This document shows, one piece after another, positions 1-64,000 of a stretch of DNA of 64,000 bases. Made by a program: the position numbers and the translations under genes. Below the pieces are notes generated by a model. The model made no database searches. It was not told the DNA's origin and was given only the letters and a program-made list of their open reading frames with translations. The DNA comes from an uncultured Alphaproteobacteria bacterium (GTDB taxonomy: Bacteria; Pseudomonadota; Alphaproteobacteria; Caulobacterales; Hyphomonadaceae), in NCBI GenBank assembly GCA_903842595.1, contig CAIMMO010000121.1, positions 1 to 64,000 of the forward strand. Reading direction: 5' to 3'. The first letter of the stretch is position 1. Each line of letters starts with the position of its first letter.

Positions 1-87
1 GGCGTCAGCACCGTCGAGGAGGAAGCCGACCGGTTCGCTCTTGCGTCGCCTGCTGCAACGCCGATACTTACACCGCGCGCGGCCTGA
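1..87 (+). CDS. C-terminal tail of a gene entering from the left edge (unidentified)
   Basis: Frame 1 is open from the first base to a TGA at 85-87, giving 28 residues with an acidic stretch (VEEEAD) followed by an Ala/Pro/Thr-rich tail. It lies 58 bp upstream of vsr in the same direction. Vsr genes often follow a cytosine methylase, but the tail has no motif that would identify one. An open frame of this length could also occur by chance at a window edge. Confidence 0.25.
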   Translation, partial: GVSTVEEEADRFALASPAATPILTPRAA

Positions 88-145
88 GCCGGTACACTGC
101 TTGGCCGCCCCAATTTACACCACTCAGGTGGACGTGACCCAACCC

Positions 146-571
146 ATGATGACGGACGTCTTCGACACCGAGAAACGTTCCGCTGTCATGCGCGCCGTGA
201 AATCGCGGGACACGGCGCCCGAACTCAAGGTTCGTCGTTCCGCCCACGCGCTCGGGTTGCGCTTCCGCCTCGGACGAAGCGATCTAGCCGGCAGCCCGGA
301 CCTCGTCTTCCCGTCTCGCCGCGTCGCCCTGTTCGTGCACGGATGCTTCTGGCACGGCCATGATTGCGCCCGCGGCGCCCGCATGCCGCTGACCAACCGC
401 GCCTACTGGCAAGCCAAGATTGCAGGCAACATGGCGCGGGACGCTGCTTCGCTGGCCGGCCTGCGAAAGCTCGGCTGGAAACGCGCCGTGATCTGGGAGT
501 GCGAGACAAAAGACGCCGTCAGACTGGCGCGGCTCATCACCAAGCGCGTCGGCATACTGACTCAGGCTTGA
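146..571 (+). CDS. vsr: Very short patch repair endonuclease (Vsr)
   Basis: The 141-residue product matches the Vsr family along its whole length (about 130-160 residues is usual). Vsr nicks DNA 5' of the T in T:G mismatches that arise when 5-methylcytosine deaminates. Visible hallmarks are the N-terminal RSAVMRAVKSRDTAPE block, the catalytic Asp in GSPDLVF (about residue 52), the His/Cys zinc-site block FVHGCFWHGHDC (about residues 63-74), and WECE near the C-terminus. The frame stays open back to position 41, but family similarity begins at the paired ATGs at 146/149, so I start there. No cytosine methyltransferase partner is visible; it may lie left of the window. Confidence 0.93.
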   Translation: MMTDVFDTEKRSAVMRAVKSRDTAPELKVRRSAHALGLRFRLGRSDLAGSPDLVFPSRRVALFVHGCFWHGHDCARGARMPLTNRAYWQAKIAGNMARDAASLAGLRKLGWKRAVIWECETKDAVRLARLITKRVGILTQA

Positions 572-620
572 CCCTGCCGGGCCCGGCTTCCATGTTTCTG
601 ACGGGACAAGGGCTCCATCC

Positions 621-1223
621 ATGCTGCACCCATCAACACAGCAACTTATCCGCAAGCTGTATGAGCTCACCTCGGGCGACAACCTCGCCTGGGCAGAGGG
701 TCCGCAGGGAAGTGCTCGCCTCGAGACCGAAGGCTATGTCGTGGAAATCGCAGCTGCACCGCCTGCCCTCCGCCTCCTCCGCGCCGATGGCCGGGAACTC
801 GAAATTGCCACTTCTGAAATTCTTGCGGCCGTAAACTGGCCAAGCGGCGATGGCACCTACGCCACTCGCGTGAGCGAAATGGCCCACCGCGCCCAACGCA
901 TCACACGAGGAGCCGAGCGAGCCGTCACGACCATACTAGCCTCGCTGTCGGCGCCCCGGACGAAGCCGGCGGCGGAACCAACTGCCGCATTCGGACAAAT
1001 TACGGGCTTCGCAAGGACCGAGCGCGTAGAAGGGTCCACGCAGCCGCCGCTGAAACCGTCGCAACCTGACATGTTGGCCCATGGCATCAGCACGCGGTCG
1101 GTGCAGGGGGTTGAGCAATCAACGTCCGCCAGTTTCGAGCGCTTCGCACCAGCTTCGCCCAAACCGCAACCCTCACCTCGGCCGCCTGCTTCCGGATCGA
1201 ATATCTACAAACCGTGGAGCTAG
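621..1223 (+). CDS. Hypothetical protein with Pro/Ser-rich C-terminus
   Basis: 200 residues, no family recognised. The N-terminal 120 residues look folded: an amphipathic helix (STQQLIRKLYELT), alternating strands (ARLETEGYVVEI, ALRLLRADGRELEI) and a second helix around EMAHRAQRITRGAERAV. From about residue 125 the composition becomes Pro/Ser/Thr-rich and probably disordered. There is no signal peptide or membrane segment, so it is likely cytoplasmic. It starts 49 bp after vsr and its stop lies 7 bp from the convergent lipoprotein gene. Coding character (third-position GC, strand pattern) supports a real gene; function unknown. Confidence 0.6.
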   Translation: MLHPSTQQLIRKLYELTSGDNLAWAEGPQGSARLETEGYVVEIAAAPPALRLLRADGRELEIATSEILAAVNWPSGDGTYATRVSEMAHRAQRITRGAERAVTTILASLSAPRTKPAAEPTAAFGQITGFARTERVEGSTQPPLKPSQPDMLAHGISTRSVQGVEQSTSASFERFAPASPKPQPSPRPPASGSNIYKPWS

Positions 1224-1230
1224 ACGGGCG

Positions 1231-2100
1231 CTAGAACTTGCAGGCGCGTCCGAGCAGGCGCCCGACGACCTGGTCGCCAATGCGGACCTCCTCCGCATCA
1301 GGACATTCGGCTGCAGTCTGGATTCCCTCGCGCACGAAGCGCATGCGGTTCATCCAGGCCGGCTGGGCGCCCTGCTCGATTGGATCGAGCGAAAGAACGG
1401 CCGCGTCCGAAACCTGCGTCAGGCATTCATAGAGCACGCCAGACTTGGTGCGGAGTCCCACGGCCACCTGCTCGCCGTCCTGGCGCGGATATACGGCAGT
1501 CGCGAGCGCCGGCTGCCCAAGCTGCGCGAGGCAGGCATCGATCGGCCCCAGGGATTCAATCACCGTCGCCGCCTCGACGGATGTGTTGGCCATGGCTCCC
1601 GAAAAGGCGCAGCCGTCGAAGTTAAGTTCATCGAACGTCACAAGTGCGGAGAACTCGCCGCTTCCGCCTGCCTCGGTGCTGCAACCTTCACGTTTGATCG
1701 TCACGGTCAGCGATCCGGTTGCGAATACGTCAGCCCCGCTCTCCTGACGCGGCTGAACCAGAGGCTCCTCGATCGCCCTCAGGCCCGACCGCTTGAACGA
1801 GAACCAGCCATCGATGATTTCCATCCGCCAGGATGGCTCGTCGCCTGCCGCATAGAACGGCGCCGGCAGCACCCAGGCCGAGGTGTCCAGCGGGCCTGTC
1901 GGCGCATTCACGATGGGCGAATTGACCGGATCGGACGGACCCACGTCTGTTGTCTGCACGCCGCTCGTTGCGCTGCCGGCGGCGGGATCAACCGCGGCTG
2001 TCTGCGCAGCATTGTCGCCGCAAGCGCCGGTGCAGAGCGCAAGAGCAACCACAGCGGAGAATCGCTTAAGCGCACCGTCTCGGCCGACGACACTCGGCAT
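1231..2100 (-). CDS. Putative lipoprotein, META/COG3650-like
   Basis: 289 residues beginning with a lipoprotein signal peptide: basic residues, a hydrophobic stretch (FSAVVALALC) and the lipobox CTGAC. A low-complexity Ala/Thr/Pro linker follows, then a domain containing FYAAGDEPSWRMEI, which resembles the G-x-EPxW opening of COG3650/META-type lipoproteins, and a C-terminal half with four further cysteines (EGCS, FDGCAF, DACLAQL, YECL) that could form disulfides. The same frame is open to 2439, but the signal peptide fixes the start at the ATG at 2098-2100, with AGGA about 10 nt upstream. Probably anchored on the periplasmic side of a membrane. It is divergent from the OmpA-type gene across 400 bp. 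Confidence 0.7.
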   Translation of the reverse strand: MPSVVGRDGALKRFSAVVALALCTGACGDNAAQTAAVDPAAGSATSGVQTTDVGPSDPVNSPIVNAPTGPLDTSAWVLPAPFYAAGDEPSWRMEIIDGWFSFKRSGLRAIEEPLVQPRQESGADVFATGSLTVTIKREGCSTEAGGSGEFSALVTFDELNFDGCAFSGAMANTSVEAATVIESLGPIDACLAQLGQPALATAVYPRQDGEQVAVGLRTKSGVLYECLTQVSDAAVLSLDPIEQGAQPAWMNRMRFVREGIQTAAECPDAEEVRIGDQVVGRLLGRACKF

Positions 2101-2500
2101 ACCCGTGGATCCTCGCTCTATCCCCAACCGTCCCGCTTCCGCGGTCGTTCTCTCAGACTCGTACACTAGCACTTCCACGTCCGCTGAGGAGCCCTGTGCC
2201 ATCAAGGGCCGTCCGCGCCGCACAACCATGATAGTTTTTGCATTACATCTCTGATTTTGCTGGAGTTTGAAACTCCGGCTGCGTGGCTCTCGAAAATAAC
2301 CTGTCGATTGACCCAGCGCCCGCATGGATGATTTGACCAATGCCGCGCGCCGGCACACGCGGTTGGGGAGCTGATGAACTTCCGCTGAACCAACAAAGGC
2401 GCAACCGATCCAATCGCGCCGCGTTTGTGCCCTCAGCATCGCCGATATACGTCTGCGCGAACCGGCGTGGGCGTCGATTCGGACTGATCAGGAGATATCG
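2101..2500. other. Divergent intergenic region, no gene seen
   Basis: 400 bp between the divergent lipoprotein genes starting at 2100 (minus) and 2501 (plus). It must hold both promoters. The only structured element I see is the perfect inverted repeat at 2262-2276, listed separately. Short open frames here have no ribosome binding site and no recognisable content. The stretch at 2490-2500 carries AGGAGA, the Shine-Dalgarno of the OmpA-type gene. Confidence 0.5.
2262..2276. repeat. Perfect 7-1-7 inverted repeat, candidate operator
   Basis: GGAGTTT-G-AAACTCC is a 15-bp perfect inverted repeat with a one-base centre. It sits roughly 160 bp upstream of the minus-strand lipoprotein start and 225 bp upstream of the OmpA-type gene, in the non-coding divergent region. 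The size and near-zero spacer suit a dimeric regulator site better than a terminator: there is no T-run and an RNA loop of one base is impossible. No regulator can be named. Confidence 0.4.
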
Positions 2501-3154
2501 ATGAAGCGGACTCTCGTATTCATGGCCTCGGCGCTTGCGCTTGGCGCGTGCGCGACTGACCCGATCACGGGGGAGTCGATCTACGGCAACACCGGCCGCG
2601 GCGCCGCTATTGGCGCTATCGTCGGCGGACTAGGCGGCGTGTTTGCGGGCGGCAATGACGGACGCAACGCCGCTGTGGGCGCAGCCGTCGGCGCACTCGC
2701 GGGCGCGGGTATCGGCCGCTACATGGACGGCCAGGAAGAAGACATGCGCCGCAAGGTGGCCTCGAGCGGCATCGGCATTCAGCGCATCGGCGACCGTATC
2801 GAACTCGTGATGCCGTCCGATGTCACCTTCGCAAAGGGTTCGGCGAACCTCGACGCTTCCTTCATGCCGACGCTCGACAAGGTTGCGGAGTCGCTCAACC
2901 TCTATCCCAGAACGACAATCGACATCATTGGACACGCTTCGACCGAAGGCGCGGAGCAGGCCAACCTCGACCTGTCCTACCGTCGCGCCGAAGCCGTGCG
3001 CGTCTACCTGCAGGGCAAGGGCGTCCTGGGTCAGCGCATGGCGACCGGCGGACTCGGCGAAAGCCAGCCGCTCGTTGTGCCGGACGACACAGAGTCCAAG
3101 CGCTCGGTTAACCGCCGCGTGCAGGTCGTCCTGCGCCCGGTCGTGGAAGGCTGA
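2501..3154 (+). CDS. OmpA-family lipoprotein with glycine-zipper domain
   Basis: 217 residues. A lipoprotein signal (MKRTLVFMASALALGAC, lipobox LGAC) is followed by a glycine-zipper segment of GAAIGAIVGGLGG-type repeats (about residues 33-70) that can insert into or lie along the membrane, and a C-terminal OmpA/MotB peptidoglycan-binding domain (about 100-215). The OmpA signature is visible as IDIIGHASTEG, LSYRRAEAVRVYL and NRRVQVVL, including the Asp/Arg positions that hold diaminopimelate. It probably tethers the outer membrane to the wall, as in Pal- or YiaD-type proteins. Shine-Dalgarno AGGAGA lies just before the ATG. A hairpin terminator follows the stop. Confidence 0.9.
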   Translation: MKRTLVFMASALALGACATDPITGESIYGNTGRGAAIGAIVGGLGGVFAGGNDGRNAAVGAAVGALAGAGIGRYMDGQEEDMRRKVASSGIGIQRIGDRIELVMPSDVTFAKGSANLDASFMPTLDKVAESLNLYPRTTIDIIGHASTEGAEQANLDLSYRRAEAVRVYLQGKGVLGQRMATGGLGESQPLVVPDDTESKRSVNRRVQVVLRPVVEG

Positions 3155-3180
3155 TTATCTCTATAGCGATAAAACTGGGA

Positions 3181-3203
3181 AGGGCGCTCGAAAGAGCGCC
3201 CTT
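3181..3203. terminator. Hairpin terminator between convergent genes
   Basis: A 9-bp perfect stem, AGGGCGCTC / GAGCGCCCT, with a GAAA tetraloop, 27 bp after the OmpA-type stop and 11 bp before the stop of the opposing SRPBCC gene. Only two T residues follow on the plus strand. The GNRA loop and position support transcription termination, possibly in both directions. Confidence 0.75.
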
Positions 3204-3213
3204 ACGTGTTGTA

Positions 3214-3729
3214 TCAATTGACAGCGACAAAGCGCATCACCTGCTCGGCCAGAACCTGGTCAACGAGCGGCGCCAGCTGGTCTAGCCCCGACAACGAGCT
3301 GCCGACCGCCTTGTAATCCAGCGTCAGCTTGGTCGTCCCCGCCGTAGCGCCATCGGCCAGCGTGAACGTTATCGCCGCGCTGACGCCAAGATCCTGCAGC
3401 GGCCCGAAAGCGCCATAGACCCGCAGCATCTGCTTCGGCATCACCAAGGCGACGCGGCCATGCTCAACTTCGCCGCCCGCCCAGACCTCGCACCAGCATC
3501 CACCCGCCCGCGCATCCAGCGACAGTGACTTCGCATCGCCCGAATAGCTATGAGAGCTACTCCACCAGCTCGCCACATCGACCAGCCGCGCCCACGCTGC
3601 ATCGCGATCCAGCGTCGCCTCCGCAACGACACGGACCGTCATGCCGTCCGGGGCCTTTGCGACCACGTCTGCATATGCCGGGCTGGATGCCACCAATGTT
3701 GCGATCGCTCTTGAAAGCAGGCGCCGCAT
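3214..3729 (-). CDS. Exported SRPBCC (START-like) family protein
   Basis: 171 residues with a short cleavable signal peptide (MRRLLSRAIATLVASSPAYA). The mature part has the polyketide-cyclase/START layout: RVVAEATLDRDAAWARLVDVASWW near the start (binding-pocket helix with a conserved Trp), a middle hairpin (GGCWCEVWAGGEVEHGRV), a strand around MLRVYGAFGPL and a long C-terminal helix (LDQLAPLVDQVLAEQVMRF). Such domains bind hydrophobic ligands; the ligand here is unknown. The ATG at 3727-3729 with GGGG upstream is preferred to an in-frame TTG 12 bp earlier. Confidence 0.75.
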   Translation of the reverse strand: MRRLLSRAIATLVASSPAYADVVAKAPDGMTVRVVAEATLDRDAAWARLVDVASWWSSSHSYSGDAKSLSLDARAGGCWCEVWAGGEVEHGRVALVMPKQMLRVYGAFGPLQDLGVSAAITFTLADGATAGTTKLTLDYKAVGSSLSGLDQLAPLVDQVLAEQVMRFVAVN

Positions 3730-3863
3730 GAAAAACCCCAATGGTTTAAAGAGCAGGATCAGCCCTGCGAGGCCGGGGCGTCAACACATACGCACAGACT
3801 TTCCAGCCGGCCAGAATTGGTAAACGATGTGCCCGGACAGATTGATTGCCTTGGGGGGAATTG

Positions 3864-5816
3864 ATGCGCCTGTTCACCGCATTTGCGTCCGCATGCTTGG
3901 CTTGGTGCGCGGTTGCGGCGCCGGCAACGGCAAAGCCGCCACTGGCGGCGTTTGGCGACTTACCGGCCGTGCGCTCACCGGACATTTCCGCGGACGGAAA
4001 ACACGTCGCCTATATCAGCCGGGTGAACGGCATCGACTACCTAGCCAAGTATGAAGTCGAGACAGGCAAGAACGAAGCGCTCATCCGCATTCCTGATGTG
4101 AAAGCCATCGGCACATACTGGGTCGGTTCCAACTACATAATTCTCCTCGCGTCGCAATTGACGTCGAACAACGGCCAGACGAAGCGGTACGAGGATACCT
4201 CCGCGTTCGCTTACAACATATCGACCAAGAAGATCGTCCAGTTACTCGTCGGCACGCAGAACCTTTACAGTTTCCAGTCGGGACTTGGCCGCATCGTCGG
4301 AACCGACCCCGGCGGACAACACGTCTACATGCCCGCCTACATTGAAAGGACCGGTTCGGATCCCACATTCGACCTTCTGAAAGTGAATCTGGAAACAGGG
4401 CACGGCGCGCGTATCCCCGGCGCGACAGGAACGACCTCGACTGTCAACTGGATCATGAACAGCAAGGGCGACGTCCTCGCCCGCACGGAGTTCAGCGAGA
4501 AACGCAGCCTCTACGAAATCCGCTCCTACGACGCCGCCGGCGGCGACCGCGTAATCTATTCCGAGACAACCAAGCGACCTTCGCTAGGCATCGCCGGGTT
4601 TGCCGAGCGGGACGGCGCGCTGGTCGCCTTCACTTACGAAAACTCCGAATTCCCGCAGATGTATGAAATCTCGCTCGCGGACGGCAAGCTTTCGGGCCCG
4701 ATGAAGACCCGCGAAGGCGTCGAACTCGCTGGCGCAATAAATGACGAAAACAAGGTTGTTGTGGGTGTAAGCTATTCCGGCCTCTACCCCAGCTATGAAC
4801 TGTTCGACGAAACGCTCAACCGCGAAATCAAAGCCGCGATCGCAGCTATCCCGGATGCCGCCGTCTCGCTCATTTCGGGGACCGACGACTGGTCAAAGGT
4901 TCTGCTCGACGCAGAAGGCGGCGTGCAGCCGCCGCGTTACATGCTGTACGACCGGCCGGCCCGCCGCCTTTCGCCGATCGCGCGGGCTCGACCCGAGATC
5001 AAACCCGAGGAAGTCGCTGAAGTCGTGACGGTCGAATACAAGGCGCGCGATGGCCTCCCGATTCCGACGCTGGTCACATGGCCAGTCGGCGTCCCGGCGG
5101 ACCAGCGCAAAAACCTGCCGATGATCGTCGTGCCCCATGGTGGTCCTGAGTCTTACGACGCCGTCGGATACGACTGGCTGGCCCAGTTCCTGGCCAATGA
5201 GGGCTATGTGGTGCTCCAGCCGAACTTCCGCGGATCGGGCGGCTTCGGCGCAGGGTTCGCCCGGGCCGGCTATGGCGAGTGGGGCCGAAAGATGCAGGAC
5301 GACGTAACCGACGGCGCGCAGGCGCTGATGAGGATGGGCTGGGCCGACCCCAGCCGCACCTGCATTCTCGGTTGGAGCTATGGCGGCTACTCCGCACTTG
5401 CCGGTGGAGCGCTCACGCCTGCTCTCTATAAATGCGTCGTGGCCATCGCTGGAGTTTCCGACCTCAAGACAATGCTCGGCCACGAAAAGCGCGAGCACGG
5501 CGCGGAATCGCGAACCTACGCTTATTGGAGCAGCGTGATTGGCGATCCCAACAAGGACTCAGCCGCGATCGAAGCGGTCTCTCCCTATCGCCTCGCTGCA
5601 AACTTCAAGGCGCCGGTGCTGCTCATTCACGGCTCTGACGACCTCGTCGTACCAGACCGGCATAGCGAGCTTATGGAACAGGCGCTGAAATCAGCGAACA
5701 AGCCGGTCACCTACATCCGGGTCGGCAAGGATGATCACAACCTCGCCGCGCCCGAGAGTCGCACACGAGCTCTCTCAGAGATTGCCCGCTTCCTCAATGA
5801 GCATATTGGAAAATGA
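3864..5816 (+). CDS. S9-family prolyl oligopeptidase-like serine peptidase
   Basis: 650 residues with a signal peptide ending near PATA, so probably periplasmic. The N-terminal ~390 residues form the beta-propeller gate (SPDISADGKHVAYIS and similar blades). The C-terminal alpha/beta-hydrolase domain carries the full triad: Ser505 in GWSYGGYSAL, Asp592 in HGSDDLVVP and His625 in DDHNL, plus the oxyanion region PHGGPE. Family members cleave short peptides, often after Pro or release N-terminal acyl-amino acids. The ATG at 3864 has a strong GGGGGGAA Shine-Dalgarno; an in-frame TTG at 3846 is not needed. It ends at a terminator facing fadJ. Confidence 0.9.
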   Translation: MRLFTAFASACLAWCAVAAPATAKPPLAAFGDLPAVRSPDISADGKHVAYISRVNGIDYLAKYEVETGKNEALIRIPDVKAIGTYWVGSNYIILLASQLTSNNGQTKRYEDTSAFAYNISTKKIVQLLVGTQNLYSFQSGLGRIVGTDPGGQHVYMPAYIERTGSDPTFDLLKVNLETGHGARIPGATGTTSTVNWIMNSKGDVLARTEFSEKRSLYEIRSYDAAGGDRVIYSETTKRPSLGIAGFAERDGALVAFTYENSEFPQMYEISLADGKLSGPMKTREGVELAGAINDENKVVVGVSYSGLYPSYELFDETLNREIKAAIAAIPDAAVSLISGTDDWSKVLLDAEGGVQPPRYMLYDRPARRLSPIARARPEIKPEEVAEVVTVEYKARDGLPIPTLVTWPVGVPADQRKNLPMIVVPHGGPESYDAVGYDWLAQFLANEGYVVLQPNFRGSGGFGAGFARAGYGEWGRKMQDDVTDGAQALMRMGWADPSRTCILGWSYGGYSALAGGALTPALYKCVVAIAGVSDLKTMLGHEKREHGAESRTYAYWSSVIGDPNKDSAAIEAVSPYRLAANFKAPVLLIHGSDDLVVPDRHSELMEQALKSANKPVTYIRVGKDDHNLAAPESRTRALSEIARFLNEHIGK

Positions 5817-5820
5817 AAGA

Positions 5821-5844
5821 GGCCGGGCGATCACTCGCCCGGCC
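5821..5844. terminator. Strong hairpin between the peptidase gene and fadJ
   Basis: A 10-bp perfect GC-rich stem, GGCCGGGCGA / TCGCCCGGCC, with a TCAC loop, 4 bp after the S9 peptidase stop and 26 bp from the stop of the convergent fadJ-like gene. AAAGA precedes it, which becomes TCTTT on the minus strand, so it can serve as terminator for the fad operon as well as for the peptidase gene. Confidence 0.8.
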
Positions 5845-5870
5845 CCTCAGCTGGATCATCTCGAGCCTGA

Positions 5871-8093
5871 TCAGGCCGCAGCAGCCTTCTGGTCCTTCGG
5901 CGGGAACCGCGAGTAGAAGGTCTGACCCTTGGCGGCCATCTCGCGCAACAGCGCGTTCGGGCGGAAGCGTTCGCCGTGCTTCTCGGCGAGCGCGTCGCAC
6001 TCCTCGACGAACTTCTTGATGCCGACCTTAAGGTCCATGAACGAGCAGACGCCGCCCGTGTACGGCGCAAAGCCCCAGGCAAGGATGGAGCCGATGTCTG
6101 CATCGCGCGCATCGAGGATGACGCCTTCCTCGAAACAACGGGCGACTTCGACGCACTGGCGATAGAGGAAGCGCTTGGTCAGCTCTTCTTTCAGCGCCGG
6201 CGGGCACTCCGTCACCTTGATGTCGATCTTCTTGCCGATGTCCGGGAAGAGACGCGAGGGTTTACCGGCTTCGTTGTAGTCGTAGAACCCTTTGCCTGCC
6301 TTGCGGCCGACGCGGTTCTGGCTTTCGACGATCCACGCAACCAGATCGCCCACCGGGTTCTGCTCATAGGAACGCCCGGCAACCTTGGCGCTCTCGCGCC
6401 CGATCTTGAGCATCGTGTCTATGCCGACCGAGTCCGACACTTCCAACGCGCCCATCGGCATGCCCGCCATGCGGCCTACATTCTCGATGATCGCCGGCGC
6501 AATGCCTTCGGCCAGCATCGTCATGCCCTCTTCCGGATAGGTGCCGAACACGCGGCTGGTGTAGAAGCCGCGGAAATCGTTCACCGCCACCGGCGTCTTC
6601 TTGATCTTCAGTACATAGTCCATCGTCTTCGCGAGCGTTTCCTGGGTCGTCTCCTTGCCCATGATTATCTCGACCAGACCCATCCGCTCGACCGGCGAGA
6701 AGAAGTGGATGCCGATGAAGTTGGCGGGACGCCTGGAAGCCTTGGCGAGGCCCGTGATCGGAAGCGTCGACGTGTTGGTGCCCATTACGGCGTTCTCACC
6801 TAGATGCTCCTCGATCTGCGCGGTCACCTTCGCCTTGAGTTCGACGTTCTCGAACACGGCCTCAACAACGATATCCGCACCCTTGACGAGCGAATAGTCA
6901 GTCGACGGCGTGATCAGCGCGAGCAGCGCATCGCCCTTCTCCTTTGTCAGCTTGCCGCGTGAGACATCCTTGTCGACGATGCGTTGCGAATACGCCTTGC
7001 CCTTGTCCGCTGACTCCTGACTTACATCGAGCAGCACGGTCGGGATGCCGGCCTTGGCCTGCACATAGGCAATGCCAGCGCCCATCAGACCGGCGCCGAC
7101 AACCACGGCTTTCTTGATCTCGAATGCCGGGAAGCCGGCCGGGCGCGAGGCGCCTTTCGACAGGTCCTGCATCGAGAGAAAGAGCGAGCGGATCATGCCC
7201 TTGGCTTCCGGCGTCATCAGCGTCTTGACGAAATAGCGGCTCTCGATGCGCAGCGCCGCATCCATCGGCACGCTGAGGCCTTCGTATACGGCCGACAGGA
7301 TGTGCTTCTGCGCCGGGTAGTTGCCCCATGTCTGCTTGGCCAGCATTGCCGATCCGAACGTGAACACCGTGGAGCCGCCCTGCGAGTTCGGCAGTCCGCC
7401 CGGCTGCTTGAACTTCGGATCATCCCACGGCGCCTTGGCATTTGGGTTGGCCTTGCACCACGCCCTGGCCTTTGCGACCAGTTCGCTCGTCGGGGCGAGC
7501 TCATGAACCACACCATTCGACTTGGCCTGCTCGGCCGTCATGCTCTCGCCCTGCAGGAGGAACGGCGCCGCCGCCTGCGCGCCCATCAGGCGCGGAAGCC
7601 GCTGCGTGCCGCCGCCGCCCGGCATCAGGCCAACCTTGGCTTCCGGCAGCCCGAGCTGCAGCTTGGGGTTGTCGCTGGCCGCGATGCGATAGTGGCAGCC
7701 CAGCGCAACTTCGAGACCGCCGCCAAGCGCCAGACCGTTGATGGCGCACGCCACCGGTTTCTTACCGGTTTCCAGCGTGCGGAGCAGCTTGTTCATTCCG
7801 AACGAGCGCTCGAACGCCGCCTTCAGCTGCGCTTCCGGATCGCCCTTGTCGCTGCCGCCGCCCGAACCGCCGCCGAGTTCGCCGAGGTCAGCGCCCGCGC
7901 AGAACCCGCTGGTTTTGCCTGACGTGATGACGAGCCCCTTGATGGCGTCGTTCGACGCAACTTCATTGGCGATGGCGCCAAGGTCGGCGATGGCCTTCGC
8001 CGTCAGCGTATTCATCGAGCGGCCAGGCACGTCGAATGTGGCAGTCGCTATGCCGTCTGCATCCACGTCCCAGCCGAATGTTTCGAGATTCAT
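5871..8093 (-). CDS. fadJ: Multifunctional fatty acid oxidation enzyme: enoyl-CoA hydratase / 3-hydroxyacyl-CoA dehydrogenase
   Basis: 740 residues, normal for FadJ/FadB alpha subunits. The N-terminal crotonase domain (about 1-200) has the oxyanion glycines in SGFCAGADLGEL and both catalytic Glu positions (GGGLEVALGCHYRIA, LGLPEAKVGLMPGGGG). A linker leads to the NAD-binding 3-hydroxyacyl-CoA dehydrogenase domain at about 325 (VVGAGLMGAGIAYV), with the catalytic His in GIHFFSPVERM, then the C-terminal dimer domains. It hydrates enoyl-CoA and oxidises the 3-hydroxyacyl-CoA. The preceding gene stops in an ATGA overlap with an ATG at 8099; I favour the ATG at 8093, which is 7 nt after AAAGGTG. 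Last gene of the operon, before a strong terminator. Confidence 0.95.
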   Translation of the reverse strand: MNLETFGWDVDADGIATATFDVPGRSMNTLTAKAIADLGAIANEVASNDAIKGLVITSGKTSGFCAGADLGELGGGSGGGSDKGDPEAQLKAAFERSFGMNKLLRTLETGKKPVACAINGLALGGGLEVALGCHYRIAASDNPKLQLGLPEAKVGLMPGGGGTQRLPRLMGAQAAAPFLLQGESMTAEQAKSNGVVHELAPTSELVAKARAWCKANPNAKAPWDDPKFKQPGGLPNSQGGSTVFTFGSAMLAKQTWGNYPAQKHILSAVYEGLSVPMDAALRIESRYFVKTLMTPEAKGMIRSLFLSMQDLSKGASRPAGFPAFEIKKAVVVGAGLMGAGIAYVQAKAGIPTVLLDVSQESADKGKAYSQRIVDKDVSRGKLTKEKGDALLALITPSTDYSLVKGADIVVEAVFENVELKAKVTAQIEEHLGENAVMGTNTSTLPITGLAKASRRPANFIGIHFFSPVERMGLVEIIMGKETTQETLAKTMDYVLKIKKTPVAVNDFRGFYTSRVFGTYPEEGMTMLAEGIAPAIIENVGRMAGMPMGALEVSDSVGIDTMLKIGRESAKVAGRSYEQNPVGDLVAWIVESQNRVGRKAGKGFYDYNEAGKPSRLFPDIGKKIDIKVTECPPALKEELTKRFLYRQCVEVARCFEEGVILDARDADIGSILAWGFAPYTGGVCSFMDLKVGIKKFVEECDALAEKHGERFRPNALLREMAAKGQTFYSRFPPKDQKAAAA

Positions 8094-8095
8094 GG

Positions 8096-8304
8096 TCATT
8101 CACCTTTCGGCGGCTTGTCGCCGTCTTTCTTGATATTGTCGGACGCGAACACGAACAGTACCGCGCCCATCACCAGCGTTACCGGTACAGTGATCGCCAG
8201 CACCGTGCCGAGATCGCGCAGCGCCTGGTTGAGAAACAGCGTGAGGCCGATACCCGTAAGCGCAGAGATCACGAGAGCGCTGAGTTTGGCTTCATCGATA
8301 TGCA

Positions 8305-8308
<4 letters not shown>
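8096..8308 (-). CDS. Small two-helix membrane protein inside the fad operon
   Basis: 70 residues: a short polar start, two hydrophobic helices (SALVISALTGIGLTLFL, and VLAITVPVTLVMGAVLFVFA) separated by NQALRDLGT, and a basic cytoplasmic-type tail rich in Lys/Asp/Gly. No family recognised. It is wedged between the thiolase and the FadJ-like gene: its ATG overlaps the thiolase stop by 4 bp (ATGA) and its own stop overlaps an ATG of fadJ, so translation of all three is probably coupled. That packing argues for a real gene with a role tied to beta-oxidation, perhaps membrane tethering of the enzymes; this role is inference only. Confidence 0.75.
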
Positions 8309-9513
<1,205 letters not shown>

Positions 9514-9534
9514 GGCGGCCTCCTCTTGAGATCA

Positions 9535-9550
9535 GGCTCCAGCCGGAGCC
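9535..9550 (-). repeat. Perfect stem-loop in the leader of fadA
   Basis: GGCTCC / GGAGCC, a 6-bp perfect stem with a 4-base loop, 22 bp upstream of the thiolase start, within the 68-bp gap after the acyl-CoA dehydrogenase gene. A second, imperfect GC-rich hairpin (about 9557-9577) lies next to it. There is no T-run, so RNA processing or stability, or weak attenuation between the two genes, are possible roles. Confidence 0.35.
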
Positions 9551-9581
9551 GAATGGGTGGGCGCCGAATTTGGGCGTCCCG

Positions 9582-11366
9582 TCAGAATGAGTCTGCGCCG
9601 AGGGCCATCACGGGACCAGCACCTGTCTTTACCTTTGCGAGATGTGACGTAGCGTCAGGCAAGACACGCTCGAAGAAATAGCGAGCCGTAGCCAGCTTGT
9701 CAGCATAGAATTGGTCGCCGGTTCCCTCGCGTTCCAGAGCCGCCTTGGCCATCTTCGCCCACATCAGTGCAAAAGCCGTCAGGCCAAAAAGCTGAAGGTA
9801 GTCATGGCTCGAAGCGCCCGCATTGTCGAAGTTCGACATGCCGTTCTGCATCAGCCACATCGTGGCTTCCTTCAGCTGCCCGGTCGCGAGTTGAACGCCT
9901 TCCACATGCGGCTTCAGCTTCTCGTTGCCTTCGTTGGACGAGGCAAAATCCTCGAGGTCGTTGAAGAAGCCGAACACCGCCCGCCCGCCATTGGCCGCCA
10001 GCTTGCGGCCGACAAGGTCGAGGGCCTGAATGCCATTGGTGCCTTCATAGATCAGCGCGATCCGGGCATCGCGCACGAACTGCTCTACGCCTTGATCGCG
10101 CGTGTAGCCCGTGCCGCCATGCAGCTGCAGCGCATCGTTCGCGCACTTGAAACCGCGGTCGGTGAGGAAGCCCTTTATAACCGGCGTCAGCAGCGACATC
10201 CGGTCGTCCGCCTTCTCGCGCACATGCGCATCCGGCGACACGTGCAGCAGGTCGCCCTGCAGCGCGGTCCAGTAGGTGAAGGCGCGCGCCCCCTCAGTGA
10301 AGGCCTTCATGTCCATCAGCATGCGCCGCACATCGGGATGCACGATGATCGGATCGGCGGCCTTGTCAGGCGCCTTCGCGCCGGTGATCGACCTGCCCTG
10401 CAGACGCTCGCGCGCAAAATCGGCCGCGTTCTGGAAGGCCACTTCCGCTTGCGCCAGGCCCTGCATGCCAACGCCAAGTCGCGCCTCGTTCATCATGACG
10501 AACATGGTGCGCATACCCTTGTGAGCCTCGCCCACGAGGTAACCAGTCGCGCCTTCGTAATGCATCACGCATGTCGCATTGCCGTGGATGCCCATCTTCT
10601 CTTCGAGGCCGCCACACTGGAATGCGTTGCGCGCACCCAGCGAGCCATCAGCGTTCACAAGGAATTTCGGCACAATAAACAGCGAAATGCCCTTGATGCC
10701 TTCAGGGCCGCCCTCGATGCGAGCCAGCACAAGCTGGATGATGTTTTCGGTGAGGTCCTGCTCGCCGCCCGAAATCCAGATCTTCTGTCCGCTGATCTTG
10801 TAGGTCCCGTCCGGCTGGGGAACGGCCTTTGTGCGGATGAGGCCCAGATCGGTCCCGCACTGGGGTTCGGTGAGGTTCATGGTTCCGGCCCATCTGCCGG
10901 TCATCATGTTGGTCAGGTAGGTTTTCTTCTGCTCGTCAGATCCACCTTCCTGAATGGCCTCGGCGGCGCCGCGGGTGAGGCCGGGGTACATGGAGAATGC
11001 CATGTTGGCAGACGAGCACATCTCAAGGACCGCCATCGAAACAACGCGCGGCAGGCCCTGCCCGCCCCACTGGGGATCGGCGGAAATGGCCATCCAGCCA
11101 TCCTCGGACATCTGCTTATAGGCTGCGGGGAAGCCGTCCGGCGTCTTGACGGATGCATCCGCGCTCCGCTTGCAACCCTGCCGGTCGCCAATGGCGTTGA
11201 TCGGTTGCAGCACTTCCTGCGCAAACAATGCCCCGCCATCCAGCACCGCGTCGATAACGTCAGGAGGCGCGTCGGCAAACCGCGGCAGGTTGGAATACGA
11301 CCCTATCTCAAGCACTTCGTTGAGCAGGAACTTCATGTCCCTGAGCGGCGCCTGATACCTGGGCAT
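9582..11366 (-). CDS. Acyl-CoA dehydrogenase, long form with C-terminal extension
   Basis: 594 residues. The three-part acyl-CoA dehydrogenase fold is evident: N-terminal helical domain, the middle beta domain with NLTEPQCGTDLGLI and YKISGQKIWISGGE (FAD and substrate contacts), and the C-terminal helical domain with ALQLHGGTGYTRDQGVEQFVRDARI and the catalytic-base Glu in IYEGTNGIQ. About 120 further residues follow, as in the DmdC/AcdA-like subgroup of about 590-600 residues. It oxidises acyl-CoA to trans-2-enoyl-CoA, passing electrons to ETF. Start at the ATG at 11364-11366 with Shine-Dalgarno GGTGGAGG; the frame is open 66 bp further upstream but without a site. Chain-length specificity cannot be read. 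Confidence 0.92.
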   Translation of the reverse strand: MPRYQAPLRDMKFLLNEVLEIGSYSNLPRFADAPPDVIDAVLDGGALFAQEVLQPINAIGDRQGCKRSADASVKTPDGFPAAYKQMSEDGWMAISADPQWGGQGLPRVVSMAVLEMCSSANMAFSMYPGLTRGAAEAIQEGGSDEQKKTYLTNMMTGRWAGTMNLTEPQCGTDLGLIRTKAVPQPDGTYKISGQKIWISGGEQDLTENIIQLVLARIEGGPEGIKGISLFIVPKFLVNADGSLGARNAFQCGGLEEKMGIHGNATCVMHYEGATGYLVGEAHKGMRTMFVMMNEARLGVGMQGLAQAEVAFQNAADFARERLQGRSITGAKAPDKAADPIIVHPDVRRMLMDMKAFTEGARAFTYWTALQGDLLHVSPDAHVREKADDRMSLLTPVIKGFLTDRGFKCANDALQLHGGTGYTRDQGVEQFVRDARIALIYEGTNGIQALDLVGRKLAANGGRAVFGFFNDLEDFASSNEGNEKLKPHVEGVQLATGQLKEATMWLMQNGMSNFDNAGASSHDYLQLFGLTAFALMWAKMAKAALEREGTGDQFYADKLATARYFFERVLPDATSHLAKVKTGAGPVMALGADSF

Positions 11367-11499
11367 CGATCCTCCACCTGCAGCCATGTGTGACAGGCTG
11401 CCGGCGCGTGCGGTCACGCAGCCGACAACCAATGCACCGCGTCATATCACCACGAGGCCGGTCGTCGAGACTTACTTGGCGTCAGCGCAGAGCCATACG

Positions 11500-11958
11500 T
11501 CAGCTGTCAAGATGCGCGACGTCACCATCGAGCCCAGCGCGCGCGACACGCTCATAGGCGCGCGCCGATTGTTCCACATCCGGACCAGGCCCAAGCTCCT
11601 GGAGCTTTTCTTCGGCCCACGAGACACCTTTCTGAAGGGTCTCAAGTGCTGCTTCGATGTCCTCTCGCTGCTTCTCGAGGTTCTTGATCTGCTCGCGCGA
11701 CTTCTTGAGCGACAGCTTAAGCTGCGCGCGGTGACCTTCGAGCGTGTAGAGGTCAAGGATCTCACGGATGTCCGACAGCGAGAAACCAACGCTCTTACCC
11801 TGCAGGATCAGCTTCAATCGTGCGCGGTCGCGGGTCGAATAGACACGGTTCAGCCCGTCACGCGTTGGCTGGAGCAATCCCTTGTCCTCATAGAAGCGCA
11901 AGGCGCGCGGGGTCACCTGAAATTCGCGCGCAAGTTCACTGATGGTGTACGTCTTCAA
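11500..11958 (-). CDS. MerR-family transcriptional regulator of fatty acid/branched-chain degradation type
   Basis: 152 residues. The N-terminal winged helix-turn-helix is clear (YTISELAREFQVTPRALRFY, then EDKGLLQPTR and NRVYSTRDRARLKLI), followed by a long coiled-coil dimerisation helix (about residues 70-125). There are no ligand-binding cysteines as in metal-sensing MerRs, matching the LiuR-like subgroup that controls acyl-CoA catabolism. I start at TTG 11956-11958, directly before KTYTISEL, with GGGAGG 5 nt upstream; the frame runs open to 12033 but the extra residues do not resemble the family. It is immediately upstream of the acyl-CoA dehydrogenase gene, so it likely controls the fad operon. 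Confidence 0.88.
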   Translation of the reverse strand: MKTYTISELAREFQVTPRALRFYEDKGLLQPTRDGLNRVYSTRDRARLKLILQGKSVGFSLSDIREILDLYTLEGHRAQLKLSLKKSREQIKNLEKQREDIEAALETLQKGVSWAEEKLQELGPGPDVEQSARAYERVARAGLDGDVAHLDS

Positions 11959-12029
11959 ACTCTGCCTCCCGTTGCATTTTTTATGTGCACTGTGGGGGAG
12001 CACAGGCCGCGCCAATGAGTTAACGCTCT

Positions 12030-12062
12030 GCAATACGTAACGTTACCTCCCCCCTGCGTCAA
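12030..12062 (-). promoter_or_regulatory. Candidate MerR-type promoter/operator for the regulator gene
   Basis: A perfect 10-bp palindrome, GTAACGTTAC (12037-12046), lies about 80 bp upstream of the merR-type start. On the minus strand it is flanked by TTGACG (12062-12057) and TATTGC (12035-12030), a 21-bp spacing. MerR regulators classically bind palindromes inside over-long promoter spacers. The ACGT-containing palindrome also recalls sites of LiuR-type regulators. The assignment is inferred; the -10 match is only moderate. Confidence 0.45.
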
Positions 12063-12185
12063 CCTGTCAGGCCCCGGGTTCCGGGATCCCCAGAATTTAT
12101 GCTTAACGCGGCTTTAAGTCCCTGATCGCCAACTGTGCCCGCATGCCGGATCACGACAATCTCGCGATCCGATTCGGAGCTGGAC

Positions 12186-15100
12186 ATGACTCAGGCGCCT
12201 TGGAGCGTGAAGGGCATCGACCCGAAGGCGCGATCCGTAGCTCGCGAGCGCGCGGCGCGTCAGGGCGTGACCTTGGGGCAGTACCTTAATTCCCTGCTGC
12301 TTGAAGGCGATGAGCACGACTTCCGCGACATCGACCTGTCCGATCCGATGCCCCGCACCTCCGCCGACGGCGATCTACGGAGAATGTCGCAAGAGATCGA
12401 CCAGCTCTCCCAACGCCTTGAAGCATCCACAGGTCGTTCCGCTCGCGCAATATCTGGGATCGACAAATCGATCCTGGGCCTGATGGGCAAGGTGGATACC
12501 TCGGGCAAGGCGCAACTGCAGGCGCTGGAACGCGTCACGCGCGCAATGGGCGAAATCGAGACGACCCAGTCCGCGCTGCGCAATCGTATCGGCGCGCTGG
12601 AAGCAGAGAATCGCTCAGGCGAGACCCTGGAGGGCCTGAAGACGCTCGAAGCCTCGCTCGGGCGGCTCTCCGAAATGCTTCAGGAGCGTCTCGCCGAGGC
12701 TGAGCGTGAGCAGCAAAACCTCCGCACACTGTTCGATGACAAGGTCAACGAGGTTGCCTCGAAGGTCGACGACGTCGCCCGCTCGATGGACCAGGCGATC
12801 AGCAGCGCGGTCCGTTCCAACGCCGCCGGCGTGAACGACCGCGTCGACCAGATCGAGGAAAAGATGTCCTCGACCGAACGCCGCATCGAATCTGGTCTCG
12901 CACGGATAACCGACGCGGCCTCGCGCTTCGAACTGTTCGAGACCAAGGCCGAGCGCGCCGTCGGCGACACCACATGGCGCATGGAGCGCGCACTCGAGTC
13001 CAACCTCTCCCGCTCGCGCGCAATGTCGAAGGAGGTGCTCGACCGCGTCGACGCCATCGAGGAAAAGACCCGCGAAGCGATGAACACGCTAAGCGATGCG
13101 GTCAGCCGGATCACCGAACGCGTCACCCGCACCGAGCGCAAGACAGACACTGCGGTCAACGTCCTCGAACGCGCCGTCACCGACATCGACGGCCGCCTCC
13201 AGCAGGGCGCAGGCCGCCCCGCAGAGGACATGGCGCAACTGCAGCAGGTGTTCCAGAAGCGCCTCGACGCTTTTGCCGAAGACATGGCGCGCCCGGTCCA
13301 GGCTGCCCGCGCCGACATGGAGCGCCGCCTCGAAGAAGCGCTGCGCACCGGTAACCCCGAGAAGGTCGAACGCCTTGAGCGGACGATCGGGCAGCTACAG
13401 GGCCAGATTCAGGTATCCGAGGCCCGGCAGGCAGACGCAATCGAGGCAATGAGCGCGCAGGTCGACCGTCTTTCGCGCGCCGTCGATGACCGGCTTCGTG
13501 CGGTCGAAGCTCGTGGCGACAAGCGCTCCATCGAAGATGTTCGCCGCGAAATCGCCAACCTCGCCGAAACGATCGACGCGCGCCTTGGCTCGGTGGAAAG
13601 CAACACGCGCGCCGACATTGGTCGTCTCAACACTGCCGTCGACGACAAACTGCAAGTCCTGGAAAAGCGAAGCGCCGGCGCGATCGACGCCGTTGGCGAA
13701 CAGGTCGCAATCGTCGCCGAACGGTTGCAGCGCCGGCACGACGAAAGCGTGCAGCGCCTCAGCGACCGCATGGCGGAAACCGCAGCGGCTGCCCGCCCGC
13801 TCGACAGCACTGAGATCGACCGCCTCGCCGACAGGCTGGACGAACGCGTCAAGGAAAGCGAGCACCGCAGTGCCCAAGCCATTGGCCAGATCGGCGAACA
13901 GGTCGCGCGCGCCGTGGAACGGTTGCAGCTTCAGGCGCAGGATTCCCAACGCGCTTTTGAAGCACGACTTGCCGACAGTGGGCGCTCCTACGAAACCAAG
14001 CTCTCCGACATGTTGTCCGAGGTCCAGCGGCGGATGGACGAGTCGGCCGACCAGGTCGCTGCCGCCCTTACACCGGTACAGAATACGGTGTCTTCACTCG
14101 CCCGGCGCCTCGAGAGCATCGAAGACGCACGCGCCGGCGACATCGATAAGCCGGAAATTTCCCGCGACATCCCGATCGTGTCGGGCAACTACCTGATCCT
14201 CGACGACGAGCCTTCATCGACGGCGTCTCGCATTGCACCGGCTGCGCTGTTGGCGATCGACAATGCAGATGGTCTTCCCGATACCACCGATATCGTCGGC
14301 GTCGAGCCGCCGCCATTCGACCGGCGCGACGCGCACCTGTTCGAAGATGGCGCTGTCGCCACCACGGTTGCGTCCGAACCTGCCAACCGGATCGAAGACC
14401 TGCTTGAAGCAGACGATGAATTCCTCGGCCCGGCCCCCCCGCCGAGCGACGGGTTCGTGGCCGATCTGCCGCTCGATGATGGACGCGAGCGCCTGTCCAC
14501 CGACTATCTTGAGGAAGCGCGGCGCGCGGCACGGCAGGGCCGGCGCGTTGAAACCACGGCGAGTGCTGGCCGAAAGGGTATAGGCAAGGGCCCGCTGATT
14601 GCTTCTGCAGTCCTGACGGTTGCCGTCGCCGGAGGCGCCGCGTTCACCGTCATGCGCGGCAAGCAGGACGCGCAAGGCGACGACTTCGCCAAACTTGAGC
14701 CGACCGCCCCGGAACTTGCGGCCGCGCCTGCCGGAGCGGCTGACGCCGTGCTCTTCACGGAAGATGACACCGACCCTGCTGCCGGACTCCTGGCTGACGA
14801 GATGCCAACTGAGACAGCGGTAGCAAATGGCGCGACGGCTACCCCTGCCGCGTCTTCTCCAGCCAGCCCGGTCGCCGCAGCGTCCGCCCCACCGCTCACG
14901 CTGTCGGACGCAGTGCGCGCCGGCGATCCAGTCGCATTGCATGACTACGCGCTGGACCTTCTGAACACAGGAGAGAAGACGCGCGCTGTCCAGCTGCTCC
15001 GCGACGCAGCAGGCCGTGGCCTTGTGATGGCTGAGTACCGCCTCGCCAAGCTTTACGAGCGCGGCGAAGGCGTCCCGCGCGACATGGCGGCCAGCCGCTC

Positions 15101-15698
15101 ATGGACAGAGAAAGCCGCGATCGGCGGTAACCGCCTGGCCATGCATGACCTAGCGGTCTTCTATGCCGAGGGCGACGCTGGACCTCAGAGCTATGCGGCG
15201 GCCGTCGAATGGTTCCGCACTGCCGCGGACCTCGGCCTTGTGGACAGCCAATACAATCTTGCCGTTCTATACGAGCAGGGTCTCGGGCTCAGCGAGGACA
15301 AGGCGGAAGCAGCCTACTGGTTCGAGATTGCCGGCCGCGCCGGCGATCAGGACGCCAGCCGCCGTGCCCGCGGTCTGCTGGCGGAAATGCAGCCGACGCA
15401 GGCAGAGTCGGTCAAACGCCGCGCCCGCGCCTTCAACCCGAAACAGCCCGTAGCACGGGCCAACGGCGATTTCGGCCAGCGATCCTGGGACATAGCTTCC
15501 CCGGCACAGATTTCGGAGGCCCAGCGCCTGCTCCAGCGGCTCGGCTATTCGCCGGGAACGACAGATGGGAAAATGAGCACCCGAACCGCCGACGCGATCC
15601 GGCAATTCGAGCGCGCCAATGACCTTCCCGTGACAGGCGAAGCCAGCGTGTCGCTTCTGCGCCAGTTGCGCACAGCCACCCTCGGCGCTGAAAACTAG
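12186..15698 (+). CDS. PodJ-like polar localisation protein (coiled coil, TM, Sel1 repeats, peptidoglycan-binding domain)
   Basis: 1170 residues. Order of parts: a short N-terminal block (WSVKGIDPKARSVARERAARQGVTLGQYLNSLL) found in PodJ-like proteins; a very long coiled coil (about 55-680) built of Glu/Arg-rich heptads; an acidic linker; one transmembrane helix at about 802-825 (LIASAVLTVAVAGGAAFTV); a Pro/Ala-rich periplasmic linker; three to four Sel1 repeats (about 900-1035, e.g. AEYRLAKLYERGEGVPRD); and a C-terminal PG_binding_1 domain (about 1107-1165, AQRLLQRLGYSPGTTDG). This matches Caulobacter PodJ, a polar scaffold for pole organelles and division asymmetry. Start at the ATG at 12186, with GGAG 7 nt upstream. 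Confidence 0.85.
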   Translation: MTQAPWSVKGIDPKARSVARERAARQGVTLGQYLNSLLLEGDEHDFRDIDLSDPMPRTSADGDLRRMSQEIDQLSQRLEASTGRSARAISGIDKSILGLMGKVDTSGKAQLQALERVTRAMGEIETTQSALRNRIGALEAENRSGETLEGLKTLEASLGRLSEMLQERLAEAEREQQNLRTLFDDKVNEVASKVDDVARSMDQAISSAVRSNAAGVNDRVDQIEEKMSSTERRIESGLARITDAASRFELFETKAERAVGDTTWRMERALESNLSRSRAMSKEVLDRVDAIEEKTREAMNTLSDAVSRITERVTRTERKTDTAVNVLERAVTDIDGRLQQGAGRPAEDMAQLQQVFQKRLDAFAEDMARPVQAARADMERRLEEALRTGNPEKVERLERTIGQLQGQIQVSEARQADAIEAMSAQVDRLSRAVDDRLRAVEARGDKRSIEDVRREIANLAETIDARLGSVESNTRADIGRLNTAVDDKLQVLEKRSAGAIDAVGEQVAIVAERLQRRHDESVQRLSDRMAETAAAARPLDSTEIDRLADRLDERVKESEHRSAQAIGQIGEQVARAVERLQLQAQDSQRAFEARLADSGRSYETKLSDMLSEVQRRMDESADQVAAALTPVQNTVSSLARRLESIEDARAGDIDKPEISRDIPIVSGNYLILDDEPSSTASRIAPAALLAIDNADGLPDTTDIVGVEPPPFDRRDAHLFEDGAVATTVASEPANRIEDLLEADDEFLGPAPPPSDGFVADLPLDDGRERLSTDYLEEARRAARQGRRVETTASAGRKGIGKGPLIASAVLTVAVAGGAAFTVMRGKQDAQGDDFAKLEPTAPELAAAPAGAADAVLFTEDDTDPAAGLLADEMPTETAVANGATATPAASSPASPVAAASAPPLTLSDAVRAGDPVALHDYALDLLNTGEKTRAVQLLRDAAGRGLVMAEYRLAKLYERGEGVPRDMAASRSWTEKAAIGGNRLAMHDLAVFYAEGDAGPQSYAAAVEWFRTAADLGLVDSQYNLAVLYEQGLGLSEDKAEAAYWFEIAGRAGDQDASRRARGLLAEMQPTQAESVKRRARAFNPKQPVARANGDFGQRSWDIASPAQISEAQRLLQRLGYSPGTTDGKMSTRTADAIRQFERANDLPVTGEASVSLLRQLRTATLGAEN

Positions 15699-15808
15699 GG
15701 CGCCGGAGAGCCCGTCGATCCGGGCCGGATGCAGCGCCAGCTCGTTCAATCTGACCTCGGGCTCCTGCAAACGCTTTCAGTGGAGCATTTGCGCGTCTAG
15801 AACGGGCC

Positions 15809-16717
15809 ATGCTGATTCACCTGCCCATCGCACAGGTCGCGGTCGATCCGCTGATCCTCGTTGCGATCGGCATGCTGGTGGGGTTCCTGTCAGGGCTCTT
15901 CGGCGTGGGCGGAGGTTTCCTGCTAACCCCGCTGCTGATCTTCTATGGCATTCCCGCGGCCGTGGCGGCCTCAACCCAGGCCAACCAGATCCTCGCAACC
16001 TCGATTGCAGGCGTGTCCGCCCACTGGCGCGACAGGCAGGTCGACACGAGGCTCGGCACGCTGATGCTGATGGGCGGCCTCGCCGGATCTACGATCGGCG
16101 TCGGAATTTTTAGCATTCTCAAGGCCTTTGGCGTCGTCGACGCCACGATCTCGTTTCTTTACATCATCTTTCTGGGCGTAATCGGCGGCCTGATGGCGTG
16201 GGAAAGCGTTGGAGCCCTGCGAACGACCGGCGGCGATCCCGGTCGACGTACACGTATCCGGGCCTGGATGCGCGGCCTGCCGATGAAGCGCCGCTTCCCA
16301 CGTTCAGGCCTCTACATCTCGATTATTCCTCCGATCGGCATAGGCTTCTTCGTCGGTATGCTGGCTGCCATCCTGGGCGTCGGCGGCGGCTTCATCCTGG
16401 CCCCCGCCATGGTCTATCTGCTGGGCGTGCCGACCCGGGTGATGGTTGGAACGTCGCTGTTCCAGATCATCTTCCTCACCGCTTACGTTACTTTTCTTCA
16501 AGCCACCTTCAACGGCACGGTCGATCTTGTGCTCGCGGTGGTCCTTATGGTCGGCGGCGTCGTCGGTGCGCGCTATGGCGCGATCGCCGGCCGGCGGCTG
16601 AAGGCGGCGCAGGTAAGGCTTCTTCTCGCACTGCTGGTCCTCGGGATTGCTGGAAGGCTGGTCTACGAGCTGTTCGTTGCGCCCCAACCGGAGTACCGGC
16701 TGGAGGAGACGTTGTGA
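15809..16717 (+). CDS. TauE/SafE family anion exporter
   Basis: 302 residues with about eight hydrophobic helices and two copies of the family motif (GFLSGLFGVGGGFLLTPLLI near residue 25 and FVGMLAAILGVGGGFILAPA near 190). TauE/SafE proteins move sulfite, sulfoacetate or related anions across the inner membrane. Its stop overlaps the GTG of the next gene by 4 bp, and TauE next to a TIGR02186-type protein is a recurring pair in Alphaproteobacteria, so the two probably act together. Substrate unknown. Confidence 0.9.
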   Translation: MLIHLPIAQVAVDPLILVAIGMLVGFLSGLFGVGGGFLLTPLLIFYGIPAAVAASTQANQILATSIAGVSAHWRDRQVDTRLGTLMLMGGLAGSTIGVGIFSILKAFGVVDATISFLYIIFLGVIGGLMAWESVGALRTTGGDPGRRTRIRAWMRGLPMKRRFPRSGLYISIIPPIGIGFFVGMLAAILGVGGGFILAPAMVYLLGVPTRVMVGTSLFQIIFLTAYVTFLQATFNGTVDLVLAVVLMVGGVVGARYGAIAGRRLKAAQVRLLLALLVLGIAGRLVYELFVAPQPEYRLEETL

Positions 16718-17469
16718 CACGCGCCAGCTACCTGCTCCTCGCCACAACCCTCCTCGCCACGACCGCGGCAGAGGCTCAACGTCGCGAAGATGCGCAACGT
16801 CCGATCATGGCCGCAGGTATCGCGCAGGACGTGATCGAGGTTGAGGTCAACTACAACGACTCTCGCGTCATCGTTTTCGCCGCCACTCCCCAACCGGAGA
16901 ATCCAACCTCAGGCATAGCGGTAGCCCTTGTCGGGCCGATCGTTCCCCACCGCATGATCCAGCGCACGGCCACGGGCGAAGAGCGCATCGAGTTCGTAGG
17001 CGCCCCCCAAGTCTTCGCCATCGGTGCGGAGCCGGTGGTCACCGCGAGCGTATCGCCAGAAACGATGATCGAAGCCGGGCTCAATGCGCAAGCAACCGCG
17101 CTACCGCGTCTTGATCAGCTCCTCTCGCCCGAACTCCGTTCCTGGCGCGAAGCATTCGTCGATCTCAAGATGGAGCAGGGTCTATACACATTCGGCGACG
17201 CTGACTTCAGGCGCTTCGAGGGCGGCTTGCGCCGCGCGAGCATCGGCCTGCCGGTCAATGCGCCGCCCGGCGAGTATAGCGTGCGCGCGGTGGCCTTTCG
17301 GGATGGCCGCGTCGTCGGCGAAGCTCGCCAGAATTTCACGCTGGCCCGAACCGGGCTGGATGAGACGCTGTTTGATCTCTCGCGCCAGCACGGCCTGATC
17401 TACGGGTTCGTTGCAGTTCTGCTCGGAGTTGTCGCGGGCGGCATTGGCGCGTGGTTTGGACGAAAATAG
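16714..17469 (+). CDS. TIGR02186 / Alph_Pro_TM family protein
   Basis: 251 residues: a signal peptide ending near TAAEAQ, a periplasmic region of about 200 residues (QDVIEVEVNYNDSRVIVFAA, then a lipid/anion-transport-like VALVGPIVPHRMIQR) and a C-terminal transmembrane anchor (GFVAVLLGVVAGGIGAWF) ending GRK. This is the architecture of the family restricted to Alphaproteobacteria. It begins with GTG inside the 4-bp overlap with the TauE gene. Its role is unknown; the strict pairing suggests a periplasmic partner of the exporter. Confidence 0.85.
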   Translation: MTRASYLLLATTLLATTAAEAQRREDAQRPIMAAGIAQDVIEVEVNYNDSRVIVFAATPQPENPTSGIAVALVGPIVPHRMIQRTATGEERIEFVGAPQVFAIGAEPVVTASVSPETMIEAGLNAQATALPRLDQLLSPELRSWREAFVDLKMEQGLYTFGDADFRRFEGGLRRASIGLPVNAPPGEYSVRAVAFRDGRVVGEARQNFTLARTGLDETLFDLSRQHGLIYGFVAVLLGVVAGGIGAWFGRK

Positions 17470-17573
17470 TGCGTCGCCCCTGCGTCGGCCACCTCCATCA
17501 ACAGCGGCAACCTAGCTGAGGATATCTGGAATCAAGTCGCGATTCGCAGATAGGTTTGGCCTAGAGAGAGGCC

Positions 17574-19100
17574 ATGGCGAAGGATCACGAAAACACGTTC
17601 CAGACAGTTCTGCCGCATAACCTGCAGGCCGAAATGGCCGTTCTGGGCGCGATCCTGTTCGACAACAATGCCCAACAGCGCGTCTCCGACATCCTGAAAG
17701 CGCGTGACTTTTACGCCCCCGCCAACAGCGCAATCTTCGAAGTGCTGGACCGGCTCATCTCTGGCGGTCGCGTCGCCGATGGGGTCACGCTTCGCGAGCA
17801 TTTCGAGCGTGATGGGCGGCTGGCGGAGATCGGCGGCGCGCGATACCTGGCCGACCTGCTCGATTCCGCCGCCTTCGGACCCGAAATCGTCGACTACGCC
17901 CGCCTCGTTCACGATCTCTCGCTGCGGCGCGAACTGATCGACATTGGCGCTGGCATGGTCAACCAGGCGGTCAAGGGCGACCTCGAAGTTCCCGGCGAAG
18001 CCCAGATACAGGACGCCGAGCGCAAGCTCTTCTCGCTCGCCGAACGTGGCGCGGGCGCTCAGGGTTTCCAGACCTTCAACTCGGCATTGAGCACATCGAT
18101 CCAGACCGCCACCGCCGCATACAAGCGCGATGGCAAGATCGCCGGCGTCCCCTCCGGTCTGTCCGAACTCGACCGCAAGCTGGGTGGCCTCCACAAGTCG
18201 GATCTTGTCATCCTAGCGGCTCGTCCGTCGATGGGAAAAACCGCGCTCGCCACAAACATCGCCTACCATGCCGCCAAGATCTGCCGCCGGTCGCCGGGTC
18301 CAAATGGCACGATGAAGACGGATGAAGGCGCAGTGGTCGGATTCTTCTCGCTCGAGATGTCGTCAGACCAGCTGGCGGCGCGTGTTCTTGCCGACGTATC
18401 CGGCGTGCCGTCTGACAAGATGCGCCGTGGCGAACTCACCCCGAAGGACTACGAAGCAATCCGGGACGCGGCGGAGACAATGGAGGGCATCCCTCTTTTC
18501 ATCGACGACACAGGCGGTATCTCGATCTCCCAACTCGCCGCCCGCGCGCGCCGACTGCAGCGCACGACCGGGCTCGACCTGCTCATCATCGATTACCTCC
18601 AGCTCATCACGTCATCGGGCGGCCGCAAGAGCGACGGCCGCGTGCAGGAAGTCACCGAGATCACCAAATCGCTGAAGGCGCTGGCCAAGGAACTCGCCAT
18701 CCCGATCATCGCCCTGTCCCAACTCTCGCGCGCCGTCGAACAGCGCGAGGACAAGCGTCCACAGCTGTCGGACCTGCGCGAATCCGGCTCGATCGAGCAG
18801 GACGCAGACGTGGTGATGTTCATCTACCGCGAAGCCTACTACCTCGAACGCCTTGAGCCCGGCGAAGGTGATCCGCGCCACCAGGAATGGAAAGACCAGA
18901 TGGCCGCCAAGTTCAACGTGGCGGAGATCATACTGGCCAAGCAGCGCCACGGCCCCATCGGCCGTGTCGAAGTGGGCTTCAACCCTGCCCGCGTGCGGTT
19001 TTCGAACCTCGAGCACAGCCGTTCGGACGATCGCGCGCCGAGCCCGGTCGGGTCTGGCGGGGGCGGCGGCCGCGGCTTCCTGCCTGACGGAGAGGAATAG
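17574..19100 (+). CDS. dnaB: Replicative DNA helicase DnaB
   Basis: 508 residues, usual length. The N-terminal helical domain (LQAEMAVLGAILFDNNAQQR) is followed by the RecA-like ATPase with Walker A ARPSMGKTALA (about residues 216-226), SLEMSSDQLAARVL, Walker B LLIIDYLQLI (about 335) and the loop QREDKRPQLSDLRESGSIEQ. It unwinds DNA at the replication fork as a hexamer. No intein or insertion. The Gly-rich acidic tail (GGGGGRGFLPDGEE) is unremarkable. It is followed 40 bp later by alr, a common neighbour in this class. Confidence 0.97.
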   Translation: MAKDHENTFQTVLPHNLQAEMAVLGAILFDNNAQQRVSDILKARDFYAPANSAIFEVLDRLISGGRVADGVTLREHFERDGRLAEIGGARYLADLLDSAAFGPEIVDYARLVHDLSLRRELIDIGAGMVNQAVKGDLEVPGEAQIQDAERKLFSLAERGAGAQGFQTFNSALSTSIQTATAAYKRDGKIAGVPSGLSELDRKLGGLHKSDLVILAARPSMGKTALATNIAYHAAKICRRSPGPNGTMKTDEGAVVGFFSLEMSSDQLAARVLADVSGVPSDKMRRGELTPKDYEAIRDAAETMEGIPLFIDDTGGISISQLAARARRLQRTTGLDLLIIDYLQLITSSGGRKSDGRVQEVTEITKSLKALAKELAIPIIALSQLSRAVEQREDKRPQLSDLRESGSIEQDADVVMFIYREAYYLERLEPGEGDPRHQEWKDQMAAKFNVAEIILAKQRHGPIGRVEVGFNPARVRFSNLEHSRSDDRAPSPVGSGGGGGRGFLPDGEE

Positions 19101-19140
19101 AGCGCTTCACCTGCGCCGAAAATCGCACTAGCGAGGGCGC

Positions 19141-20196
19141 ATGGCTGGTCCGACGCTCCAGATCGACCTCGACGCCATCGTGGCCAACTGGCGCATGATG
19201 CAGAGCCGCGCCGCGCCTGCTGTTGCCGCTGCTGTCGTAAAGGCTGACGCGTACGGGCTTAGCGCAGACCGCGTTGCATCGGCCCTCCTGACGGCAGGTT
19301 GCAGCTGCTTTTATGTTGCCTGGCCCAAGGAAGGCGCGAGCCTTCGCCGCCAGTTGGGACCTGCGCCGGAAATCCTGGTCTTCCACGGCGTGACCACCGA
19401 CACGCTCGACCTCTTCCAGATGTACCAACTCCAGCCCGTGCTGAACCATCTCGAACAGATCGACCTGTGGCAGAGTTCCGACGTTCAGAAGCGTCCCGCC
19501 GCCGTCCACGTCGATATCGGCATGAACCGCCTCGGCCTGTCGGAAGCGCATTGGGCCGCCGCCGCCAAGATGATGCCCAAGCCCACGCGCCTCATCAGCC
19601 ACCTCGCGTGTGGCGACGAAGACAGCGTGTCAAATCCTGTCCAGCTTGCCCGGTTCCGGAAGGCAGTAACTCTCTGGCCCGGCGTCCCGCGCAGTCTGTC
19701 CGCCACCGGCGGCACATATCTCGGCCGCGACTATCACTTCGACGAAATCCGCCCTGGCATCGCACTGTACGGTGGGGGCCCCGCACCCGCCGCAGGGAGC
19801 GCACCACGCACCGTCGTGACGCTCACTGCCCCGATCCTTCAGGTCCGCCACGTGAAGCAGGGCGAGACGGTGGGCTATGGCTGCGCCTGGACCGCGCCGA
19901 CCGACACCCAGACCGCCACCGCCGGCCTCGGCTACGCCGACGGCTACCTCCGCAGCGCCTCCAACCGGGCGCACGTGTTCGTAAAGGGCCAGAAGCGCCC
20001 CATCCTCGGTCGCGTTTCCATGGACCTTGTCGTTATCGACGTGACCGGACTTTCTGTGTCCCCGGGGGATGACATCGAGCTTCTCGGTCCCAACATGCCC
20101 CTCTCGGAGGTGGCTGCCGCCATGGGGACGATCGATTACGAGATACTGACACGGCTCGGAAGGCGATTCGACCGGCGCTATGCGAGGGGCGAATGA
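19141..20196 (+). CDS. alr: Alanine racemase
   Basis: 351 residues. The PLP-binding Lys34 lies in AAVVKADAYGL and the second catalytic base, Tyr246, in GETVGYGCAW. The rest of the TIM barrel (VHVDIGMNRLG, LISHLACGDE, IRPGIALYGG) and the C-terminal beta domain (GRVSMDLVVIDVT) are intact. It makes D-alanine for peptidoglycan. The stop overlaps the ATG of the MlaE-like permease (ATGA), joining wall precursor supply to an envelope lipid transporter in one transcription unit. Confidence 0.95.
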   Translation: MAGPTLQIDLDAIVANWRMMQSRAAPAVAAAVVKADAYGLSADRVASALLTAGCSCFYVAWPKEGASLRRQLGPAPEILVFHGVTTDTLDLFQMYQLQPVLNHLEQIDLWQSSDVQKRPAAVHVDIGMNRLGLSEAHWAAAAKMMPKPTRLISHLACGDEDSVSNPVQLARFRKAVTLWPGVPRSLSATGGTYLGRDYHFDEIRPGIALYGGGPAPAAGSAPRTVVTLTAPILQVRHVKQGETVGYGCAWTAPTDTQTATAGLGYADGYLRSASNRAHVFVKGQKRPILGRVSMDLVVIDVTGLSVSPGDDIELLGPNMPLSEVAAAMGTIDYEILTRLGRRFDRRYARGE

Positions 20197-21020
20197 CAAC
20201 CTCCCCGACTCAGACAAGTCCCATTGAGGACAGCGCTCTCGTGCGTCCTTTCCGCCTCATCGGCCGATCGGTGCTTGCCGGGTTCCGCGAGATCGGACGC
20301 ATTGCCACATTCTCCGGCCGCGTACTGCTCGCGTGTGTGACGCCGGTGATCTACCTGCGCGAAGTCCTGCGGCAGTGCCTCAAGATCGGCTTCTTCTCGC
20401 TGCCAGTTGTCGGCCTAACGGCGGTCTTCATCGGCGCCGCACTCGCCCTCAATATCTACACAGGCGGCGCACGCTTCAATGCTGAGCAGTTCGTCCCCAA
20501 CATCGTTGTCGTGGGCATCACGCGCGAGCTTGGGCCAGTTCTCGCGGCACTGATGCTTGCGGGTCGGGTCAGCGCAGGCATCGCCGCCGAAATCGGCGCC
20601 ATGCGTGTCACCGAACAGATCGACGCGTTGCTGACCCTGTCGGCGAAGCCCGAACGCTATCTCTATGCGCCGCGCGTGATCGCCGGAATCCTGACGCTGC
20701 CGCTGCTTGTGCTGGTCGCAGACATCATTGGTGTACTGGGTGGATATCTGGTCGCCGTGGGCGCACTCGACTTCAACGGCTCGCTCTACCTGCGAAACAC
20801 CTGGAACTTCGTCACCGGCAACGACATCTGGTCCGGCCTGATCAAGGCGGCATTCTTTGGCGGTATCATCTCTCTGATGGGCTGCTATCAGGGCGACCGC
20901 TCGAAAGGTGGCGCTGGCGGCGTCGGCCGGGCAGCGACACTTGCCGTCGTGGGAGCGGCAGTGCTGGTCCTCGCATCGAACTACGTCCTCACCTCGATCT
21001 TCGTGAGGCTCGGCCTGTGA
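20193..21020 (+). CDS. MlaE-family ABC transporter permease
   Basis: 275 residues with five or six hydrophobic helices and the MlaE hallmark region (ITRELGPVLAALMLAGRVSAGIAAEIGAMRVTEQIDAL). MlaE permeases sit in the inner membrane and, with MlaF and an MCE-domain protein (MlaD), move phospholipids between membranes. It overlaps alr upstream and the ATPase downstream by 4 bp each. No MlaD, MlaB or MlaC gene follows, so the substrate-binding partner must be elsewhere. Confidence 0.9.
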   Translation: MTTSPTQTSPIEDSALVRPFRLIGRSVLAGFREIGRIATFSGRVLLACVTPVIYLREVLRQCLKIGFFSLPVVGLTAVFIGAALALNIYTGGARFNAEQFVPNIVVVGITRELGPVLAALMLAGRVSAGIAAEIGAMRVTEQIDALLTLSAKPERYLYAPRVIAGILTLPLLVLVADIIGVLGGYLVAVGALDFNGSLYLRNTWNFVTGNDIWSGLIKAAFFGGIISLMGCYQGDRSKGGAGGVGRAATLAVVGAAVLVLASNYVLTSIFVRLGL

Positions 21021-21787
21021 TCGATTTCTCTGAAAAGCCAATTCTTGAGCTGCGCAACGTGCACAAGTCGTTCGGCGACAAGCACGTGCTGCGTGGCATC
21101 GACCTCACAGTGGCGCCGGGGCAATCGCTCGTCATTATCGGCGGCTCTGGTACAGGCAAGTCTGTCACCATCAAGTCCGCACTCGGGTTGATGACGCCCG
21201 AACAGGGCGAGATACTGTTCGATGGCCAGCCGATAACCGATCCGAAACGACTCGACGCCATGCGCCGACGCACCGGCATGCTGTTCCAGGGTGGCGCGCT
21301 GTTCGACAGCCTCACCGTCTGGGAAAATGTCGCCTTCGCGCTGCTCTACCGGGATGGCGTCAGCCGCGCGGAAGCAAAACGGCGCGCCATCGAGACTCTC
21401 GCCAAGGTCCGCCTGCCCGCCTCGGCTGCAGACTTGCGCCCCGCTGAACTGTCCGGCGGCATGCAGAAGCGCGTCGCTCTTGCACGCGCGATCATCGCAA
21501 CCCCCGAGCTGATCTTCTTTGACGAACCCACCACTGGCCTCGATCCGATCACGGCAGACGCCGTGAACAATCTCATCGTCGAGCAAGTGAAGGCGTTGGG
21601 CGCGGCGGCCGTCTCCATCACTCACGACATGGCATCCGTCCGCAAGATCGCCGACGAGGTCGCCATGCTCCACGAAGGCCGCATCATCTGGCGTGGTCCT
21701 GTGTCTGCACTTGATGATTCAGGAAATGCCTACATCGACCAGTTCGTGAACGGCCGCGCAGAAGGCCCGATCCAGCCGGCGATTTGA
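21017..21787 (+). CDS. MlaF-like ABC transporter ATP-binding protein
   Basis: 256 residues. Walker A GGSGTGKSVTIK, signature LSGGMQKRVALARAI, Walker B LIFFDEPTTGLD and the switch His in SITHDMASV are all present, so it is an active ATPase. MFQGGALFDSLTVWENVAFAL is the typical MlaF Q-loop region. It starts at GTG within the 4-bp overlap with the permease. With MlaE it forms the inner-membrane core of a phospholipid/sterol-type transporter. Confidence 0.92.
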   Translation: MIDFSEKPILELRNVHKSFGDKHVLRGIDLTVAPGQSLVIIGGSGTGKSVTIKSALGLMTPEQGEILFDGQPITDPKRLDAMRRRTGMLFQGGALFDSLTVWENVAFALLYRDGVSRAEAKRRAIETLAKVRLPASAADLRPAELSGGMQKRVALARAIIATPELIFFDEPTTGLDPITADAVNNLIVEQVKALGAAAVSITHDMASVRKIADEVAMLHEGRIIWRGPVSALDDSGNAYIDQFVNGRAEGPIQPAI

Positions 21788-21937
21788 TTCGCGCAGCACT
21801 CGCTCCCCCCCTGTTGCACCCGGCCCACACCTCGGCCACTACTCGCCACGCACCCCTGTAAGAATCCCGAGTGCGACACGACTATCAAAGTGTTACGGAC
21901 ATCAAGAGCCGCTTCAGGACCGGGAAACGGGACATCG

Positions 21938-22855
21938 ATGGGCATCCTAAAGCTGGATCATGTCGTGAAGCGCTTCGGCGAATTCACAGCCGTCGATGAT
22001 CTATCGTTTGAAGTCGCCGAAGGCGGCATTTTCGGATTTCTCGGCGGCAATGGCGCAGGCAAGACCACCAGCCTGCGTATGGCGCTCGACATCATCCGTC
22101 CCTCTTCCGGCACGATCGAAATCCTCGGGCGCAAGCCTGGTCGCGAAAACGCATCCGAGATCGGCTTCCTCCCGGAAGAGCGCGGCCTTTACCGCCGCAT
22201 GACAGTTCTCGACACCATCGTCTATTTCGGTCGCCTGAAGGGCATGGACGCAGCGTCCGCAAAAAAGGAAGCAGAGCGTCTCATTGAACGCTTCGGTCTG
22301 TCCGAGTGGACCAAGTCGATGGTCGAGAAGCTGTCGAAAGGCATGTCCCAGAAGGTGCAGGTCGCAGCTGCGATGGTGAACCACCCCCGACTCCTTATCC
22401 TCGACGAACCCTTTTCAGGCCTCGACCCGGTGAACCAGAAAGTGCTTGAGGACCTCGTCCTCGAGATGGCGAGGGCTGGCTCCACCGTCGTGTTCTCAAC
22501 CCACATCATGCAGCACGCCGAGCGACTTACGAACCGTATCGTCCTGTTGGCGCGTGGGCGGAAGGTGTTCGAAGGCACACAGGAGGAAGCGCGCGCCCGA
22601 CTGCCCGGGCGACTTACACTGGTCTCGGAAGCCGATCCCTCAAGCCTCACCGGCATAGCATCAGCGACGCGCGCCGGCGCTGCGAATGGCTGGAACAGCT
22701 GGGACGTGTCGCTGAAACCAGGCGTCGCGCCCGGCGACCTGCTGCAGGTCTGCACACAGAATGGCTTTGCGCTGCGAGGCTTTGAAAGCCACCGCCCGAG
22801 CCTGCACGACGTTTTCATTCACCTTGTCGGTCCCGAGCAGGAGACGCAGCCGTGA
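21938..22855 (+). CDS. ABC transporter ATP-binding protein (NatA-like)
   Basis: 305 residues. Walker A GGNGAGKTTSLRMAL, signature LSKGMSQKVQVAAAM, Walker B LLILDEPFSGLD, followed by a C-terminal extension of about 90 residues typical of NatA/DrrA-type ATPases. The start is the ATG at 21938; the upstream in-frame region lacks family similarity. It overlaps its permease by 4 bp (GTGA). Together they form an ABC-2 exporter; Na+ export or drug efflux are the known roles of relatives, but the substrate here is open. Confidence 0.9.
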   Translation: MGILKLDHVVKRFGEFTAVDDLSFEVAEGGIFGFLGGNGAGKTTSLRMALDIIRPSSGTIEILGRKPGRENASEIGFLPEERGLYRRMTVLDTIVYFGRLKGMDAASAKKEAERLIERFGLSEWTKSMVEKLSKGMSQKVQVAAAMVNHPRLLILDEPFSGLDPVNQKVLEDLVLEMARAGSTVVFSTHIMQHAERLTNRIVLLARGRKVFEGTQEEARARLPGRLTLVSEADPSSLTGIASATRAGAANGWNSWDVSLKPGVAPGDLLQVCTQNGFALRGFESHRPSLHDVFIHLVGPEQETQP

Positions 22856-24351
22856 AGAACATTCTTCTCGTCGCCGCCCGCGAGTACAAGCAGATTGCCT
22901 CCACACGGGGTTTCTGGGTGATGCTCCTCGTCCTGCCCGTCGTCATCGGCGTCAGCCAGGTCGCCGGCCGGTTCTTCAGGCCGCAGACAGATTCCGCCTA
23001 CGTCCTGGTAGACCAATCCGGACAGTACGAAGCCGCCATCGATCGCCGCCTCAATCTCAATTACCAGCGCGTCGAGCTCGGCGCCCTGTCCGCGTATGTG
23101 CAGCGCTGGGAGCTCGGCGGCATCGCGCCCGACGCCATCTGGGCCAAGGGCGAACGCTGGTTCAGCGATGATCAGGTTGCGCAGTTCGTTGCTGACGGCG
23201 GCATCGACGCCGCGTGGGAAAGGATCGCGCCAGGCAAGCCGAAGGATGCGCCTGCTTACGTGATCGATCCTCCAACCTATGTCCGGGCGTCTCTGCCGGC
23301 CGGAGTCACGGATCAAAAAGGGGCCGACGCGTTCGCAGAGGCGCTCGCAGAGCCGCTGAAGGGCGACGAAATCGACACGCCGGAGGGCCAGCGCCCACTC
23401 GCCCTTGCGGTATGGATACCTGCCGAGGTGTCGACAACCTCGCCGGTCCGTATGTGGACCAATGGCGCGCCGAACACCACGCTGGTTGACAATGTCCGCA
23501 ACGAGATAGCGCGGGTTCAGCGCGCTCGCGCATTGGAAGCGAGCGGCCTTGCACCGGAGATCGCAACAGGTATCGCGAACATCGCTACGCCGATCGATCT
23601 CAGCGCCCCGCCCCAGGGCGCAGGCCGTGAGCAGGTCGTAATCCGTTCCGCCCTGCCACTTGCGATGGTCTACCTGCTGCTGGTCACCGTTATGACCACT
23701 GGATCCATGATGCTGCAGGGTGTGATCGAGGAACGTTCAAACAAGCTGCTGGAGTCGATCCTGGCCACCATCCGACCCGCCGAGCTCATGTATGGCAAGC
23801 TGCTAGGTCTCGGCGCCATCGGCCTCACCATTCTCGTTGTCTGGGTTGGCGCCGCGGTGGGCGCGGCGCTCTCCGTTCAGGGCATCGTCGCAGACATCGT
23901 GAACCCGTCGCTGGCCGCGATCGAGCCGTGGATGTTCGCCGCCATGCTGTTCTACTTCCTAGCCGGCTACCTCATTATCTCGATGCTCTACCTCGCCATC
24001 GGAGCGCTTTCGAACTCGCTGCAGGACGCGCAAGCCTATCTGATGCCGGTGATCATGATCATCATGCTACCCGTCGTGTTCATGATGGTGTCGGTCATCC
24101 AGCAACCCAACGGGACCTTCCCCGTCGTGATGTCATGGATCCCATTATACACACCCTTCGCAATGCTGGCGCGCCTAGGCGCCGGCGTGAATGTGGTTGA
24201 GGTTTTAGGCACAGGTGCAATGCTGACGGTATTCGTCGCGATCGAGATGATCCTGCTGGGCCGCATCTTCCAGGCCAGCCTGCTCCGCACCGGCCAGCCT
24301 CCCAACCTCAGCGGCTTTCTGGCGATGATGGTGGGCAAGCATACGGGCTGA
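22852..24351 (+). CDS. ABC-2 type permease (NatB-like)
   Basis: 499 residues. One N-terminal helix (GFWVMLLVLPVVIGVSQVAG), a periplasmic domain of about 220 residues, then five or six helices from about residue 262 to 475 (LPLAMVYLLLVTVMTTGSMML and others). QGVIEERSNKLLESILATIRPAELMYGKLLG is the classic ABC-2 coupling region. It begins with GTG overlapping the ATPase gene. The only membrane component of this exporter. Confidence 0.9.
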   Translation: MKNILLVAAREYKQIASTRGFWVMLLVLPVVIGVSQVAGRFFRPQTDSAYVLVDQSGQYEAAIDRRLNLNYQRVELGALSAYVQRWELGGIAPDAIWAKGERWFSDDQVAQFVADGGIDAAWERIAPGKPKDAPAYVIDPPTYVRASLPAGVTDQKGADAFAEALAEPLKGDEIDTPEGQRPLALAVWIPAEVSTTSPVRMWTNGAPNTTLVDNVRNEIARVQRARALEASGLAPEIATGIANIATPIDLSAPPQGAGREQVVIRSALPLAMVYLLLVTVMTTGSMMLQGVIEERSNKLLESILATIRPAELMYGKLLGLGAIGLTILVVWVGAAVGAALSVQGIVADIVNPSLAAIEPWMFAAMLFYFLAGYLIISMLYLAIGALSNSLQDAQAYLMPVIMIIMLPVVFMMVSVIQQPNGTFPVVMSWIPLYTPFAMLARLGAGVNVVEVLGTGAMLTVFVAIEMILLGRIFQASLLRTGQPPNLSGFLAMMVGKHTG

Positions 24352-24356
24352 GCGCC

Positions 24357-24545
24357 CTATTGCGCGGCGTAGCACCACAGCCCGGTACAGACGCCGAAAA
24401 CAGTCTGGGCGATGACGTCCAGCAGGCCGCCGACCGCGAGGATCGGCACGCCTACCCAGAGAAATACCAGCCAGATCGCCACCAAGGTGATCCGCGGCTC
24501 CGGCAGACGGTGGCCTGCGACAGTTTGAATCTTGGCGCGCGCCAT
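24357..24545 (-). CDS. Small single-helix membrane protein
   Basis: 62 residues: basic N-terminus, one long hydrophobic segment (ITLVAIWLVFLWVGVPILAV) and a second weaker one (LLDVIAQTVFGVCTGLWC). GGAGGG lies 5 nt before the ATG, a strong ribosome binding site that supports this start over an in-frame one 72 bp upstream. Convergent with the NatB-like gene (stops 5 bp apart) and divergent from the acyltransferase gene. No family recognised. Confidence 0.6.
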   Translation of the reverse strand: MARAKIQTVAGHRLPEPRITLVAIWLVFLWVGVPILAVGGLLDVIAQTVFGVCTGLWCYAAQ

Positions 24546-24598
24546 GTGCCCTCCGGCTTGTTCACCAATTGAGAGGGGAAACCGATAAGATTTGGCGA

Positions 24599-25555
24599 AT
24601 GAGTCGCGCATCAGCACTTAGAATTGGCTGGAACGACACGCCCCGAGAGGCGTGGGACGAATCGCATGCCGGCGCAGCTGCAAGCTACCAACAGGATTGG
24701 GCCTATGGCGTCGCCCTCAAAGCCATGTCGCCGAATGTGCAGGTGATGCGCGCAGCAGTCCGGCGAGCGGACGGGTCTCTGGCGGCGCTTGCCCAGATTG
24801 CTGCGCGGCCATTTGCGATGGCAGGACGTTTCGCGCTGTGTACACACGGACCAATCTGGGTCGGCGGGATATCTGCCGACGACAAACGCGAGACATGCCG
24901 TCTCCTCAAGTTATCACTGCCCCAACGATGGCCGAGGCTCCTGGTCTTGACGCCCGACGAGGCGACGAATGAGGGGCTGAAAGAGCTGTCACGCGTGATG
25001 ACCGGCGATGCGACCGTACTGATAGACCTCACCAAAGATGAAGATGCGTTGCGTGCCGCTATGGATCAGGGCTGGCGAAACAGGCTGTCGAAGGCGGAGC
25101 GGTCTGACCTCGTGGTCCAGAAGGCCGGCGTGAAGCCGGCGCAGTATCGCTGGCTACTCGAGGCCGAGGCGACGCAACGGGCCAGGCGCGGCTATCGCGC
25201 CATGCCTGTCGACATGACAGAACGCTGGCAGGACGCGAAGGCGGATGGAGCGCGCGGCGACAAGGGCGCAGGGCTGGCGGTCTATCGTGCGGACCTGAAG
25301 CGCGATGCGGCGGCGGGGATGCTGTTCCTGATACACGGAAGCCGCGCCACCTACCATGTCGGATGGACGAGCGATGAAGGACGCTCAAACGCGGCGCACA
25401 ACCTGCTTCTCTGGACGGCGATACGAGACCTCAAGGGGCGCGGCGTGGCTGTGCTCGACCTTGGCGGCGTCAACACTCAGTCCGGCGCCGGCATTGCCCG
25501 GTTCAAGCTCGAGACCGGCGGAGCGGTCCTGCAGAGAGCGGGTGCGTTTGTCTGA
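24599..25555 (+). CDS. FemAB-like GNAT-fold acyltransferase
   Basis: 318 residues. The pattern fits the FemAB/peptidoglycan-bridge superfamily of tandem GNAT domains: SYQQDWAYGVALKAM (substrate entry helix with conserved Q-W), GPIWVGG, LRAAMDQGWRNRLSKAERSDL in the middle, and a C-terminal GNAT core ending in YHVGWTSDEGRSNAAHNLLLW and VLDLGGVNTQSGAGIARFK. Relatives transfer amino acids or other acyl groups to cell-envelope acceptors using aminoacyl-tRNA or acyl-CoA. Acceptor unknown. The start ATG at 24599 lacks a good Shine-Dalgarno; a TTG at 24569 is an alternative. Confidence 0.65.
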   Translation: MSRASALRIGWNDTPREAWDESHAGAAASYQQDWAYGVALKAMSPNVQVMRAAVRRADGSLAALAQIAARPFAMAGRFALCTHGPIWVGGISADDKRETCRLLKLSLPQRWPRLLVLTPDEATNEGLKELSRVMTGDATVLIDLTKDEDALRAAMDQGWRNRLSKAERSDLVVQKAGVKPAQYRWLLEAEATQRARRGYRAMPVDMTERWQDAKADGARGDKGAGLAVYRADLKRDAAAGMLFLIHGSRATYHVGWTSDEGRSNAAHNLLLWTAIRDLKGRGVAVLDLGGVNTQSGAGIARFKLETGGAVLQRAGAFV

Positions 25556-25647
25556 CGAGCCCTCGCGCGGGGCAGGCCTCGCCACACTTGAGCGCGCTGC
25601 ACCTGCAGCGTAGAACCATCGGAGCATGTCGCAGGCGCTGACTTCCA

Positions 25648-26613
25648 TTGACCCTTGATCTCTCCACCCGCGCCGGACTTGGCCGCGCCATCACGCTGAT
25701 CGAGTCGCGTCGCGCTGATCATCAGGCCGAGGCGCGCGCCCTGCTGTCCGAGATCATGCCGCGCACGGGCGCAGCACAGCGGATCGGCATCACGGGTGTG
25801 CCGGGTGTCGGCAAGTCAACCTTCATCGAAAACTTCGGCACGATGCTCACTGGACTCGGCCTGCGTGTCGCCGTGCTTGCCGTTGACCCCACCTCGCGCC
25901 GCTCGGGCGGGTCGATCCTCGGCGACAAGACGCGCATGGCGAAGCTGGCCGCCGACGACAATGCGTTCATCCGGCCTTCCCCCGCTGGCAACACGCTAGG
26001 CGGCGTCTCCCGCAAGACGCGCGAAACGATGCTGATATGTGAGGCGGCCGGCTTTGACGTCATCGTGGTCGAAACCGTCGGCGTTGGTCAGTCCGAGACC
26101 GTCGTGGCCGACATGGTCGATTTCTTTCTGGTCCTGATGCTCCCCAATGCGGGTGACGAGCTGCAAGGTATCAAGAAGGGCGTGCTTGAGGTCGCGGACC
26201 TCATCGCCGTCAACAAGGCCGATATAGAGGAGAATGCGGCCAGGCGCGCCGCACGGGCCTATGAGATCGCGCTCCACATCATGGAGCAGGCAGACCCGGA
26301 TTGGTCCCCGCCGGTTCATACAATTTCGGGGTTCTCGGGGATGGGCCTGCCCGAACTCTGGCATGCGATCGAGCTCCATCGGAAGAAGACAGAGGCGTCC
26401 GGAAGCCGCTCGCGCCGTCGTGCGGGGCAGCAGGTACGCTGGCTGGACGCCCTGATCCAGGACGGGCTGGCGGACCGTTTCGCGTCTCGCCCGGATGTCG
26501 CCCCCCGTCTGGCCGGCCTCCGCCGTGATGTCGCAGGGGGCCGAATTCCCGCCTCCTTGGCCGCCGATGAGCTATTGGGCCTCGCTTTCGCGCCCAATTC
26601 CACAACGGATTAG
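25648..26613 (+). CDS. meaB: Methylmalonyl-CoA mutase-associated GTPase MeaB
   Basis: 321 residues with the G3E-family GTPase core: Walker A GVPGVGKSTFIE, the Mg-binding DPTSRRSGGSILGDKTRM, Walker B VIVVETVGVGQSE and the base-recognition motif NKAD. The C-terminal helices form the dimer arm. MeaB protects and reloads the B12 cofactor of methylmalonyl-CoA mutase, linking propionyl-CoA from odd-chain or branched substrates to succinyl-CoA. An in-frame TGA at 25639 leaves only the TTG at 25648 as a start near the expected N-terminus. No mutase gene is in the window. Confidence 0.93.
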   Translation: MTLDLSTRAGLGRAITLIESRRADHQAEARALLSEIMPRTGAAQRIGITGVPGVGKSTFIENFGTMLTGLGLRVAVLAVDPTSRRSGGSILGDKTRMAKLAADDNAFIRPSPAGNTLGGVSRKTRETMLICEAAGFDVIVVETVGVGQSETVVADMVDFFLVLMLPNAGDELQGIKKGVLEVADLIAVNKADIEENAARRAARAYEIALHIMEQADPDWSPPVHTISGFSGMGLPELWHAIELHRKKTEASGSRSRRRAGQQVRWLDALIQDGLADRFASRPDVAPRLAGLRRDVAGGRIPASLAADELLGLAFAPNSTTD

Positions 26614-26692
26614 CACGGTTGTAATGCGGCGCGCTTATTGTGGCCTTCTGCGGCTCGGGTAGATGTGGACAATTGATCGGGAGGCGACGGCC

Positions 26693-27919
26693 ATGCGCGG
26701 CCGTAGACGCGAATTCTTCGCTGGTATTCTGAGTCTGGCGGCGGCGTGGGTGCTGGCGCCCTTGCCCGCGCTTGCCGACAATTCCGGACGCCCGATGACG
26801 TTCGAGTGGGGGGTCGTCTACGGCGACCAGCCGGCTATCTTCGCAGACGGCGATTTTACCCCCGAAACGCCCGCCGCGTTCCGCTCCTTCCTGCAACGCT
26901 CCGCGCAGCCGACCCGAGACCGCTCGATATACTTCAACTCGCTCGGCGGCGACCTCAGCGCCGGCATGGAACTTGGCCGCCTCGTCCGCCGCGCCGAACT
27001 CAATACGGGTGTCGCCCGCAATACGCGTGATCCGGCGCAAGCCAACCTGATCGATCTCGATTTCAACAGCAGAGTCTATCCCGGCCACTGCGTGTCAGCC
27101 TGCTCACTCGCCTTCCTCGGCGGCGTCAAGCGTGAGGTGAAACCCGGCTCGATCTATGCAGTCCACCAGGTCAGCATGAACTGCATCGACAAGCGCAAGG
27201 CGCTCGCCAGCTACCCCTGGGTCGCGATGCCGAACATCAACTACTGCCCTGACCTCAACGAAGCGCTGACGATGCTTCAGGTCGCAAACGGGGTCGTCGT
27301 GGAATACGTGCGCTCCATGGGCGTCGACCCGATCTTCATCGCCGAAATGTCGCGCGCGGGGCCGGAAGCCATCAACACGCTGCCGGAAGACAAGCTGCGC
27401 GAGTACAAGATCATCTACGAGTTCCGGACCGAGTCCTGGGAATTCCAGACCGACAGCCAAGGGCAATTCTTCCTGCAGTATCTCCATGGCGACCAGTGGC
27501 GCCGCGACAAGGTAGAGATCTACTGTAACCGCACCAACACCCCGCGCCTGTATCTCTGGCTCGTTCACGATGTCAGCCGCGCCAACGGTCCGATCGATGG
27601 CCAGGGCATTGTCGATCTCGCAGCGAAAGGACTCTCGGCTATCTGGCAGATGGATGCGCAATCGCCGGATGGCTTTGCAGACGTCCGCGATATCGCGCTG
27701 CAGCCCTACGAGATCATTGAGCCGCCCAAGGTCACCGAACGCGGCCACGTGTCGGTGACCATCGACCTGACGCCGCGCTTCCTCGACGTGCTCTCCGGCG
27801 CAACACGCTTCCAGATCCTGACCACGGAGCCCGATGGAGCTTCCGGACAGGGCTTCAACCTGATCACGATGAATCTCGACCGCGACAAGCTGTCGGGCAT
27901 TGTCCGTTCCTGCCGCTGA
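26693..27919 (+). CDS. COG3904-type exported protein with ClpP-like fold
   Basis: 408 residues with a signal peptide (RRREFFAGILSLAAAWVLAP...ALA). The segment IYFNSLGGDLSAGMELGRLVR resembles the ClpP/crotonase SPGG turn, GHCVSACSLAFLGG carries the Ser at the position of the ClpP nucleophile, and YAVHQV offers a His shortly after, so a Ser-His protease or esterase is possible. The C-terminal half (about 250-408) is unassigned. Start at ATG 26693, 8 nt after GGGAGG; an in-frame ATG at 26663 would add a non-signal extension. Catalysis is inferred from position only. Confidence 0.7.
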   Translation: MRGRRREFFAGILSLAAAWVLAPLPALADNSGRPMTFEWGVVYGDQPAIFADGDFTPETPAAFRSFLQRSAQPTRDRSIYFNSLGGDLSAGMELGRLVRRAELNTGVARNTRDPAQANLIDLDFNSRVYPGHCVSACSLAFLGGVKREVKPGSIYAVHQVSMNCIDKRKALASYPWVAMPNINYCPDLNEALTMLQVANGVVVEYVRSMGVDPIFIAEMSRAGPEAINTLPEDKLREYKIIYEFRTESWEFQTDSQGQFFLQYLHGDQWRRDKVEIYCNRTNTPRLYLWLVHDVSRANGPIDGQGIVDLAAKGLSAIWQMDAQSPDGFADVRDIALQPYEIIEPPKVTERGHVSVTIDLTPRFLDVLSGATRFQILTTEPDGASGQGFNLITMNLDRDKLSGIVRSCR

Positions 27920-27930
27920 CGGGACGCCAG

Positions 27931-28335
27931 ATGACCGAAACCATGACCTGGCGGGGCGGCGGATGTCATTGTAGCAGCGTTCGCTTCGAGGCGCTCCTGC
28001 CCGAGACGCTAGAGGTCGAAGACTGCAACTGCTCAATCTGTGCGCGGACGGCATTCCTGCATATCATCGTTCCAGCCGCGCGTTTCCGGCTGACCAAGGG
28101 TGCGGACAAGCTTGCTTCCTACACGTTCAACACAGGCGCGGCGAAACACCTGTTCTGCTCTGTCTGCGGCCTGAAGAGCTTCTACGTCCCACGCTCGAAC
28201 CCCGATGGCTTCAGCGTGAACTTGCGCTGTCTGGATGAACCAACGGCGTTCACCGAAGTCCGGATCGTGAACTTCGACGGCAAGGGCGATTGGGAAGCAC
28301 AGGCACAATCCCTCGCCTACAAGTCGAAAGCCTAA
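27931..28335 (+). CDS. GFA family (glutathione-dependent formaldehyde-activating/CENP-V-like) protein
   Basis: 134 residues with the complete zinc-binding cysteine set of the family: GGCHCSSVRFE, CNCSICART and LFCSVCGLKSF. The family folds as a Mss4-like beta tent; some members bind glutathione-S-hydroxymethyl adducts, though most have no proven activity. It follows the COG3904-like gene by 11 bp and precedes the TrmH gene by 2 bp, so it is probably part of one operon. Confidence 0.85.
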   Translation: MTETMTWRGGGCHCSSVRFEALLPETLEVEDCNCSICARTAFLHIIVPAARFRLTKGADKLASYTFNTGAAKHLFCSVCGLKSFYVPRSNPDGFSVNLRCLDEPTAFTEVRIVNFDGKGDWEAQAQSLAYKSKA

Positions 28336-28337
28336 GC

Positions 28338-29171
28338 ATGGCCGACGATCGCCCCCTGTTCGAACACATCTCGTCCACCGCCAATGACACGGTGAAGCTT
28401 CTGCGCTCGCTGGAACGCAAGCGCGAGCGGGTTGAAACCGGCCTGTTCCTTGCTGAAGGCGCGCGTCACGCTGAGGAGGCGCTCGCGAATGGCTGGCTTC
28501 CCGCTTATGCCTTCGCCAGTCAGGCTGCGCTTGACCGTCCGCAGACGCGCGACCTGCTCCTGCGCATGAAGTCCGCTGGGGCTCGGGTACTTACCGGAAC
28601 CGAGAAGATCCTCGCGACCCTGTCCCGCAAGGACAATCCGCAGATGGTGATCTCGGCGTTCAGGCAAAGGCTGACACCCCTCGCTGACTTCCCTACTGAT
28701 GGCCCGCGCCGCTTCGTCGCTCTCTATGAGGTGCGCGACCCCGGAAATCTCGGCACAGTCATCCGCACGGCCGACGCTGCGGGCTGCGACGGTGTCATCC
28801 TCATCGGAACGACCTGCGACCCGTTCAGCATCGAGACTGTGCGCGCCACCATGGGCTCGCTGTTTGCCATGCGCGTTGCTGCTGCAAACTTCGCAGAGTT
28901 CAGCGCCTGGCGCGCCTCATCCGGCGCATACGTGATTGCCGCCTCAATGCGCGGCGACCACTCTCACGACAAGGCGGGCTATGGCGATCGCTCGATTATC
29001 CTGATGGGTAACGAGCAGTCTGGCCTGCCGTCAGATGTGGAGTCCTCTTGTGATGAACTCGTGCGCATCCCGATGATGGGCAAGGCGGACAGCCTGAACC
29101 TTGCCTCTGCCGCCAGTGTGATGATCTACGAAGCCTGGCGCAGATCTGGCTACAAGGGCGCAAATCGATGA
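28338..29171 (+). CDS. TrmH/SpoU family RNA 2'-O-methyltransferase
   Basis: 277 residues. An N-terminal RNA-binding domain (LLRSLERKRERVETGLFLAEG) precedes the knotted SPOUT domain with all three motifs: EVRDPGNLGTVIRTADAAG, ILMGNEQSGLP and IPMMGKADSLNLASAASVM. It methylates ribose 2'-OH in rRNA or tRNA using SAM; the RlmB/TsnR-like layout suggests rRNA. The start at 28338 follows the GFA stop by 2 bp; the stop overlaps the next methyltransferase gene by 4 bp (ATGA). Confidence 0.92.
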   Translation: MADDRPLFEHISSTANDTVKLLRSLERKRERVETGLFLAEGARHAEEALANGWLPAYAFASQAALDRPQTRDLLLRMKSAGARVLTGTEKILATLSRKDNPQMVISAFRQRLTPLADFPTDGPRRFVALYEVRDPGNLGTVIRTADAAGCDGVILIGTTCDPFSIETVRATMGSLFAMRVAAANFAEFSAWRASSGAYVIAASMRGDHSHDKAGYGDRSIILMGNEQSGLPSDVESSCDELVRIPMMGKADSLNLASAASVMIYEAWRRSGYKGANR

Positions 29172-30055
29172 GCGCCTCCGATTTTCACCTTCTCACCAGC
29201 GACGACTGGACTGATTACCAGCTGCTGGACTCGGGCGACCTGCGCAAGCTCGAACGCTTTGGCAAAGTGCGGGTCAACCGTCCTGATCCGCAGGCGTTCT
29301 GGAAACCCGCAACGCCGGTCGCCAGCTGGAGAGCTGATGCCATTTTTGCCTCCGGCAAGGATGAGGACGATGACCGGGGGGCCTGGACGTTCACGGGGAA
29401 GCAGCCGCCTGATGACTGGCCCATCGCCTGGAACGGACTCAAGCTGAATGCTCGCCTGGCCGCCTTCCGCCACATGGGCGTGTTCCCTGAACACTCTGTC
29501 CACTGGCGCTGGGCGATGGAGAAGGTGGGCGCCGCGAGCCGCCCCATCAAGGCGCTCAATCTGTTTGGCTACACAGGCATGATGTCGCTTGCTCTCGCCA
29601 AGGCTGGAGCAGACGTCGTTCATCTGGATGCCAGCCCCAGGTCCATCGCACAGGCCCGCGAGAACGCAGCGCTGTCTGGCCTCGATGCAGCGCCCATTCG
29701 CTGGATCACGGACGACGCCATGAAATTCGTCGAGCGCGAGCTACGCCGCGGATCGAAGTACGATGTCATTGTTCTCGACCCACCGAAATTCGGTCGTGGT
29801 CCGAAAAATGAGACGTGGCGATTCGAGTCCGACTTTCCCAAACTCCTTGATCATGTTCGCACGCTGTTGAGCGACCAGCCGCTCTACGTGATCGCTACGG
29901 TGTACGCGGTGCGCCTTTCCTACGCCGCCGTGGCACAGGCAGTTGCCAGTGCGATACCGGGTGGGGAAGTTGTCAGCGGCGAAATGGCGATCCGCGAGTC
30001 GTCGTCGCGCGATATCATCCTGCCGACAGGGCTGTTTGCGCGCTGGACGCCTTGA
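29168..30055 (+). CDS. Class I SAM-dependent RNA methyltransferase (COG1092/RlmI-like)
   Basis: 295 residues. SAM-binding motif I LNLFGYTGMMSLALAKAGA, the acidic tip HLDASPRSI and motif IV VIVLDPPKFGRG match the RlmI/RlmKL C-terminal catalytic domain; the N-terminal part is short and lacks a PUA domain. The target is probably a cytosine C5 or guanine N2 in rRNA. It overlaps the TrmH-like gene, forming a pair of RNA methylases, and ends 3 bp from the convergent thioesterase. Confidence 0.85.
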   Translation: MSASDFHLLTSDDWTDYQLLDSGDLRKLERFGKVRVNRPDPQAFWKPATPVASWRADAIFASGKDEDDDRGAWTFTGKQPPDDWPIAWNGLKLNARLAAFRHMGVFPEHSVHWRWAMEKVGAASRPIKALNLFGYTGMMSLALAKAGADVVHLDASPRSIAQARENAALSGLDAAPIRWITDDAMKFVERELRRGSKYDVIVLDPPKFGRGPKNETWRFESDFPKLLDHVRTLLSDQPLYVIATVYAVRLSYAAVAQAVASAIPGGEVVSGEMAIRESSSRDIILPTGLFARWTP

Positions 30056-30058
30056 GCG

Positions 30059-30496
30059 CTACTGTCCAGCCGGCTTCCGCGTCACCCGCGTGATGACTGA
30101 CGTGAAGCTCAGCGCCGGCTTTCCGTTCGCAGTGATCAGCCCGCGCACATAGATCAGCCGTCCGCCCGCCCGCGTGACTTCGCCCGTCGCTTCGATCGTG
30201 TCGCCGACCTGCCCGGCAGACAGGAAGTCGCCCGACAGGTTCACGGTGACGCTTGGCCCCTGTGTGTGGTCCTCGGCGATGGCGAAGCAGGCATAATCCG
30301 CGAAAGTGAGGAAGCAGCCGCCATGCATGAAGCCGCCGCCATTCATATGGCGCGGCTCGGCAATGAAGCGGCAGACGACTTTCCCTGCCTCATCCCGGCG
30401 GTAGTAGAACGGCCCCACCCCGCTCTCGAACGTGTCATGCGGCCAGGTGCGCCAGCCGGCCCACGGGCCTGTCTCGATCTGTACGGAAGTCGACAT
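30059..30496 (-). CDS. PaaI-type hotdog-fold acyl-CoA thioesterase
   Basis: 145 residues. The hotdog signature is clear: MNGGGFMHGGCFLTFADYACF (HGG loop leading into the long central helix), then SVTVNLSGDFLSAGQVGDTIEATGEVTRAGGRLIYVRG. Family enzymes hydrolyse aromatic or medium-chain acyl-CoAs. It is a single-gene unit whose start is about 110 bp upstream of the tRNA, on the other strand. Confidence 0.85.
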   Translation of the reverse strand: MSTSVQIETGPWAGWRTWPHDTFESGVGPFYYRRDEAGKVVCRFIAEPRHMNGGGFMHGGCFLTFADYACFAIAEDHTQGPSVTVNLSGDFLSAGQVGDTIEATGEVTRAGGRLIYVRGLITANGKPALSFTSVITRVTRKPAGQ

Positions 30497-30563
30497 GGAG
30501 GCGTCCCGGAATGGTGAATTTCCCTGTCCCTACCGGCCGTTTCGCACCTTGTCATGCCCCGCC

Positions 30564-30592
30564 TTGAAACCGCCGCCGGGATCAAGTATTGC
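30564..30592 (+). promoter_or_regulatory. Sigma-70-type promoter of tRNA-Trp
   Basis: TTGAAA (30564-30569), a 17-bp spacer and TATTGC (30587-30592) lie 16 bp upstream of the mature tRNA 5' end, the expected place for the start of a short tRNA leader. Both hexamers are good matches with ideal spacing in a GC-rich background. Confidence 0.6.
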
Positions 30593-30608
30593 CCTCAGCC
30601 TCGACTAC

Positions 30609-30684
30609 AGGGGTGTAGCTCAGCTGGTAGAGTGCCGGTCTCCAAAACCGGATGTCGCAGGTTCGATCCCTGTCGCCCCTGCCA
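30609..30684 (+). tRNA. tRNA-Trp (anticodon CCA)
   Basis: A 76-nt cloverleaf with encoded CCA. Acceptor stem AGGGGTG / CGCCCCT, D-loop TAGCTCAGCTGGTAGAG, anticodon stem CCGGT / ACCGG closing loop CTCCAAA with anticodon CCA at 30642-30644, and T-arm GCAGGTTCGATCCCTG. It lies in a 205-bp gap between the thioesterase and GST genes; secE/nusG, its common neighbours, are not here. Confidence 0.97.
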
Positions 30685-30701
30685 GTCGCCTGGCCTGACG
30701 A

Positions 30702-31319
30702 TCAGGACTTCAGACCCGGCCGTGCGCTGACCCGTTCCCGCCAGTCAGCAATGTTCGCGTAGTCTTCCCACGGGCGGAACTTCACGATTTTTCCGAAGCC
30801 CATACCGACATACAGCGTGATGTCGGCGATGGTGAAGCGGTCGCCCGCCACGTACGGCGCCTCACCCAGCCGCTTGTCGAAGAACGCAGCAGCCTTGCGC
30901 GCGCGGCCTTCGGAGATGCCGGCCCACTCGGCACTTTGCGGCTTCTCCAGCTCCGCCATCGCCGGATGCGAGTTGCGGAACCAGCCCGCGATGTGCAGCA
31001 GGTAGGTCAGCTCCACCCGGCGATCCCACATTTCGATCCGCGCGCGCTCCAGCGCGTCGACGCCCATCAGGTTCGGCTCGGGATACAGCCCCTCGAAATA
31101 GGTGCAGATCGCCCGGCTCTCGGTCAGACCCGAGCCGTCTTCCAGCTCCAGCGCCGGTACATGCCCCATCGGGCTAAGCGCGCGATAGGCCGGCTGGCGG
31201 TGGTCCTGATTGATGATGTTGATCTCGACCTTCTCGATGCCATCCCAGGCGCCCTTCTCCTGCAGGAAGTATTTCACCCGGTCCGGGTTTGGCGCCATGC
31301 GCGCGTAGTAGAGCTTCAT
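30702..31319 (-). CDS. Glutathione S-transferase
   Basis: 205 residues. The N-terminal thioredoxin-like domain (MKLYYARMAPNPDRVKYFL) has the cis-Pro GHVPALEL and the glutathione-binding GLTESRAICTYF; the C-terminal all-helical domain includes APYVAGDRFTIADITLYV with the conserved N-capping Asp. Serves detoxification or isomerisation with glutathione. The substrate is unknown. Downstream of a 33-bp gap from the pseudouridine synthase gene, same strand. Confidence 0.9.
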   Translation of the reverse strand: MKLYYARMAPNPDRVKYFLQEKGAWDGIEKVEINIINQDHRQPAYRALSPMGHVPALELEDGSGLTESRAICTYFEGLYPEPNLMGVDALERARIEMWDRRVELTYLLHIAGWFRNSHPAMAELEKPQSAEWAGISEGRARKAAAFFDKRLGEAPYVAGDRFTIADITLYVGMGFGKIVKFRPWEDYANIADWRERVSARPGLKS

Positions 31320-31352
31320 GTGGGGTCTCCTGCCTTCCAGATTCGTCCGTGG

Positions 31353-32387
31353 CTACTTTCCGCGAGATCTCGCGCCGGAGCCTCCGGGCTTTCCGCCACG
31401 CGGCGCGCCAGGTCTCTGCGGCTTGCCGGTCGAGGGCCTGCCGGTTGGCCCGCGCTTGTCCGAAGCACGCTGTTTTCCCGGCCGCTTGTCGACGAAGGCG
31501 TTCAAGCCCTTGCGCCGCTGCCCCTCATCGCCATCCACACGCGGGGCTGGCTTTGGCGCCTGCTTGGCGTGCACTGGCTTGCCCTTGGGCGAAGCCTTGC
31601 GTTCCACGAATGGCGAGGGGCGGCGCTTTTCCGGGATGTATTGCGACAGCTCCGACAGAAGTTCGGATGGCGGCACTTCTTCCAGCGCGCCAGGCCCGAG
31701 ATCATCCAGCTGGAACGGACCGTAGGACACCCGGATCAGCCGGTTCACCTTCAGGCCGAGCGCCTCCAGCGCCTGTCGCACTTCCCTGTTCTTCCCCTCA
31801 GCAAGCGAGACATCGATCCAGCAATTCGATCCGGTCACCCGATCCAGCTTCGCGTCGATCGATCCATACGCCACGCCCTCGTGCACAATGCCATCGCGCA
31901 GCCGGTCGAGTTCCTTCTGCTGGATGCGTCCATAGGCCCGCGCGCGATATGACCGCTTCAATCCGGTCGCCGGCAACTCCATCGCCCGCGCCAGTTCGCC
32001 GTCATTGGTCAGCAGCAGAAGGCCTTCGGTATTGAGGTCGAGCCGACCGACCGTTAGCACGCGGGGCATGTCCAGCGGGAGCCCGCCGAAGATTGTCGGC
32101 CGTCCCTCCGGGTCCTTGTTGGTTGTGACCAACCCTGCTGGCTTGTGATAGCGCCACAGCCGCGTCGCATCCGGCCGCTGCACAGGTTTGCCGTCGAGCA
32201 GGATCTTCTCGCGGCCGGTCACCTTGAAGGCAGGCGTGCCTAAGACGTGTCCGTCAACGCTGACGCGGCCATCGGCGATCATCTTCTCGACGTCGCGCCG
32301 TGAGGCGACGCCCGCGCTTGCGAGATACTTCGCGATGCGTTCGCCGCCTTCGACAAACGACTGGCCCGTCTCACGACGCTCCGTCAT
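31353..32387 (-). CDS. RsuA/RluB-family pseudouridine synthase with long basic tail
   Basis: 344 residues. An S4 RNA-binding domain (ERIAKYLASAGVASRRDVEKMIADGRVSV) precedes the catalytic domain with the essential Asp in VGRLDLNTEGLLLLTNDG and the GKNREVRQALEALG motif. The last ~100 residues are a Lys/Arg/Gly/Pro-rich low-complexity tail likely to bind rRNA, common in alphaproteobacterial RluB-type proteins. It converts uridine to pseudouridine in 23S or 16S rRNA. ATG at 32385-32387 with AGGAAGGAAA upstream; its start overlaps the stop of the PepSY gene by 4 bp. Confidence 0.9.
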   Translation of the reverse strand: MTERRETGQSFVEGGERIAKYLASAGVASRRDVEKMIADGRVSVDGHVLGTPAFKVTGREKILLDGKPVQRPDATRLWRYHKPAGLVTTNKDPEGRPTIFGGLPLDMPRVLTVGRLDLNTEGLLLLTNDGELARAMELPATGLKRSYRARAYGRIQQKELDRLRDGIVHEGVAYGSIDAKLDRVTGSNCWIDVSLAEGKNREVRQALEALGLKVNRLIRVSYGPFQLDDLGPGALEEVPPSELLSELSQYIPEKRRPSPFVERKASPKGKPVHAKQAPKPAPRVDGDEGQRRKGLNAFVDKRPGKQRASDKRGPTGRPSTGKPQRPGAPRGGKPGGSGARSRGK

Positions 32388-33103
32388 GGTGTTTCCTTCC
32401 TGATCAGTCCACGCGTGAAGCGGTGGACAAGCAATGCAACTCCCAACAGCACGGTGGACAGGGCGAAGATCGCTGCGGCGACCATCCACGGTGTATTGAA
32501 GTTCTCGTTGAGCCCCCAGTCCATCAGGTGCAGCTGCCAGAGGAAATCATAGGTTCGCCAGAGGTCCGTGCGCGGCGCGCTGATCCGGCCGTTTACAGCC
32601 GAGACGTAGAGCGTCGGATTGCCCTCTCCCTTGAAGCGCACAGACCAGGCCTCTCCAGGCAGGCCAGACTCTTTCGGCGCTAACTCGAGTAATTCCGCCG
32701 CGAGTATTGCGTCCTGCTCGATCCACTTCTCCTGCGCGATGGCACGGGCTCGCGGCTCGTCGATCACAATCCTCACGCCCGTCTCGGCCGAGACGAGGAA
32801 GGTCCCGATCTCGCCGCGCACCTCGTAGACGGGCTCGCCTGCCAGCGGCCGGAGCGACACCTCGATCGGCCTGTCCTCCGCTACCGCCTTCAACGCATCG
32901 GTGGACGAAATTCTGATGCGGGCGCCATCCATCGGGGCGACATGGCTCGCCGGATGGACGAGGCTTTCTCCGCGAATGTCGGTGATGTGGATGGCCGCGA
33001 AAAACAGCCCCGTCCCGGTCCATACAACCAGCTGCAGCCCCACGATGAGGCCCAGCCACTTGTGGATGGACGCAATGCGGCGTGCGAGGCGCGGCGAGAT
33101 CAT
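32384..33103 (-). CDS. PepSY-domain membrane protein
   Basis: 239 residues. An N-terminal helix (IHKWLGLIVGLQLVVWTGTGLFFAA), a periplasmic PepSY-type region with VYEVRGEIGTFLVSAETGVRI, and a C-terminal helix (PWMVAAAIFALSTVLLGVALLV) followed by a basic end. WQLHLMDWGLNENFN is typical of PepSY-associated TM proteins, which are often linked to iron uptake or flavin reduction. It overlaps the pseudouridine synthase gene; the functional link is not evident. Confidence 0.8.
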   Translation of the reverse strand: MISPRLARRIASIHKWLGLIVGLQLVVWTGTGLFFAAIHITDIRGESLVHPASHVAPMDGARIRISSTDALKAVAEDRPIEVSLRPLAGEPVYEVRGEIGTFLVSAETGVRIVIDEPRARAIAQEKWIEQDAILAAELLELAPKESGLPGEAWSVRFKGEGNPTLYVSAVNGRISAPRTDLWRTYDFLWQLHLMDWGLNENFNTPWMVAAAIFALSTVLLGVALLVHRFTRGLIRKETP

Positions 33104-33146
33104 GGCTGGCGCTTACGCTGCCCCCGACCCCGCCGCAAGCCGTCGC

Positions 33147-33866
33147 CTAGTTTCCTGCCCCTGAGGTCAGGCTCATCGAATAGGGAATGTAGATTTCGAG
33201 GTCGAGCGGCCCCACAGGGCGCGTCTGCACACGCTGTTCCATGCCTGTCAGGTTTACCCGCACGGGCGAATTGGGGCCGCCGAATGAGGCCTGCATCAGC
33301 TTCACATCGTTGGCGATTGCAGTGATCAGCGTCTCCCGGTGCTTCTTCGGTTCGGACACGCCGAGGAACTGGCTGTCGCCGATCACATACTCGACCCGGC
33401 CGGCCACCGGCGCATCGGCCACGAACTTTTCGGTGCGGGCGCGGATCGCATCGAACGTCTCGTTCGGCTTCACAGCCACCTTGAGGACGAGATCGATATA
33501 TGACCGTTCGCCCTGGTCCATCACCACTTCCTTGATCGCCGCCGTCTCCACGGCGGCCGAATTTCCAGGCGACCCGACCTCGATCACGACATCGCCATTG
33601 GTCCGCCCTCCCCGCTGCGTCACGGTCGTGAACGTACGCGACAGCTCGTTCTCCCGCTCATCCGCCGCCCGCGTACCCGTTTCATAGCGGACGCTGAAAA
33701 GCACGAAATCCGCCCGCACCACGATGGAGATTTGCGGGATCGCCACCTGCTGCCGACTGACATAATTGCTCTGCGCCACGATTTGATCACCGCGCACAAC
33801 CTGCGCTTGGGCGACCGGTGCGGCCAGCGCCATGGCGGCTATGGCTCCGAGAAGAATGCGATTCAT
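33147..33866 (-). CDS. Exported protein, possibly SIMPL (DUF541)-like
   Basis: 239 residues with a signal peptide (NRILLGAIAAMALAAPVAQAQ). The mature part alternates beta strands and helices: FVLFSVRYETGTRAADERENELSRTFTTV, KHRETLITAIANDV and VGPLDLEIYIPYSMSL. This vaguely recalls SIMPL proteins, but the usual N-terminal signature is not visible, so the family is a guess. Start at ATG 33866, 5 nt after GGAGGGA; 90 bp of open frame upstream is not needed. Confidence 0.7.
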   Translation of the reverse strand: MNRILLGAIAAMALAAPVAQAQVVRGDQIVAQSNYVSRQQVAIPQISIVVRADFVLFSVRYETGTRAADERENELSRTFTTVTQRGGRTNGDVVIEVGSPGNSAAVETAAIKEVVMDQGERSYIDLVLKVAVKPNETFDAIRARTEKFVADAPVAGRVEYVIGDSQFLGVSEPKKHRETLITAIANDVKLMQASFGGPNSPVRVNLTGMEQRVQTRPVGPLDLEIYIPYSMSLTSGAGN

Positions 33867-34100
33867 GTCGTCCCTCCTTGACTGCACCCGAGTCCCAAAC
33901 GGCAGAGCGCAAAACACACCTGCCGCCCAAATCGCGGCAAAGAAGCGGCAGTCCAACGTATCTCTGTGGGCTGAGGCGGCGTATCCAGATCGGCAGCCCG
34001 ACCCTCAGCGGCGCCCCCGGCATGATTGAACATGGGATGACGATCTCGATCCGCCATTTCCGGTCAGTACCCGCTTCATTGTCACCCGCACAATGAAAGA

Positions 34101-34124
34101 CGGCGGCGCATCGCTGCGCCGCCG
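34101..34124 (-). terminator. Terminator of the acyl-CoA dehydrogenase gene
   Basis: A 10-bp perfect stem, CGGCGGCGCA / TGCGCCGCCG, with TCGC loop, 23 bp beyond the dehydrogenase stop. On the minus strand it is followed by TCTTTCATT, a T-rich tract as expected for intrinsic termination. Confidence 0.8.
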
Positions 34125-34147
34125 CCTTCCCTTCCGTCAGCTACACC

Positions 34148-35425
34148 CTACCAGCGCGAGCCTTCCACCTTCTTGTCGGCGTCCACCTTCGCTGCGTACT
34201 CGTTGTCGCGGTACTTCTTGAACTCGTTGCGGGCGATGGCCCGATTGTGCACTTCGTCCGGGCCGTCCGCGAGGCGCATGGTGCGCATCGAAGCATAGGC
34301 GCGGGCGAGACCGAAATCGGTCGTCACGCCGGCGGCGCCGTGGGCCTGGATCGCATCGTCGATGATGCGCAGGGCTGCGAGCGGACCCGCGACCTTGATC
34401 ATCGCGATCTCGTTCTGGGCGCCCTTGTTGCCGACCTTGTCCATCATGTCCGCCGCCTTGAGGCAGAGCAGGCGCGTCATCTCGATATCCATACGGGCGC
34501 GAGCGATGCGCTCTTCCCATACGGAGTGCTCGGCGATCTTCTTCCCAAACACGGTGCGCGAGAGCAGGCGCTTGCACATTTTCTCGAGCGCGACTTCAGC
34601 GGCGCCGATGGTGCGCATGCAGTGGTGGATTCGGCCCGGCCCGAGGCGGCCCTGTGCGATCTCGAAGCCGCGGCCTTCGCCGAGCAGCATGTTCGTGGCT
34701 GGAACGCGGACGTTGTCCAGCTTGACTTCAGCATGGCCGTGCGGCGCGTCGTCATAGCCGAACACCGGCAGCATGCGGAGGACTTTCACGCCGGGCGTGT
34801 CGAGTGGCACGAGAATCTGCGACTGCTGCTTGTGTTTTTCGGCGTTGAAATCCGACTTGCCCATGACGATGGCGATTTTGCAGTGGCTGTCGCCAACGCC
34901 CGAAGACCACCATTTGGTGCCGTTGATGACGTAGTGGTCGCCATCGCGTTCGATCCGCGTTTCGATATTGGTGGCGTCCGACGAGCCGACGGCCGGCTCG
35001 GTCATCAGGAAGGCCGAACGGATTTCCCCGTTCATCAGCGGCTTGAGCCATCTCTGCTTCTGCTCATCCGTGCCGTAGCGATGGAAGACTTCCATGTTGC
35101 CGGTGTCGGGAGCCGAGCAGTTGAAGACTTCGGACGCAAACGAAACGCGGCCCATCAGTTCCGCCAGCGGCGCATATTCGAGATTGGTGAGGCCGGCGCC
35201 CCGGAATTCCCCGTCATGCTCCTTGTTCGGGGGCATGAACATGTTCCACAGGCCTTCTTTCTTCGCGATGGCCTTGAGGTCGTGCACGATCTGAGGCGTG
35301 ACCCAACGGTCGCCAGCGGCGTGCTGCTTCTCGAACGTCTCGACGTTCGGGTAGATGTGCTTGTCCATGAACGCCGAAACGCGGGCGATCCACTCTTTCA
35401 TCTTGGGGGTGTATTCGAAGTTCAT
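34148..35425 (-). CDS. Acyl-CoA dehydrogenase (ACAD10/11-like short form)
   Basis: 425 residues. [27 protein letters not shown] begins the helical domain; [20 protein letters not shown] and [15 protein letters not shown] form the FAD/substrate-binding beta domain; the C-terminal part has [29 protein letters not shown] with the base Glu in [13 protein letters not shown]. Relatives act on long or 4-hydroxy acyl-CoAs. Single-gene unit with its own terminator. Confidence 0.92.
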
Positions 35426-35607
35426 GGGTCATCCCTCTTTTCGCAGCCGCATATTTCAGCGCCGCGCCCCCTAAATCAGGCCCTTGCCCGTCGGGTTCGC
35501 AGCCACGCGGTTTTCACCTGATGGTGCTCAGGGCGTACCGCTCCGACCATGGCAAGGCAATGGGGCCGAAGCCCGCACTTTCAATGCTGCGGCGCGGTAT
35601 GAGCCGT

Positions 35608-36171
35608 TCAGAATCGTCCTGGCGAGATCGACTGGGTCGACCGCTCGGCAAGCTGGGCGATGTCCCGCCACCAATAGCCGACGAGCTGGACAATCTGTCC
35701 ACCGACGCTGTCGGACTTGCGGCCCTGGGATTCACCGCCAAGTGCCTCATAGAAATCGCGCGCAGCGCCATTGTCGCGCAGGACCCAGAGACCGCCAGAG
35801 AACATGCCACGACGGATGCAATGGTCCGCTGACGCCTTCATAAGGCCACGGCCGATCCCCAATCCGCGATGCTCCTTCAGCACATAGATCATCGGGATTT
35901 CTGCGTCCCATGGGGCGAAGGCCTCACGCGACGCGCTTGCATTGGCAAAGCCGACCAGTTCGCGGCCGTTCATGGCGACCAGAATTTCCTCGTCCCGGTC
36001 TTCCTCGCGGCGATCAAGATGCGTGCGCCATCGAGCGGTGAGACGCTTTTCGGAAAGGTTCTCAAGATAAGCGCCGTCAAGAAGTCCGCGATACGCTTCT
36101 TTCCAGGTCGTCGCGTGTATGCACGCAATGCCAGCGGCGTCCGTGCGACGGGCCATTCGGATATGGATCAT
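35608..36171 (-). CDS. GNAT-family N-acetyltransferase
   Basis: 187 residues. The acetyl-CoA binding motif A is EHRGLGIGRGLMKA (Q/R-x-x-G-x-G/A), preceded by IPMIYVLKEH and followed by GLWVLRDNGAARDFYEALGG, the usual beta-bulge and helix. The N-terminal DAAGIACIHATTWKEAYRGLL matches ribosomal-protein or small-molecule acetyltransferases. Substrate unknown. Confidence 0.88.
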   Translation of the reverse strand: MIHIRMARRTDAAGIACIHATTWKEAYRGLLDGAYLENLSEKRLTARWRTHLDRREEDRDEEILVAMNGRELVGFANASASREAFAPWDAEIPMIYVLKEHRGLGIGRGLMKASADHCIRRGMFSGGLWVLRDNGAARDFYEALGGESQGRKSDSVGGQIVQLVGYWWRDIAQLAERSTQSISPGRF

Positions 36172-36320
36172 GCCCCAAGACTCCTTTCTGACCGGAGTAC
36201 ACTGGGCAGCGCCGCCGCGGCTGGCAAGTGGCGAGGGTTCGACTTCGCTTCATGGCGCGCCTATGTGGGTTCCCTGCACACATGGGGTGTGTTCTGATTC
36301 CGAATTGAGCGCCCTCGCGC

Positions 36321-37085
36321 ATGTCTCCCGCCATTGTTGGCGTCATCCTTGCCGCCACCCTGGTTGCCGCAGCTATTTCAGGCATATTCGGGATGGCCGG
36401 CGGCCTGATCTTGATGGGCGTGCTGGCCAGTTTCACGCCGGTCGCGACGGCGATGGTGCTGCATGGATTCATTCAAATCATTTCGAACGGCTCGCGCGCC
36501 ATTCTGCACCGGCGGCATCTCGCCTGGCCTCTGATCGGACGTTACGCGATCGGGGTCATCGGCGCGCTTCTGGTCATTGCGATGGCCTCGACCATCTGGC
36601 GACCCAGCCAGTCGATGGTGTTCATTCTGCTCGGCCTCACGGCATTCCTCGTCTGGATTCCTAAGTCATGGGCAAATATCGATGTCGAGCGACCACTGCA
36701 GGCGGAGGTCTGCGGCTTTCTGGTCCAGACGCTCAACACGCTGGCGGGGATTGCGGGTCCGTTGCTCGATCTGTTCTTCGTGAAGACACTCCTTCCGCGC
36801 CAGACCGTGGTCGCCACCAAGGCCGCCACACAGGTGATGGCCCATGCGGTCAAGATCGTCTTCTGGGGCTTCCCGCTATTCGTCCTGCCCGGTACGCCTG
36901 AAGGTGCAGCAAGCTTTCCACCCCTCTGGGCGCTTGCAGCGGTTGTCCCGCTGTCACTGATGGGCACATGGGCCGGTGGGCTGGTGCTCGAGCGCATGAC
37001 CGACGCGAACTTCCGCACCTGGACGATGTGGATCGTGACGGCGACAGGTATCGTATACCTCGCCCAAGGGCTGATGCAGCAGTAG
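36321..37085 (+). CDS. TauE/SafE family permease (second copy)
   Basis: 254 residues, seven or eight helices. LVAAAISGIFGMAGGLILMGVL near the start is the family motif; the second half has QTLNTLAGIAGPLLDLFFV in the corresponding place, with GPLLD replacing the usual GGGG. It is shorter than and divergent from the copy at 15.8 kb and has no TIGR02186 partner, so its substrate is probably different. Confidence 0.85.
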   Translation: MSPAIVGVILAATLVAAAISGIFGMAGGLILMGVLASFTPVATAMVLHGFIQIISNGSRAILHRRHLAWPLIGRYAIGVIGALLVIAMASTIWRPSQSMVFILLGLTAFLVWIPKSWANIDVERPLQAEVCGFLVQTLNTLAGIAGPLLDLFFVKTLLPRQTVVATKAATQVMAHAVKIVFWGFPLFVLPGTPEGAASFPPLWALAAVVPLSLMGTWAGGLVLERMTDANFRTWTMWIVTATGIVYLAQGLMQQ

Positions 37086-37548
37086 CCGCCCACATTCAGG
37101 CCGGAGGAATCCGCCTGGGATGCGGTCGTTCAAGCCCCAAGGCGGGCCCTGGTCCCGTTGACTCGAGCGGCTCTTCACGTTCGCCTGCGATCCACCCCGC
37201 GCCGATGACCGGTGATCAGCCGCCCTCCATGCGGGATGGACGCGAGCAGGATGTCACAGGTCTGGAGGTGGGGGACGCATATGTCCGGATTCGACCAAAT
37301 TCATTCGTGCAGCGATTTGAAAGTGTTCGGATCGAGACCGAAAAGGTGTGTCAAGAGGTGGCTGGTTGTGGCTGGGTCGTGACGCGTTGAGAGAGTATCC
37401 CAGCTGTCCACGGGGGAATTGTTTCGGTCCGTTCCAGGCGGCGCGCCAGCATTCACCGGTCGCAGCTTTGGCTTTCCCGAGAATGGCTCAGCGGTGGTCA
37501 CAAGATCGAGCCGGGCGTTCGTTCGGCGTTGCGAAGGATGGTCTGCGG
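37086..37548. other. Gene-poor gap of about 460 bp
   Basis: Between the stops of the TauE gene (plus) and the lipoprotein gene at 37549 (minus). On the minus strand one frame is open across 37301-37548 and ends with a block reading like HLLTHLFGLDPNTFKSLHE, but it has no start with a ribosome binding site and no recognised homology, so it may be decayed coding DNA. No convincing terminator hairpin or RNA gene seen. Confidence 0.4.
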
Positions 37549-38079
37549 CTACTCCACCGAGCAGAACATGTCGTCGTTGCTGGCTTTGCGGCCCGCTTCG
37601 CAGGCGGCGGTTGTGAAGGGATCCATTACTTCGCTGAGCCAGGCGCTGCGGCGATCGATCTCGCCGATCGGCGTGTCGCCGGTGGGCAGTTCGCGGGTCC
37701 AGGCGGGCCATTCGGGAAGATTGCAGCCGGCGCCTGTCACAAGGCCCTTGCCGCACACCCAGTTGCGCAACTCGATCACCTGAGCGGCGCCGCGCTTCAG
37801 GGCGGCGTCCGCGCGATAGAGATCGGAGCGTTCGATTGCGGTGGCATCCGTCGCGGCTATTGCGCCCTCGGTCGCGCGCTCAAGAATGACCGTCCAGCGT
37901 TCTGCCCCGATCATGACGACGAAAGGATCGAGATCTTCGGGAGGAGTATTTCCCTGTTGCGGGTCGACGGCAGGCGCCGCTGCGGCCTGCATTTCCGGCG
38001 CGCGCGTTTCAGTCTGAGTTTGGGGAGAACACCCGCCGGCCAAAAACCCCAGCACGCCCGCAACCAGCAGATTCCGCAT
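37549..38079 (-). CDS. Hypothetical lipoprotein
   Basis: 176 residues with a lipoprotein signal (RNLLVAGVLGFLAGGC, lipobox LAGGC). A Pro/Gln/Thr linker follows, then a compact domain (EDLDPFVVMIGAERWTVILERATEG) with three cysteines near the end (WVCGKG, AGCNLP, CEAG, FCSVE are the sites seen). GGGAGT precedes the ATG at 38079. No family recognised. Its start is 93 bp from the stop of the MsbA-like gene, same strand. Confidence 0.65.
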   Translation of the reverse strand: MRNLLVAGVLGFLAGGCSPQTQTETRAPEMQAAAAPAVDPQQGNTPPEDLDPFVVMIGAERWTVILERATEGAIAATDATAIERSDLYRADAALKRGAAQVIELRNWVCGKGLVTGAGCNLPEWPAWTRELPTGDTPIGEIDRRSAWLSEVMDPFTTAACEAGRKASNDDMFCSVE

Positions 38080-38172
38080 GACCGACTCCCGCATCGACTT
38101 TGCCACGCTAGCAGATGCCGACCCCGGCGCATCCGGCAATTGTCAGCATGACTGCAGCGGCAAGCCTTCCCC

Positions 38173-39918
38173 CTAGGTCAGCTGGTGCTGGACCATGCGG
38201 GCGTAAGCGCCGCCGAGGGCCATGAGATCGTCATGGCTGCCTGCTTCGGCGACGGCTCCGGAGTCCATCACGAAGATACGGTCGGCGCGGCGCACGGTGG
38301 CCAGACGGTGAGCGATCACGATTACGGTGCGCTTTCCGGCGAGTCCGGCGAGGGCCTGCTGGATACGTGCTTCGCTTTCGGAGTCGAGGGCGCTGGTTGC
38401 TTCATCGAGTAGCAACACTGGCGCGTCAGAGACCAGCGCCCGCGCGAGCGCGATGCGCTGGCGCTGGCCGCCGGAGAGATTGCGACCACCCTCGCCCACC
38501 GGCGCATTCCAGCCACCGGGCAAAGCGGGGATGAAGTCGCAGGCCGCGGCTTCGGCAGCGATCCTGATCTGCGCTTCGGTAGCGCCGGGGCGGCCGAGAG
38601 CGATGTTTTCCAGGATCGTCGTGTCGAAGAGAAAGGCGTCCTGCGAGACCAGCGCCAGATTCGCGCGGAGGGACGCCATGCTCACGTCGCGAACGTCGTG
38701 GCCGTCGATTCGGACCGCGCCATCGCTCGCTTCGTAGAGACGCATCAGCAAGCTGAAGAGTGTCGACTTGCCCGCGCCTGACGGTCCGACCACGGCGACG
38801 GTCTGACCTGGGAGCGCTTCGAGCGCGAGACCTTTCAGCGCGGGATCTGCCCCAGGATAGCTGAATCGAACTGTTTCGAACTGCACGCGGCCCGTCGCAC
38901 GACCGATAGCCTTGGCGCCGGGTTTGTCGGCCACGCCCTGCGGCTCGTCGAGGACGGCGTAGATGCGCGTGGCAGCGGCGAGACCTTCATTTACGACGGC
39001 GTTGAGCGTCCCAAGGGCGCGAACTTCGGGCGAGGCAATTCCGATCGCCGCGATGATGCCGACCAGTTCGCCGACGGTGATGTCGCCTGCCAGGGCGCGC
39101 CAGCCAGCGAAGGCGAATAGCCCGGCGAGCGCGAGGCCGCCAACGACTTCGAGGAAGGGGTCGACCATCGCCTTGGCGCGCAGGACTTTCATGTAGAGGC
39201 GTGCGCGCTCGACGAATCCTGCGCTGGCCCGGGCGTTCTGGTAGGCCTCGAGACCGAAGGCCTTTACCGTGCGCGCGCCCTGGAAGGCCTCGTTGAGGAC
39301 GGCTGTAAGTTCACCCGCCTGCTCCTGCGCGCGTTGCGAAGATTTACGGACGCGATTGCCAAGCTGGATCACGGGCATGAAGGCGATTGGATAGACGACA
39401 AGAAGGACAACCGTGAGGAGCCAGTCGGTCATCAGCATGTAGGCGACAGCGGCGAGGATTGTCAGGGTGGATTTTGCGAGGTTGGTGGCGACGCGCAGGG
39501 CGGCTTCGCGGATCAGCACCATGTCATTGGCAAACTGCGAGACATACTCGCCGGAAGCCTTGACCTGCAGGCGCGCGAAGTCGCCGCCGATGAGGCGGGC
39601 GAACAGCGCCTCCTGCAGCTTGACCACCGCTTTCTGCACCCCGTGATTGTTGGCCTGCGTCTGACCATACATCGCAGGCGCACGCACCAGCACGAGCGCA
39701 ACGATTACGATCGGCGCCAGCCACATCACGCGCAGGTCACCATCCTTCAGCCAGTCGGTGGCGAGGCTGATGATGTATGAGTATCCGAAGGCGCACGTCG
39801 CCATGAGGGCCGCGAACAGCGTGCCGAGCGCAAACCAGCCGAGCTGGGGCTTCAGCCAGTCGCGCACAAAGCGGGAGGAGAGGCGCTTCTGGCGAGAAGC
39901 GCCGCGGGCATCAGGCAT
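38173..39918 (-). CDS. MsbA-like ABC exporter (fused TM and ATPase)
   Basis: 581 residues. Six transmembrane helices (about 25-310, starting WFALGTLFAALMATCAFGYSY) followed by an ATPase with Walker A VGPSGAGKSTLFSLLM, signature NLSGGQRQRIALARAL, Walker B PVLLLDEATSALD and the switch His in IAHRLATV. Half-transporters of this type flip lipid A core across the inner membrane or export drugs. DUF4170, PmbA and the Kdo/lipid A genes nearby favour the lipid A role. The ATG at 39918 overlaps the DUF4170 stop by 8 bp. Confidence 0.85.
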   Translation of the reverse strand: MPDARGASRQKRLSSRFVRDWLKPQLGWFALGTLFAALMATCAFGYSYIISLATDWLKDGDLRVMWLAPIVIVALVLVRAPAMYGQTQANNHGVQKAVVKLQEALFARLIGGDFARLQVKASGEYVSQFANDMVLIREAALRVATNLAKSTLTILAAVAYMLMTDWLLTVVLLVVYPIAFMPVIQLGNRVRKSSQRAQEQAGELTAVLNEAFQGARTVKAFGLEAYQNARASAGFVERARLYMKVLRAKAMVDPFLEVVGGLALAGLFAFAGWRALAGDITVGELVGIIAAIGIASPEVRALGTLNAVVNEGLAAATRIYAVLDEPQGVADKPGAKAIGRATGRVQFETVRFSYPGADPALKGLALEALPGQTVAVVGPSGAGKSTLFSLLMRLYEASDGAVRIDGHDVRDVSMASLRANLALVSQDAFLFDTTILENIALGRPGATEAQIRIAAEAAACDFIPALPGGWNAPVGEGGRNLSGGQRQRIALARALVSDAPVLLLDEATSALDSESEARIQQALAGLAGKRTVIVIAHRLATVRRADRIFVMDSGAVAEAGSHDDLMALGGAYARMVQHQLT

Positions 39919-40162
39919 CGTGTTGCTTGCCGGTCTCGGGGTCGAGCAGGCGATGCGCATGCAGGATGAAGTAGCGGACGTGGGCGTTGTCCACAGTGCG
40001 CTGCGCGGCGGTCTTCCACGCATCATAGGCGGCGCGATAGTTCGGGAAGGCGCCGACGAAATGAACGTCGGCCAGATTGGCGAATTCGACCGTGCCGGGA
40101 TGCTTCAGCTCACCGCCAATCACGATGTGCAGAAGCTGCTTGTCGGGGGTGCTGGACGTCAT
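39911..40162 (-). CDS. DUF4170 domain protein
   Basis: 83 residues covering the whole family: LLHIVIGGELKHPGTVEF, VHFVGAFPNYRAAYDAWKT and QRTVDNAHVRYFILHAH. The family is alphaproteobacterial and usually sits beside lipid A/Kdo genes; no activity is known. Here it overlaps the start of the MsbA-like exporter and follows the phosphatase gene by 15 bp, so all are likely one transcript. Confidence 0.88.
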   Translation of the reverse strand: MTSSTPDKQLLHIVIGGELKHPGTVEFANLADVHFVGAFPNYRAAYDAWKTAAQRTVDNAHVRYFILHAHRLLDPETGKQHDA

Positions 40163-40177
40163 CTCGGGCTCCTGCTG

Positions 40178-40999
40178 TCACATACTCACGGGTCGGGTCT
40201 GCTGACTGGCCCAGTGACGCAGCCGCTCCACTATCAGCGGGTGGAGTTGGGCGCCAGCAGCCACGGCCCCTTTCTGGATGACCGATTCCCTGTTGAAGAC
40301 GAAGGGTTCGCCGTGCCGGTCGGTCGCTACCCCGCCCGCCTCCTCGATGATGATCGCGGCGGCCGCGAGGTCCCAGTCGCTCTTGTCGTTAAGCGCGACG
40401 GCTGCATCCCAGTGCCCCGCGGCGACCAGCGCCAGGCGCCAGGCCATTCCGTTGGGCACAGTGTCGATCAGCCGGAGGTCGGGCCAGTACTGAGCGTTGG
40501 CGCGGGCAAAGACGTCCGGCTGGCCGATCATGCTGCAGGCGAGACTGTCGCAGTCGGTGACGCTGGCCGGCTCAGCATTTAGCCTTGCGCCACCGCCTCT
40601 GCGGGCGCTGAGAAGCTCGTCGAAGTTTGGGTTGTAGATGGCGCCTGCTATGGGCTGGCCATCCTCGACGATGGCGATCGAGACGCAGAAGCCACTTTCT
40701 CCGCGAATGAACGCCATCGTGCCGTCGAGCGGGTCAACGACAAAGACGCGTTTCTGTGAGCGGTCGGCGGCGCTGTCCTTCGTTTCCTCGGAGAGCCAGC
40801 CGTAGTTGGGTCGCGCAGTGCGAAGTTTCTGGATGAGCAGGTCATTGCAGGCGATGTCGGCTTCGGTGACTGGATTGTTGGGCGACTTGTCCCAGCGCTT
40901 TGCGCCCTTATCCAGCCATTCGAGCGCAAGGTGTCCCGCCTCCCGCGCCGCCTCGGCGATCAGCGCGAGATCGGCGACAAGATCGCTAGCGTCCGGCAA
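40178..40999 (-). CDS. Inositol monophosphatase-family phosphatase (CysQ-like)
   Basis: 273 residues. The metal-binding motifs of the family are intact: GWLSEETKD (Glu), VVDPLDGTMAFIRG (Asp-x-x-Asp) and DKSDWDLAAAAIIIEEAGG (second Asp). Members dephosphorylate 3'-phosphoadenosine 5'-phosphate, inositol phosphate or similar. CysQ-type PAP recycling is the best guess given its usual neighbours. Its start overlaps the PmbA stop by 14 bp. Confidence 0.88.
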   Translation of the reverse strand: MPDASDLVADLALIAEAAREAGHLALEWLDKGAKRWDKSPNNPVTEADIACNDLLIQKLRTARPNYGWLSEETKDSAADRSQKRVFVVDPLDGTMAFIRGESGFCVSIAIVEDGQPIAGAIYNPNFDELLSARRGGGARLNAEPASVTDCDSLACSMIGQPDVFARANAQYWPDLRLIDTVPNGMAWRLALVAAGHWDAAVALNDKSDWDLAAAAIIIEEAGGVATDRHGEPFVFNRESVIQKGAVAAGAQLHPLIVERLRHWASQQTRPVSM

Positions 41000-42323
41000 G
41001 ACTCATCCCGTCTATCAGGAGGCTTGGGGCGTTGGTCGACCCGCGGATTTCGAGATCGGAGCCGGGAATTGCGCGGAGGAGCATAGACGGAATGTCGCCA
41101 GCCACGGTCACTTCGGACACGGGATAGGCACGCTCGCCATTCTCGAACCAGAAGCCTGAGACGCCGACGGAATAGTCGCCGGTGTTGGGGTTGAGCGAAG
41201 GGCCGAACATGTCGGTGATCAGCAACCCCTTGCCTGCGTCGGCCATCAGCTGGTCGAGGGTCCGCGTGCCCGGCTGGAGGTCGAGATTGGAGGTGGTGAC
41301 GCCAGGTGGATCGCCGAAGGCGGTGCTGGAGAAGCCGTTGGGCGCGAGGCCAAGCTGGCGGGCTGAGGGGCCGTTGAGCAGCCATTGCGTCAGCACACCG
41401 TCTTCGACCAGCGCGGTGCGTTTGACCGGCCTTCCCTCTCCGTCGAAGGCGCGGGAGCCAAAGCCGGTTTCGCGAAGGGGATCGTCGATCAGGTTGACGC
41501 CGGGTGCGAAGACCTGCTTGCCGAGCTTGTCTTTCAGGAACGAGACGCCGCGGGCAACTGCGGGGCCGGAAATGGCGCCGATGAGGGCGCCGATGAGGCG
41601 GCTGGAGAGCTTGTGGTCGTAGATCACAGCGGCTGTCTGGCTGTCGACCTTTCGCGCGCCGAGGCGGGAGACAGCGCGCGTTCCGGCCTCGCGACCGATC
41701 CATTCAGGCGTTTTGTGCCTATCGCGGCGGCGTTCGGAGGAGGACTCGTAGTCCCGCTCCATCGCGCCATCGCGTTCGGCGATCGCGACGGCCGCCATCG
41801 AGGACATGCCTGACGATTTGCGGGCGCGGAAACCGTTCGAGGCTGCAAGCCATGTCTGTCCGGTGTTCCAGGACGCTCCGCAGTGGGACATCTGCTTGAC
41901 GCCGGGAATCGCCATCGCGGCGGCTTCCATTTCGCGGCCGCGGCGCTCCAGTTCGTCGGCTTCGGGCAGGTCGTCTGTTTCAAGTTTCAGGTCGGGATGG
42001 TGGTGCGCGATCTCGCTGGCTTCCGCTATGCCGCAGAACTTGTCCTCTGGGGCCAGCCGCGCCATCGCGACAACGCGCTCGCTGAGCGCCTTCAGCGCGT
42101 CGGGGGAAAGGTCGGTGGCCGAGACGGTGGCCTGACGTCGGCCCACGAGCGCGCGCAGCGCGATGCCACGCGATTCCTCGCGCTCGACAGTTTCGAGATC
42201 GCCGTTGCGAACCTCGACGGACAGGCTGGCGCTTTCGGATATGCGGGCGTCGACGGCGTCGGCGCCGGCCTTCAGCGTGGCTTCGATTAGCGACTCAAGT
42301 AGTGCTGCGGAGGAAGAGATCAT
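40986..42323 (-). CDS. pmbA: TldE/PmbA family metallopeptidase subunit
   Basis: 445 residues, typical length. VDARISESASLSVEVRNGDLETVEREESRGIALRALVG is the N-terminal family signature; the C-terminal half has TSNLDLQPGTRTLDQLM, ITDMFGPSLNPNTGDYSVGVSGFWFENG. TldE lacks the HExxxH metal site of its partner TldD, and none is seen here, so it is the TldE-type subunit; TldD must be elsewhere. Together they process modified peptides such as microcin B17. Start at ATG 42323; the frame is open 93 bp upstream without similarity. Confidence 0.92.
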   Translation of the reverse strand: MISSSAALLESLIEATLKAGADAVDARISESASLSVEVRNGDLETVEREESRGIALRALVGRRQATVSATDLSPDALKALSERVVAMARLAPEDKFCGIAEASEIAHHHPDLKLETDDLPEADELERRGREMEAAAMAIPGVKQMSHCGASWNTGQTWLAASNGFRARKSSGMSSMAAVAIAERDGAMERDYESSSERRRDRHKTPEWIGREAGTRAVSRLGARKVDSQTAAVIYDHKLSSRLIGALIGAISGPAVARGVSFLKDKLGKQVFAPGVNLIDDPLRETGFGSRAFDGEGRPVKRTALVEDGVLTQWLLNGPSARQLGLAPNGFSSTAFGDPPGVTTSNLDLQPGTRTLDQLMADAGKGLLITDMFGPSLNPNTGDYSVGVSGFWFENGERAYPVSEVTVAGDIPSMLLRAIPGSDLEIRGSTNAPSLLIDGMSLAGR

Positions 42324-42384
42324 GGGCCCTATGTGACGTCGCTGGGCGGAATCGCCAAGGGCCGTCTGGCTTGATAACGAGACG

Positions 42385-42408
42385 GCGCCGGCCTGAAAAA
42401 ACCGGCGC
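42385..42408. repeat. Inverted repeat downstream of the 42433 gene, weak terminator
   Basis: GCGCCGG (42385-42391) and CCGGCGC (42402-42408) with a 10-base loop that contains six A residues (T on the minus strand). It lies 25 bp after the small membrane protein gene. Because the T-run lies in the loop rather than after the stem, classical intrinsic termination is uncertain. Confidence 0.35.
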
Positions 42409-42432
42409 TCAGTCAAATAGTGGCGTTCTGGG

Positions 42433-42795
42433 CTATTTGGAGCGCGGCAGGCGGTCGTTGATATCGTCGCGGATGTCCAGCAGCGTGACCAGCACGCCGC
42501 AGATCAGCGTTGCAGCGACCCAGCCAACGATCAGACCGATCACGATCGACAGGGCCGATAGCGAGGGATCGGACAGGACCATGCCGCGGTCCATGATCGG
42601 CTCCATGGCGATGATGCCGGTTTGCGGATCAACCATTCCGCGCTCAACCAGAACCTTGCCGCTGGTGGTGAACTGCGAAATCACGCCCTGGATCTGCTGT
42701 CGCTCCAGGAAGACACCGAACGTGTAAAGCGCGATGATCCCGAAGTAAGCGTTGTAGACCAGAAAGCGGAAGCTGTTGATGATAAAGAATTTCAT
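42433..42795 (-). CDS. Small inner-membrane protein, unknown
   Basis: 120 residues with two or three hydrophobic helices: FLVYNAYFGIIALYTFGVFL near the N-terminus and LSIVIGLIVGWVAATLICGVLVTLL near the C-terminus, separated by a polar loop of about 50 residues and ending in a charged DIRDDINDRLPRSK. GGAGGGG lies 7 nt before the ATG at 42795. No family recognised. Upstream of pmbA and downstream of the phosphatase gene on the same strand. Confidence 0.7.
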   Translation of the reverse strand: MKFFIINSFRFLVYNAYFGIIALYTFGVFLERQQIQGVISQFTTSGKVLVERGMVDPQTGIIAMEPIMDRGMVLSDPSLSALSIVIGLIVGWVAATLICGVLVTLLDIRDDINDRLPRSK

Positions 42796-42894
42796 AGACG
42801 ACCCCTCCACGCGAACTGGGTAACTGTCTAGCCCGTGGCCAAACAACACGCGAACGGTTTTTTCGGATTGTCTGGCGAGCGCCCGCAAGCGCCA

Positions 42895-43581
42895 CTATTC
42901 GCGGCGCAGCAACTGGTCGAAATCAACTTTCGACTTCCTGCCGCCAAGGAAACTTCGTTTCAGCTCGGCAGGGTCATACCCCTTCTCGACCCATTGGGTG
43001 AAGCTAAGTCCAGCCGGCTTACCCTCGCGCAGATAGGTTTCGAAGAAGAAGTCCAGGACACCTGTCTTGCCGTGGCGGATGTGCAGATACTTGCTGGAGA
43101 GCTGTTCCAGCGCCTTTTCGATGGTCTGGCCCCTACGGAAATGCTGGTAAAGCACGGCCATGATACCGGCCCGGTCCGCGCCCGATTTGCAGTGCATCAG
43201 AGCAGGATAGGAGATTGAATCGAATAACGTTTTCGTCTCAAGAATGGCTGCAGGCGGAGGAATTTCGCGCGAAAAGACCTGGAAATCAACCAGCTTGATT
43301 CCGTGCCGCTCGCACGCTTCCTTCTCAAGCACGTAATGGCCCCTGGGACTTGTCCCCCGCAGGTTGAGGATCGTCTTCAGGCCCAGCTCTTTTGCATAGC
43401 GTTTGATGTGTTCGGGCGAAGGCTGGTTCGCGCGGAACATTTCCTCGGAGATGCGGTGCAGGTTGCGGAACCTTACCCTCAGGAAGCCGTGGTCGCCCCA
43501 CACCAGCTCGCGGCGCGCCCTGCGGCGGCCCGCCGGTGTCGCGAGATCGATGGATTGTGCCATGGCCACAGTGCCGCTCAT
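42895..43581 (-). CDS. Dual-specificity/tyrosine phosphatase-fold protein
   Basis: 228 residues. The CX5R active site is MHCKSGADRAGIMAVLY; the general-acid loop lies in the preceding LVDFQVFSREIPPPAAI region, and RANQPSPEHIKRYAKELGLKTILNLRG is typical of the small bacterial DSP family. Such enzymes act on proteins, nucleotides or phospholipid head groups. It lies between a PmbA/MsbA-like gene block and the divergent lipid A genes; a phosphatidylglycerophosphate or lipid A phosphatase is possible by context only. The start at 43581 has no strong ribosome binding site; an ATG at 43563 is an alternative. Confidence 0.85.
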   Translation of the reverse strand: MSGTVAMAQSIDLATPAGRRRARRELVWGDHGFLRVRFRNLHRISEEMFRANQPSPEHIKRYAKELGLKTILNLRGTSPRGHYVLEKEACERHGIKLVDFQVFSREIPPPAAILETKTLFDSISYPALMHCKSGADRAGIMAVLYQHFRRGQTIEKALEQLSSKYLHIRHGKTGVLDFFFETYLREGKPAGLSFTQWVEKGYDPAELKRSFLGGRKSKVDFDQLLRRE

Positions 43582-43716
43582 GCGCGGTAGATGCCGTTTC
43601 TGGGCGGGATTGCAAGGCGGCAGGCGGCCCCTGAGCGTCGCAGGGCGCTGTCAGCGCCGATCTCGCCGCATGCCCGGCGTCTGGCGGCAGCGAACGCAGG
43701 GAGTATATAGGCGACA

Positions 43717-44514
43717 ATGTCCAAGCCACGCAGCCAGTCGCCTGTGATTCCCTGGATCGGGGGCACCCTGATCTGGGCCTACATGTCGCTCCTCGCCCAC
43801 ACCATGCGGTGGCGCGTGGAGGGCATCGATCACATGCGCATCCTCTGGGGCAGCCCGCAGGGCTGGGTTGCCGCCACATGGCATTCGCGCATCCTCCTGA
43901 TGCCTTTCGCGCAGATCAAGATGCGCCCGAAATGGCCCAAGCCGCCACACCCCGCCACACTGATGGTCTCGCCGTCGAAGGACGGCGAGTTCACCAAGCG
44001 CGCCGGCACCTGGCTGGGCCTGCACATCATTCGCGGATCGTCATCGGGACGCTCTGACAAGAGCAAGCGCGGTGTCTCAGCGGCGCGTGAGTCGATGGAG
44101 GTGATGAAGAAGGGCGGCTGCATCGTCATGACGATCGACGGGCCAAAAGGTCCGCGCGAGATTGTCGGCATCGGCACGATCAAGCTTGCGCAGCAGATGG
44201 GCGTGCCGATCCTGATCTATGGCCTGTCCGCCAACGCAAAGCGGTTGGACACTTGGGACCGGCTGCTGTGGCCAAGGCCATTCGCGCGCGGTGCGGTTGT
44301 AATACCGGAACCGATTCCGACCTCCAAGAGCATGGACTCGGAGGAACTCCGCCTGCGCGTGGAAAACGCACTGAAGGAAGCGACGGCCCGGGCAGACGAA
44401 CTTGCAGGACTCGCGCCCGACACTGTTCCGGCTCCGGCGCCGGCCCCGGTCGCTGCGCCCCAACCCGGGGCGAAGCCGGAAGCCGAACCCGCCCTTGAGC
44501 ATCGCGGCACGTGA
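43717..44514 (+). CDS. DUF374 lysophospholipid/lipid A-type acyltransferase
   Basis: 265 residues. DUF374 signature: WHSRILLMPF (HX4D-like catalytic block), SPSKDGEFTKRAG, IIRGSSSGR and MTIDGPKGPREIV. The first ~25 residues form one membrane helix. The C-terminal ~30 residues are Pro/Ala/Glu-rich. Family members lie upstream of waaA in many Alphaproteobacteria and probably acylate lysophospholipid or a lipid A precursor. Its stop overlaps the GTG of waaA by 4 bp. Divergent from the phosphatase across 135 bp. Confidence 0.88.
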   Translation: MSKPRSQSPVIPWIGGTLIWAYMSLLAHTMRWRVEGIDHMRILWGSPQGWVAATWHSRILLMPFAQIKMRPKWPKPPHPATLMVSPSKDGEFTKRAGTWLGLHIIRGSSSGRSDKSKRGVSAARESMEVMKKGGCIVMTIDGPKGPREIVGIGTIKLAQQMGVPILIYGLSANAKRLDTWDRLLWPRPFARGAVVIPEPIPTSKSMDSEELRLRVENALKEATARADELAGLAPDTVPAPAPAPVAAPQPGAKPEAEPALEHRGT

Positions 44515-45785
44515 CCGCAACACTTACGCTCTATCGCATAGGCGCGACCCTGCTGGAACCGTTTGCACCGATCCTCGTCCGCAACCGTGTGAAAAGCGGC
44601 AAGGAACGACCTGAGCGAAGCGGCGAACGTTTCGGGCGTACGAACCTGGCACGACCAGGGGGGGCACTCATCTGGATGCATGGAGCAAGCGTCGGAGAAT
44701 CCAGACTGCTTCTAGACCTGTTCGAAGCGCTCCGCACGCAGCGGCCCGACGCATACGCCCTCGTCACGACACAGACGACAACTTCAGCCGACATGATCGC
44801 GGCCAGCGCGCCACAGCACGTCATCCATCAGATGGCGCCCGTGGACGGCCCACGCGCTGTGACGCGGTTTCTGCAGCACTGGCGCCCGGACGCAGCAGTG
44901 TTCGCAGAGGGCGAGATCTGGCCAAACATGCTGCTCGGACTGAAGCGCGGGCGAATTCCGGCCGTGATGGCAAATGCCCGCATGACAACGAGATCGATCG
45001 ACAGCTGGAACAGCCGAAAGTCCTCCGCGCGCGCGCTTTTTGGCGCGTTCCAGTTTATCGGGGCCGCGGACAGACAGACTGCAGAGGGCCTTGGCCGCGC
45101 CACGGGCCACGAGATCACCACGGTCGGCAACCTGAAAATGGCGGCGCGCATCACGCCGCCCCCTCAGGACAAGGTTGTTCCGTTCGTGAAAGCGATCGGT
45201 AGACCGATCCTTCTCGCTGCCTCCACGCATCCCGGCGAGGATGCGTTTGCGATCGAGGCGTTCGCGGCATTGCGCGTATCGACACCAGACGCGCTGCTGG
45301 TGATCGTGCCGCGGCATCCGGATCGCGGATCCACCATTGTCGATGAAGCGCGCGGTCGCGGCTTCACGGTACAGCAATGGTCAAAGGAGCGCTCGCCCCC
45401 GCAACAGGGGACCAGCGTGGTGGTCGCCGACACGATGGGCGAGTTGCTGTTCTGGTATGCCGTGGCTGGCGGGATCTATCTTGGCGGCGCCACCAAGCAG
45501 GATGTGGGCGGACACAACGCCGTCGAGCCGGCGCAGCTGGACAAGCGCGTGTTCACGGGCCCGCACGGATACAACTTTCGCGAGACGTTCGAGATTCTGG
45601 CGCAGAATGACGCGTTGGTGATCGGCAAGACGGCGGTACAGCTGGCCGACTTCTGGCGCGCCGAACTATCCGCCCGGTCCGCACCGATTCGCGCGGCCCT
45701 GTTTGACGATTTCCGCGCGCCGTTCGACCGTACGATCGAGGCGATCCTCGCGATGCTGCCGACAAAGGCTGCCAGCGATGCGTGA
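44511..45785 (+). CDS. waaA: 3-deoxy-D-manno-octulosonic acid (Kdo) transferase
   Basis: 424 residues, normal for KdtA/WaaA. N-terminal helix, then the GT30 N-lobe with WMHGASVGESRLLLDL (catalytic Glu), ALVTTQTTTSADMI and the inner core FAEGEIWPNMLLGLK; the C-lobe shows LLAASTHPGEDAFAIEAF, VIVPRHPDRG and LGGATKQDVGGHNAVEPAQL. It transfers Kdo from CMP-Kdo to lipid IVA. GTG start inside the 4-bp overlap with DUF374; the lpxK ATG lies 8 bp before its end. Confidence 0.95.
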   Translation: MTATLTLYRIGATLLEPFAPILVRNRVKSGKERPERSGERFGRTNLARPGGALIWMHGASVGESRLLLDLFEALRTQRPDAYALVTTQTTTSADMIAASAPQHVIHQMAPVDGPRAVTRFLQHWRPDAAVFAEGEIWPNMLLGLKRGRIPAVMANARMTTRSIDSWNSRKSSARALFGAFQFIGAADRQTAEGLGRATGHEITTVGNLKMAARITPPPQDKVVPFVKAIGRPILLAASTHPGEDAFAIEAFAALRVSTPDALLVIVPRHPDRGSTIVDEARGRGFTVQQWSKERSPPQQGTSVVVADTMGELLFWYAVAGGIYLGGATKQDVGGHNAVEPAQLDKRVFTGPHGYNFRETFEILAQNDALVIGKTAVQLADFWRAELSARSAPIRAALFDDFRAPFDRTIEAILAMLPTKAASDA

Positions 45786-46761
45786 GCCCTATTTCTGGAG
45801 CGTAACCGAGAAGCGGTCGCGCGCTTCGGCGCCGATGACCAAGCTGCTGCTGAGCCCGCTTGCCATGGCCTATCGCATCGCCGGCGAGCGGCGCATTCGC
45901 AGCACCACGCCTGAGGATGTCGGCCTGCCCGTCGTCTGCATCGGCAACCTGACGCTCGGCGGCGCCGGCAAGACACCTGTGACGGAAGCCGTCCGCACGC
46001 ACTATGCCGGGAGAGGACTTCGCGCCGCGAGCCTCTCGCGCGGCTATCGTGGGTCGCTCGAGGGCGTCCATCGTGTCGATCCTGCGCGCCACACCTTTCG
46101 CGAGGTGGGCGACGAGCCGTTGATGCTCTCCGCCAGTGGAGAATCGTGGGTATCGAAGGATCGTCCGGCTGGCGCGCGCGCCATGAAGTCGGATGGGTTG
46201 CAGCTTATCGTGATGGACGATGGACACCAGAACCCGACTCTCAGGAAGTCGCTGTCGATCGTCGTGGTCGACGCTGGAAACCCGTTCGGCAATGGGCATG
46301 TCTTTCCGAAAGGTCCTTTGCGCGAGCCGGTGGCTGCAGGCCTTTCGCGGGCCGACGCCGTCGTGCTCATGGGCGATGGCCGAGCGCCCGAAGCCTTTGC
46401 TGGCTTCCCGGGGCCGATCCTGCGCGCGCGCCTTGCCGCGACCAGCACACTGCCGCCCGGCCGCTATGTGGCCTTCGCGGGCATCGGCAGGCCGTCTCGA
46501 TTTTTCGACGCGCTGGGCAAACAGCCGGGAGTTGAAGTCGCGGAAGGAGCGCCCTATCCCGACCATCACGCTTTCACCCCGTACGATATCTCCTTCCTGA
46601 TGAAACTCGCCGCCGATCATGACGCCCGGCTCGTCACCACCGACAAGGATCATGTGCGGCTGCCTGCCGACCTGAAGGACAAGGTCGTACGCGCCTCTGT
46701 CAAGGCTACCTTTCAGGACGAAGAGGCGCTCGCCCGTCTTCTCGATAGCGTGGTCCGTTGA
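45778..46761 (+). CDS. lpxK: Tetraacyldisaccharide 4'-kinase
   Basis: 327 residues. Walker A GNLTLGGAGKTPVTEAV and IVMDDGHQNPTLRKSLSIVVVD are diagnostic of LpxK; the C-terminal part has GIGRPSRFFDAL, YPDHHAFTPYDI and LVTTDKDHVRLP. It phosphorylates the 4' position of lipid IVA precursor at the inner membrane. It starts at ATG 45778, overlapping waaA by 8 bp, and its TGA overlaps the TTG of the next acyltransferase. Confidence 0.95.
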   Translation: MREPYFWSVTEKRSRASAPMTKLLLSPLAMAYRIAGERRIRSTTPEDVGLPVVCIGNLTLGGAGKTPVTEAVRTHYAGRGLRAASLSRGYRGSLEGVHRVDPARHTFREVGDEPLMLSASGESWVSKDRPAGARAMKSDGLQLIVMDDGHQNPTLRKSLSIVVVDAGNPFGNGHVFPKGPLREPVAAGLSRADAVVLMGDGRAPEAFAGFPGPILRARLAATSTLPPGRYVAFAGIGRPSRFFDALGKQPGVEVAEGAPYPDHHAFTPYDISFLMKLAADHDARLVTTDKDHVRLPADLKDKVVRASVKATFQDEEALARLLDSVVR

Positions 46762-47732
46762 GCGACGACCAAAGCCGCTTTATCCGGCCGAAGGATCTCG
46801 ACAACGCCCAGCGCACCACGTGGACGGCGCAACTGATCTGGCGTCTCGAGGCGTTCGCGTGGGACTGGTTGTTCTGGACCCCCATGAGCCTCATGCCGGT
46901 CACATGGGCGTCGAACACGATTGCTGCCATCCTCAAGGCCGCCGGACCATTCACATCTCAGCACCGTACCATGATCCGGAACCTGCGCATGGCGTTCCCG
47001 AAGTGGACGCGGCAGCAGGCGGACGAGGTGGCGCGCGGCGCGTGGGAGACGCTCGGACGCACCGCTGGAGAGATGCCACATCTCGCGCGGATGAAGCCGT
47101 ATGCCCCAAACAGCCAGGTGGAGGTGATCGGCGCGGAACGGCTCGATGCGATCCGCGAGTCCGGCAAGCCAGCAGTGCTGATCGGCGGCCACTTTGCGAA
47201 CTGGGAGGTGATGGCGTCGTCAATCTGCAACCGGCCGCTGGATGCGCAGATAACCTACCGCTCCGCGAACAATCCCTACATCGACCTCCGCATCGCGAAG
47301 GCGCGGCACGCCTATGGCATCAATGTGCTGACACCCAAGGGCGCAGGCACGCGCGAGCTGATGCGCGCGCTGGGGCGCGGCCAGCCTATCGCGCTTATGA
47401 ACGACCAGAAATTCAACCAGGGGATCGCGGTCCCCTTTTTCGGGTACGATGCGATGACGGCGCCGGGCCCCACGCGCCTCGCGATGAAGTTCGGCGCGCC
47501 GCTGGTGCCGATCTCTTGCCTGCGAACGGCGCCAGGCCGCTATCGTGTGACGGTGCACGAACCCTTTATGCCGGACACCGATCCGGACGAAGACAAGGCA
47601 ATCTACAACACTGTGCTGCGCATCAACCAGTGGGTCGAGGCCCGCATACGCGAGGCGCCAGAGCAGTGGTTCTGGATGCATAACCGCTGGCCGAAAGAGG
47701 CTTGGGTAAAGGCGGGGGTGTTGGAAGACTAG
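46758..47732 (+). CDS. LpxL/LpxM-like late acyltransferase of lipid A
   Basis: 324 residues. One N-terminal membrane segment (FAWDWLFWTPMSLMPVTW), the HX4E motif in GGHFANWEVMA and the family blocks YRSANNPYIDL, ALMNDQKFNQGIAVPFFG and MHNRWPKEAW. It adds secondary fatty acyl chains to Kdo-lipid A. TTG start overlapping the lpxK stop; a weak start could keep its level below LpxK. Last of four overlapping lipid A genes. Confidence 0.9.
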   Translation: MSDDQSRFIRPKDLDNAQRTTWTAQLIWRLEAFAWDWLFWTPMSLMPVTWASNTIAAILKAAGPFTSQHRTMIRNLRMAFPKWTRQQADEVARGAWETLGRTAGEMPHLARMKPYAPNSQVEVIGAERLDAIRESGKPAVLIGGHFANWEVMASSICNRPLDAQITYRSANNPYIDLRIAKARHAYGINVLTPKGAGTRELMRALGRGQPIALMNDQKFNQGIAVPFFGYDAMTAPGPTRLAMKFGAPLVPISCLRTAPGRYRVTVHEPFMPDTDPDEDKAIYNTVLRINQWVEARIREAPEQWFWMHNRWPKEAWVKAGVLED

Positions 47733-47772
47733 CGTCGACCCGGCCGTCGCTTGCGCTCCGGCGTTCGGCGAT

Positions 47773-47798
47773 TGATCTGGTCCCCCCGGACCAGATCA
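47773..47798. repeat. Perfect 11-bp hairpin between convergent genes
   Basis: TGATCTGGTCC (47773-47783), loop CCCC, GGACCAGATCA (47788-47798). It lies between the lpxL-like gene (stop 47732) and the convergent hydrolase (stop 47819). No T-run on either side; a Rho-independent terminator without U-tract, or a dispersed palindromic repeat element, are both possible. Confidence 0.55.
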
Positions 47799-47818
47799 TC
47801 CGCTACGAGGACCGCGCG

Positions 47819-48775
47819 TCACCCCATGATCCCGATGCTGTCGTCGATGGTGCGGCGCACGGCGCCAACATAGTCGATGAGCTGGTGACCTTCGATCATG
47901 GCCTCGTAGAGCATCTTGAGCGCGTCACGGACGACGTAGGGGCGCTCCATCGGGATGAAGTGCGTCGTGCCGGGGACGCGCGTGACGGCGGCGTCGGGCC
48001 GGATCGCGTGGACGCGACCGTCGGCGTCTGGGACCGTGGTAGATTCCTTGTCCGCCTGCAGCAATATGATGGGAATGCGCTTCTTGCGCAGACGGCGCAA
48101 TGCGGCCCATGGCCGATAGCGGTGCGCCGCGAACACGGCGGACTCCCATTCGGGGGCGCAGGCGAGCTGGAACGTGCCGTCATCCTGACGCAGCACGCCG
48201 TCGACGACATAGTCGTCGAGGAACGGCGAGCGCCACGTCTTGAAAGCGCCCCGGCCGCGCAGAGCCTCGGCGGCTTCACTGGGCGACCCAAAGTCGCGGC
48301 GTCGCCTCAGCGCCTGCTTCGCCAGTGCGTGCTTCTGGATAAACATGTTGAGGATCGGGAAATTGTACGCCCTGTAGACGCTTCTCCGCATCAAGACGGG
48401 GTCGACGAGGACGAGGCCTTTCACGAGATCCGGCCGCTTGCCCGCGACTAGCAGGGCGACCGTCCCGCCCATGGAGTGGCCGCCGAGCACTGCCCCATCC
48501 GGCGCGGTCTTCTCCAGCAACTGGATGACGTCGTCGCGAAACTTCGCCCAGGACTTCATCCGCCGCGGATTGGCCGGCAGGCGTGACCGTCCATGGCCGC
48601 GCAGGTCGATGGCGGCGGCATGCATCTGGCCGCCTAGCGGCTCGAGGATCGACTGGTAGGTGACGGCGTTGAACCCGGTCGCATGCAGGAACAACACGTC
48701 GATCGGCCGCACAGGATCGCCAAAGGCAATCCCCGATGCTTCCCCATCTTTCAACTCTACACGAAACCTGCGCAT
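47819..48775 (-). CDS. Alpha/beta-hydrolase
   Basis: 318 residues. HATGFNAVTYQSIL (oxyanion region), DLRGHGRSRLP, the nucleophile elbow GHSMGGTVALL, and the catalytic His in PGTTHFIPMERP. An acidic member is likely in LLQADKESTTVPD. Typical of esterases or lipases; substrate unknown. It stands alone on the minus strand, 9 bp from the next start. Confidence 0.9.
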   Translation of the reverse strand: MRRFRVELKDGEASGIAFGDPVRPIDVLFLHATGFNAVTYQSILEPLGGQMHAAAIDLRGHGRSRLPANPRRMKSWAKFRDDVIQLLEKTAPDGAVLGGHSMGGTVALLVAGKRPDLVKGLVLVDPVLMRRSVYRAYNFPILNMFIQKHALAKQALRRRRDFGSPSEAAEALRGRGAFKTWRSPFLDDYVVDGVLRQDDGTFQLACAPEWESAVFAAHRYRPWAALRRLRKKRIPIILLQADKESTTVPDADGRVHAIRPDAAVTRVPGTTHFIPMERPYVVRDALKMLYEAMIEGHQLIDYVGAVRRTIDDSIGIMG

Positions 48776-48784
48776 GCAGCGCGT

Positions 48785-49522
48785 TTAGCCTCCAAACACC
48801 TTGCGCAGAAGATCACTTGTCCGCTTCACGGGGTCGCGGCGAATCGCCTGCTCTTCGCGAGCGAGGTAATAGAACAATCCGTTCAGCGCACCAGTCGTCG
48901 CCTCCTCGGCGAGCCAGGTCTTCGTGTCGGTCTTCAGGACGCCTGCGCCGTACTTGGCTACCGCCCCGTCGAGGGCGCTAAGTGCGCCGGAGGATTGCAA
49001 CGCCTGCGTAAACTGGGGACGCAGAGCCTGCCGGAGGTTCACCTCGGTCTTCTGGCGGAGGAAAGTCGTTGCGGCTGAATCACCGCCGCGAAGGATGGTT
49101 ATGGCATCGTCGAACGTCATCGACTTGACAGCCTCGGCCACCATCTTGCCCGCTGCTGGCGCGGCAGCCTCGGCAGCACGGTTTACACGGCGCTGCAGAT
49201 CATCGAGCGGCCCTGCCATCCCGAATGGCGATAGTCGCTTGTGCGCCTGCCCCAGCACGCCTGGCAGCGGAATACGAACAGCGGGATCGCCCATATACCC
49301 GTTCACGGCAGAAAGGCGCTCGGTCGCCAGTCCGCCGGCAACTGACAGAGCTTCCTTAAGGCCGGCCGCAACGTCACCCTTGGTCAGGTTGCCTTTGTCG
49401 CCGGGCATGGACTTGTGGAGGATATCGGAGGCGATCTTGCCAAGATCCTGCGCGCGCGCCGGCGTGGAGGCCGCCAGAGCCACGCTCAGCGCGAGACCCA
49501 ATCCTGCTGTTCCGGCGTGCAT
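48785..49522 (-). CDS. Exported DUF4197 protein
   Basis: 245 residues with signal peptide ending near PARAQ. The DUF4197 blocks are GDVAAGLKEALSVAGGLATERL, DPAVRIPLPGVL, LDDLQRRVNRAAEAAAPAAGKM and SMTFDDAITILRGGDSAATTFLRQKT. Periplasmic; function not known. The stop is 10 bp from the hydrolase start, so it probably leads a two-gene unit. Confidence 0.85.
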   Translation of the reverse strand: MHAGTAGLGLALSVALAASTPARAQDLGKIASDILHKSMPGDKGNLTKGDVAAGLKEALSVAGGLATERLSAVNGYMGDPAVRIPLPGVLGQAHKRLSPFGMAGPLDDLQRRVNRAAEAAAPAAGKMVAEAVKSMTFDDAITILRGGDSAATTFLRQKTEVNLRQALRPQFTQALQSSGALSALDGAVAKYGAGVLKTDTKTWLAEEATTGALNGLFYYLAREEQAIRRDPVKRTSDLLRKVFGG

Positions 49523-49644
49523 GCTGCCTCCCGCTGCGCAACCGGGCGGATAGGACAGGCAAAGAGGGGCCGCGTCAAACGGGTCGCATTGCTTGCTCTG
49601 GTTGGCTAGGCTGGGCCCGGAAACGCAATCCAGGGACGTAAATC

Positions 49645-50493
49645 ATGTCAGCCCAGCATTCCTGCTTCGAGGTCTCAATCACTGATCGGGTCGCCCATAT
49701 CAGGTTTTCTCGCCCTGAAAGGCTGAACACATTTACCCCGGAGGCCTGGATCGAGCTGCCGGCGATTGTGAAGGATATCGATCGCAACGCACGGGCCCGC
49801 TGCATCGTGGTGTCGTCGTCCGGCAAGCATTTCACCGCCGGCATGGACCTCGCAGTTTTTACCAAGCCGGAGGGGATCACCAGCGAAGCCCGCGACCCGC
49901 ATCTGCGCGCGGAGAAGTTTCGTGCGGACCTTTCTGCGTTGCAGGATGCGTTCACCTGCCTCGATCAGGCGCGCATGCCGGTGATCGTCTGTGTTCAGGG
50001 CGGCTGCATTGGCGCTGGCGTCGACATGATTTCAGCGTGCGATATCCGGCTGGCGACGAAGGATGCGTTCTTCTGCATCCAGGAAATCAATATCGGCATG
50101 ACAGCTGACGTCGGCACCTTCCCTCGCCTGTGCAAGCTTCTGCCTGAGGGCTGGGTACGCCAGATTTCCTACACGGGCGAGCGGCTACCCGCGACGCGCG
50201 CGCGCGACCTTGGGCTGGTCAACGAAGTGTTCGACACGCAGGAGGCGATGCTCGATCACGCGATGGCACTGGCCCGCGAGATTGCCGCCAAGAACCCGCT
50301 CGCCGTCACCGGCTCCAAGGCGATGATCAACTACGCGCGCGATCACACGATTGCGGACGGGCTGGACTATATCGGCGTGTGGAATGCCGCGATGCTTTCG
50401 GGCGCGCATATGCGCGAGGCATTCGTCGCAAAGGCGGAGAAGCGGGACGCAGCGTTTTCCGACCTTCTGCCGTTGCGGGATGGCCCGATCTAG
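49645..50493 (+). CDS. Enoyl-CoA hydratase/isomerase, dienoyl-CoA isomerase-like (ECH1)
   Basis: 282 residues. Crotonase fold with the oxyanion block GKHFTAGMDLAVF and GCIGAGVDMISACDIRLA; the ECH1-type active site is visible in AFFCIQEINIGMTADVGTF, where Glu and Asp match the two catalytic acids of delta(3,5)-delta(2,4)-dienoyl-CoA isomerase. It would allow oxidation of unsaturated fatty acids with odd-numbered double bonds. It ends 4 bp into the convergent small gene. Confidence 0.88.
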   Translation: MSAQHSCFEVSITDRVAHIRFSRPERLNTFTPEAWIELPAIVKDIDRNARARCIVVSSSGKHFTAGMDLAVFTKPEGITSEARDPHLRAEKFRADLSALQDAFTCLDQARMPVIVCVQGGCIGAGVDMISACDIRLATKDAFFCIQEINIGMTADVGTFPRLCKLLPEGWVRQISYTGERLPATRARDLGLVNEVFDTQEAMLDHAMALAREIAAKNPLAVTGSKAMINYARDHTIADGLDYIGVWNAAMLSGAHMREAFVAKAEKRDAAFSDLLPLRDGPI

Positions 50494-50795
50494 GCAGCGC
50501 GGCTGAACAGGCCCTGCGCGGAATAGACCAGCCGACCGCCCGACCGGGCCTCGATCGACGCGAACACGATGGATCGCGCGCGCTTGTCCACACGGAGCGT
50601 GCAGCATACGTCGCGATGCCCAAGTTCCTGAGACGTCACATCCAGCGACAGGGAGGCCAACCGCATGTCTGTCCCGGCTGCCTCGCCCAGCGCAGCCATT
50701 GCATGTGCCGAACATTTCTGAGGATCAGGAGCACCGGGCCCGCCGAGACGGTCGGGTGATAGCGTTGAAAGGGATTGATCTTCACTGGCCATCAC
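50490..50795 (-). CDS. Small hypothetical protein, hotdog-like
   Basis: 101 residues. The second half (LDVTSQELGHRDVCCTLRVDKRARSIVFASIEARSGGRL) has the alternating pattern of the last strands of a hotdog fold, but the catalytic helix region at the front is short or absent. Convergent with the dienoyl-CoA isomerase gene (4-bp overlap of stops). May be a degenerate thioesterase or a partner subunit. Moderate doubt that it is expressed. Confidence 0.5.
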   Translation of the reverse strand: MMASEDQSLSTLSPDRLGGPGAPDPQKCSAHAMAALGEAAGTDMRLASLSLDVTSQELGHRDVCCTLRVDKRARSIVFASIEARSGGRLVYSAQGLFSRAA

Positions 50796-51096
50796 GCAGG
50801 CCTAGATACAGAAACGGCCGCTGTGAAGCGGGCGGTTCACTGCGCAGAGGGCGGAGGAAGCGACTTCCCGACGGAGTGGTCTCGGGGGGTCTGGGGGGAG
50901 ACGGACAAGACCGCCACCGCCGGGAAGCACAATTGGAAAACGCGGTCTGCCAAAAGCAGTTCCAGCGGCCCGCGACTTTTCTCTGTTTCTCGACTCACGG
51001 CCCAGTGAGCGGGCTTACGTCGTTGATTCTTAAGAGCTCAAGCCAAAACGGGCGGCCCCACAGGACCACCCGCCAGGTTGGTACGCTACAAGGAGA
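50796..51096. other. 300-bp gap with a terminator
   Basis: No gene seen. The right end holds the strong minus-strand hairpin at 51045-51072 that ends the 51097 gene. The left part must hold the promoter of the small gene starting at 50795 (minus strand). No repeats noticed otherwise. Confidence 0.5.
51045..51072 (-). terminator. Intrinsic terminator of the 51097 gene
   Basis: On the minus strand CGGGTGGTCC / GGGCCGCCCG form a 10-bp stem (two G-T pairs) with a TGTG loop, followed directly by TTTTGG. It lies 24 bp beyond the stop at 51097, a textbook Rho-independent arrangement that also supports the upstream gene being real. Confidence 0.8.
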
Positions 51097-51519
51097 TCAA
51101 GCTACGCTACGCACTGCACTGGCTGGAGCGTTCGGTGCGCCGAAAATGTCGCCCAAGTGGCCGACACCGGAAACACCGAACGCGGATTGAGAACACTTGC
51201 CGATCGCCGGAAACAGCCGGCCGATTTCGTAGGGACCAAGCCCGACCGAATGCAGGTCGGCCATGAGGCGCTCGACAACGGCCATACGGCCACCCGGTGT
51301 ACGCTCGATGAGGCGGGCCACCACGCCGGTGGGCGCGCCGATCTGGCTACCCATGGTTGCGGCCAGGGTGCGAGCGCCGGGAATGCGCGCGAAGAATTCA
51401 GCTGCGATGGGAGCGCCCTGTCGTTCGGCAGCATTCAGCACGATGCCGATGGCGGCCTCGGCCTTCGCGTGCGTCAGACCGGCGGTCTTCGACAACTCGT
51501 TGATGAACGCGTTCAGCAT
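51097..51519 (-). CDS. Hypothetical protein, helical
   Basis: 140 residues, predicted all helical: MLNAFINELSKTAGL, KAEAAIGIVLNAAERQG, PIAAEFFARIPGARTLAATMG, then GGRMAVVERLMADLHSVG and a Gly/Ser-rich end. No signal peptide or TM. Looks like a DUF2267/DUF2780-type small helical protein but I cannot place it. GGGG precedes the ATG at 51519; the frame is open further to 51621 but overlaps the next gene there. Own terminator. Confidence 0.6.
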   Translation of the reverse strand: MLNAFINELSKTAGLTHAKAEAAIGIVLNAAERQGAPIAAEFFARIPGARTLAATMGSQIGAPTGVVARLIERTPGGRMAVVERLMADLHSVGLGPYEIGRLFPAIGKCSQSAFGVSGVGHLGDIFGAPNAPASAVRSVA

Positions 51520-51574
51520 CCGGACCCCGCAATCGACATGAAGCTGATAGTGCCCGGCTAAGGTTGCCGGGGTC

Positions 51575-52372
51575 TTAAGGCTGCGAGTTCTCAGCGGAAT
51601 CCGTGGGGTCACAGGCGCCATAGAGCGCGGCAGGCTCGCCGCGCAGCTTGGCCCACATCTGGTCGCCCCAGGAATAGTGCCACCACTCGGTCGGATTGTT
51701 GGCGAAGCCCGCCTCGGCCATCACCCAGTAGAGAATCCGGCGGTTGGCGCGCGCCTCTTCATCCGACATCGACCCAATCGGCTTCTGCTCAAAGGCATCT
51801 GTCCACGCATCCTCAGTCACATCATCGAACAGGCCGCCCATGAAGAGCGGCTGGCCGGTGGCCCTGAAGCGAAGGGTGAGGTCGACGGCGCCTCCGGTTG
51901 AATGCGGCGATGGCGATGCACCGCCGGCGCTTGGCGCGGCCCAGTATTTCTCCACCTCATCGACAAGCTCCTGCCCGTCGAGATGCGGCGCACGCTGACG
52001 GAGCCAGGCCGGAAACCAGACGTCATGAAAGTGGCGCTGCACAGCCTGCGGACGCCATGCATCGAACAGGTATACTTCTAGCCCTGCGCTTGCGAGGCGC
52101 GCATTCAACGCAAGCAGCTTCTCGCCCACGGACTGGCGGATGAAGAGACCTGCGATCGAGCCCGGGATCCGCTCATGGTAGGGAGGGTTGAAGGGCATGT
52201 TGTAGTGGTTGACCCCCGCCAGCCCGAACCCTGTCGCCTCGACGCAAGGCTCGCTTGCCAGGGCGCTGTCACCCGCAATCGGTACATCCTGGCGGTAGCC
52301 GCGCTTGCGCGCTTGCGCCGCCGCCGAGGAAGGCAGGACACGACCCTTGAGGTGAATCAGATCAGGCGTCAT
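51575..52372 (-). CDS. D-alanyl-D-alanine dipeptidase (VanX/DdpX type)
   Basis: 265 residues. The zinc-ligand set of the VanX family is complete: SPHSTGGAVDLTL (His, Asp) and EWWHYSWGDQMW (catalytic Glu, His), plus the substrate Arg in YLFDAWRPQAVQRHF. It cleaves D-Ala-D-Ala; with no vanH, vanA or ddl beside it, a wall-turnover or nutrient role like DdpX fits better than glycopeptide resistance. No cleavable signal peptide is evident, so probably cytoplasmic. Confidence 0.9.
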   Translation of the reverse strand: MTPDLIHLKGRVLPSSAAAQARKRGYRQDVPIAGDSALASEPCVEATGFGLAGVNHYNMPFNPPYHERIPGSIAGLFIRQSVGEKLLALNARLASAGLEVYLFDAWRPQAVQRHFHDVWFPAWLRQRAPHLDGQELVDEVEKYWAAPSAGGASPSPHSTGGAVDLTLRFRATGQPLFMGGLFDDVTEDAWTDAFEQKPIGSMSDEEARANRRILYWVMAEAGFANNPTEWWHYSWGDQMWAKLRGEPAALYGACDPTDSAENSQP

Positions 52373-52844
52373 GCGCAGAGACTACGTAACCCGGCACGCC
52401 GCGACAAACCTTGACGGTACCTCGGAAAGCACCGCGGCGTTTCCGCTGCCATGAAGACCCGTCATGAGGCGGCACCTCCCACCGTTATTCAACTGTTTCA
52501 CTGGTGGGAAATAGTCGATTGCGTGTTCTGGCGCGTGCTGCAGGACAATCTAGGCCTGCTGGTGACGTGCATCTCGTTCTGCGCGTGTTTTTCGATCTTC
52601 CAGTCCATCGACGCGCGCCCGATAGACTGGCGTGTCCACTGCCACGATCTCGCTCGGGACCCAGCTCAAAAAGGTCCGTGAACTTGCGCCCGACACCCAA
52701 GGAAGGCGCCTGACACCGCTCCGGGCCACCTTCCCGCGACAACTCGCGCCCAGCCGCTTCAGACAGCCGGGCGCGTCTTGTTGCAATCCGGCAAAATCTG
52801 TCGCTTAAGCTAGCGCCAAACAGGCACGGACGGAGGATTTTTTG
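52373..52844. other. Gene-poor gap before the thiolase
   Basis: About 470 bp. One 7-bp hairpin stem, CGCGCCC / GGGCGCG (52745-52775, long loop), followed by TCTTG, and the 8-bp palindrome GCTTAAGC (52802-52809) near the probable promoter of the thiolase. A plus-strand open frame at 52451-52681 has no ribosome binding site and unlikely composition. Shine-Dalgarno CGGAGGA (52831-52837) belongs to the thiolase gene. Confidence 0.45.
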
Positions 52845-54065
52845 ATGCGTGAGGCAGTGATCGTTTCGACGGCCCGGACGGGGCTCGCGAAATCGGTTCG
52901 AGGCGGGTTCAACATGACCCACGGTGCGGCGCTTGGCGGGCATGCGATCAAGCATGCCGTCGAACGCGCCAAGCTCGACCCCAAGGAAGTGGAAGATGTC
53001 TATCTCGGCTGCGCCAACCCTGAAGGCGCAACAGGCGGCAACATCGCACGTCAGGCTGCCCTCTGGGCCGACATGCCGGTGTCCGTGGCCGGCGGGACGA
53101 TCAACCGCTTCTGCTCCTCGGGCCTCAACGCCATCGCCCTTGCCGCTCACCAGATCCACGACGGCGCGGACATCATGGTCGGCGGCGGCGTCGAGTCGAT
53201 ATCGCTGGTGCAGTTCGGACCCCGTGCTCCGGCCGCCCCGGATGGCCGCAATCGCGCACTGGATGAAAAACTGCTCGCGAAGATCCCCGCCATCTACATG
53301 ACGATGATCGAGACTGCCGAAATCGTCGCCGAGCGCTACGGCGTGAGCCGCGAATCCCAGGACGAGTACGCCCTGCAGTCGCAGCAGCGCACGGCCGCCG
53401 CGCAGGCCGCTGGTCTCTACAAGGACGAGATCGTCCCGATGAAGACCAAATACGCCGTCACCAACAAGGAGACGGGCGAAGTCACCATCCAGGACGGCGA
53501 GGTCACGCGTGACGATTGCAACCGTCCGCAGACGACGCTCGCTGATCTCCAGAAACTTCCGCCCGTCTTCAAGGGCGGCCAGAAGATCCAGGAAGGTAAG
53601 TACGTCACCGCCGGCAACGCCTCGCAGTTTTCGGACGGTGGCGCAGCGCTTGTGCTGATGGAAGCGAAGGAAGCCGCCCGGCGCGGTCTCTCCCCGCTCG
53701 GCGCCTTCCGCGGCTTTGCCGTCGCCGGCTGCGAGCCTGACGAGATGGGCATTGGCCCGGTGTTCGCAGTTCCGCGTCTGCTCGCGCGTCATGGCCTGAA
53801 AGTCGATGACATCGACCTCTGGGAGCTAAACGAGGCGTTTGCGTCGCAGTGCCTCTATTCTCGCGACAAGCTCGGGATCGATCCGGCCAAGTACAACGTC
53901 AACGGCGGCTCGATCTCGATCGGCCACCCGTACGGCGTGACCGGCGCCCGTTGCGCAGGCCATCTCCTCCTCGAGGGCAAGCGTCGCAAGGCGAAGTACG
54001 GCGTCGTGACGATGTGCATCGGAGGCGGCCAGGGCGCAGCAGGACTGTTCGAAATCTTCAACTGA
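52845..54065 (+). CDS. Acetyl-CoA acyltransferase (thiolase)
   Basis: 406 residues. Nucleophilic Cys in NRFCSSGLNAIAL, His in GHPYGVTGAR, second Cys in CIGGGQGAAGLF and the NEAFASQ motif. Either degradative thiolase or acetyl-CoA acetyltransferase; EYALQSQQRTAAAQAAGLYKDEIVPM is the usual covering loop. It starts at ATG 52845 with CGGAGGA 7 nt upstream. Single-gene unit ended by a terminator. Distinct in sequence from the thiolase at 8.3 kb. Confidence 0.94.
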   Translation: MREAVIVSTARTGLAKSVRGGFNMTHGAALGGHAIKHAVERAKLDPKEVEDVYLGCANPEGATGGNIARQAALWADMPVSVAGGTINRFCSSGLNAIALAAHQIHDGADIMVGGGVESISLVQFGPRAPAAPDGRNRALDEKLLAKIPAIYMTMIETAEIVAERYGVSRESQDEYALQSQQRTAAAQAAGLYKDEIVPMKTKYAVTNKETGEVTIQDGEVTRDDCNRPQTTLADLQKLPPVFKGGQKIQEGKYVTAGNASQFSDGGAALVLMEAKEAARRGLSPLGAFRGFAVAGCEPDEMGIGPVFAVPRLLARHGLKVDDIDLWELNEAFASQCLYSRDKLGIDPAKYNVNGGSISIGHPYGVTGARCAGHLLLEGKRRKAKYGVVTMCIGGGQGAAGLFEIFN

Positions 54066-54089
54066 GTTTGACGGACGATCGAATCGAAG

Positions 54090-54118
54090 ACGGCCCGGTG
54101 GAAGCATCGGGCCGTTTT
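54090..54118 (+). terminator. Thiolase terminator
   Basis: ACGGCCCG (54090-54097) and CGGGCCGT (54108-54115) form an 8-bp perfect stem with a 10-base loop, followed by TTT. It starts 25 bp after the thiolase stop. Confidence 0.8.
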
Positions 54119-54182
54119 GCATTCGGTCTTGTGCCATTCATCTGCCTGATTTTCCATCGAGCCTCTGAACAGGAGAGTAGTC

Positions 54183-54764
54183 ATGCGCTCGATGATCCTC
54201 GCGATAGCCGGACTCGCAGTGGCCTCCTGCGGTCAACCTGAACCTGGCGCTGCTGCCGTGACGCCAGAAACATCCATCGTCGCCGCGCCAATTCCGTCCC
54301 CTGCGATCGACGGGTGGGAAATTGACCAGACAGCTTACGCGAAGATCAACACACCGCTTACTACAATGGCGGGCGCGAAAGCCGACGGATCAGCCTTCGA
54401 CGCTGACTCTTTGCGTGGTCGCTGGACGATCCTCGGGCTGTGGTCCAGCCCGCCGCCTGCTGACGAAGCCAGCTTCACGGCGGCGTTGAGTTCAGCAGCA
54501 GACCAGGATCCCGTTCTCGATGTTCTGGTCATCCACGCCGCAGGAACCGCGCCGCAGCCCGCGCCGCCCTGGCCAATGATGCAAGACAGCGGCATGCTTC
54601 TCAGCACGCTCGCACCGCCGACATCGCCGGCCTACCTTCTCGTGGGGCCAGATCTCAACATCGAGGCGTATCGTGGGCCGCTTTCTGCCACGCCCGACGA
54701 CGGCATCAAGTCGGTGATCCGCGGCGTCGCTGAAGTCCGCAAGCATATGGCAGCACCACAGTAA
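54183..54764 (+). CDS. Lipoprotein with thioredoxin/SCO-like fold lacking cysteines
   Basis: 193 residues with lipobox VASC at Cys16. The mature part has the AhpC/TlpA/SCO-type order: KADGSAFDADSLRGRWTILGLWSSPPPADEASFTAAL, then VLDVLVIHAAG and SPAYLLVGPDLNIEAYRG (the cis-Pro region). At the place of WCxxC it reads WSSPP, and there is no other Cys, so redox chemistry is not possible; it would act in binding or is a relic. GGAG precedes the ATG. Its stop abuts the convergent GST stop. Confidence 0.7.
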   Translation: MRSMILAIAGLAVASCGQPEPGAAAVTPETSIVAAPIPSPAIDGWEIDQTAYAKINTPLTTMAGAKADGSAFDADSLRGRWTILGLWSSPPPADEASFTAALSSAADQDPVLDVLVIHAAGTAPQPAPPWPMMQDSGMLLSTLAPPTSPAYLLVGPDLNIEAYRGPLSATPDDGIKSVIRGVAEVRKHMAAPQ

Positions 54765-55391
54765 TCAGCGGCCCAGCGCGTACTCGCCGCCCTTCGCAAG
54801 GGCGCGTTTCCATGCCGGGCGAGCATGAATGCGGTCGAGCCACGCGTTGAAGTTCGGATAGGACGGTAGCGCGCCTTGCGCCCGCGCCACTTCGGCGACG
54901 AAGCTCATCTGCACATCCGCGCCCGTCAGACTGTCGCCGACGAAGAACTGGCGGCCGACGAGATGCCCCTCGATGAAGCTAAGGTGGTTCGCGGTCTCGC
55001 TGGAAATCCGCGGCTCGAGCGGTGCTGCGGCCTCCTTGAGGCGTCCCACATAGAGCCGGAGCATCAGCGGCAACATCGCCGAGCCTTCGCCATAGTGGAG
55101 CCACTGGACGTAGCTGTCGTAGGCGGGCGTCGATACAGCCGGCTGCATGGCCCCGCGGCCATGATGCCTGATGATGTAGTCGATGATCGCACCGGTCTCG
55201 ATTATGGTGACATCGCCCTCGGTGATGACCGGGCTCTTGCCCAACGGGCTGACCGCCCTCAGCTCCGGCGGGGCCAGTCGCGTCTGCGCATCGCGCTGGT
55301 AGATCTTCAGCTCATAGGGATGCTCCAACTCCTCCAGCAGCCACAGAATGCGCTGCGAGCGTGACTCGTTGAGGTGGTGAACGGTGAGCAT
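54765..55391 (-). CDS. Glutathione S-transferase (second copy)
   Basis: 208 residues. N-terminal MLTVHHLNESRSQRILWLLEELEHPYEL, cis-Pro GKSPVITEGD, TIIETGAIIDYII (glutathione binding), and the C-terminal NFNAWLDRIHARPAWKRAL. The Ser in NESRSQRI is a likely catalytic residue. The open frame runs up to 55550, but family similarity starts at ATG 55391. It differs from the GST at 30.7 kb. Confidence 0.9.
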   Translation of the reverse strand: MLTVHHLNESRSQRILWLLEELEHPYELKIYQRDAQTRLAPPELRAVSPLGKSPVITEGDVTIIETGAIIDYIIRHHGRGAMQPAVSTPAYDSYVQWLHYGEGSAMLPLMLRLYVGRLKEAAAPLEPRISSETANHLSFIEGHLVGRQFFVGDSLTGADVQMSFVAEVARAQGALPSYPNFNAWLDRIHARPAWKRALAKGGEYALGR

Positions 55392-56001
55392 GGGATATGT
55401 CCTGAAAGCGCTTCGCTCGCACTTTCGATCAGCCGAACGAAAATGACTAGCGCCGATTGTTCCAACCTTACATAGCGAAGAGCCCCGCGTCCGATAGACA
55501 CGAGGCCCGCCTGGCATTCGCCTTTGTCGCTCAAGAGAGCGGCTGTTCAAGCAGGCTGTTGAAGGCCTGCATATGTCGTCCAGAATTGTGATTTTGCTGA
55601 TGACGGCTCGAAACGTCCTGGCCAGGTGCGCTTTCGATCGAGCCGGGGCTCCGCCAATGCGGTGGAGCCCCGGTTGCTAAGCAGGTGGAGCCTCCATGCG
55701 TCTCTCCTCGTATTTCACCACGTCCGCTGGAGCAGCGCTACAAACGGGCTTCGTTCGGGGCGTGCCGCTCACGTAATGCCATGTCGCGTCACTGGAGCCG
55801 CTTGAGCTCCGCGGACCAGCGAACGCTACGCCCGTCACATCGATCGTCAACCGAAAGCCGCAAGAAGGCCGATCACGATGCAGTCGCAATTCGCATCGAG
55901 CCACACTGGCGATGTTGCTAGGAGGAAACGGCTTGGCATACCTGATGCGTGCTGCATACTCGCCGCAACGGCGCCCTGGAGCGTTGGCGGGAGGGACGTT
56001 G
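55392..56001. other. 610-bp gap with three stem-loops; possible gene remnant
   Basis: No supported gene. It holds stem-loops at 55526-55543 (GTCGCTC / GAGCGGC, AAGA loop), 55551-55570 (GCAGGC / GCCTGC) and a strong 13-bp one at 55643-55673 (core CCGGGGCTCC / GGAGCCCCGG). GGCTGTTCAA is nearly repeated as GGCTGTTGAA (about 55541-55563). A minus-strand frame from about 55930 to 55677 stops 4 bp from the strong hairpin and ends DVVKYEERRMEAPPA; it may be decayed coding sequence. The MFS Shine-Dalgarno GGGAGGGA lies at its right end. Confidence 0.4.
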
Positions 56002-57447
56002 ATGACGAGCACCCCAGCGGCTTCGGCTACCGCACCGCCCTTGTCCTCGCCGATGCCTGTGCCCTATCGCCGTTATGCGCTTGGACTTCTTGTTGCGATC
56101 TACACTGTCAACTTCCTGGACCGTCAGATCGTCACCATCCTGATCCCCGACATCAAGCGCGACCTCAATCTTTCCGACAGCGAAGTCGGCGCGATGGCCG
56201 GGCTATGGTTTGCGATACTCTACACAACCCTCGGCATTCCGATCGCACGCTGGGCGGATCGGGGCGACCGGCCCTTCATCATGACCGCCTCGCTTGCCGT
56301 GTGGAGCGGATTCACCGTGCTGGCCGGATTCGCACAGAACTTCCTCATGCTGGCGATCAGCCGCGCAGGCGTCGGCGTTGGTGAAGCGGGCTGCACGCCG
56401 ACGGCACACTCTCTGCTGACAGACTACTTCCCGAAGGAATCGCGTGCGCGTGCGCTGGCGATTTACTCGATGGGCATTTCCATCGGCTCGCTTCTGGGCA
56501 TGGCCCTCGGCGGCATCATCGCAGCCAACTGGGGCTGGCGTACCGCCTTTTTCGTCGCTGGCGCGCCGGGCCTGATCCTCGCCGTGGTGTCAGCGATGAC
56601 GCTGCTTGAACCGCGCCGCGGGTCAAATCTCATCGCGGCTCAAGCCGCCGCCAGAGCCGCTGCCACCATTCCAACCAAAGTCGCGCTGAAGGTGCTGAGC
56701 AAGAAGCCGACTTTCTGGTTCTTTGCGCTGGGCGCCGCGTTCGCCGCGACTGTTTCCTATTCGCACTCCTTCTTCCTTGCGGGGTATTTTCTCTACACAC
56801 AGCCGCAGGGCCTCGCAGACGCTGCGGCGTTCTACGGCATCGGTGGAAACAATGCGGGCACGTCCTATCTCGGCCTGGGCCTTGGTTTCTCGGCCGGCAT
56901 TGGCGGCGTCATCGGTTCCTGGATCGGCGGCTGGTGGTGCGACAAGTATGGCGCGAAGGACCTGCGCCAGTTCGCGACCCTGCCGCTGATCTTCCCCTTC
57001 ATCGGCCTGCCCGCCTTCTGGTACGTCGCGCAGATGGACGACATGGTGCTCGCGATGATCCTGATGATCATCCCGAATATCGGCGTCGCGATCTGGTATG
57101 GCCCCGTCTACGGCGGCGTGCCGGGACTCGTGCCACCGGCCATGCGCGCGACCGCTGCCGCGATCCTGCTGTTCGTAGTCAACATGATCGGTCTCGGTGC
57201 CGGCCCGACGCTGTTCGGTATTGCGAGCGACGCCTTCGCCAACTGGCATCACACGCAAGCGGGCACCGGGCTCGACGTCGCCACCTGCAAGTCAGTTGCG
57301 CCGGACGCGCCGCAGTTCGCGACCTGTTTTGCCAACCAGGTCGAGGGCCTGCGCAACACGATATACTGGTCGACCTCGATCCACATCCTCAGCTGGATCG
57401 CATTCGCGCTCACCATTCTGACGATCAGGAAGGACATGGAGAGCTAG
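56002..57447 (+). CDS. MFS transporter (spinster-like)
   Basis: 481 residues with about 12 hydrophobic helices. LDRQIVTILIPDIKRDLNLSDSEVGAMAGLWF and GIPIARWADRGDRPFIMTAS (loop 2-3 motif), then RAGVGVGEAGCTPTAHSLLTDYF, characteristic of the Spns-type MFS. A large loop holds a Cys pair (ATCKSVAPDAPQFATCF). Substrate unknown; relatives in Alphaproteobacteria often sit with degradation genes. The ATG at 56002 follows GGGAGGGA; the longer frame from 55912 lacks a site. Confidence 0.9.
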   Translation: MTSTPAASATAPPLSSPMPVPYRRYALGLLVAIYTVNFLDRQIVTILIPDIKRDLNLSDSEVGAMAGLWFAILYTTLGIPIARWADRGDRPFIMTASLAVWSGFTVLAGFAQNFLMLAISRAGVGVGEAGCTPTAHSLLTDYFPKESRARALAIYSMGISIGSLLGMALGGIIAANWGWRTAFFVAGAPGLILAVVSAMTLLEPRRGSNLIAAQAAARAAATIPTKVALKVLSKKPTFWFFALGAAFAATVSYSHSFFLAGYFLYTQPQGLADAAAFYGIGGNNAGTSYLGLGLGFSAGIGGVIGSWIGGWWCDKYGAKDLRQFATLPLIFPFIGLPAFWYVAQMDDMVLAMILMIIPNIGVAIWYGPVYGGVPGLVPPAMRATAAAILLFVVNMIGLGAGPTLFGIASDAFANWHHTQAGTGLDVATCKSVAPDAPQFATCFANQVEGLRNTIYWSTSIHILSWIAFALTILTIRKDMES

Positions 57448-57689
57448 GCGGGGTCCTCGGAGCGCCCGCGCAATTCGGGCGCTCCCTGCTCTGCCACCGC
57501 ACCCACGCAAGCCTTGAATTCCTCTGCCAGCAACTCGTCCGACCCGCTCTGACGATATCCTGTGATCACAGCGCACGCCTTCTCCGCCTCGACGCGGTCG
57601 GGATCGACCGCAGCCGCAGGCTCAACCACGGGCTCGCGGGCGCCATCGCAACCAGCTAGAAGCACTGCAGCAAACAGAATTCCGAGCAT
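57444..57689 (-). CDS. Small lipoprotein
   Basis: 81 residues with a lipobox (FAAVLLAGCDG). The mature part is short, acidic and helical with two cysteines (EKACAVITGY, EFKACVGAVAEQG) that may form a disulfide. GGATCGGGG precedes the ATG at 57689. It overlaps the convergent MFS stop by 4 bp and is divergent from the dioxygenase gene (116 bp). No family recognised. Confidence 0.6.
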   Translation of the reverse strand: MLGILFAAVLLAGCDGAREPVVEPAAAVDPDRVEAEKACAVITGYRQSGSDELLAEEFKACVGAVAEQGAPELRGRSEDPA

Positions 57690-57805
57690 CCCCGATCCTT
57701 GGCCGACGCCCACCCAAGGCCCAGACTGCGGCAGACATCCCTCGCAATTCGTCAACGCGGGCAGACCACTTGTGTGCAAGTGCAACAATATCCACGTTGA
57801 GATAC

Positions 57806-58585
57806 ATGTTGCCAGCAGTTTTCATTTCGCACGGCTCTCCCATGCTCGCTATGGAGCCGGCACCCGCGCGCAATTTTCTCGTTGGGTTGCCCCAGCTCCT
57901 GCCCGAGCCGCCTAAGGCGATCCTTGTCGTATCCGCCCATTGGGAGCGGCTGCGGCCGGCCGTGAACGCGCCCGCGCACAACGAGACCATCCATGATTTT
58001 GGCGGCTTCCCGGAGGCCCTGTTCGACCTTCAATACCCCGCCCCGCCCGCTCAGGCGCTCGCTAGCCGCGTTGCCGAGCTGCTGACGGGCGGCGGCCTGC
58101 CCACCGAAATCGATACCCGCCGTGGCCTCGACCATGGCGCATGGGTGCCGCTGCTAGTGGCCTGGCCGGATGCGGACGTTCCCGTACTGCAGCTTTCGGT
58201 GCAGACCCGCCTCGGCCCCCAGCACCATTGCCAGCTTGGCCAGCTGCTTGCGCCGCTGCGCGATGAAGGGGTGCTGATCTTCGGCTCGGGCAGCTTTACG
58301 CATGATTTGGCGAGCTTCCGCGTATCTGGCGGGCTCATCGATGCGCCCGAACAGGACTGGGTGCGAAGGTTCGCTGACTGGATGGCGCTGGCCCTGCTCG
58401 AAGGGCGCCTCGATGACCTTCTGAACTACCGCACGCGAGCCCCGGAAGCCGCCCACAACCACCCGACCGAAGAACATCTTCTGCCGCTTTACGTAGCGCT
58501 TGGCGCAGGTGCCGGCCGCATTTCGCACCTGCACAAGAGCACGACCTACGGCATCCTCAGGATGGATGCGTTTGCCTTCGGGTGA
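57806..58585 (+). CDS. DODA-type extradiol dioxygenase (YgiD-like)
   Basis: 259 residues. Fe-ligand and active-site blocks: FISHGSPMLAME, SAHWERLRP, RGLDHGAWVPLLV, and HNHPTEEHLLPLYVALG near the C-terminus, matching 4,5-DOPA dioxygenase and LigB-superfamily enzymes. It cleaves catechol-type rings using Fe or Zn; the natural substrate is unknown. The ATG at 57806 has only a weak Shine-Dalgarno. Confidence 0.9.
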   Translation: MLPAVFISHGSPMLAMEPAPARNFLVGLPQLLPEPPKAILVVSAHWERLRPAVNAPAHNETIHDFGGFPEALFDLQYPAPPAQALASRVAELLTGGGLPTEIDTRRGLDHGAWVPLLVAWPDADVPVLQLSVQTRLGPQHHCQLGQLLAPLRDEGVLIFGSGSFTHDLASFRVSGGLIDAPEQDWVRRFADWMALALLEGRLDDLLNYRTRAPEAAHNHPTEEHLLPLYVALGAGAGRISHLHKSTTYGILRMDAFAFG

Positions 58586-58689
58586 ACTCGCCCACTGACG
58601 AGTGCGTGCACGCCCTGTTGCTCCGACCACTCCTGCGCTAATTCAGGGTGGAAGCCGGAGAAACCGGCTGAAACCGTCAGGCAGGAAAA

Positions 58690-59535
58690 ATGACCACGCT
58701 CGCTGCACACCGTCCCCGCTCAAGCCTCTTCCGACGCGCCACCGTCGCGCTCGCAGCTGCGTCAGCGCTATTCGCCTCCGCCTGTGCCAGCGTAGGGAAC
58801 ATGATGGGCGAGCCGCAGCAGCCCGCCATCGGGCTCTATGAGATGCGGATCTACACCGCCGCTCCTGGCAAGAAGGCGGAGCTCGACGCGCGCTTCCGCG
58901 ACCACACGATCGGCCTGTTCAAGAAGCATGGCATGACGCCGGTTGGTTTCTTCCACGTCTACACCGCGCCGGGCGCGCCGACCGATGACCGCCTATTCTA
59001 CATCATGGGCTACAAGGACCGCGCCACGCGTGACTCCGCCTGGTCCGCTTTCGCGCAGGATCCGGAGTGGCAGAAGGTCTATGCGGAGAGCCAGAAGGAC
59101 GGATCGCTAACGGCGCCGGGCGGCATCCAGAACATCTTCCTCAGCCCGGCGGAGTACTCGCCGAAGCTGAACCTCACGCCGTCCCCCGTGGCGCGCCATT
59201 TCGAGTATCGCACCTACACCGCCAACCCGGGCAAGCTCGAGAACATCCATGCCCGCTTCCGCGATCACACGATGCGCATATTCTCACGGATCGGCATGAC
59301 GAACTATCTCTATTGGCGCCCGGTCGCCGACCAACCGGCACAAACCGACAAGATGATGTACCTTATGGCCTACCCGACACCCGCAGCCCGCACCACGATG
59401 TGGCAGGCCTTCGGTGCCGACGAGGAGTGGAAGAAAGTCTCCGCTGAAAGCCAGGTGGACGGCCCGCTGCTAAAGAATCCGGGCGGCGTGGTCTCGGTCC
59501 AGCTGACCCCGACAGACTACTCGCCGCTCCGCTAG
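58690..59535 (+). CDS. NIPSNAP-family lipoprotein, duplicated domain
   Basis: 281 residues with a lipobox (ASACAS). Two NIPSNAP domains in tandem, one beginning YEMRIYTAAPGKKAELDARF and the other FEYRTYTANPGKLENIHARF, each with FRDHT and a DPEW/DEEW element. NIPSNAP is a ferredoxin-like dimeric alpha/beta-barrel fold seen in putative monooxygenases; no activity is proven. The tandem copies suggest a pseudo-dimer. Followed by a strong terminator. Confidence 0.9.
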   Translation: MTTLAAHRPRSSLFRRATVALAAASALFASACASVGNMMGEPQQPAIGLYEMRIYTAAPGKKAELDARFRDHTIGLFKKHGMTPVGFFHVYTAPGAPTDDRLFYIMGYKDRATRDSAWSAFAQDPEWQKVYAESQKDGSLTAPGGIQNIFLSPAEYSPKLNLTPSPVARHFEYRTYTANPGKLENIHARFRDHTMRIFSRIGMTNYLYWRPVADQPAQTDKMMYLMAYPTPAARTTMWQAFGADEEWKKVSAESQVDGPLLKNPGGVVSVQLTPTDYSPLR

Positions 59536-59557
59536 GCAAACCGCCCAAACGATCCAG

Positions 59558-59586
59558 AGCCCCCGGCCCACCGCCGGGGGCTTTTT
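59558..59586 (+). terminator. Strong intrinsic terminator after NIPSNAP
   Basis: AGCCCCCGGC / GCCGGGGGCT, a 10-bp perfect stem with a CCACC loop, followed by TTTT. It begins 23 bp after the stop. Confidence 0.95.
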
Positions 59587-59620
59587 CGCGCCCCGCGTTC
59601 AGGGTCGTTGCGACTACCCC

Positions 59621-59684
59621 TATTCCTTACGCGCATTAGGAATTCAGCCATTCCTGCGAAAGTTAGGAATTGCCCAATTCCTAA
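59621..59684. promoter_or_regulatory. Periodic ATTCCT/TTAGGAAT operator array upstream of the pirin gene
   Basis: Five half-sites alternate in orientation: ATTCCT at 59622, 59650 and 59677 and TTAGGAATT at 59636 and 59663, with same-orientation spacings of 27-28 bp. Neighbouring boxes form inverted repeats; the last (59663-59684) is perfect, TTAGGAATT-GCCC-AATTCCTAA. TTGACG, a -35-like hexamer, starts at 59691, directly after the array and about 100 bp before the pirin ATG. The AT-rich array stands out in GC-rich DNA. A cooperatively binding dimeric regulator is likely; which one is not known. Confidence 0.7.
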
Positions 59685-59789
59685 TTTCTGTTGACGTTCA
59701 CCCGGCCCAAAAACTGGTCGAAACGGGCCCTTGAGCTTCGTTGCATTTGCAACTAATTACCGCCAGCGCAGCGATTTTGGAGTTCGCAA

Positions 59790-60488
59790 ATGATCGAAGT
59801 CCGCCCTTTCTCGACCCTTGGCGGCGCCAACCATGGCTGGCTCGACGCGCACCACCACTTTTCGTTCGCGGAATACTACGACCCCAAGCGCATGAGCTGG
59901 GGCAAGCTTCGGGTCTGGAATGACGACATGATCGCACCCAAGTCCGGCTTCCCACCGCACCCGCACCGCGACATGGAGATCATCACGTACGTCCGCACGG
60001 GCGCCATCACCCACCAGGATTCAATGGGCAACAAGGGCCGCACTGCCGCGGGCGACGTTCAGGTCATGTCGGCGGGGACCGGCGTGCGCCATGCAGAGTA
60101 CAATCTCGAAGACGAGATCACCACGATCTTCCAGATCTGGATCGAGCCTGACCGTCACGGCCAGAAACCGAGCTGGGGGGCGAGGCAGTTCCCGAAATCG
60201 AATCGCACCGGCGCCTGGTCCATTCTTGCGTCCGGCAAGGGCGATGAAGGCGCGCTTGGCATTCAGGCCGACGCTCGTGTCGCAGGCGTGACGCTTGAGG
60301 CAGGCCAGGAAATCGCCTGGGAAACAACGCCGGAACGACATGTCTACGCCGTGGCCGCGACCGGCGCGATCGAGGTTGAAGGCAATCACGCCGCGGCTCG
60401 CGATGGCGTGGCGGTCACCGGTTCGACCCGTATCGTCTTCCGTGCGGTCGAGGGGCCCGCCGAGATCGTGCTCACCGATACGCTTTGA
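59790..60488 (+). CDS. Pirin family protein (YhhW-like)
   Basis: 232 residues, bicupin. The metal ligands are visible: His59, His61 in FPPHPHRDMEIITYV, and His103/Glu105 in MSAGTGVRHAEYN. Bacterial pirins have quercetinase activity or act as redox-responsive partners. The ATG at 59790 is preceded by only a weak Shine-Dalgarno, and a palindrome TTGCATTTGCAA lies at 59741-59752. Probably regulated through the 59621-59684 array. Confidence 0.93.
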   Translation: MIEVRPFSTLGGANHGWLDAHHHFSFAEYYDPKRMSWGKLRVWNDDMIAPKSGFPPHPHRDMEIITYVRTGAITHQDSMGNKGRTAAGDVQVMSAGTGVRHAEYNLEDEITTIFQIWIEPDRHGQKPSWGARQFPKSNRTGAWSILASGKGDEGALGIQADARVAGVTLEAGQEIAWETTPERHVYAVAATGAIEVEGNHAAARDGVAVTGSTRIVFRAVEGPAEIVLTDTL

Positions 60489-60574
60489 CGGGCTGATCCT
60501 GTCCTCCGCCATTCTCCTCTTGCCTTGCCTGGGCTAGCCTGGTGTCAGGCCGGGCCTGCAGGGGAATCGACTCC

Positions 60575-60817
60575 ATGAGAAAATCCATATTTGTCGCGAC
60601 GCTTCTGGCCTCAGCACCTCTGCTGCAGGGCTGTCTGGTGGCCGATGTCGCCGGAGTTGCGATCGGGGTGACAGGAGCTGCGGTCGGCGCAGTCGGCGGT
60701 GCGGCAGTCGACCTCGTGACAACTGACGAAGATGAACGCCAGCAGCAGGAGATCGACCAGCTGAAGAAAGACAACGAGGAACTGCGCAAACAGCAGCAAG
60801 CCTCGAAACCGCAATAG
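60575..60817 (+). CDS. Small lipoprotein with coiled-coil tail
   Basis: 80 residues: lipobox LLQGC, a Gly/Ala/Val glycine-zipper stretch (VAGVAIGVTGAAVGAVGGAAVDL) and a charged coiled coil (RQQQEIDQLKKDNEELRKQQQ). GGGGAA lies upstream of the ATG. Structural roles at the outer membrane, as with Lpp-like proteins, fit; no family recognised. Confidence 0.7.
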   Translation: MRKSIFVATLLASAPLLQGCLVADVAGVAIGVTGAAVGAVGGAAVDLVTTDEDERQQQEIDQLKKDNEELRKQQQASKPQ

Positions 60818-60882
60818 CGCCCCTTCAATAGCGCTGCTGTTCATCCCACTTTCATATTGGGTCTGGTCATTTACTCTCGCCG

Positions 60883-60934
60883 CGCCGTGCACACGGCGCT
60901 GACCTGGGAAGAACCCAGGCTGTAAAGGCTACAG
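60883..60934 (+). promoter_or_regulatory. Three consecutive perfect stem-loops in the leader of the 60953 gene
   Basis: GCGCCGT-GCAC-ACGGCGC (60883-60900), CCTGGG-AAGAA-CCCAGG (60903-60919) and CTGTA-AAGGC-TACAG (60920-60934) stand almost end to end, 18 bp before the ATG at 60953. The Shine-Dalgarno GGGAG follows the third stem. No T-run follows any of the three, so they are not ordinary terminators. An RNA element controlling translation or stability is the best reading; no known riboswitch class is recognised. Confidence 0.55.
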
Positions 60935-60952
60935 GACTACAGGGAGCAGAAC

Positions 60953-61432
60953 ATGCGTATCGCCACTCTCGCCGCGTCCGCCTTCGCCGCCATTCTCCTG
61001 GCGATGCCAGCCGCGGCCGTCACAGTCGAAGCAAGGGTTTCGCCTGAATTCCAGAGGAAGCTCGACGACGACATCGGCGTCCGCGAGACCCGGGTCCTCA
61101 CAGATGCCCTTACCAACAAAGTACGGAGCATCTTCGTGAGCCGCGGTATCCACGCCCAGCGCGTCGTTGTGACCATCGAAGACGCCAAGCCCAACCGGCC
61201 CACATTCGAGCAGGTCTCCAGCAAGCCTGGCCTCGATGGTATGCGCTCTATCAGCCTCGGCGGCGCCCGCGTTACGGGGGTCGCGTACGACGCGGCTGGC
61301 AAGGAGATCGGCACGCTGGACTACGGCTGGTATGAGAGCGACCTCTCCAACACGGTCGGCTCCACCACATGGACCGACGCGCGCACCGCCTTCGATCGGT
61401 TCTCACGCCGCTTTGCGGACAAGCTGTCCTAG
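60953..61432 (+). CDS. Small exported protein, unknown family
   Basis: 159 residues with a signal peptide (RIATLAASAFAAILLAMPAAA). The mature part reads VEARVSPEFQRKLDDDIGVRETRVLTDALTNKVRSIF, IHAQRVVVTIEDAKPNRPTFEQ, ISLGGARVTGVAYDAAGKEIGTLDYGWYESDL and ARTAFDRFSRRFADKL, a plausible small alpha/beta domain. No family recognised. Its leader carries the three stem-loops; a terminator follows. Confidence 0.75.
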   Translation: MRIATLAASAFAAILLAMPAAAVTVEARVSPEFQRKLDDDIGVRETRVLTDALTNKVRSIFVSRGIHAQRVVVTIEDAKPNRPTFEQVSSKPGLDGMRSISLGGARVTGVAYDAAGKEIGTLDYGWYESDLSNTVGSTTWTDARTAFDRFSRRFADKLS

Positions 61433-61453
61433 TTTACCCTGTCTACCGACGCG

Positions 61454-61484
61454 AAAGCGCCGCTCCGGATGGGGCGGCGCTTTT
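61454..61484. terminator. Bidirectional terminator between convergent genes
   Basis: AAAGCGCCGC (61454-61463) pairs with GCGGCGCTTT (61474-61483); the inner TCC/GGG extends the stem with a GGAT loop. T-runs on both strands. It separates the exported-protein gene from queE. Confidence 0.9.
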
Positions 61485-61487
61485 GGT

Positions 61488-62120
61488 TCAGGGAATCCCC
61501 GTCACCTTGTGCGTCTGCAGGCTCAGCCGCCACTGGGGATGCGCGAGACAGTAAGCGATGCATGCGGCCGTGTTCTCATCGCGCCGGGGACCGTCCATTG
61601 GTTGCAGGAAGAAATTCCGAAAGCCGAGCGCCGAGAACTTTTCCGGCAGCGCATCAGTTTGCGGATAGACGAGCTTCAGTTCGTCCCCTGTCACCTGCTC
61701 CAGCCGCGCGGTCGACTTGGGCGAGACGCAAACCCAGTCGAGCGAAGACGGGGCCGCGATCGTGCCATTTGTCTCGACCGCCACTTCGAAGCCACGTGCA
61801 TGCAATGCCGCGATCAGGACTTCGTCCAACTGCAGCAATGGCTCGCCGCCAGTGCACACTACATAGGGCTTGCCGCTCGCCCCGCCCCACTTCGCGGCGA
61901 CATGCGCCGCCATAGCGTCGGGTGAGGTGAACTTGCCACCACCATCGCCGTCGACGCCGACAAAGTCAGTATCGCAGAATTTGCACAGGGCGCTTGCGCG
62001 GTCACGCTCCAGCCCGCTCCAGAGGTTGCATCCGGCAAAGCGCAGGAACACCGCCGCTCGGCCCGATTGCGCACCCTCGCCTTGCAGCGTGTAGAAGCAT
62101 TCCTTGACCGAGTAGGTCAT
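61488..62120 (-). CDS. queE: 7-carboxy-7-deazaguanine synthase
   Basis: 210 residues. Radical-SAM cysteines are in [19 protein letters not shown] (CX14CX2C variant common in QueE), with [11 protein letters not shown] (SAM binding) and [11 protein letters not shown]. It rearranges 6-carboxytetrahydropterin to CDG in queuosine synthesis. The ATG at 62120 overlaps the queC stop by 4 bp; the frame is open 63 bp further without similarity. Confidence 0.93.
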
Positions 62121-62818
62121 CGCCCTGCCCGCCACTTCGCCCAACCCTTCGCGCGAAGATCGCAGGCCGGGCACGTCCCACAACCATAGCCCCAGTCGTG
62201 TCGTTGCGAACGGTCGCCAAGATAGCAGGTGTGGGTCTCTTCCACGATCAGGCCGACCAGCGCACCGCCACCCAGGTCATCGGCCAACGCCCAAGTCTGC
62301 GCCTTGTCGAGAGACATTAGCGGCGTCTCGACAGGCATCGAACGATCCATGCCTAGCGTCATCGCCTTCGCCATTGCATCCATCGTCGCGCGTCGGCAAT
62401 CAGGATAGCCGGAATAGTCCGTCTCGCACATGCCGCCGACCAGCACATTCAGACCGCGCCGATAAGCCATCGCTCCGGCAAATGTCAGGAACACGAGGTT
62501 GCGCCCCGGTACGAAGGTCGACGGCAAGCCGCTCTCGGCAAATCCGATCGCCTGCTCCCGCGTCAGGGCGGTATCAGACACCTCGCCCAGCACGCCGAGA
62601 TCGAGGACGCGATCCTCGCCGAGCTTCGCCTCCCAGGCAGGAAATTGCTCGCGCAGCTTCGAAAGGAACACGCCTCGGCAATCCAGCTCAACCCGATGCC
62701 GCTGCCGGTAGTCGAAAGCCACTGTCTCGACGCGCTCATAGCGCGCCAGCGCCCATGCCAGGCAGACGGCGGAATCCTGCCCGCCAGAAAACAACACCAG
62801 TGCCGAAGACGTCGCCAT
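62117..62818 (-). CDS. queC: 7-cyano-7-deazaguanine synthase
   Basis: 233 residues. P-loop [16 protein letters not shown] of the N-type ATP pyrophosphatase, [11 protein letters not shown], and the zinc cysteines in [29 protein letters not shown]. It makes preQ0 from CDG using ATP and ammonia. With queE it gives two steps of the preQ0 route; queD and queF are not in the window. Confidence 0.94.
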
Positions 62819-62866
62819 CCACCCCCGATGCCGCCCATCCCGCAACGGGTCAAGCCGCCCGCGAGC

Positions 62867-64000
62867 CTAATCGCGATCGCCGATGGCTTCGGCGGCTTCC
62901 TTGTTCAGCGCTTCGCCTTCGCGGCGGGGGACGATCAGCGGGGCCGGTTGGGTCGTGGCGATGTTTCCCCGCATCAGCGACAGGCCGGCGCGCAGGCCGC
63001 CCGCTATCTGCATCTCCAGGCGCTGTTCATCACGCTGCCGTACGTCACGGAGGATTTCGTCGGCCTCGTCTTCCTCGACGCCGAGATCGACCAGAACCTT
63101 CCGCCCAAACACGAACGCAGACTCCAGTACTTCACGCAACTGGTAGTCGACACCGGCACTGATCAACCGAAGCGCATGTCCGCGGTCGAAGGCGCGCACA
63201 TATAGCTTGGCGTGCGGGAATTCCGATTTCGCCAGCTCGACGATCTTGTCGGCAGCTTCCTGCTTGTCGACACAGACCAGAATTGCCTCCGCCCGCTCCG
63301 CTCCTGACGCCCGCAGCACATCAAGCCGTGTTCCGTCGCCGTAATAGACCTTGAAGCCGAACTGTCCCGCGGCGCGGATCATCTCCACGTCGATCTCGAT
63401 GATCGACACGTCGATACCCTTGGCCAGCAGGGGTTGAGACACGACCTGTGCAAACCTGCCGAAGCCAACGAACAGAACACGGCCGTGCAGATCGCTCGCG
63501 CTCTCGATGCCCTCCATGGACTGCTTCTCCGCTGGCAGGAGCCGCTCCAGCAGGATTGCTGCGAGGGGCGTCAACGCCATCGACAGGATCACGATCGCCG
63601 TCATGCTCGCTGTGATCTCGCCTTCGAGCACGCCGGCGCGGAGGGCCTCGGAGTAGAGTACGAAAGCGAACTCACCGCCCTGCGCGAAAAGCACGGCGCG
63701 CCGCAACGCCTCGCGGTGCTTCGCCCTGAAGATCCGCGCGACCGTGTAGATGCCAATCGACTTCACCAGCATAAACACGAGCGCACCGCCGATGATCACT
63801 GGCCATTGATTCCAAACCAACAGCAAATCCAGCGACATGCCGACGCCGAGGAAGAACAGCCCAAGCAGGATGCCCCGGAAGGGTTCGACGTCGGCCTCCA
63901 GCTGGTGCCTGAATGTGGACTCGGACAACAGTACACCCGCCAGGAAGGCGCCCATGCCCATCGACAGGCCGGCCCAGTCCATGAACACGGCGGCGCCCAG
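62867..64000 (-). CDS. Kef-type K+/H+ antiporter (CPA2 + TrkA-N), N-terminus cut by window edge
   Basis: About 378 codons are visible; the frame is open at the right edge. The C-terminal part of the CPA2 transporter domain (SMGMGAFLAGVLLSES, GLFFLGVGMSLDL, and RRAVLFAQGGEFAFVL) is followed by a TrkA-N/RCK nucleotide-binding domain (VLFVGFGRFAQVV, IIEID) and a C-terminal tail. The layout fits KefB/KefC/YbaL. The gene goes on beyond the window. Confidence 0.9.
   Translation of the reverse strand: MGAAVFMDWAGLSMGMGAFLAGVLLSESTFRHQLEADVEPFRGILLGLFFLGVGMSLDLLLVWNQWPVIIGGALVFMLVKSIGIYTVARIFRAKHREALRRAVLFAQGGEFAFVLYSEALRAGVLEGEITASMTAIVILSMALTPLAAILLERLLPAEKQSMEGIESASDLHGRVLFVGFGRFAQVVSQPLLAKGIDVSIIEIDVEMIRAAGQFGFKVYYGDGTRLDVLRASGAERAEAILVCVDKQEAADKIVELAKSEFPHAKLYVRAFDRGHALRLISAGVDYQLREVLESAFVFGRKVLVDLGVEEDEADEILRDVRQRDEQRLEMQIAGGLRAGLSLMRGNIATTQPAPLIVPRREGEALNKEAAEAIGDRD

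Follow-up and report, generated by a model that had tools for sequence, protein, structure and literature searches.

What is a regular array of inverted half-sites doing in front of a pirin gene, and does it belong to that gene at all? In the window, by which we mean the whole 64,000-nucleotide stretch of alphaproteobacterial DNA that was analysed, the array occupies positions 59622..59684 and consists of five half-sites in alternating orientation, with ATTCCT starting at 59622, 59650 and 59677 (spacing 28 and 27 bp) and AGGAAT at 59638 and 59665 (spacing 27 bp). These half-sites pair into three dyads: an imperfect one, ATTCCT..AGGAAT (59622..59643; 18 of 22 letters symmetric); TTAGGAAT-N6-ATTCCTGC (59636..59657), whose core AGGAAT-N6-ATTCCT is exact although the exact 22-mer is symmetric at 12 of 22 letters; and the perfect 9-4-9 repeat TTAGGAATT-GCCC-AATTCCTAA (59663..59684; 20 of 22 letters symmetric). 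Six base pairs separate the end of the array from a TTGACG hexamer at 59691-59696. An earlier note on this DNA had described the five alternating half-sites, their same-orientation spacing of 27 or 28 bp, the perfect last repeat and the distance to the hexamer, and all of this was borne out.

The array stands out from its surroundings. The pattern AGGAAT-N6-ATTCCT, with at most one mismatch, occurs twice in the window, both times inside the array, and 100 dinucleotide shuffles of the window yielded a mean of 0.03 and a maximum of 1 match. In a free scan for any alternating array of four half-sites, ours scored 20, the runner-up in the window scored 18, and the maxima of five shuffles were 17-18. 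R1, a two-dyad covariance model built from 12 rows out of 9 genomes, the window array being one of these rows, matched the window at 59636-59684 with an E value of 4.6e-14.

The flanking genes are both read on the forward strand: a NIPSNAP-family gene upstream (58690..59535; Pfam PF07978, E 5.2e-29) and a pirin-family gene downstream (59790..60488; PF02678, E 6.8e-36, and PF17954). Between the NIPSNAP gene and the array, we read two fully complementary 10-nt arms followed by a T run (59558..59586, forward strand) as a terminator-like hairpin. The pirin leader has a palindrome of its own, GTTGCATTTGCAAC (59740..59753), lying within the 17-bp spacer of what we read as a possible promoter, TTGAGC-17-TAATTA (59731..59759, forward strand); a consensus scan of 59500-59800 called neither a promoter nor a terminator. 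The leader palindrome, in the form of GTTGCATTTGCAAC, GTTGCATATGCAAC or GTTGCGTTTGCAAC (variants of one to two letters), is found 50-54 bp before the ATG in 10 of the 11 close pirin leaders, whether or not these also have the array, and is absent from the 260 bp read in the leader of genome G008. This palindrome, which to us resembles a MarR-type site, is likely an operator for some regulator and a better candidate for the pirin operator than the array.

We compared the upstream regions of pirin orthologues, as the earlier note had proposed. The search covered 61 genomes, and 11 genomes of the genus had a close pirin gene with a readable leader. The array precedes pirin in five of these 11: the window's own genome (G000), G001, G004, G007, where it has three dyads, and G013, where it is degenerate, with one exact hexamer in 260 bp. 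The G013 copy scores 19 in the free four-half-site scan and its own shuffles score 18-19, so geometry alone is no proof of it. The other six close leaders (G003, G005, G008, G009, G010 and G011) have no array; G002 and G014 contain only more distant pirins (63%), also without it, the pirin gene of G012 is split across contig ends, and G006 has no close one. Against the refuting condition set in the earlier note, the outcome is mixed: of the ten relatives, four have the boxes (in degenerate form in G013) and six have none, and the own genome has no second occurrence.

A motif search of the 15 genomes of the genus located the array at a second place in G003, G006, G009, G010 and G011: between the converging 3' ends of lpd, whose product is a pyridine nucleotide-disulphide oxidoreductase by Pfam and which we take to be dihydrolipoamide dehydrogenase, and of a gene for an AMP-binding enzyme, presumably acyl-ACP synthetase-like. 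Four of these five genomes have a readable pirin leader, and in all four the array is missing there. The array was absent from this gap at the other 11 lpd loci read. In G011 the gap is split between contigs C7 and C94, which share a 246-bp overlap (99.6%), and a tRNA-like sequence stands between lpd and the array.

Searched with R1 among 105 genomes of the family, the array appears as exactly one locus in each of 10 of the 15 genus genomes; no locus was found in G012 (77% complete), G005 (90%), or G002, G008 and G014 (99% each). Among 398 genomes of the order, R1 matched nine at E <= 0.001, all of them from this genus; G006 (best E 8.6e-5 in the family search) is missing from that set, being either not drawn or lost to stricter filters. 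The assembly to which the window belongs, 91% complete with 4.24 Mb spread over 277 contigs, contains neither the N6 palindrome outside the array nor the N7 palindrome, at up to three mismatches.

Several fainter resemblances turned up in wider searches. Two weak R1 matches outside the genus (G019, E 0.033; G028, E 0.041) were set aside as chance. So were hits of a 15-base pattern in eight of the 105 family genomes, all outside the genus, which occurred on one strand only and hence have no fourth half-site; among these eight, only G019 also had a weak R1 match, at another position. A strict pattern of three half-sites retrieved seven stretches from a wider contig collection, four of them assigned to G001, G004, G007 and G011, and we took the three from Bacteroidota, Ruminococcus and Mycoplasmataceae as chance. 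The N6 palindrome with two mismatches, sought in 150 genomes, also matched once each in G075, G097, G099, G107, G124 and G148, and an identical 22-mer, TTAGGAATTGCCGAATTCGGAA, occurs once each in G097, G107, G099 and G075, from another genus of the family. A genus-wide search for the N7 form gave scattered single dyads at 2-3 mismatches, about as many as its backward control, which we likewise attribute to chance. Two single dyads from the 15-genome motif search were set aside: one in G012 (contig C592), inside an MFS-type gene, and one in G008 (contig C6; 1501-1521 of the locus read), TAGGAAT-N7..8-ATTCCTA, situated between the end of a Cas9-type nuclease gene fragment (HNH_4, RuvC_III) and cas1 in a genome without the array. 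In the literature searched, the box strings were found in no paper and no such element came up.

Where the array is present, its boxes are kept and its spacers drift. Between G000 and its closest relative, G001, both with the array before pirin, none of the 36 box positions differ, compared with 5 of the 27 in spacers and 25 of the 192 in flanks (box versus spacer, Fisher p = 0.011, in a post hoc test). In alignment A2, identity is 0.90 for boxes and 0.39 for spacers, the box value being inflated by rows that were retrieved using the motif. The alternating geometry is retained in relatives, and the number of dyads varies among genomes.

Could the array still be an operator or upstream activating site of pirin for an oligomeric regulator, perhaps after one clade captured an older array? 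The conserved boxes at the pirin place would fit, as would the distance from the array to the start of pirin, which is kept at about 105 bp or more in all five genomes of one clade. Against this, five other genomes carry the array between converging gene ends, six of ten close relatives dispense with it before pirin, the leader keeps its own palindrome either way, and the own genome lacks a second site. We therefore consider an operator role in this clade doubtful, and reject pirin control as the general function in view of the copies in the lpd gap and the four array-free pirin leaders of those genomes. The regulon that the earlier note had expected from repeats of the box at other promoters was not found, as the own genome offers no second occurrence.

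The history of the two places was deduced from a tree of pirin and lpd, in which the five genomes with the array at pirin form one clade (support 76) and those with the array at lpd are paraphyletic (supports of the joining branches 51-81). This topology suggests that the lpd place is probably the older one and that the array probably arose once at pirin. The tree is built from these two genes only and places G002 and G014 outside G020 and G023, so that gene histories may be mixed. G005 branches within the lpd group, yet has no array.

The genome of G000 has a rearrangement breakpoint at the old lpd/synthetase gap. G001 has, after lpd and at the place taken by the array in other genomes, a TIR-domain gene (PF13676, E 3.6e-18; 2934-3689 of the locus read), and the G000 copy of this gene shows, by eye, an in-frame stop. 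The gap contains tRNA-Lys and tRNA-Cys genes in G005 (18073-18235 of the locus read) and, in G011, a called tRNA-Asn (anticodon gtt; 166-239 of the locus read) together with an uncalled tRNA-Cys-like stretch. These extra tRNAs seem to be decaying, and the gap seems to collect insertions.

Such a gap invites the idea that the array is a functionless repeat, minisatellite-like or derived from an inserted palindrome, that drops into quiet gaps and decays. The insertions and the breakpoint just described, the variable number of dyads and the absence of the array from five of the 15 genus genomes are compatible with it. A functionless repeat would hardly keep its boxes while its spacers drift, nor would it be expected at one locus, never several, in each of ten genomes, and we regard this explanation as unlikely.

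Another thought is that the array controls an unannotated transcript, for instance a small RNA or an antisense RNA, that moves with it. An operator array can persist without an adjacent protein gene, and both the lpd gap and the pirin leader could host a small RNA. The five lpd-gap sequences, however, align poorly outside the boxes (column identity averages 56% across the full alignment), and every Rfam match within 59400-59900 stayed below the gathering score of its family, the best being Sr006 with 35.5 bits against 100 (E 4.3e-4, 59519-59636) and mir-7910 with 24.8 against 83; a travelling transcript thus appears quite improbable. RNA hairpins, whether of the REP/BIME type or stems stabilising 3' ends, can be dismissed almost entirely, because, although each dyad can form a stem of 8-9 bp with a short loop, 1 of 192 alignment cells changed on both sides (which 43 of 500 shuffles equalled), the stems lose their eighth base pair in 2 and 4 of the 12 rows, each genome has one locus, and the array at pirin comes after the terminator-like hairpin and before the likely promoter.

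Conserved boxes, drifting spacers and nearly absent covariation together indicate protein-DNA sites, and a protein reading the boxes would explain the conservation better than an RNA hairpin. Cooperative binding by an oligomer, the first half of what the earlier note had proposed, hence stays the best class of explanation, with boxes and geometry kept and RNA pairing explaining neither; control of pirin as a general function, its second half, does not stand.

If pirin is not the common denominator, the chromosomal position may be, since both places of the array are near dif, the site that marks the replication terminus. An E. coli-type dif pattern gave no match in the window. The dif-like site used here, TCGCATAAT-CAAC-ATTATGGGCAAT, was single in 16 of 17 genomes searched, with none in G006 (73% complete); in the accessible part of a published list, it resembles the dif given for Agrobacterium and is unlike the putative one of Caulobacter crescentus (PMC2731167). 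On contig C2 of G013, the dif-like 28-mer (188075-188102) coincides with a flip in the polarity of the KOPS-type motif GGGNAGGG, and the same contig carries lpd, at 227 kb, and the array, which at 341 kb is 153 kb away from dif. The KOPS polarity also flips at the dif-like site in G000 (contig C138, 31359-31383), G008 (contig C7) and G023, with small counts per bin. The GC skew of G013 has no clean flip at dif, since it turns negative over 200-260 kb and returns to positive values over 260-340 kb.

In all ten genomes with both features on one contig, lpd lies 15-41 kb from the dif-like site. In the genomes with the array at lpd, dif is on another contig, and adjacency was judged by synteny with G013, which would place the array at about 29-34 kb from dif in G010 and at 33 kb and 30 kb in G009 and G011, respectively. 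As for the own genome, contig C138 carries dif at 31 kb and its match to G013 breaks off at 301 kb, while that of the window sets in at 303 kb in the same direction; should both contigs adjoin, the array would be some 134 kb from dif. In the complete genome G023, which has no array, lpd is found at 749 kb and dif at 765 kb; pirin, at 580 kb, is 184 kb away from dif, and dnaA is at 2,397 kb. By our arithmetic, a random place in 4.2 Mb has a chance of about 7% of falling within 153 kb of dif and of about 2% of falling within 34 kb. The suggested link to the terminus is drawn post hoc from two places. A scan for comparable arrays, whatever their sequence, around dif in G023 (over 400 kb) and G008 (over 240 kb) gave none that exceeded shuffles.

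The terminus region has undergone extensive rearrangement. In G013, the ends of a block at 169-217 kb (169.6 and 217 kb) are joined in G000, G005, G008, G009 and G010, indicating that the block is inverted in G013 relative to these genomes.

We propose that the array, single in copy and relocatable, is a place in the terminus region where a putative protein docks, with a chromosomal, terminus-linked role, and give this reading a probability of roughly 0.4. The array would be a cis-acting chromosomal site for a sequence-specific DNA-binding protein, with each TTAGGAAT/ATTCCTAA dyad receiving one dimer, and two or three dyads at a pitch of 27-29 bp allowing cooperative loading into one compact nucleoprotein patch. 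In the array-bearing clade there would be one such patch per chromosome, in transcriptionally quiet DNA of the terminus region, either after a terminator-like hairpin and ahead of the following promoter or in a gap towards which two genes converge, probably at lpd first and at pirin later. Its most likely job would be to mark or anchor the terminus region for segregation or division, rather than to control pirin. A bolder and, in our opinion, rather doubtful version sees the array as a genus-specific 'centromere' of the terminus, a relocatable dyad cluster by which the putative protein marks the terminus in alphaproteobacteria without MatP, one copy being kept by selection within about 150 kb of dif and at no particular gene.

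The docking-site reading matters because terminus marking in bacteria without MatP is largely an open question. A single, motif-defined terminus array would be a concrete bait for its putative protein and would allow testing whether the terminus is held through it. More generally, what appears to be the operator of a gene can turn out to be a chromosomal site that just happens to be its neighbour.

Among known systems, the multi-operator arrays that transcription factors and phage repressors bind also have dyads at regular pitch, with cooperative loading such as we propose here. The present array differs in that it also lies between converging gene ends and has no regulated gene common to both places; in addition, the strict three-half-site pattern had no matches in viral contigs, and we rejected a phage operator. 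The parS sites of ParABS systems are also palindromes clustered in one chromosomal region, but their sequence differs from that of the array, which is near dif and, judging from G023, not near dnaA. With dif itself the array shares the terminus and a single copy per chromosome, but sequence and place differ; dif is an Xer site of 28 bp in which two 11-bp arms flank a 6-bp centre, unlike the array, and a separate dif-like 28-mer is present.

The MatP-matS system of enteric bacteria, as described in the accessible part of the source, also relies on palindromic sites confined to the terminus region, although the matS 13-mer is scattered over 800 kb and the array is one compact locus (PMC7188993). 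The MatP model PF06303 found no member in the 15 genus genomes at E <= 0.001, and found MatP in the E. coli control. With no match to MatP, one locus per genome and an own genome free of other such palindromes at up to three mismatches, we do not assign the array to this system. Caulobacter crescentus presumably belongs to the same order-level neighbourhood as the array-bearing genomes. Its ZapT, a terminus-binding protein of the MerR family, links the terminus to the Z-ring and, according to the accessible part of that account, has 10 ChIP sites that lie mostly inside reading frames, are biased to the terminus region and yielded no consensus motif (PMC7188993). ZapT sites and the array, as far as that part of the account goes, have terminus-region DNA in common, and the array differs in being one intergenic locus with a clear motif; as ZapT has no motif to compare, we do not assign the array to it either. 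In all, we see the array as a probable case of clustered dyads for a DNA-binding protein.
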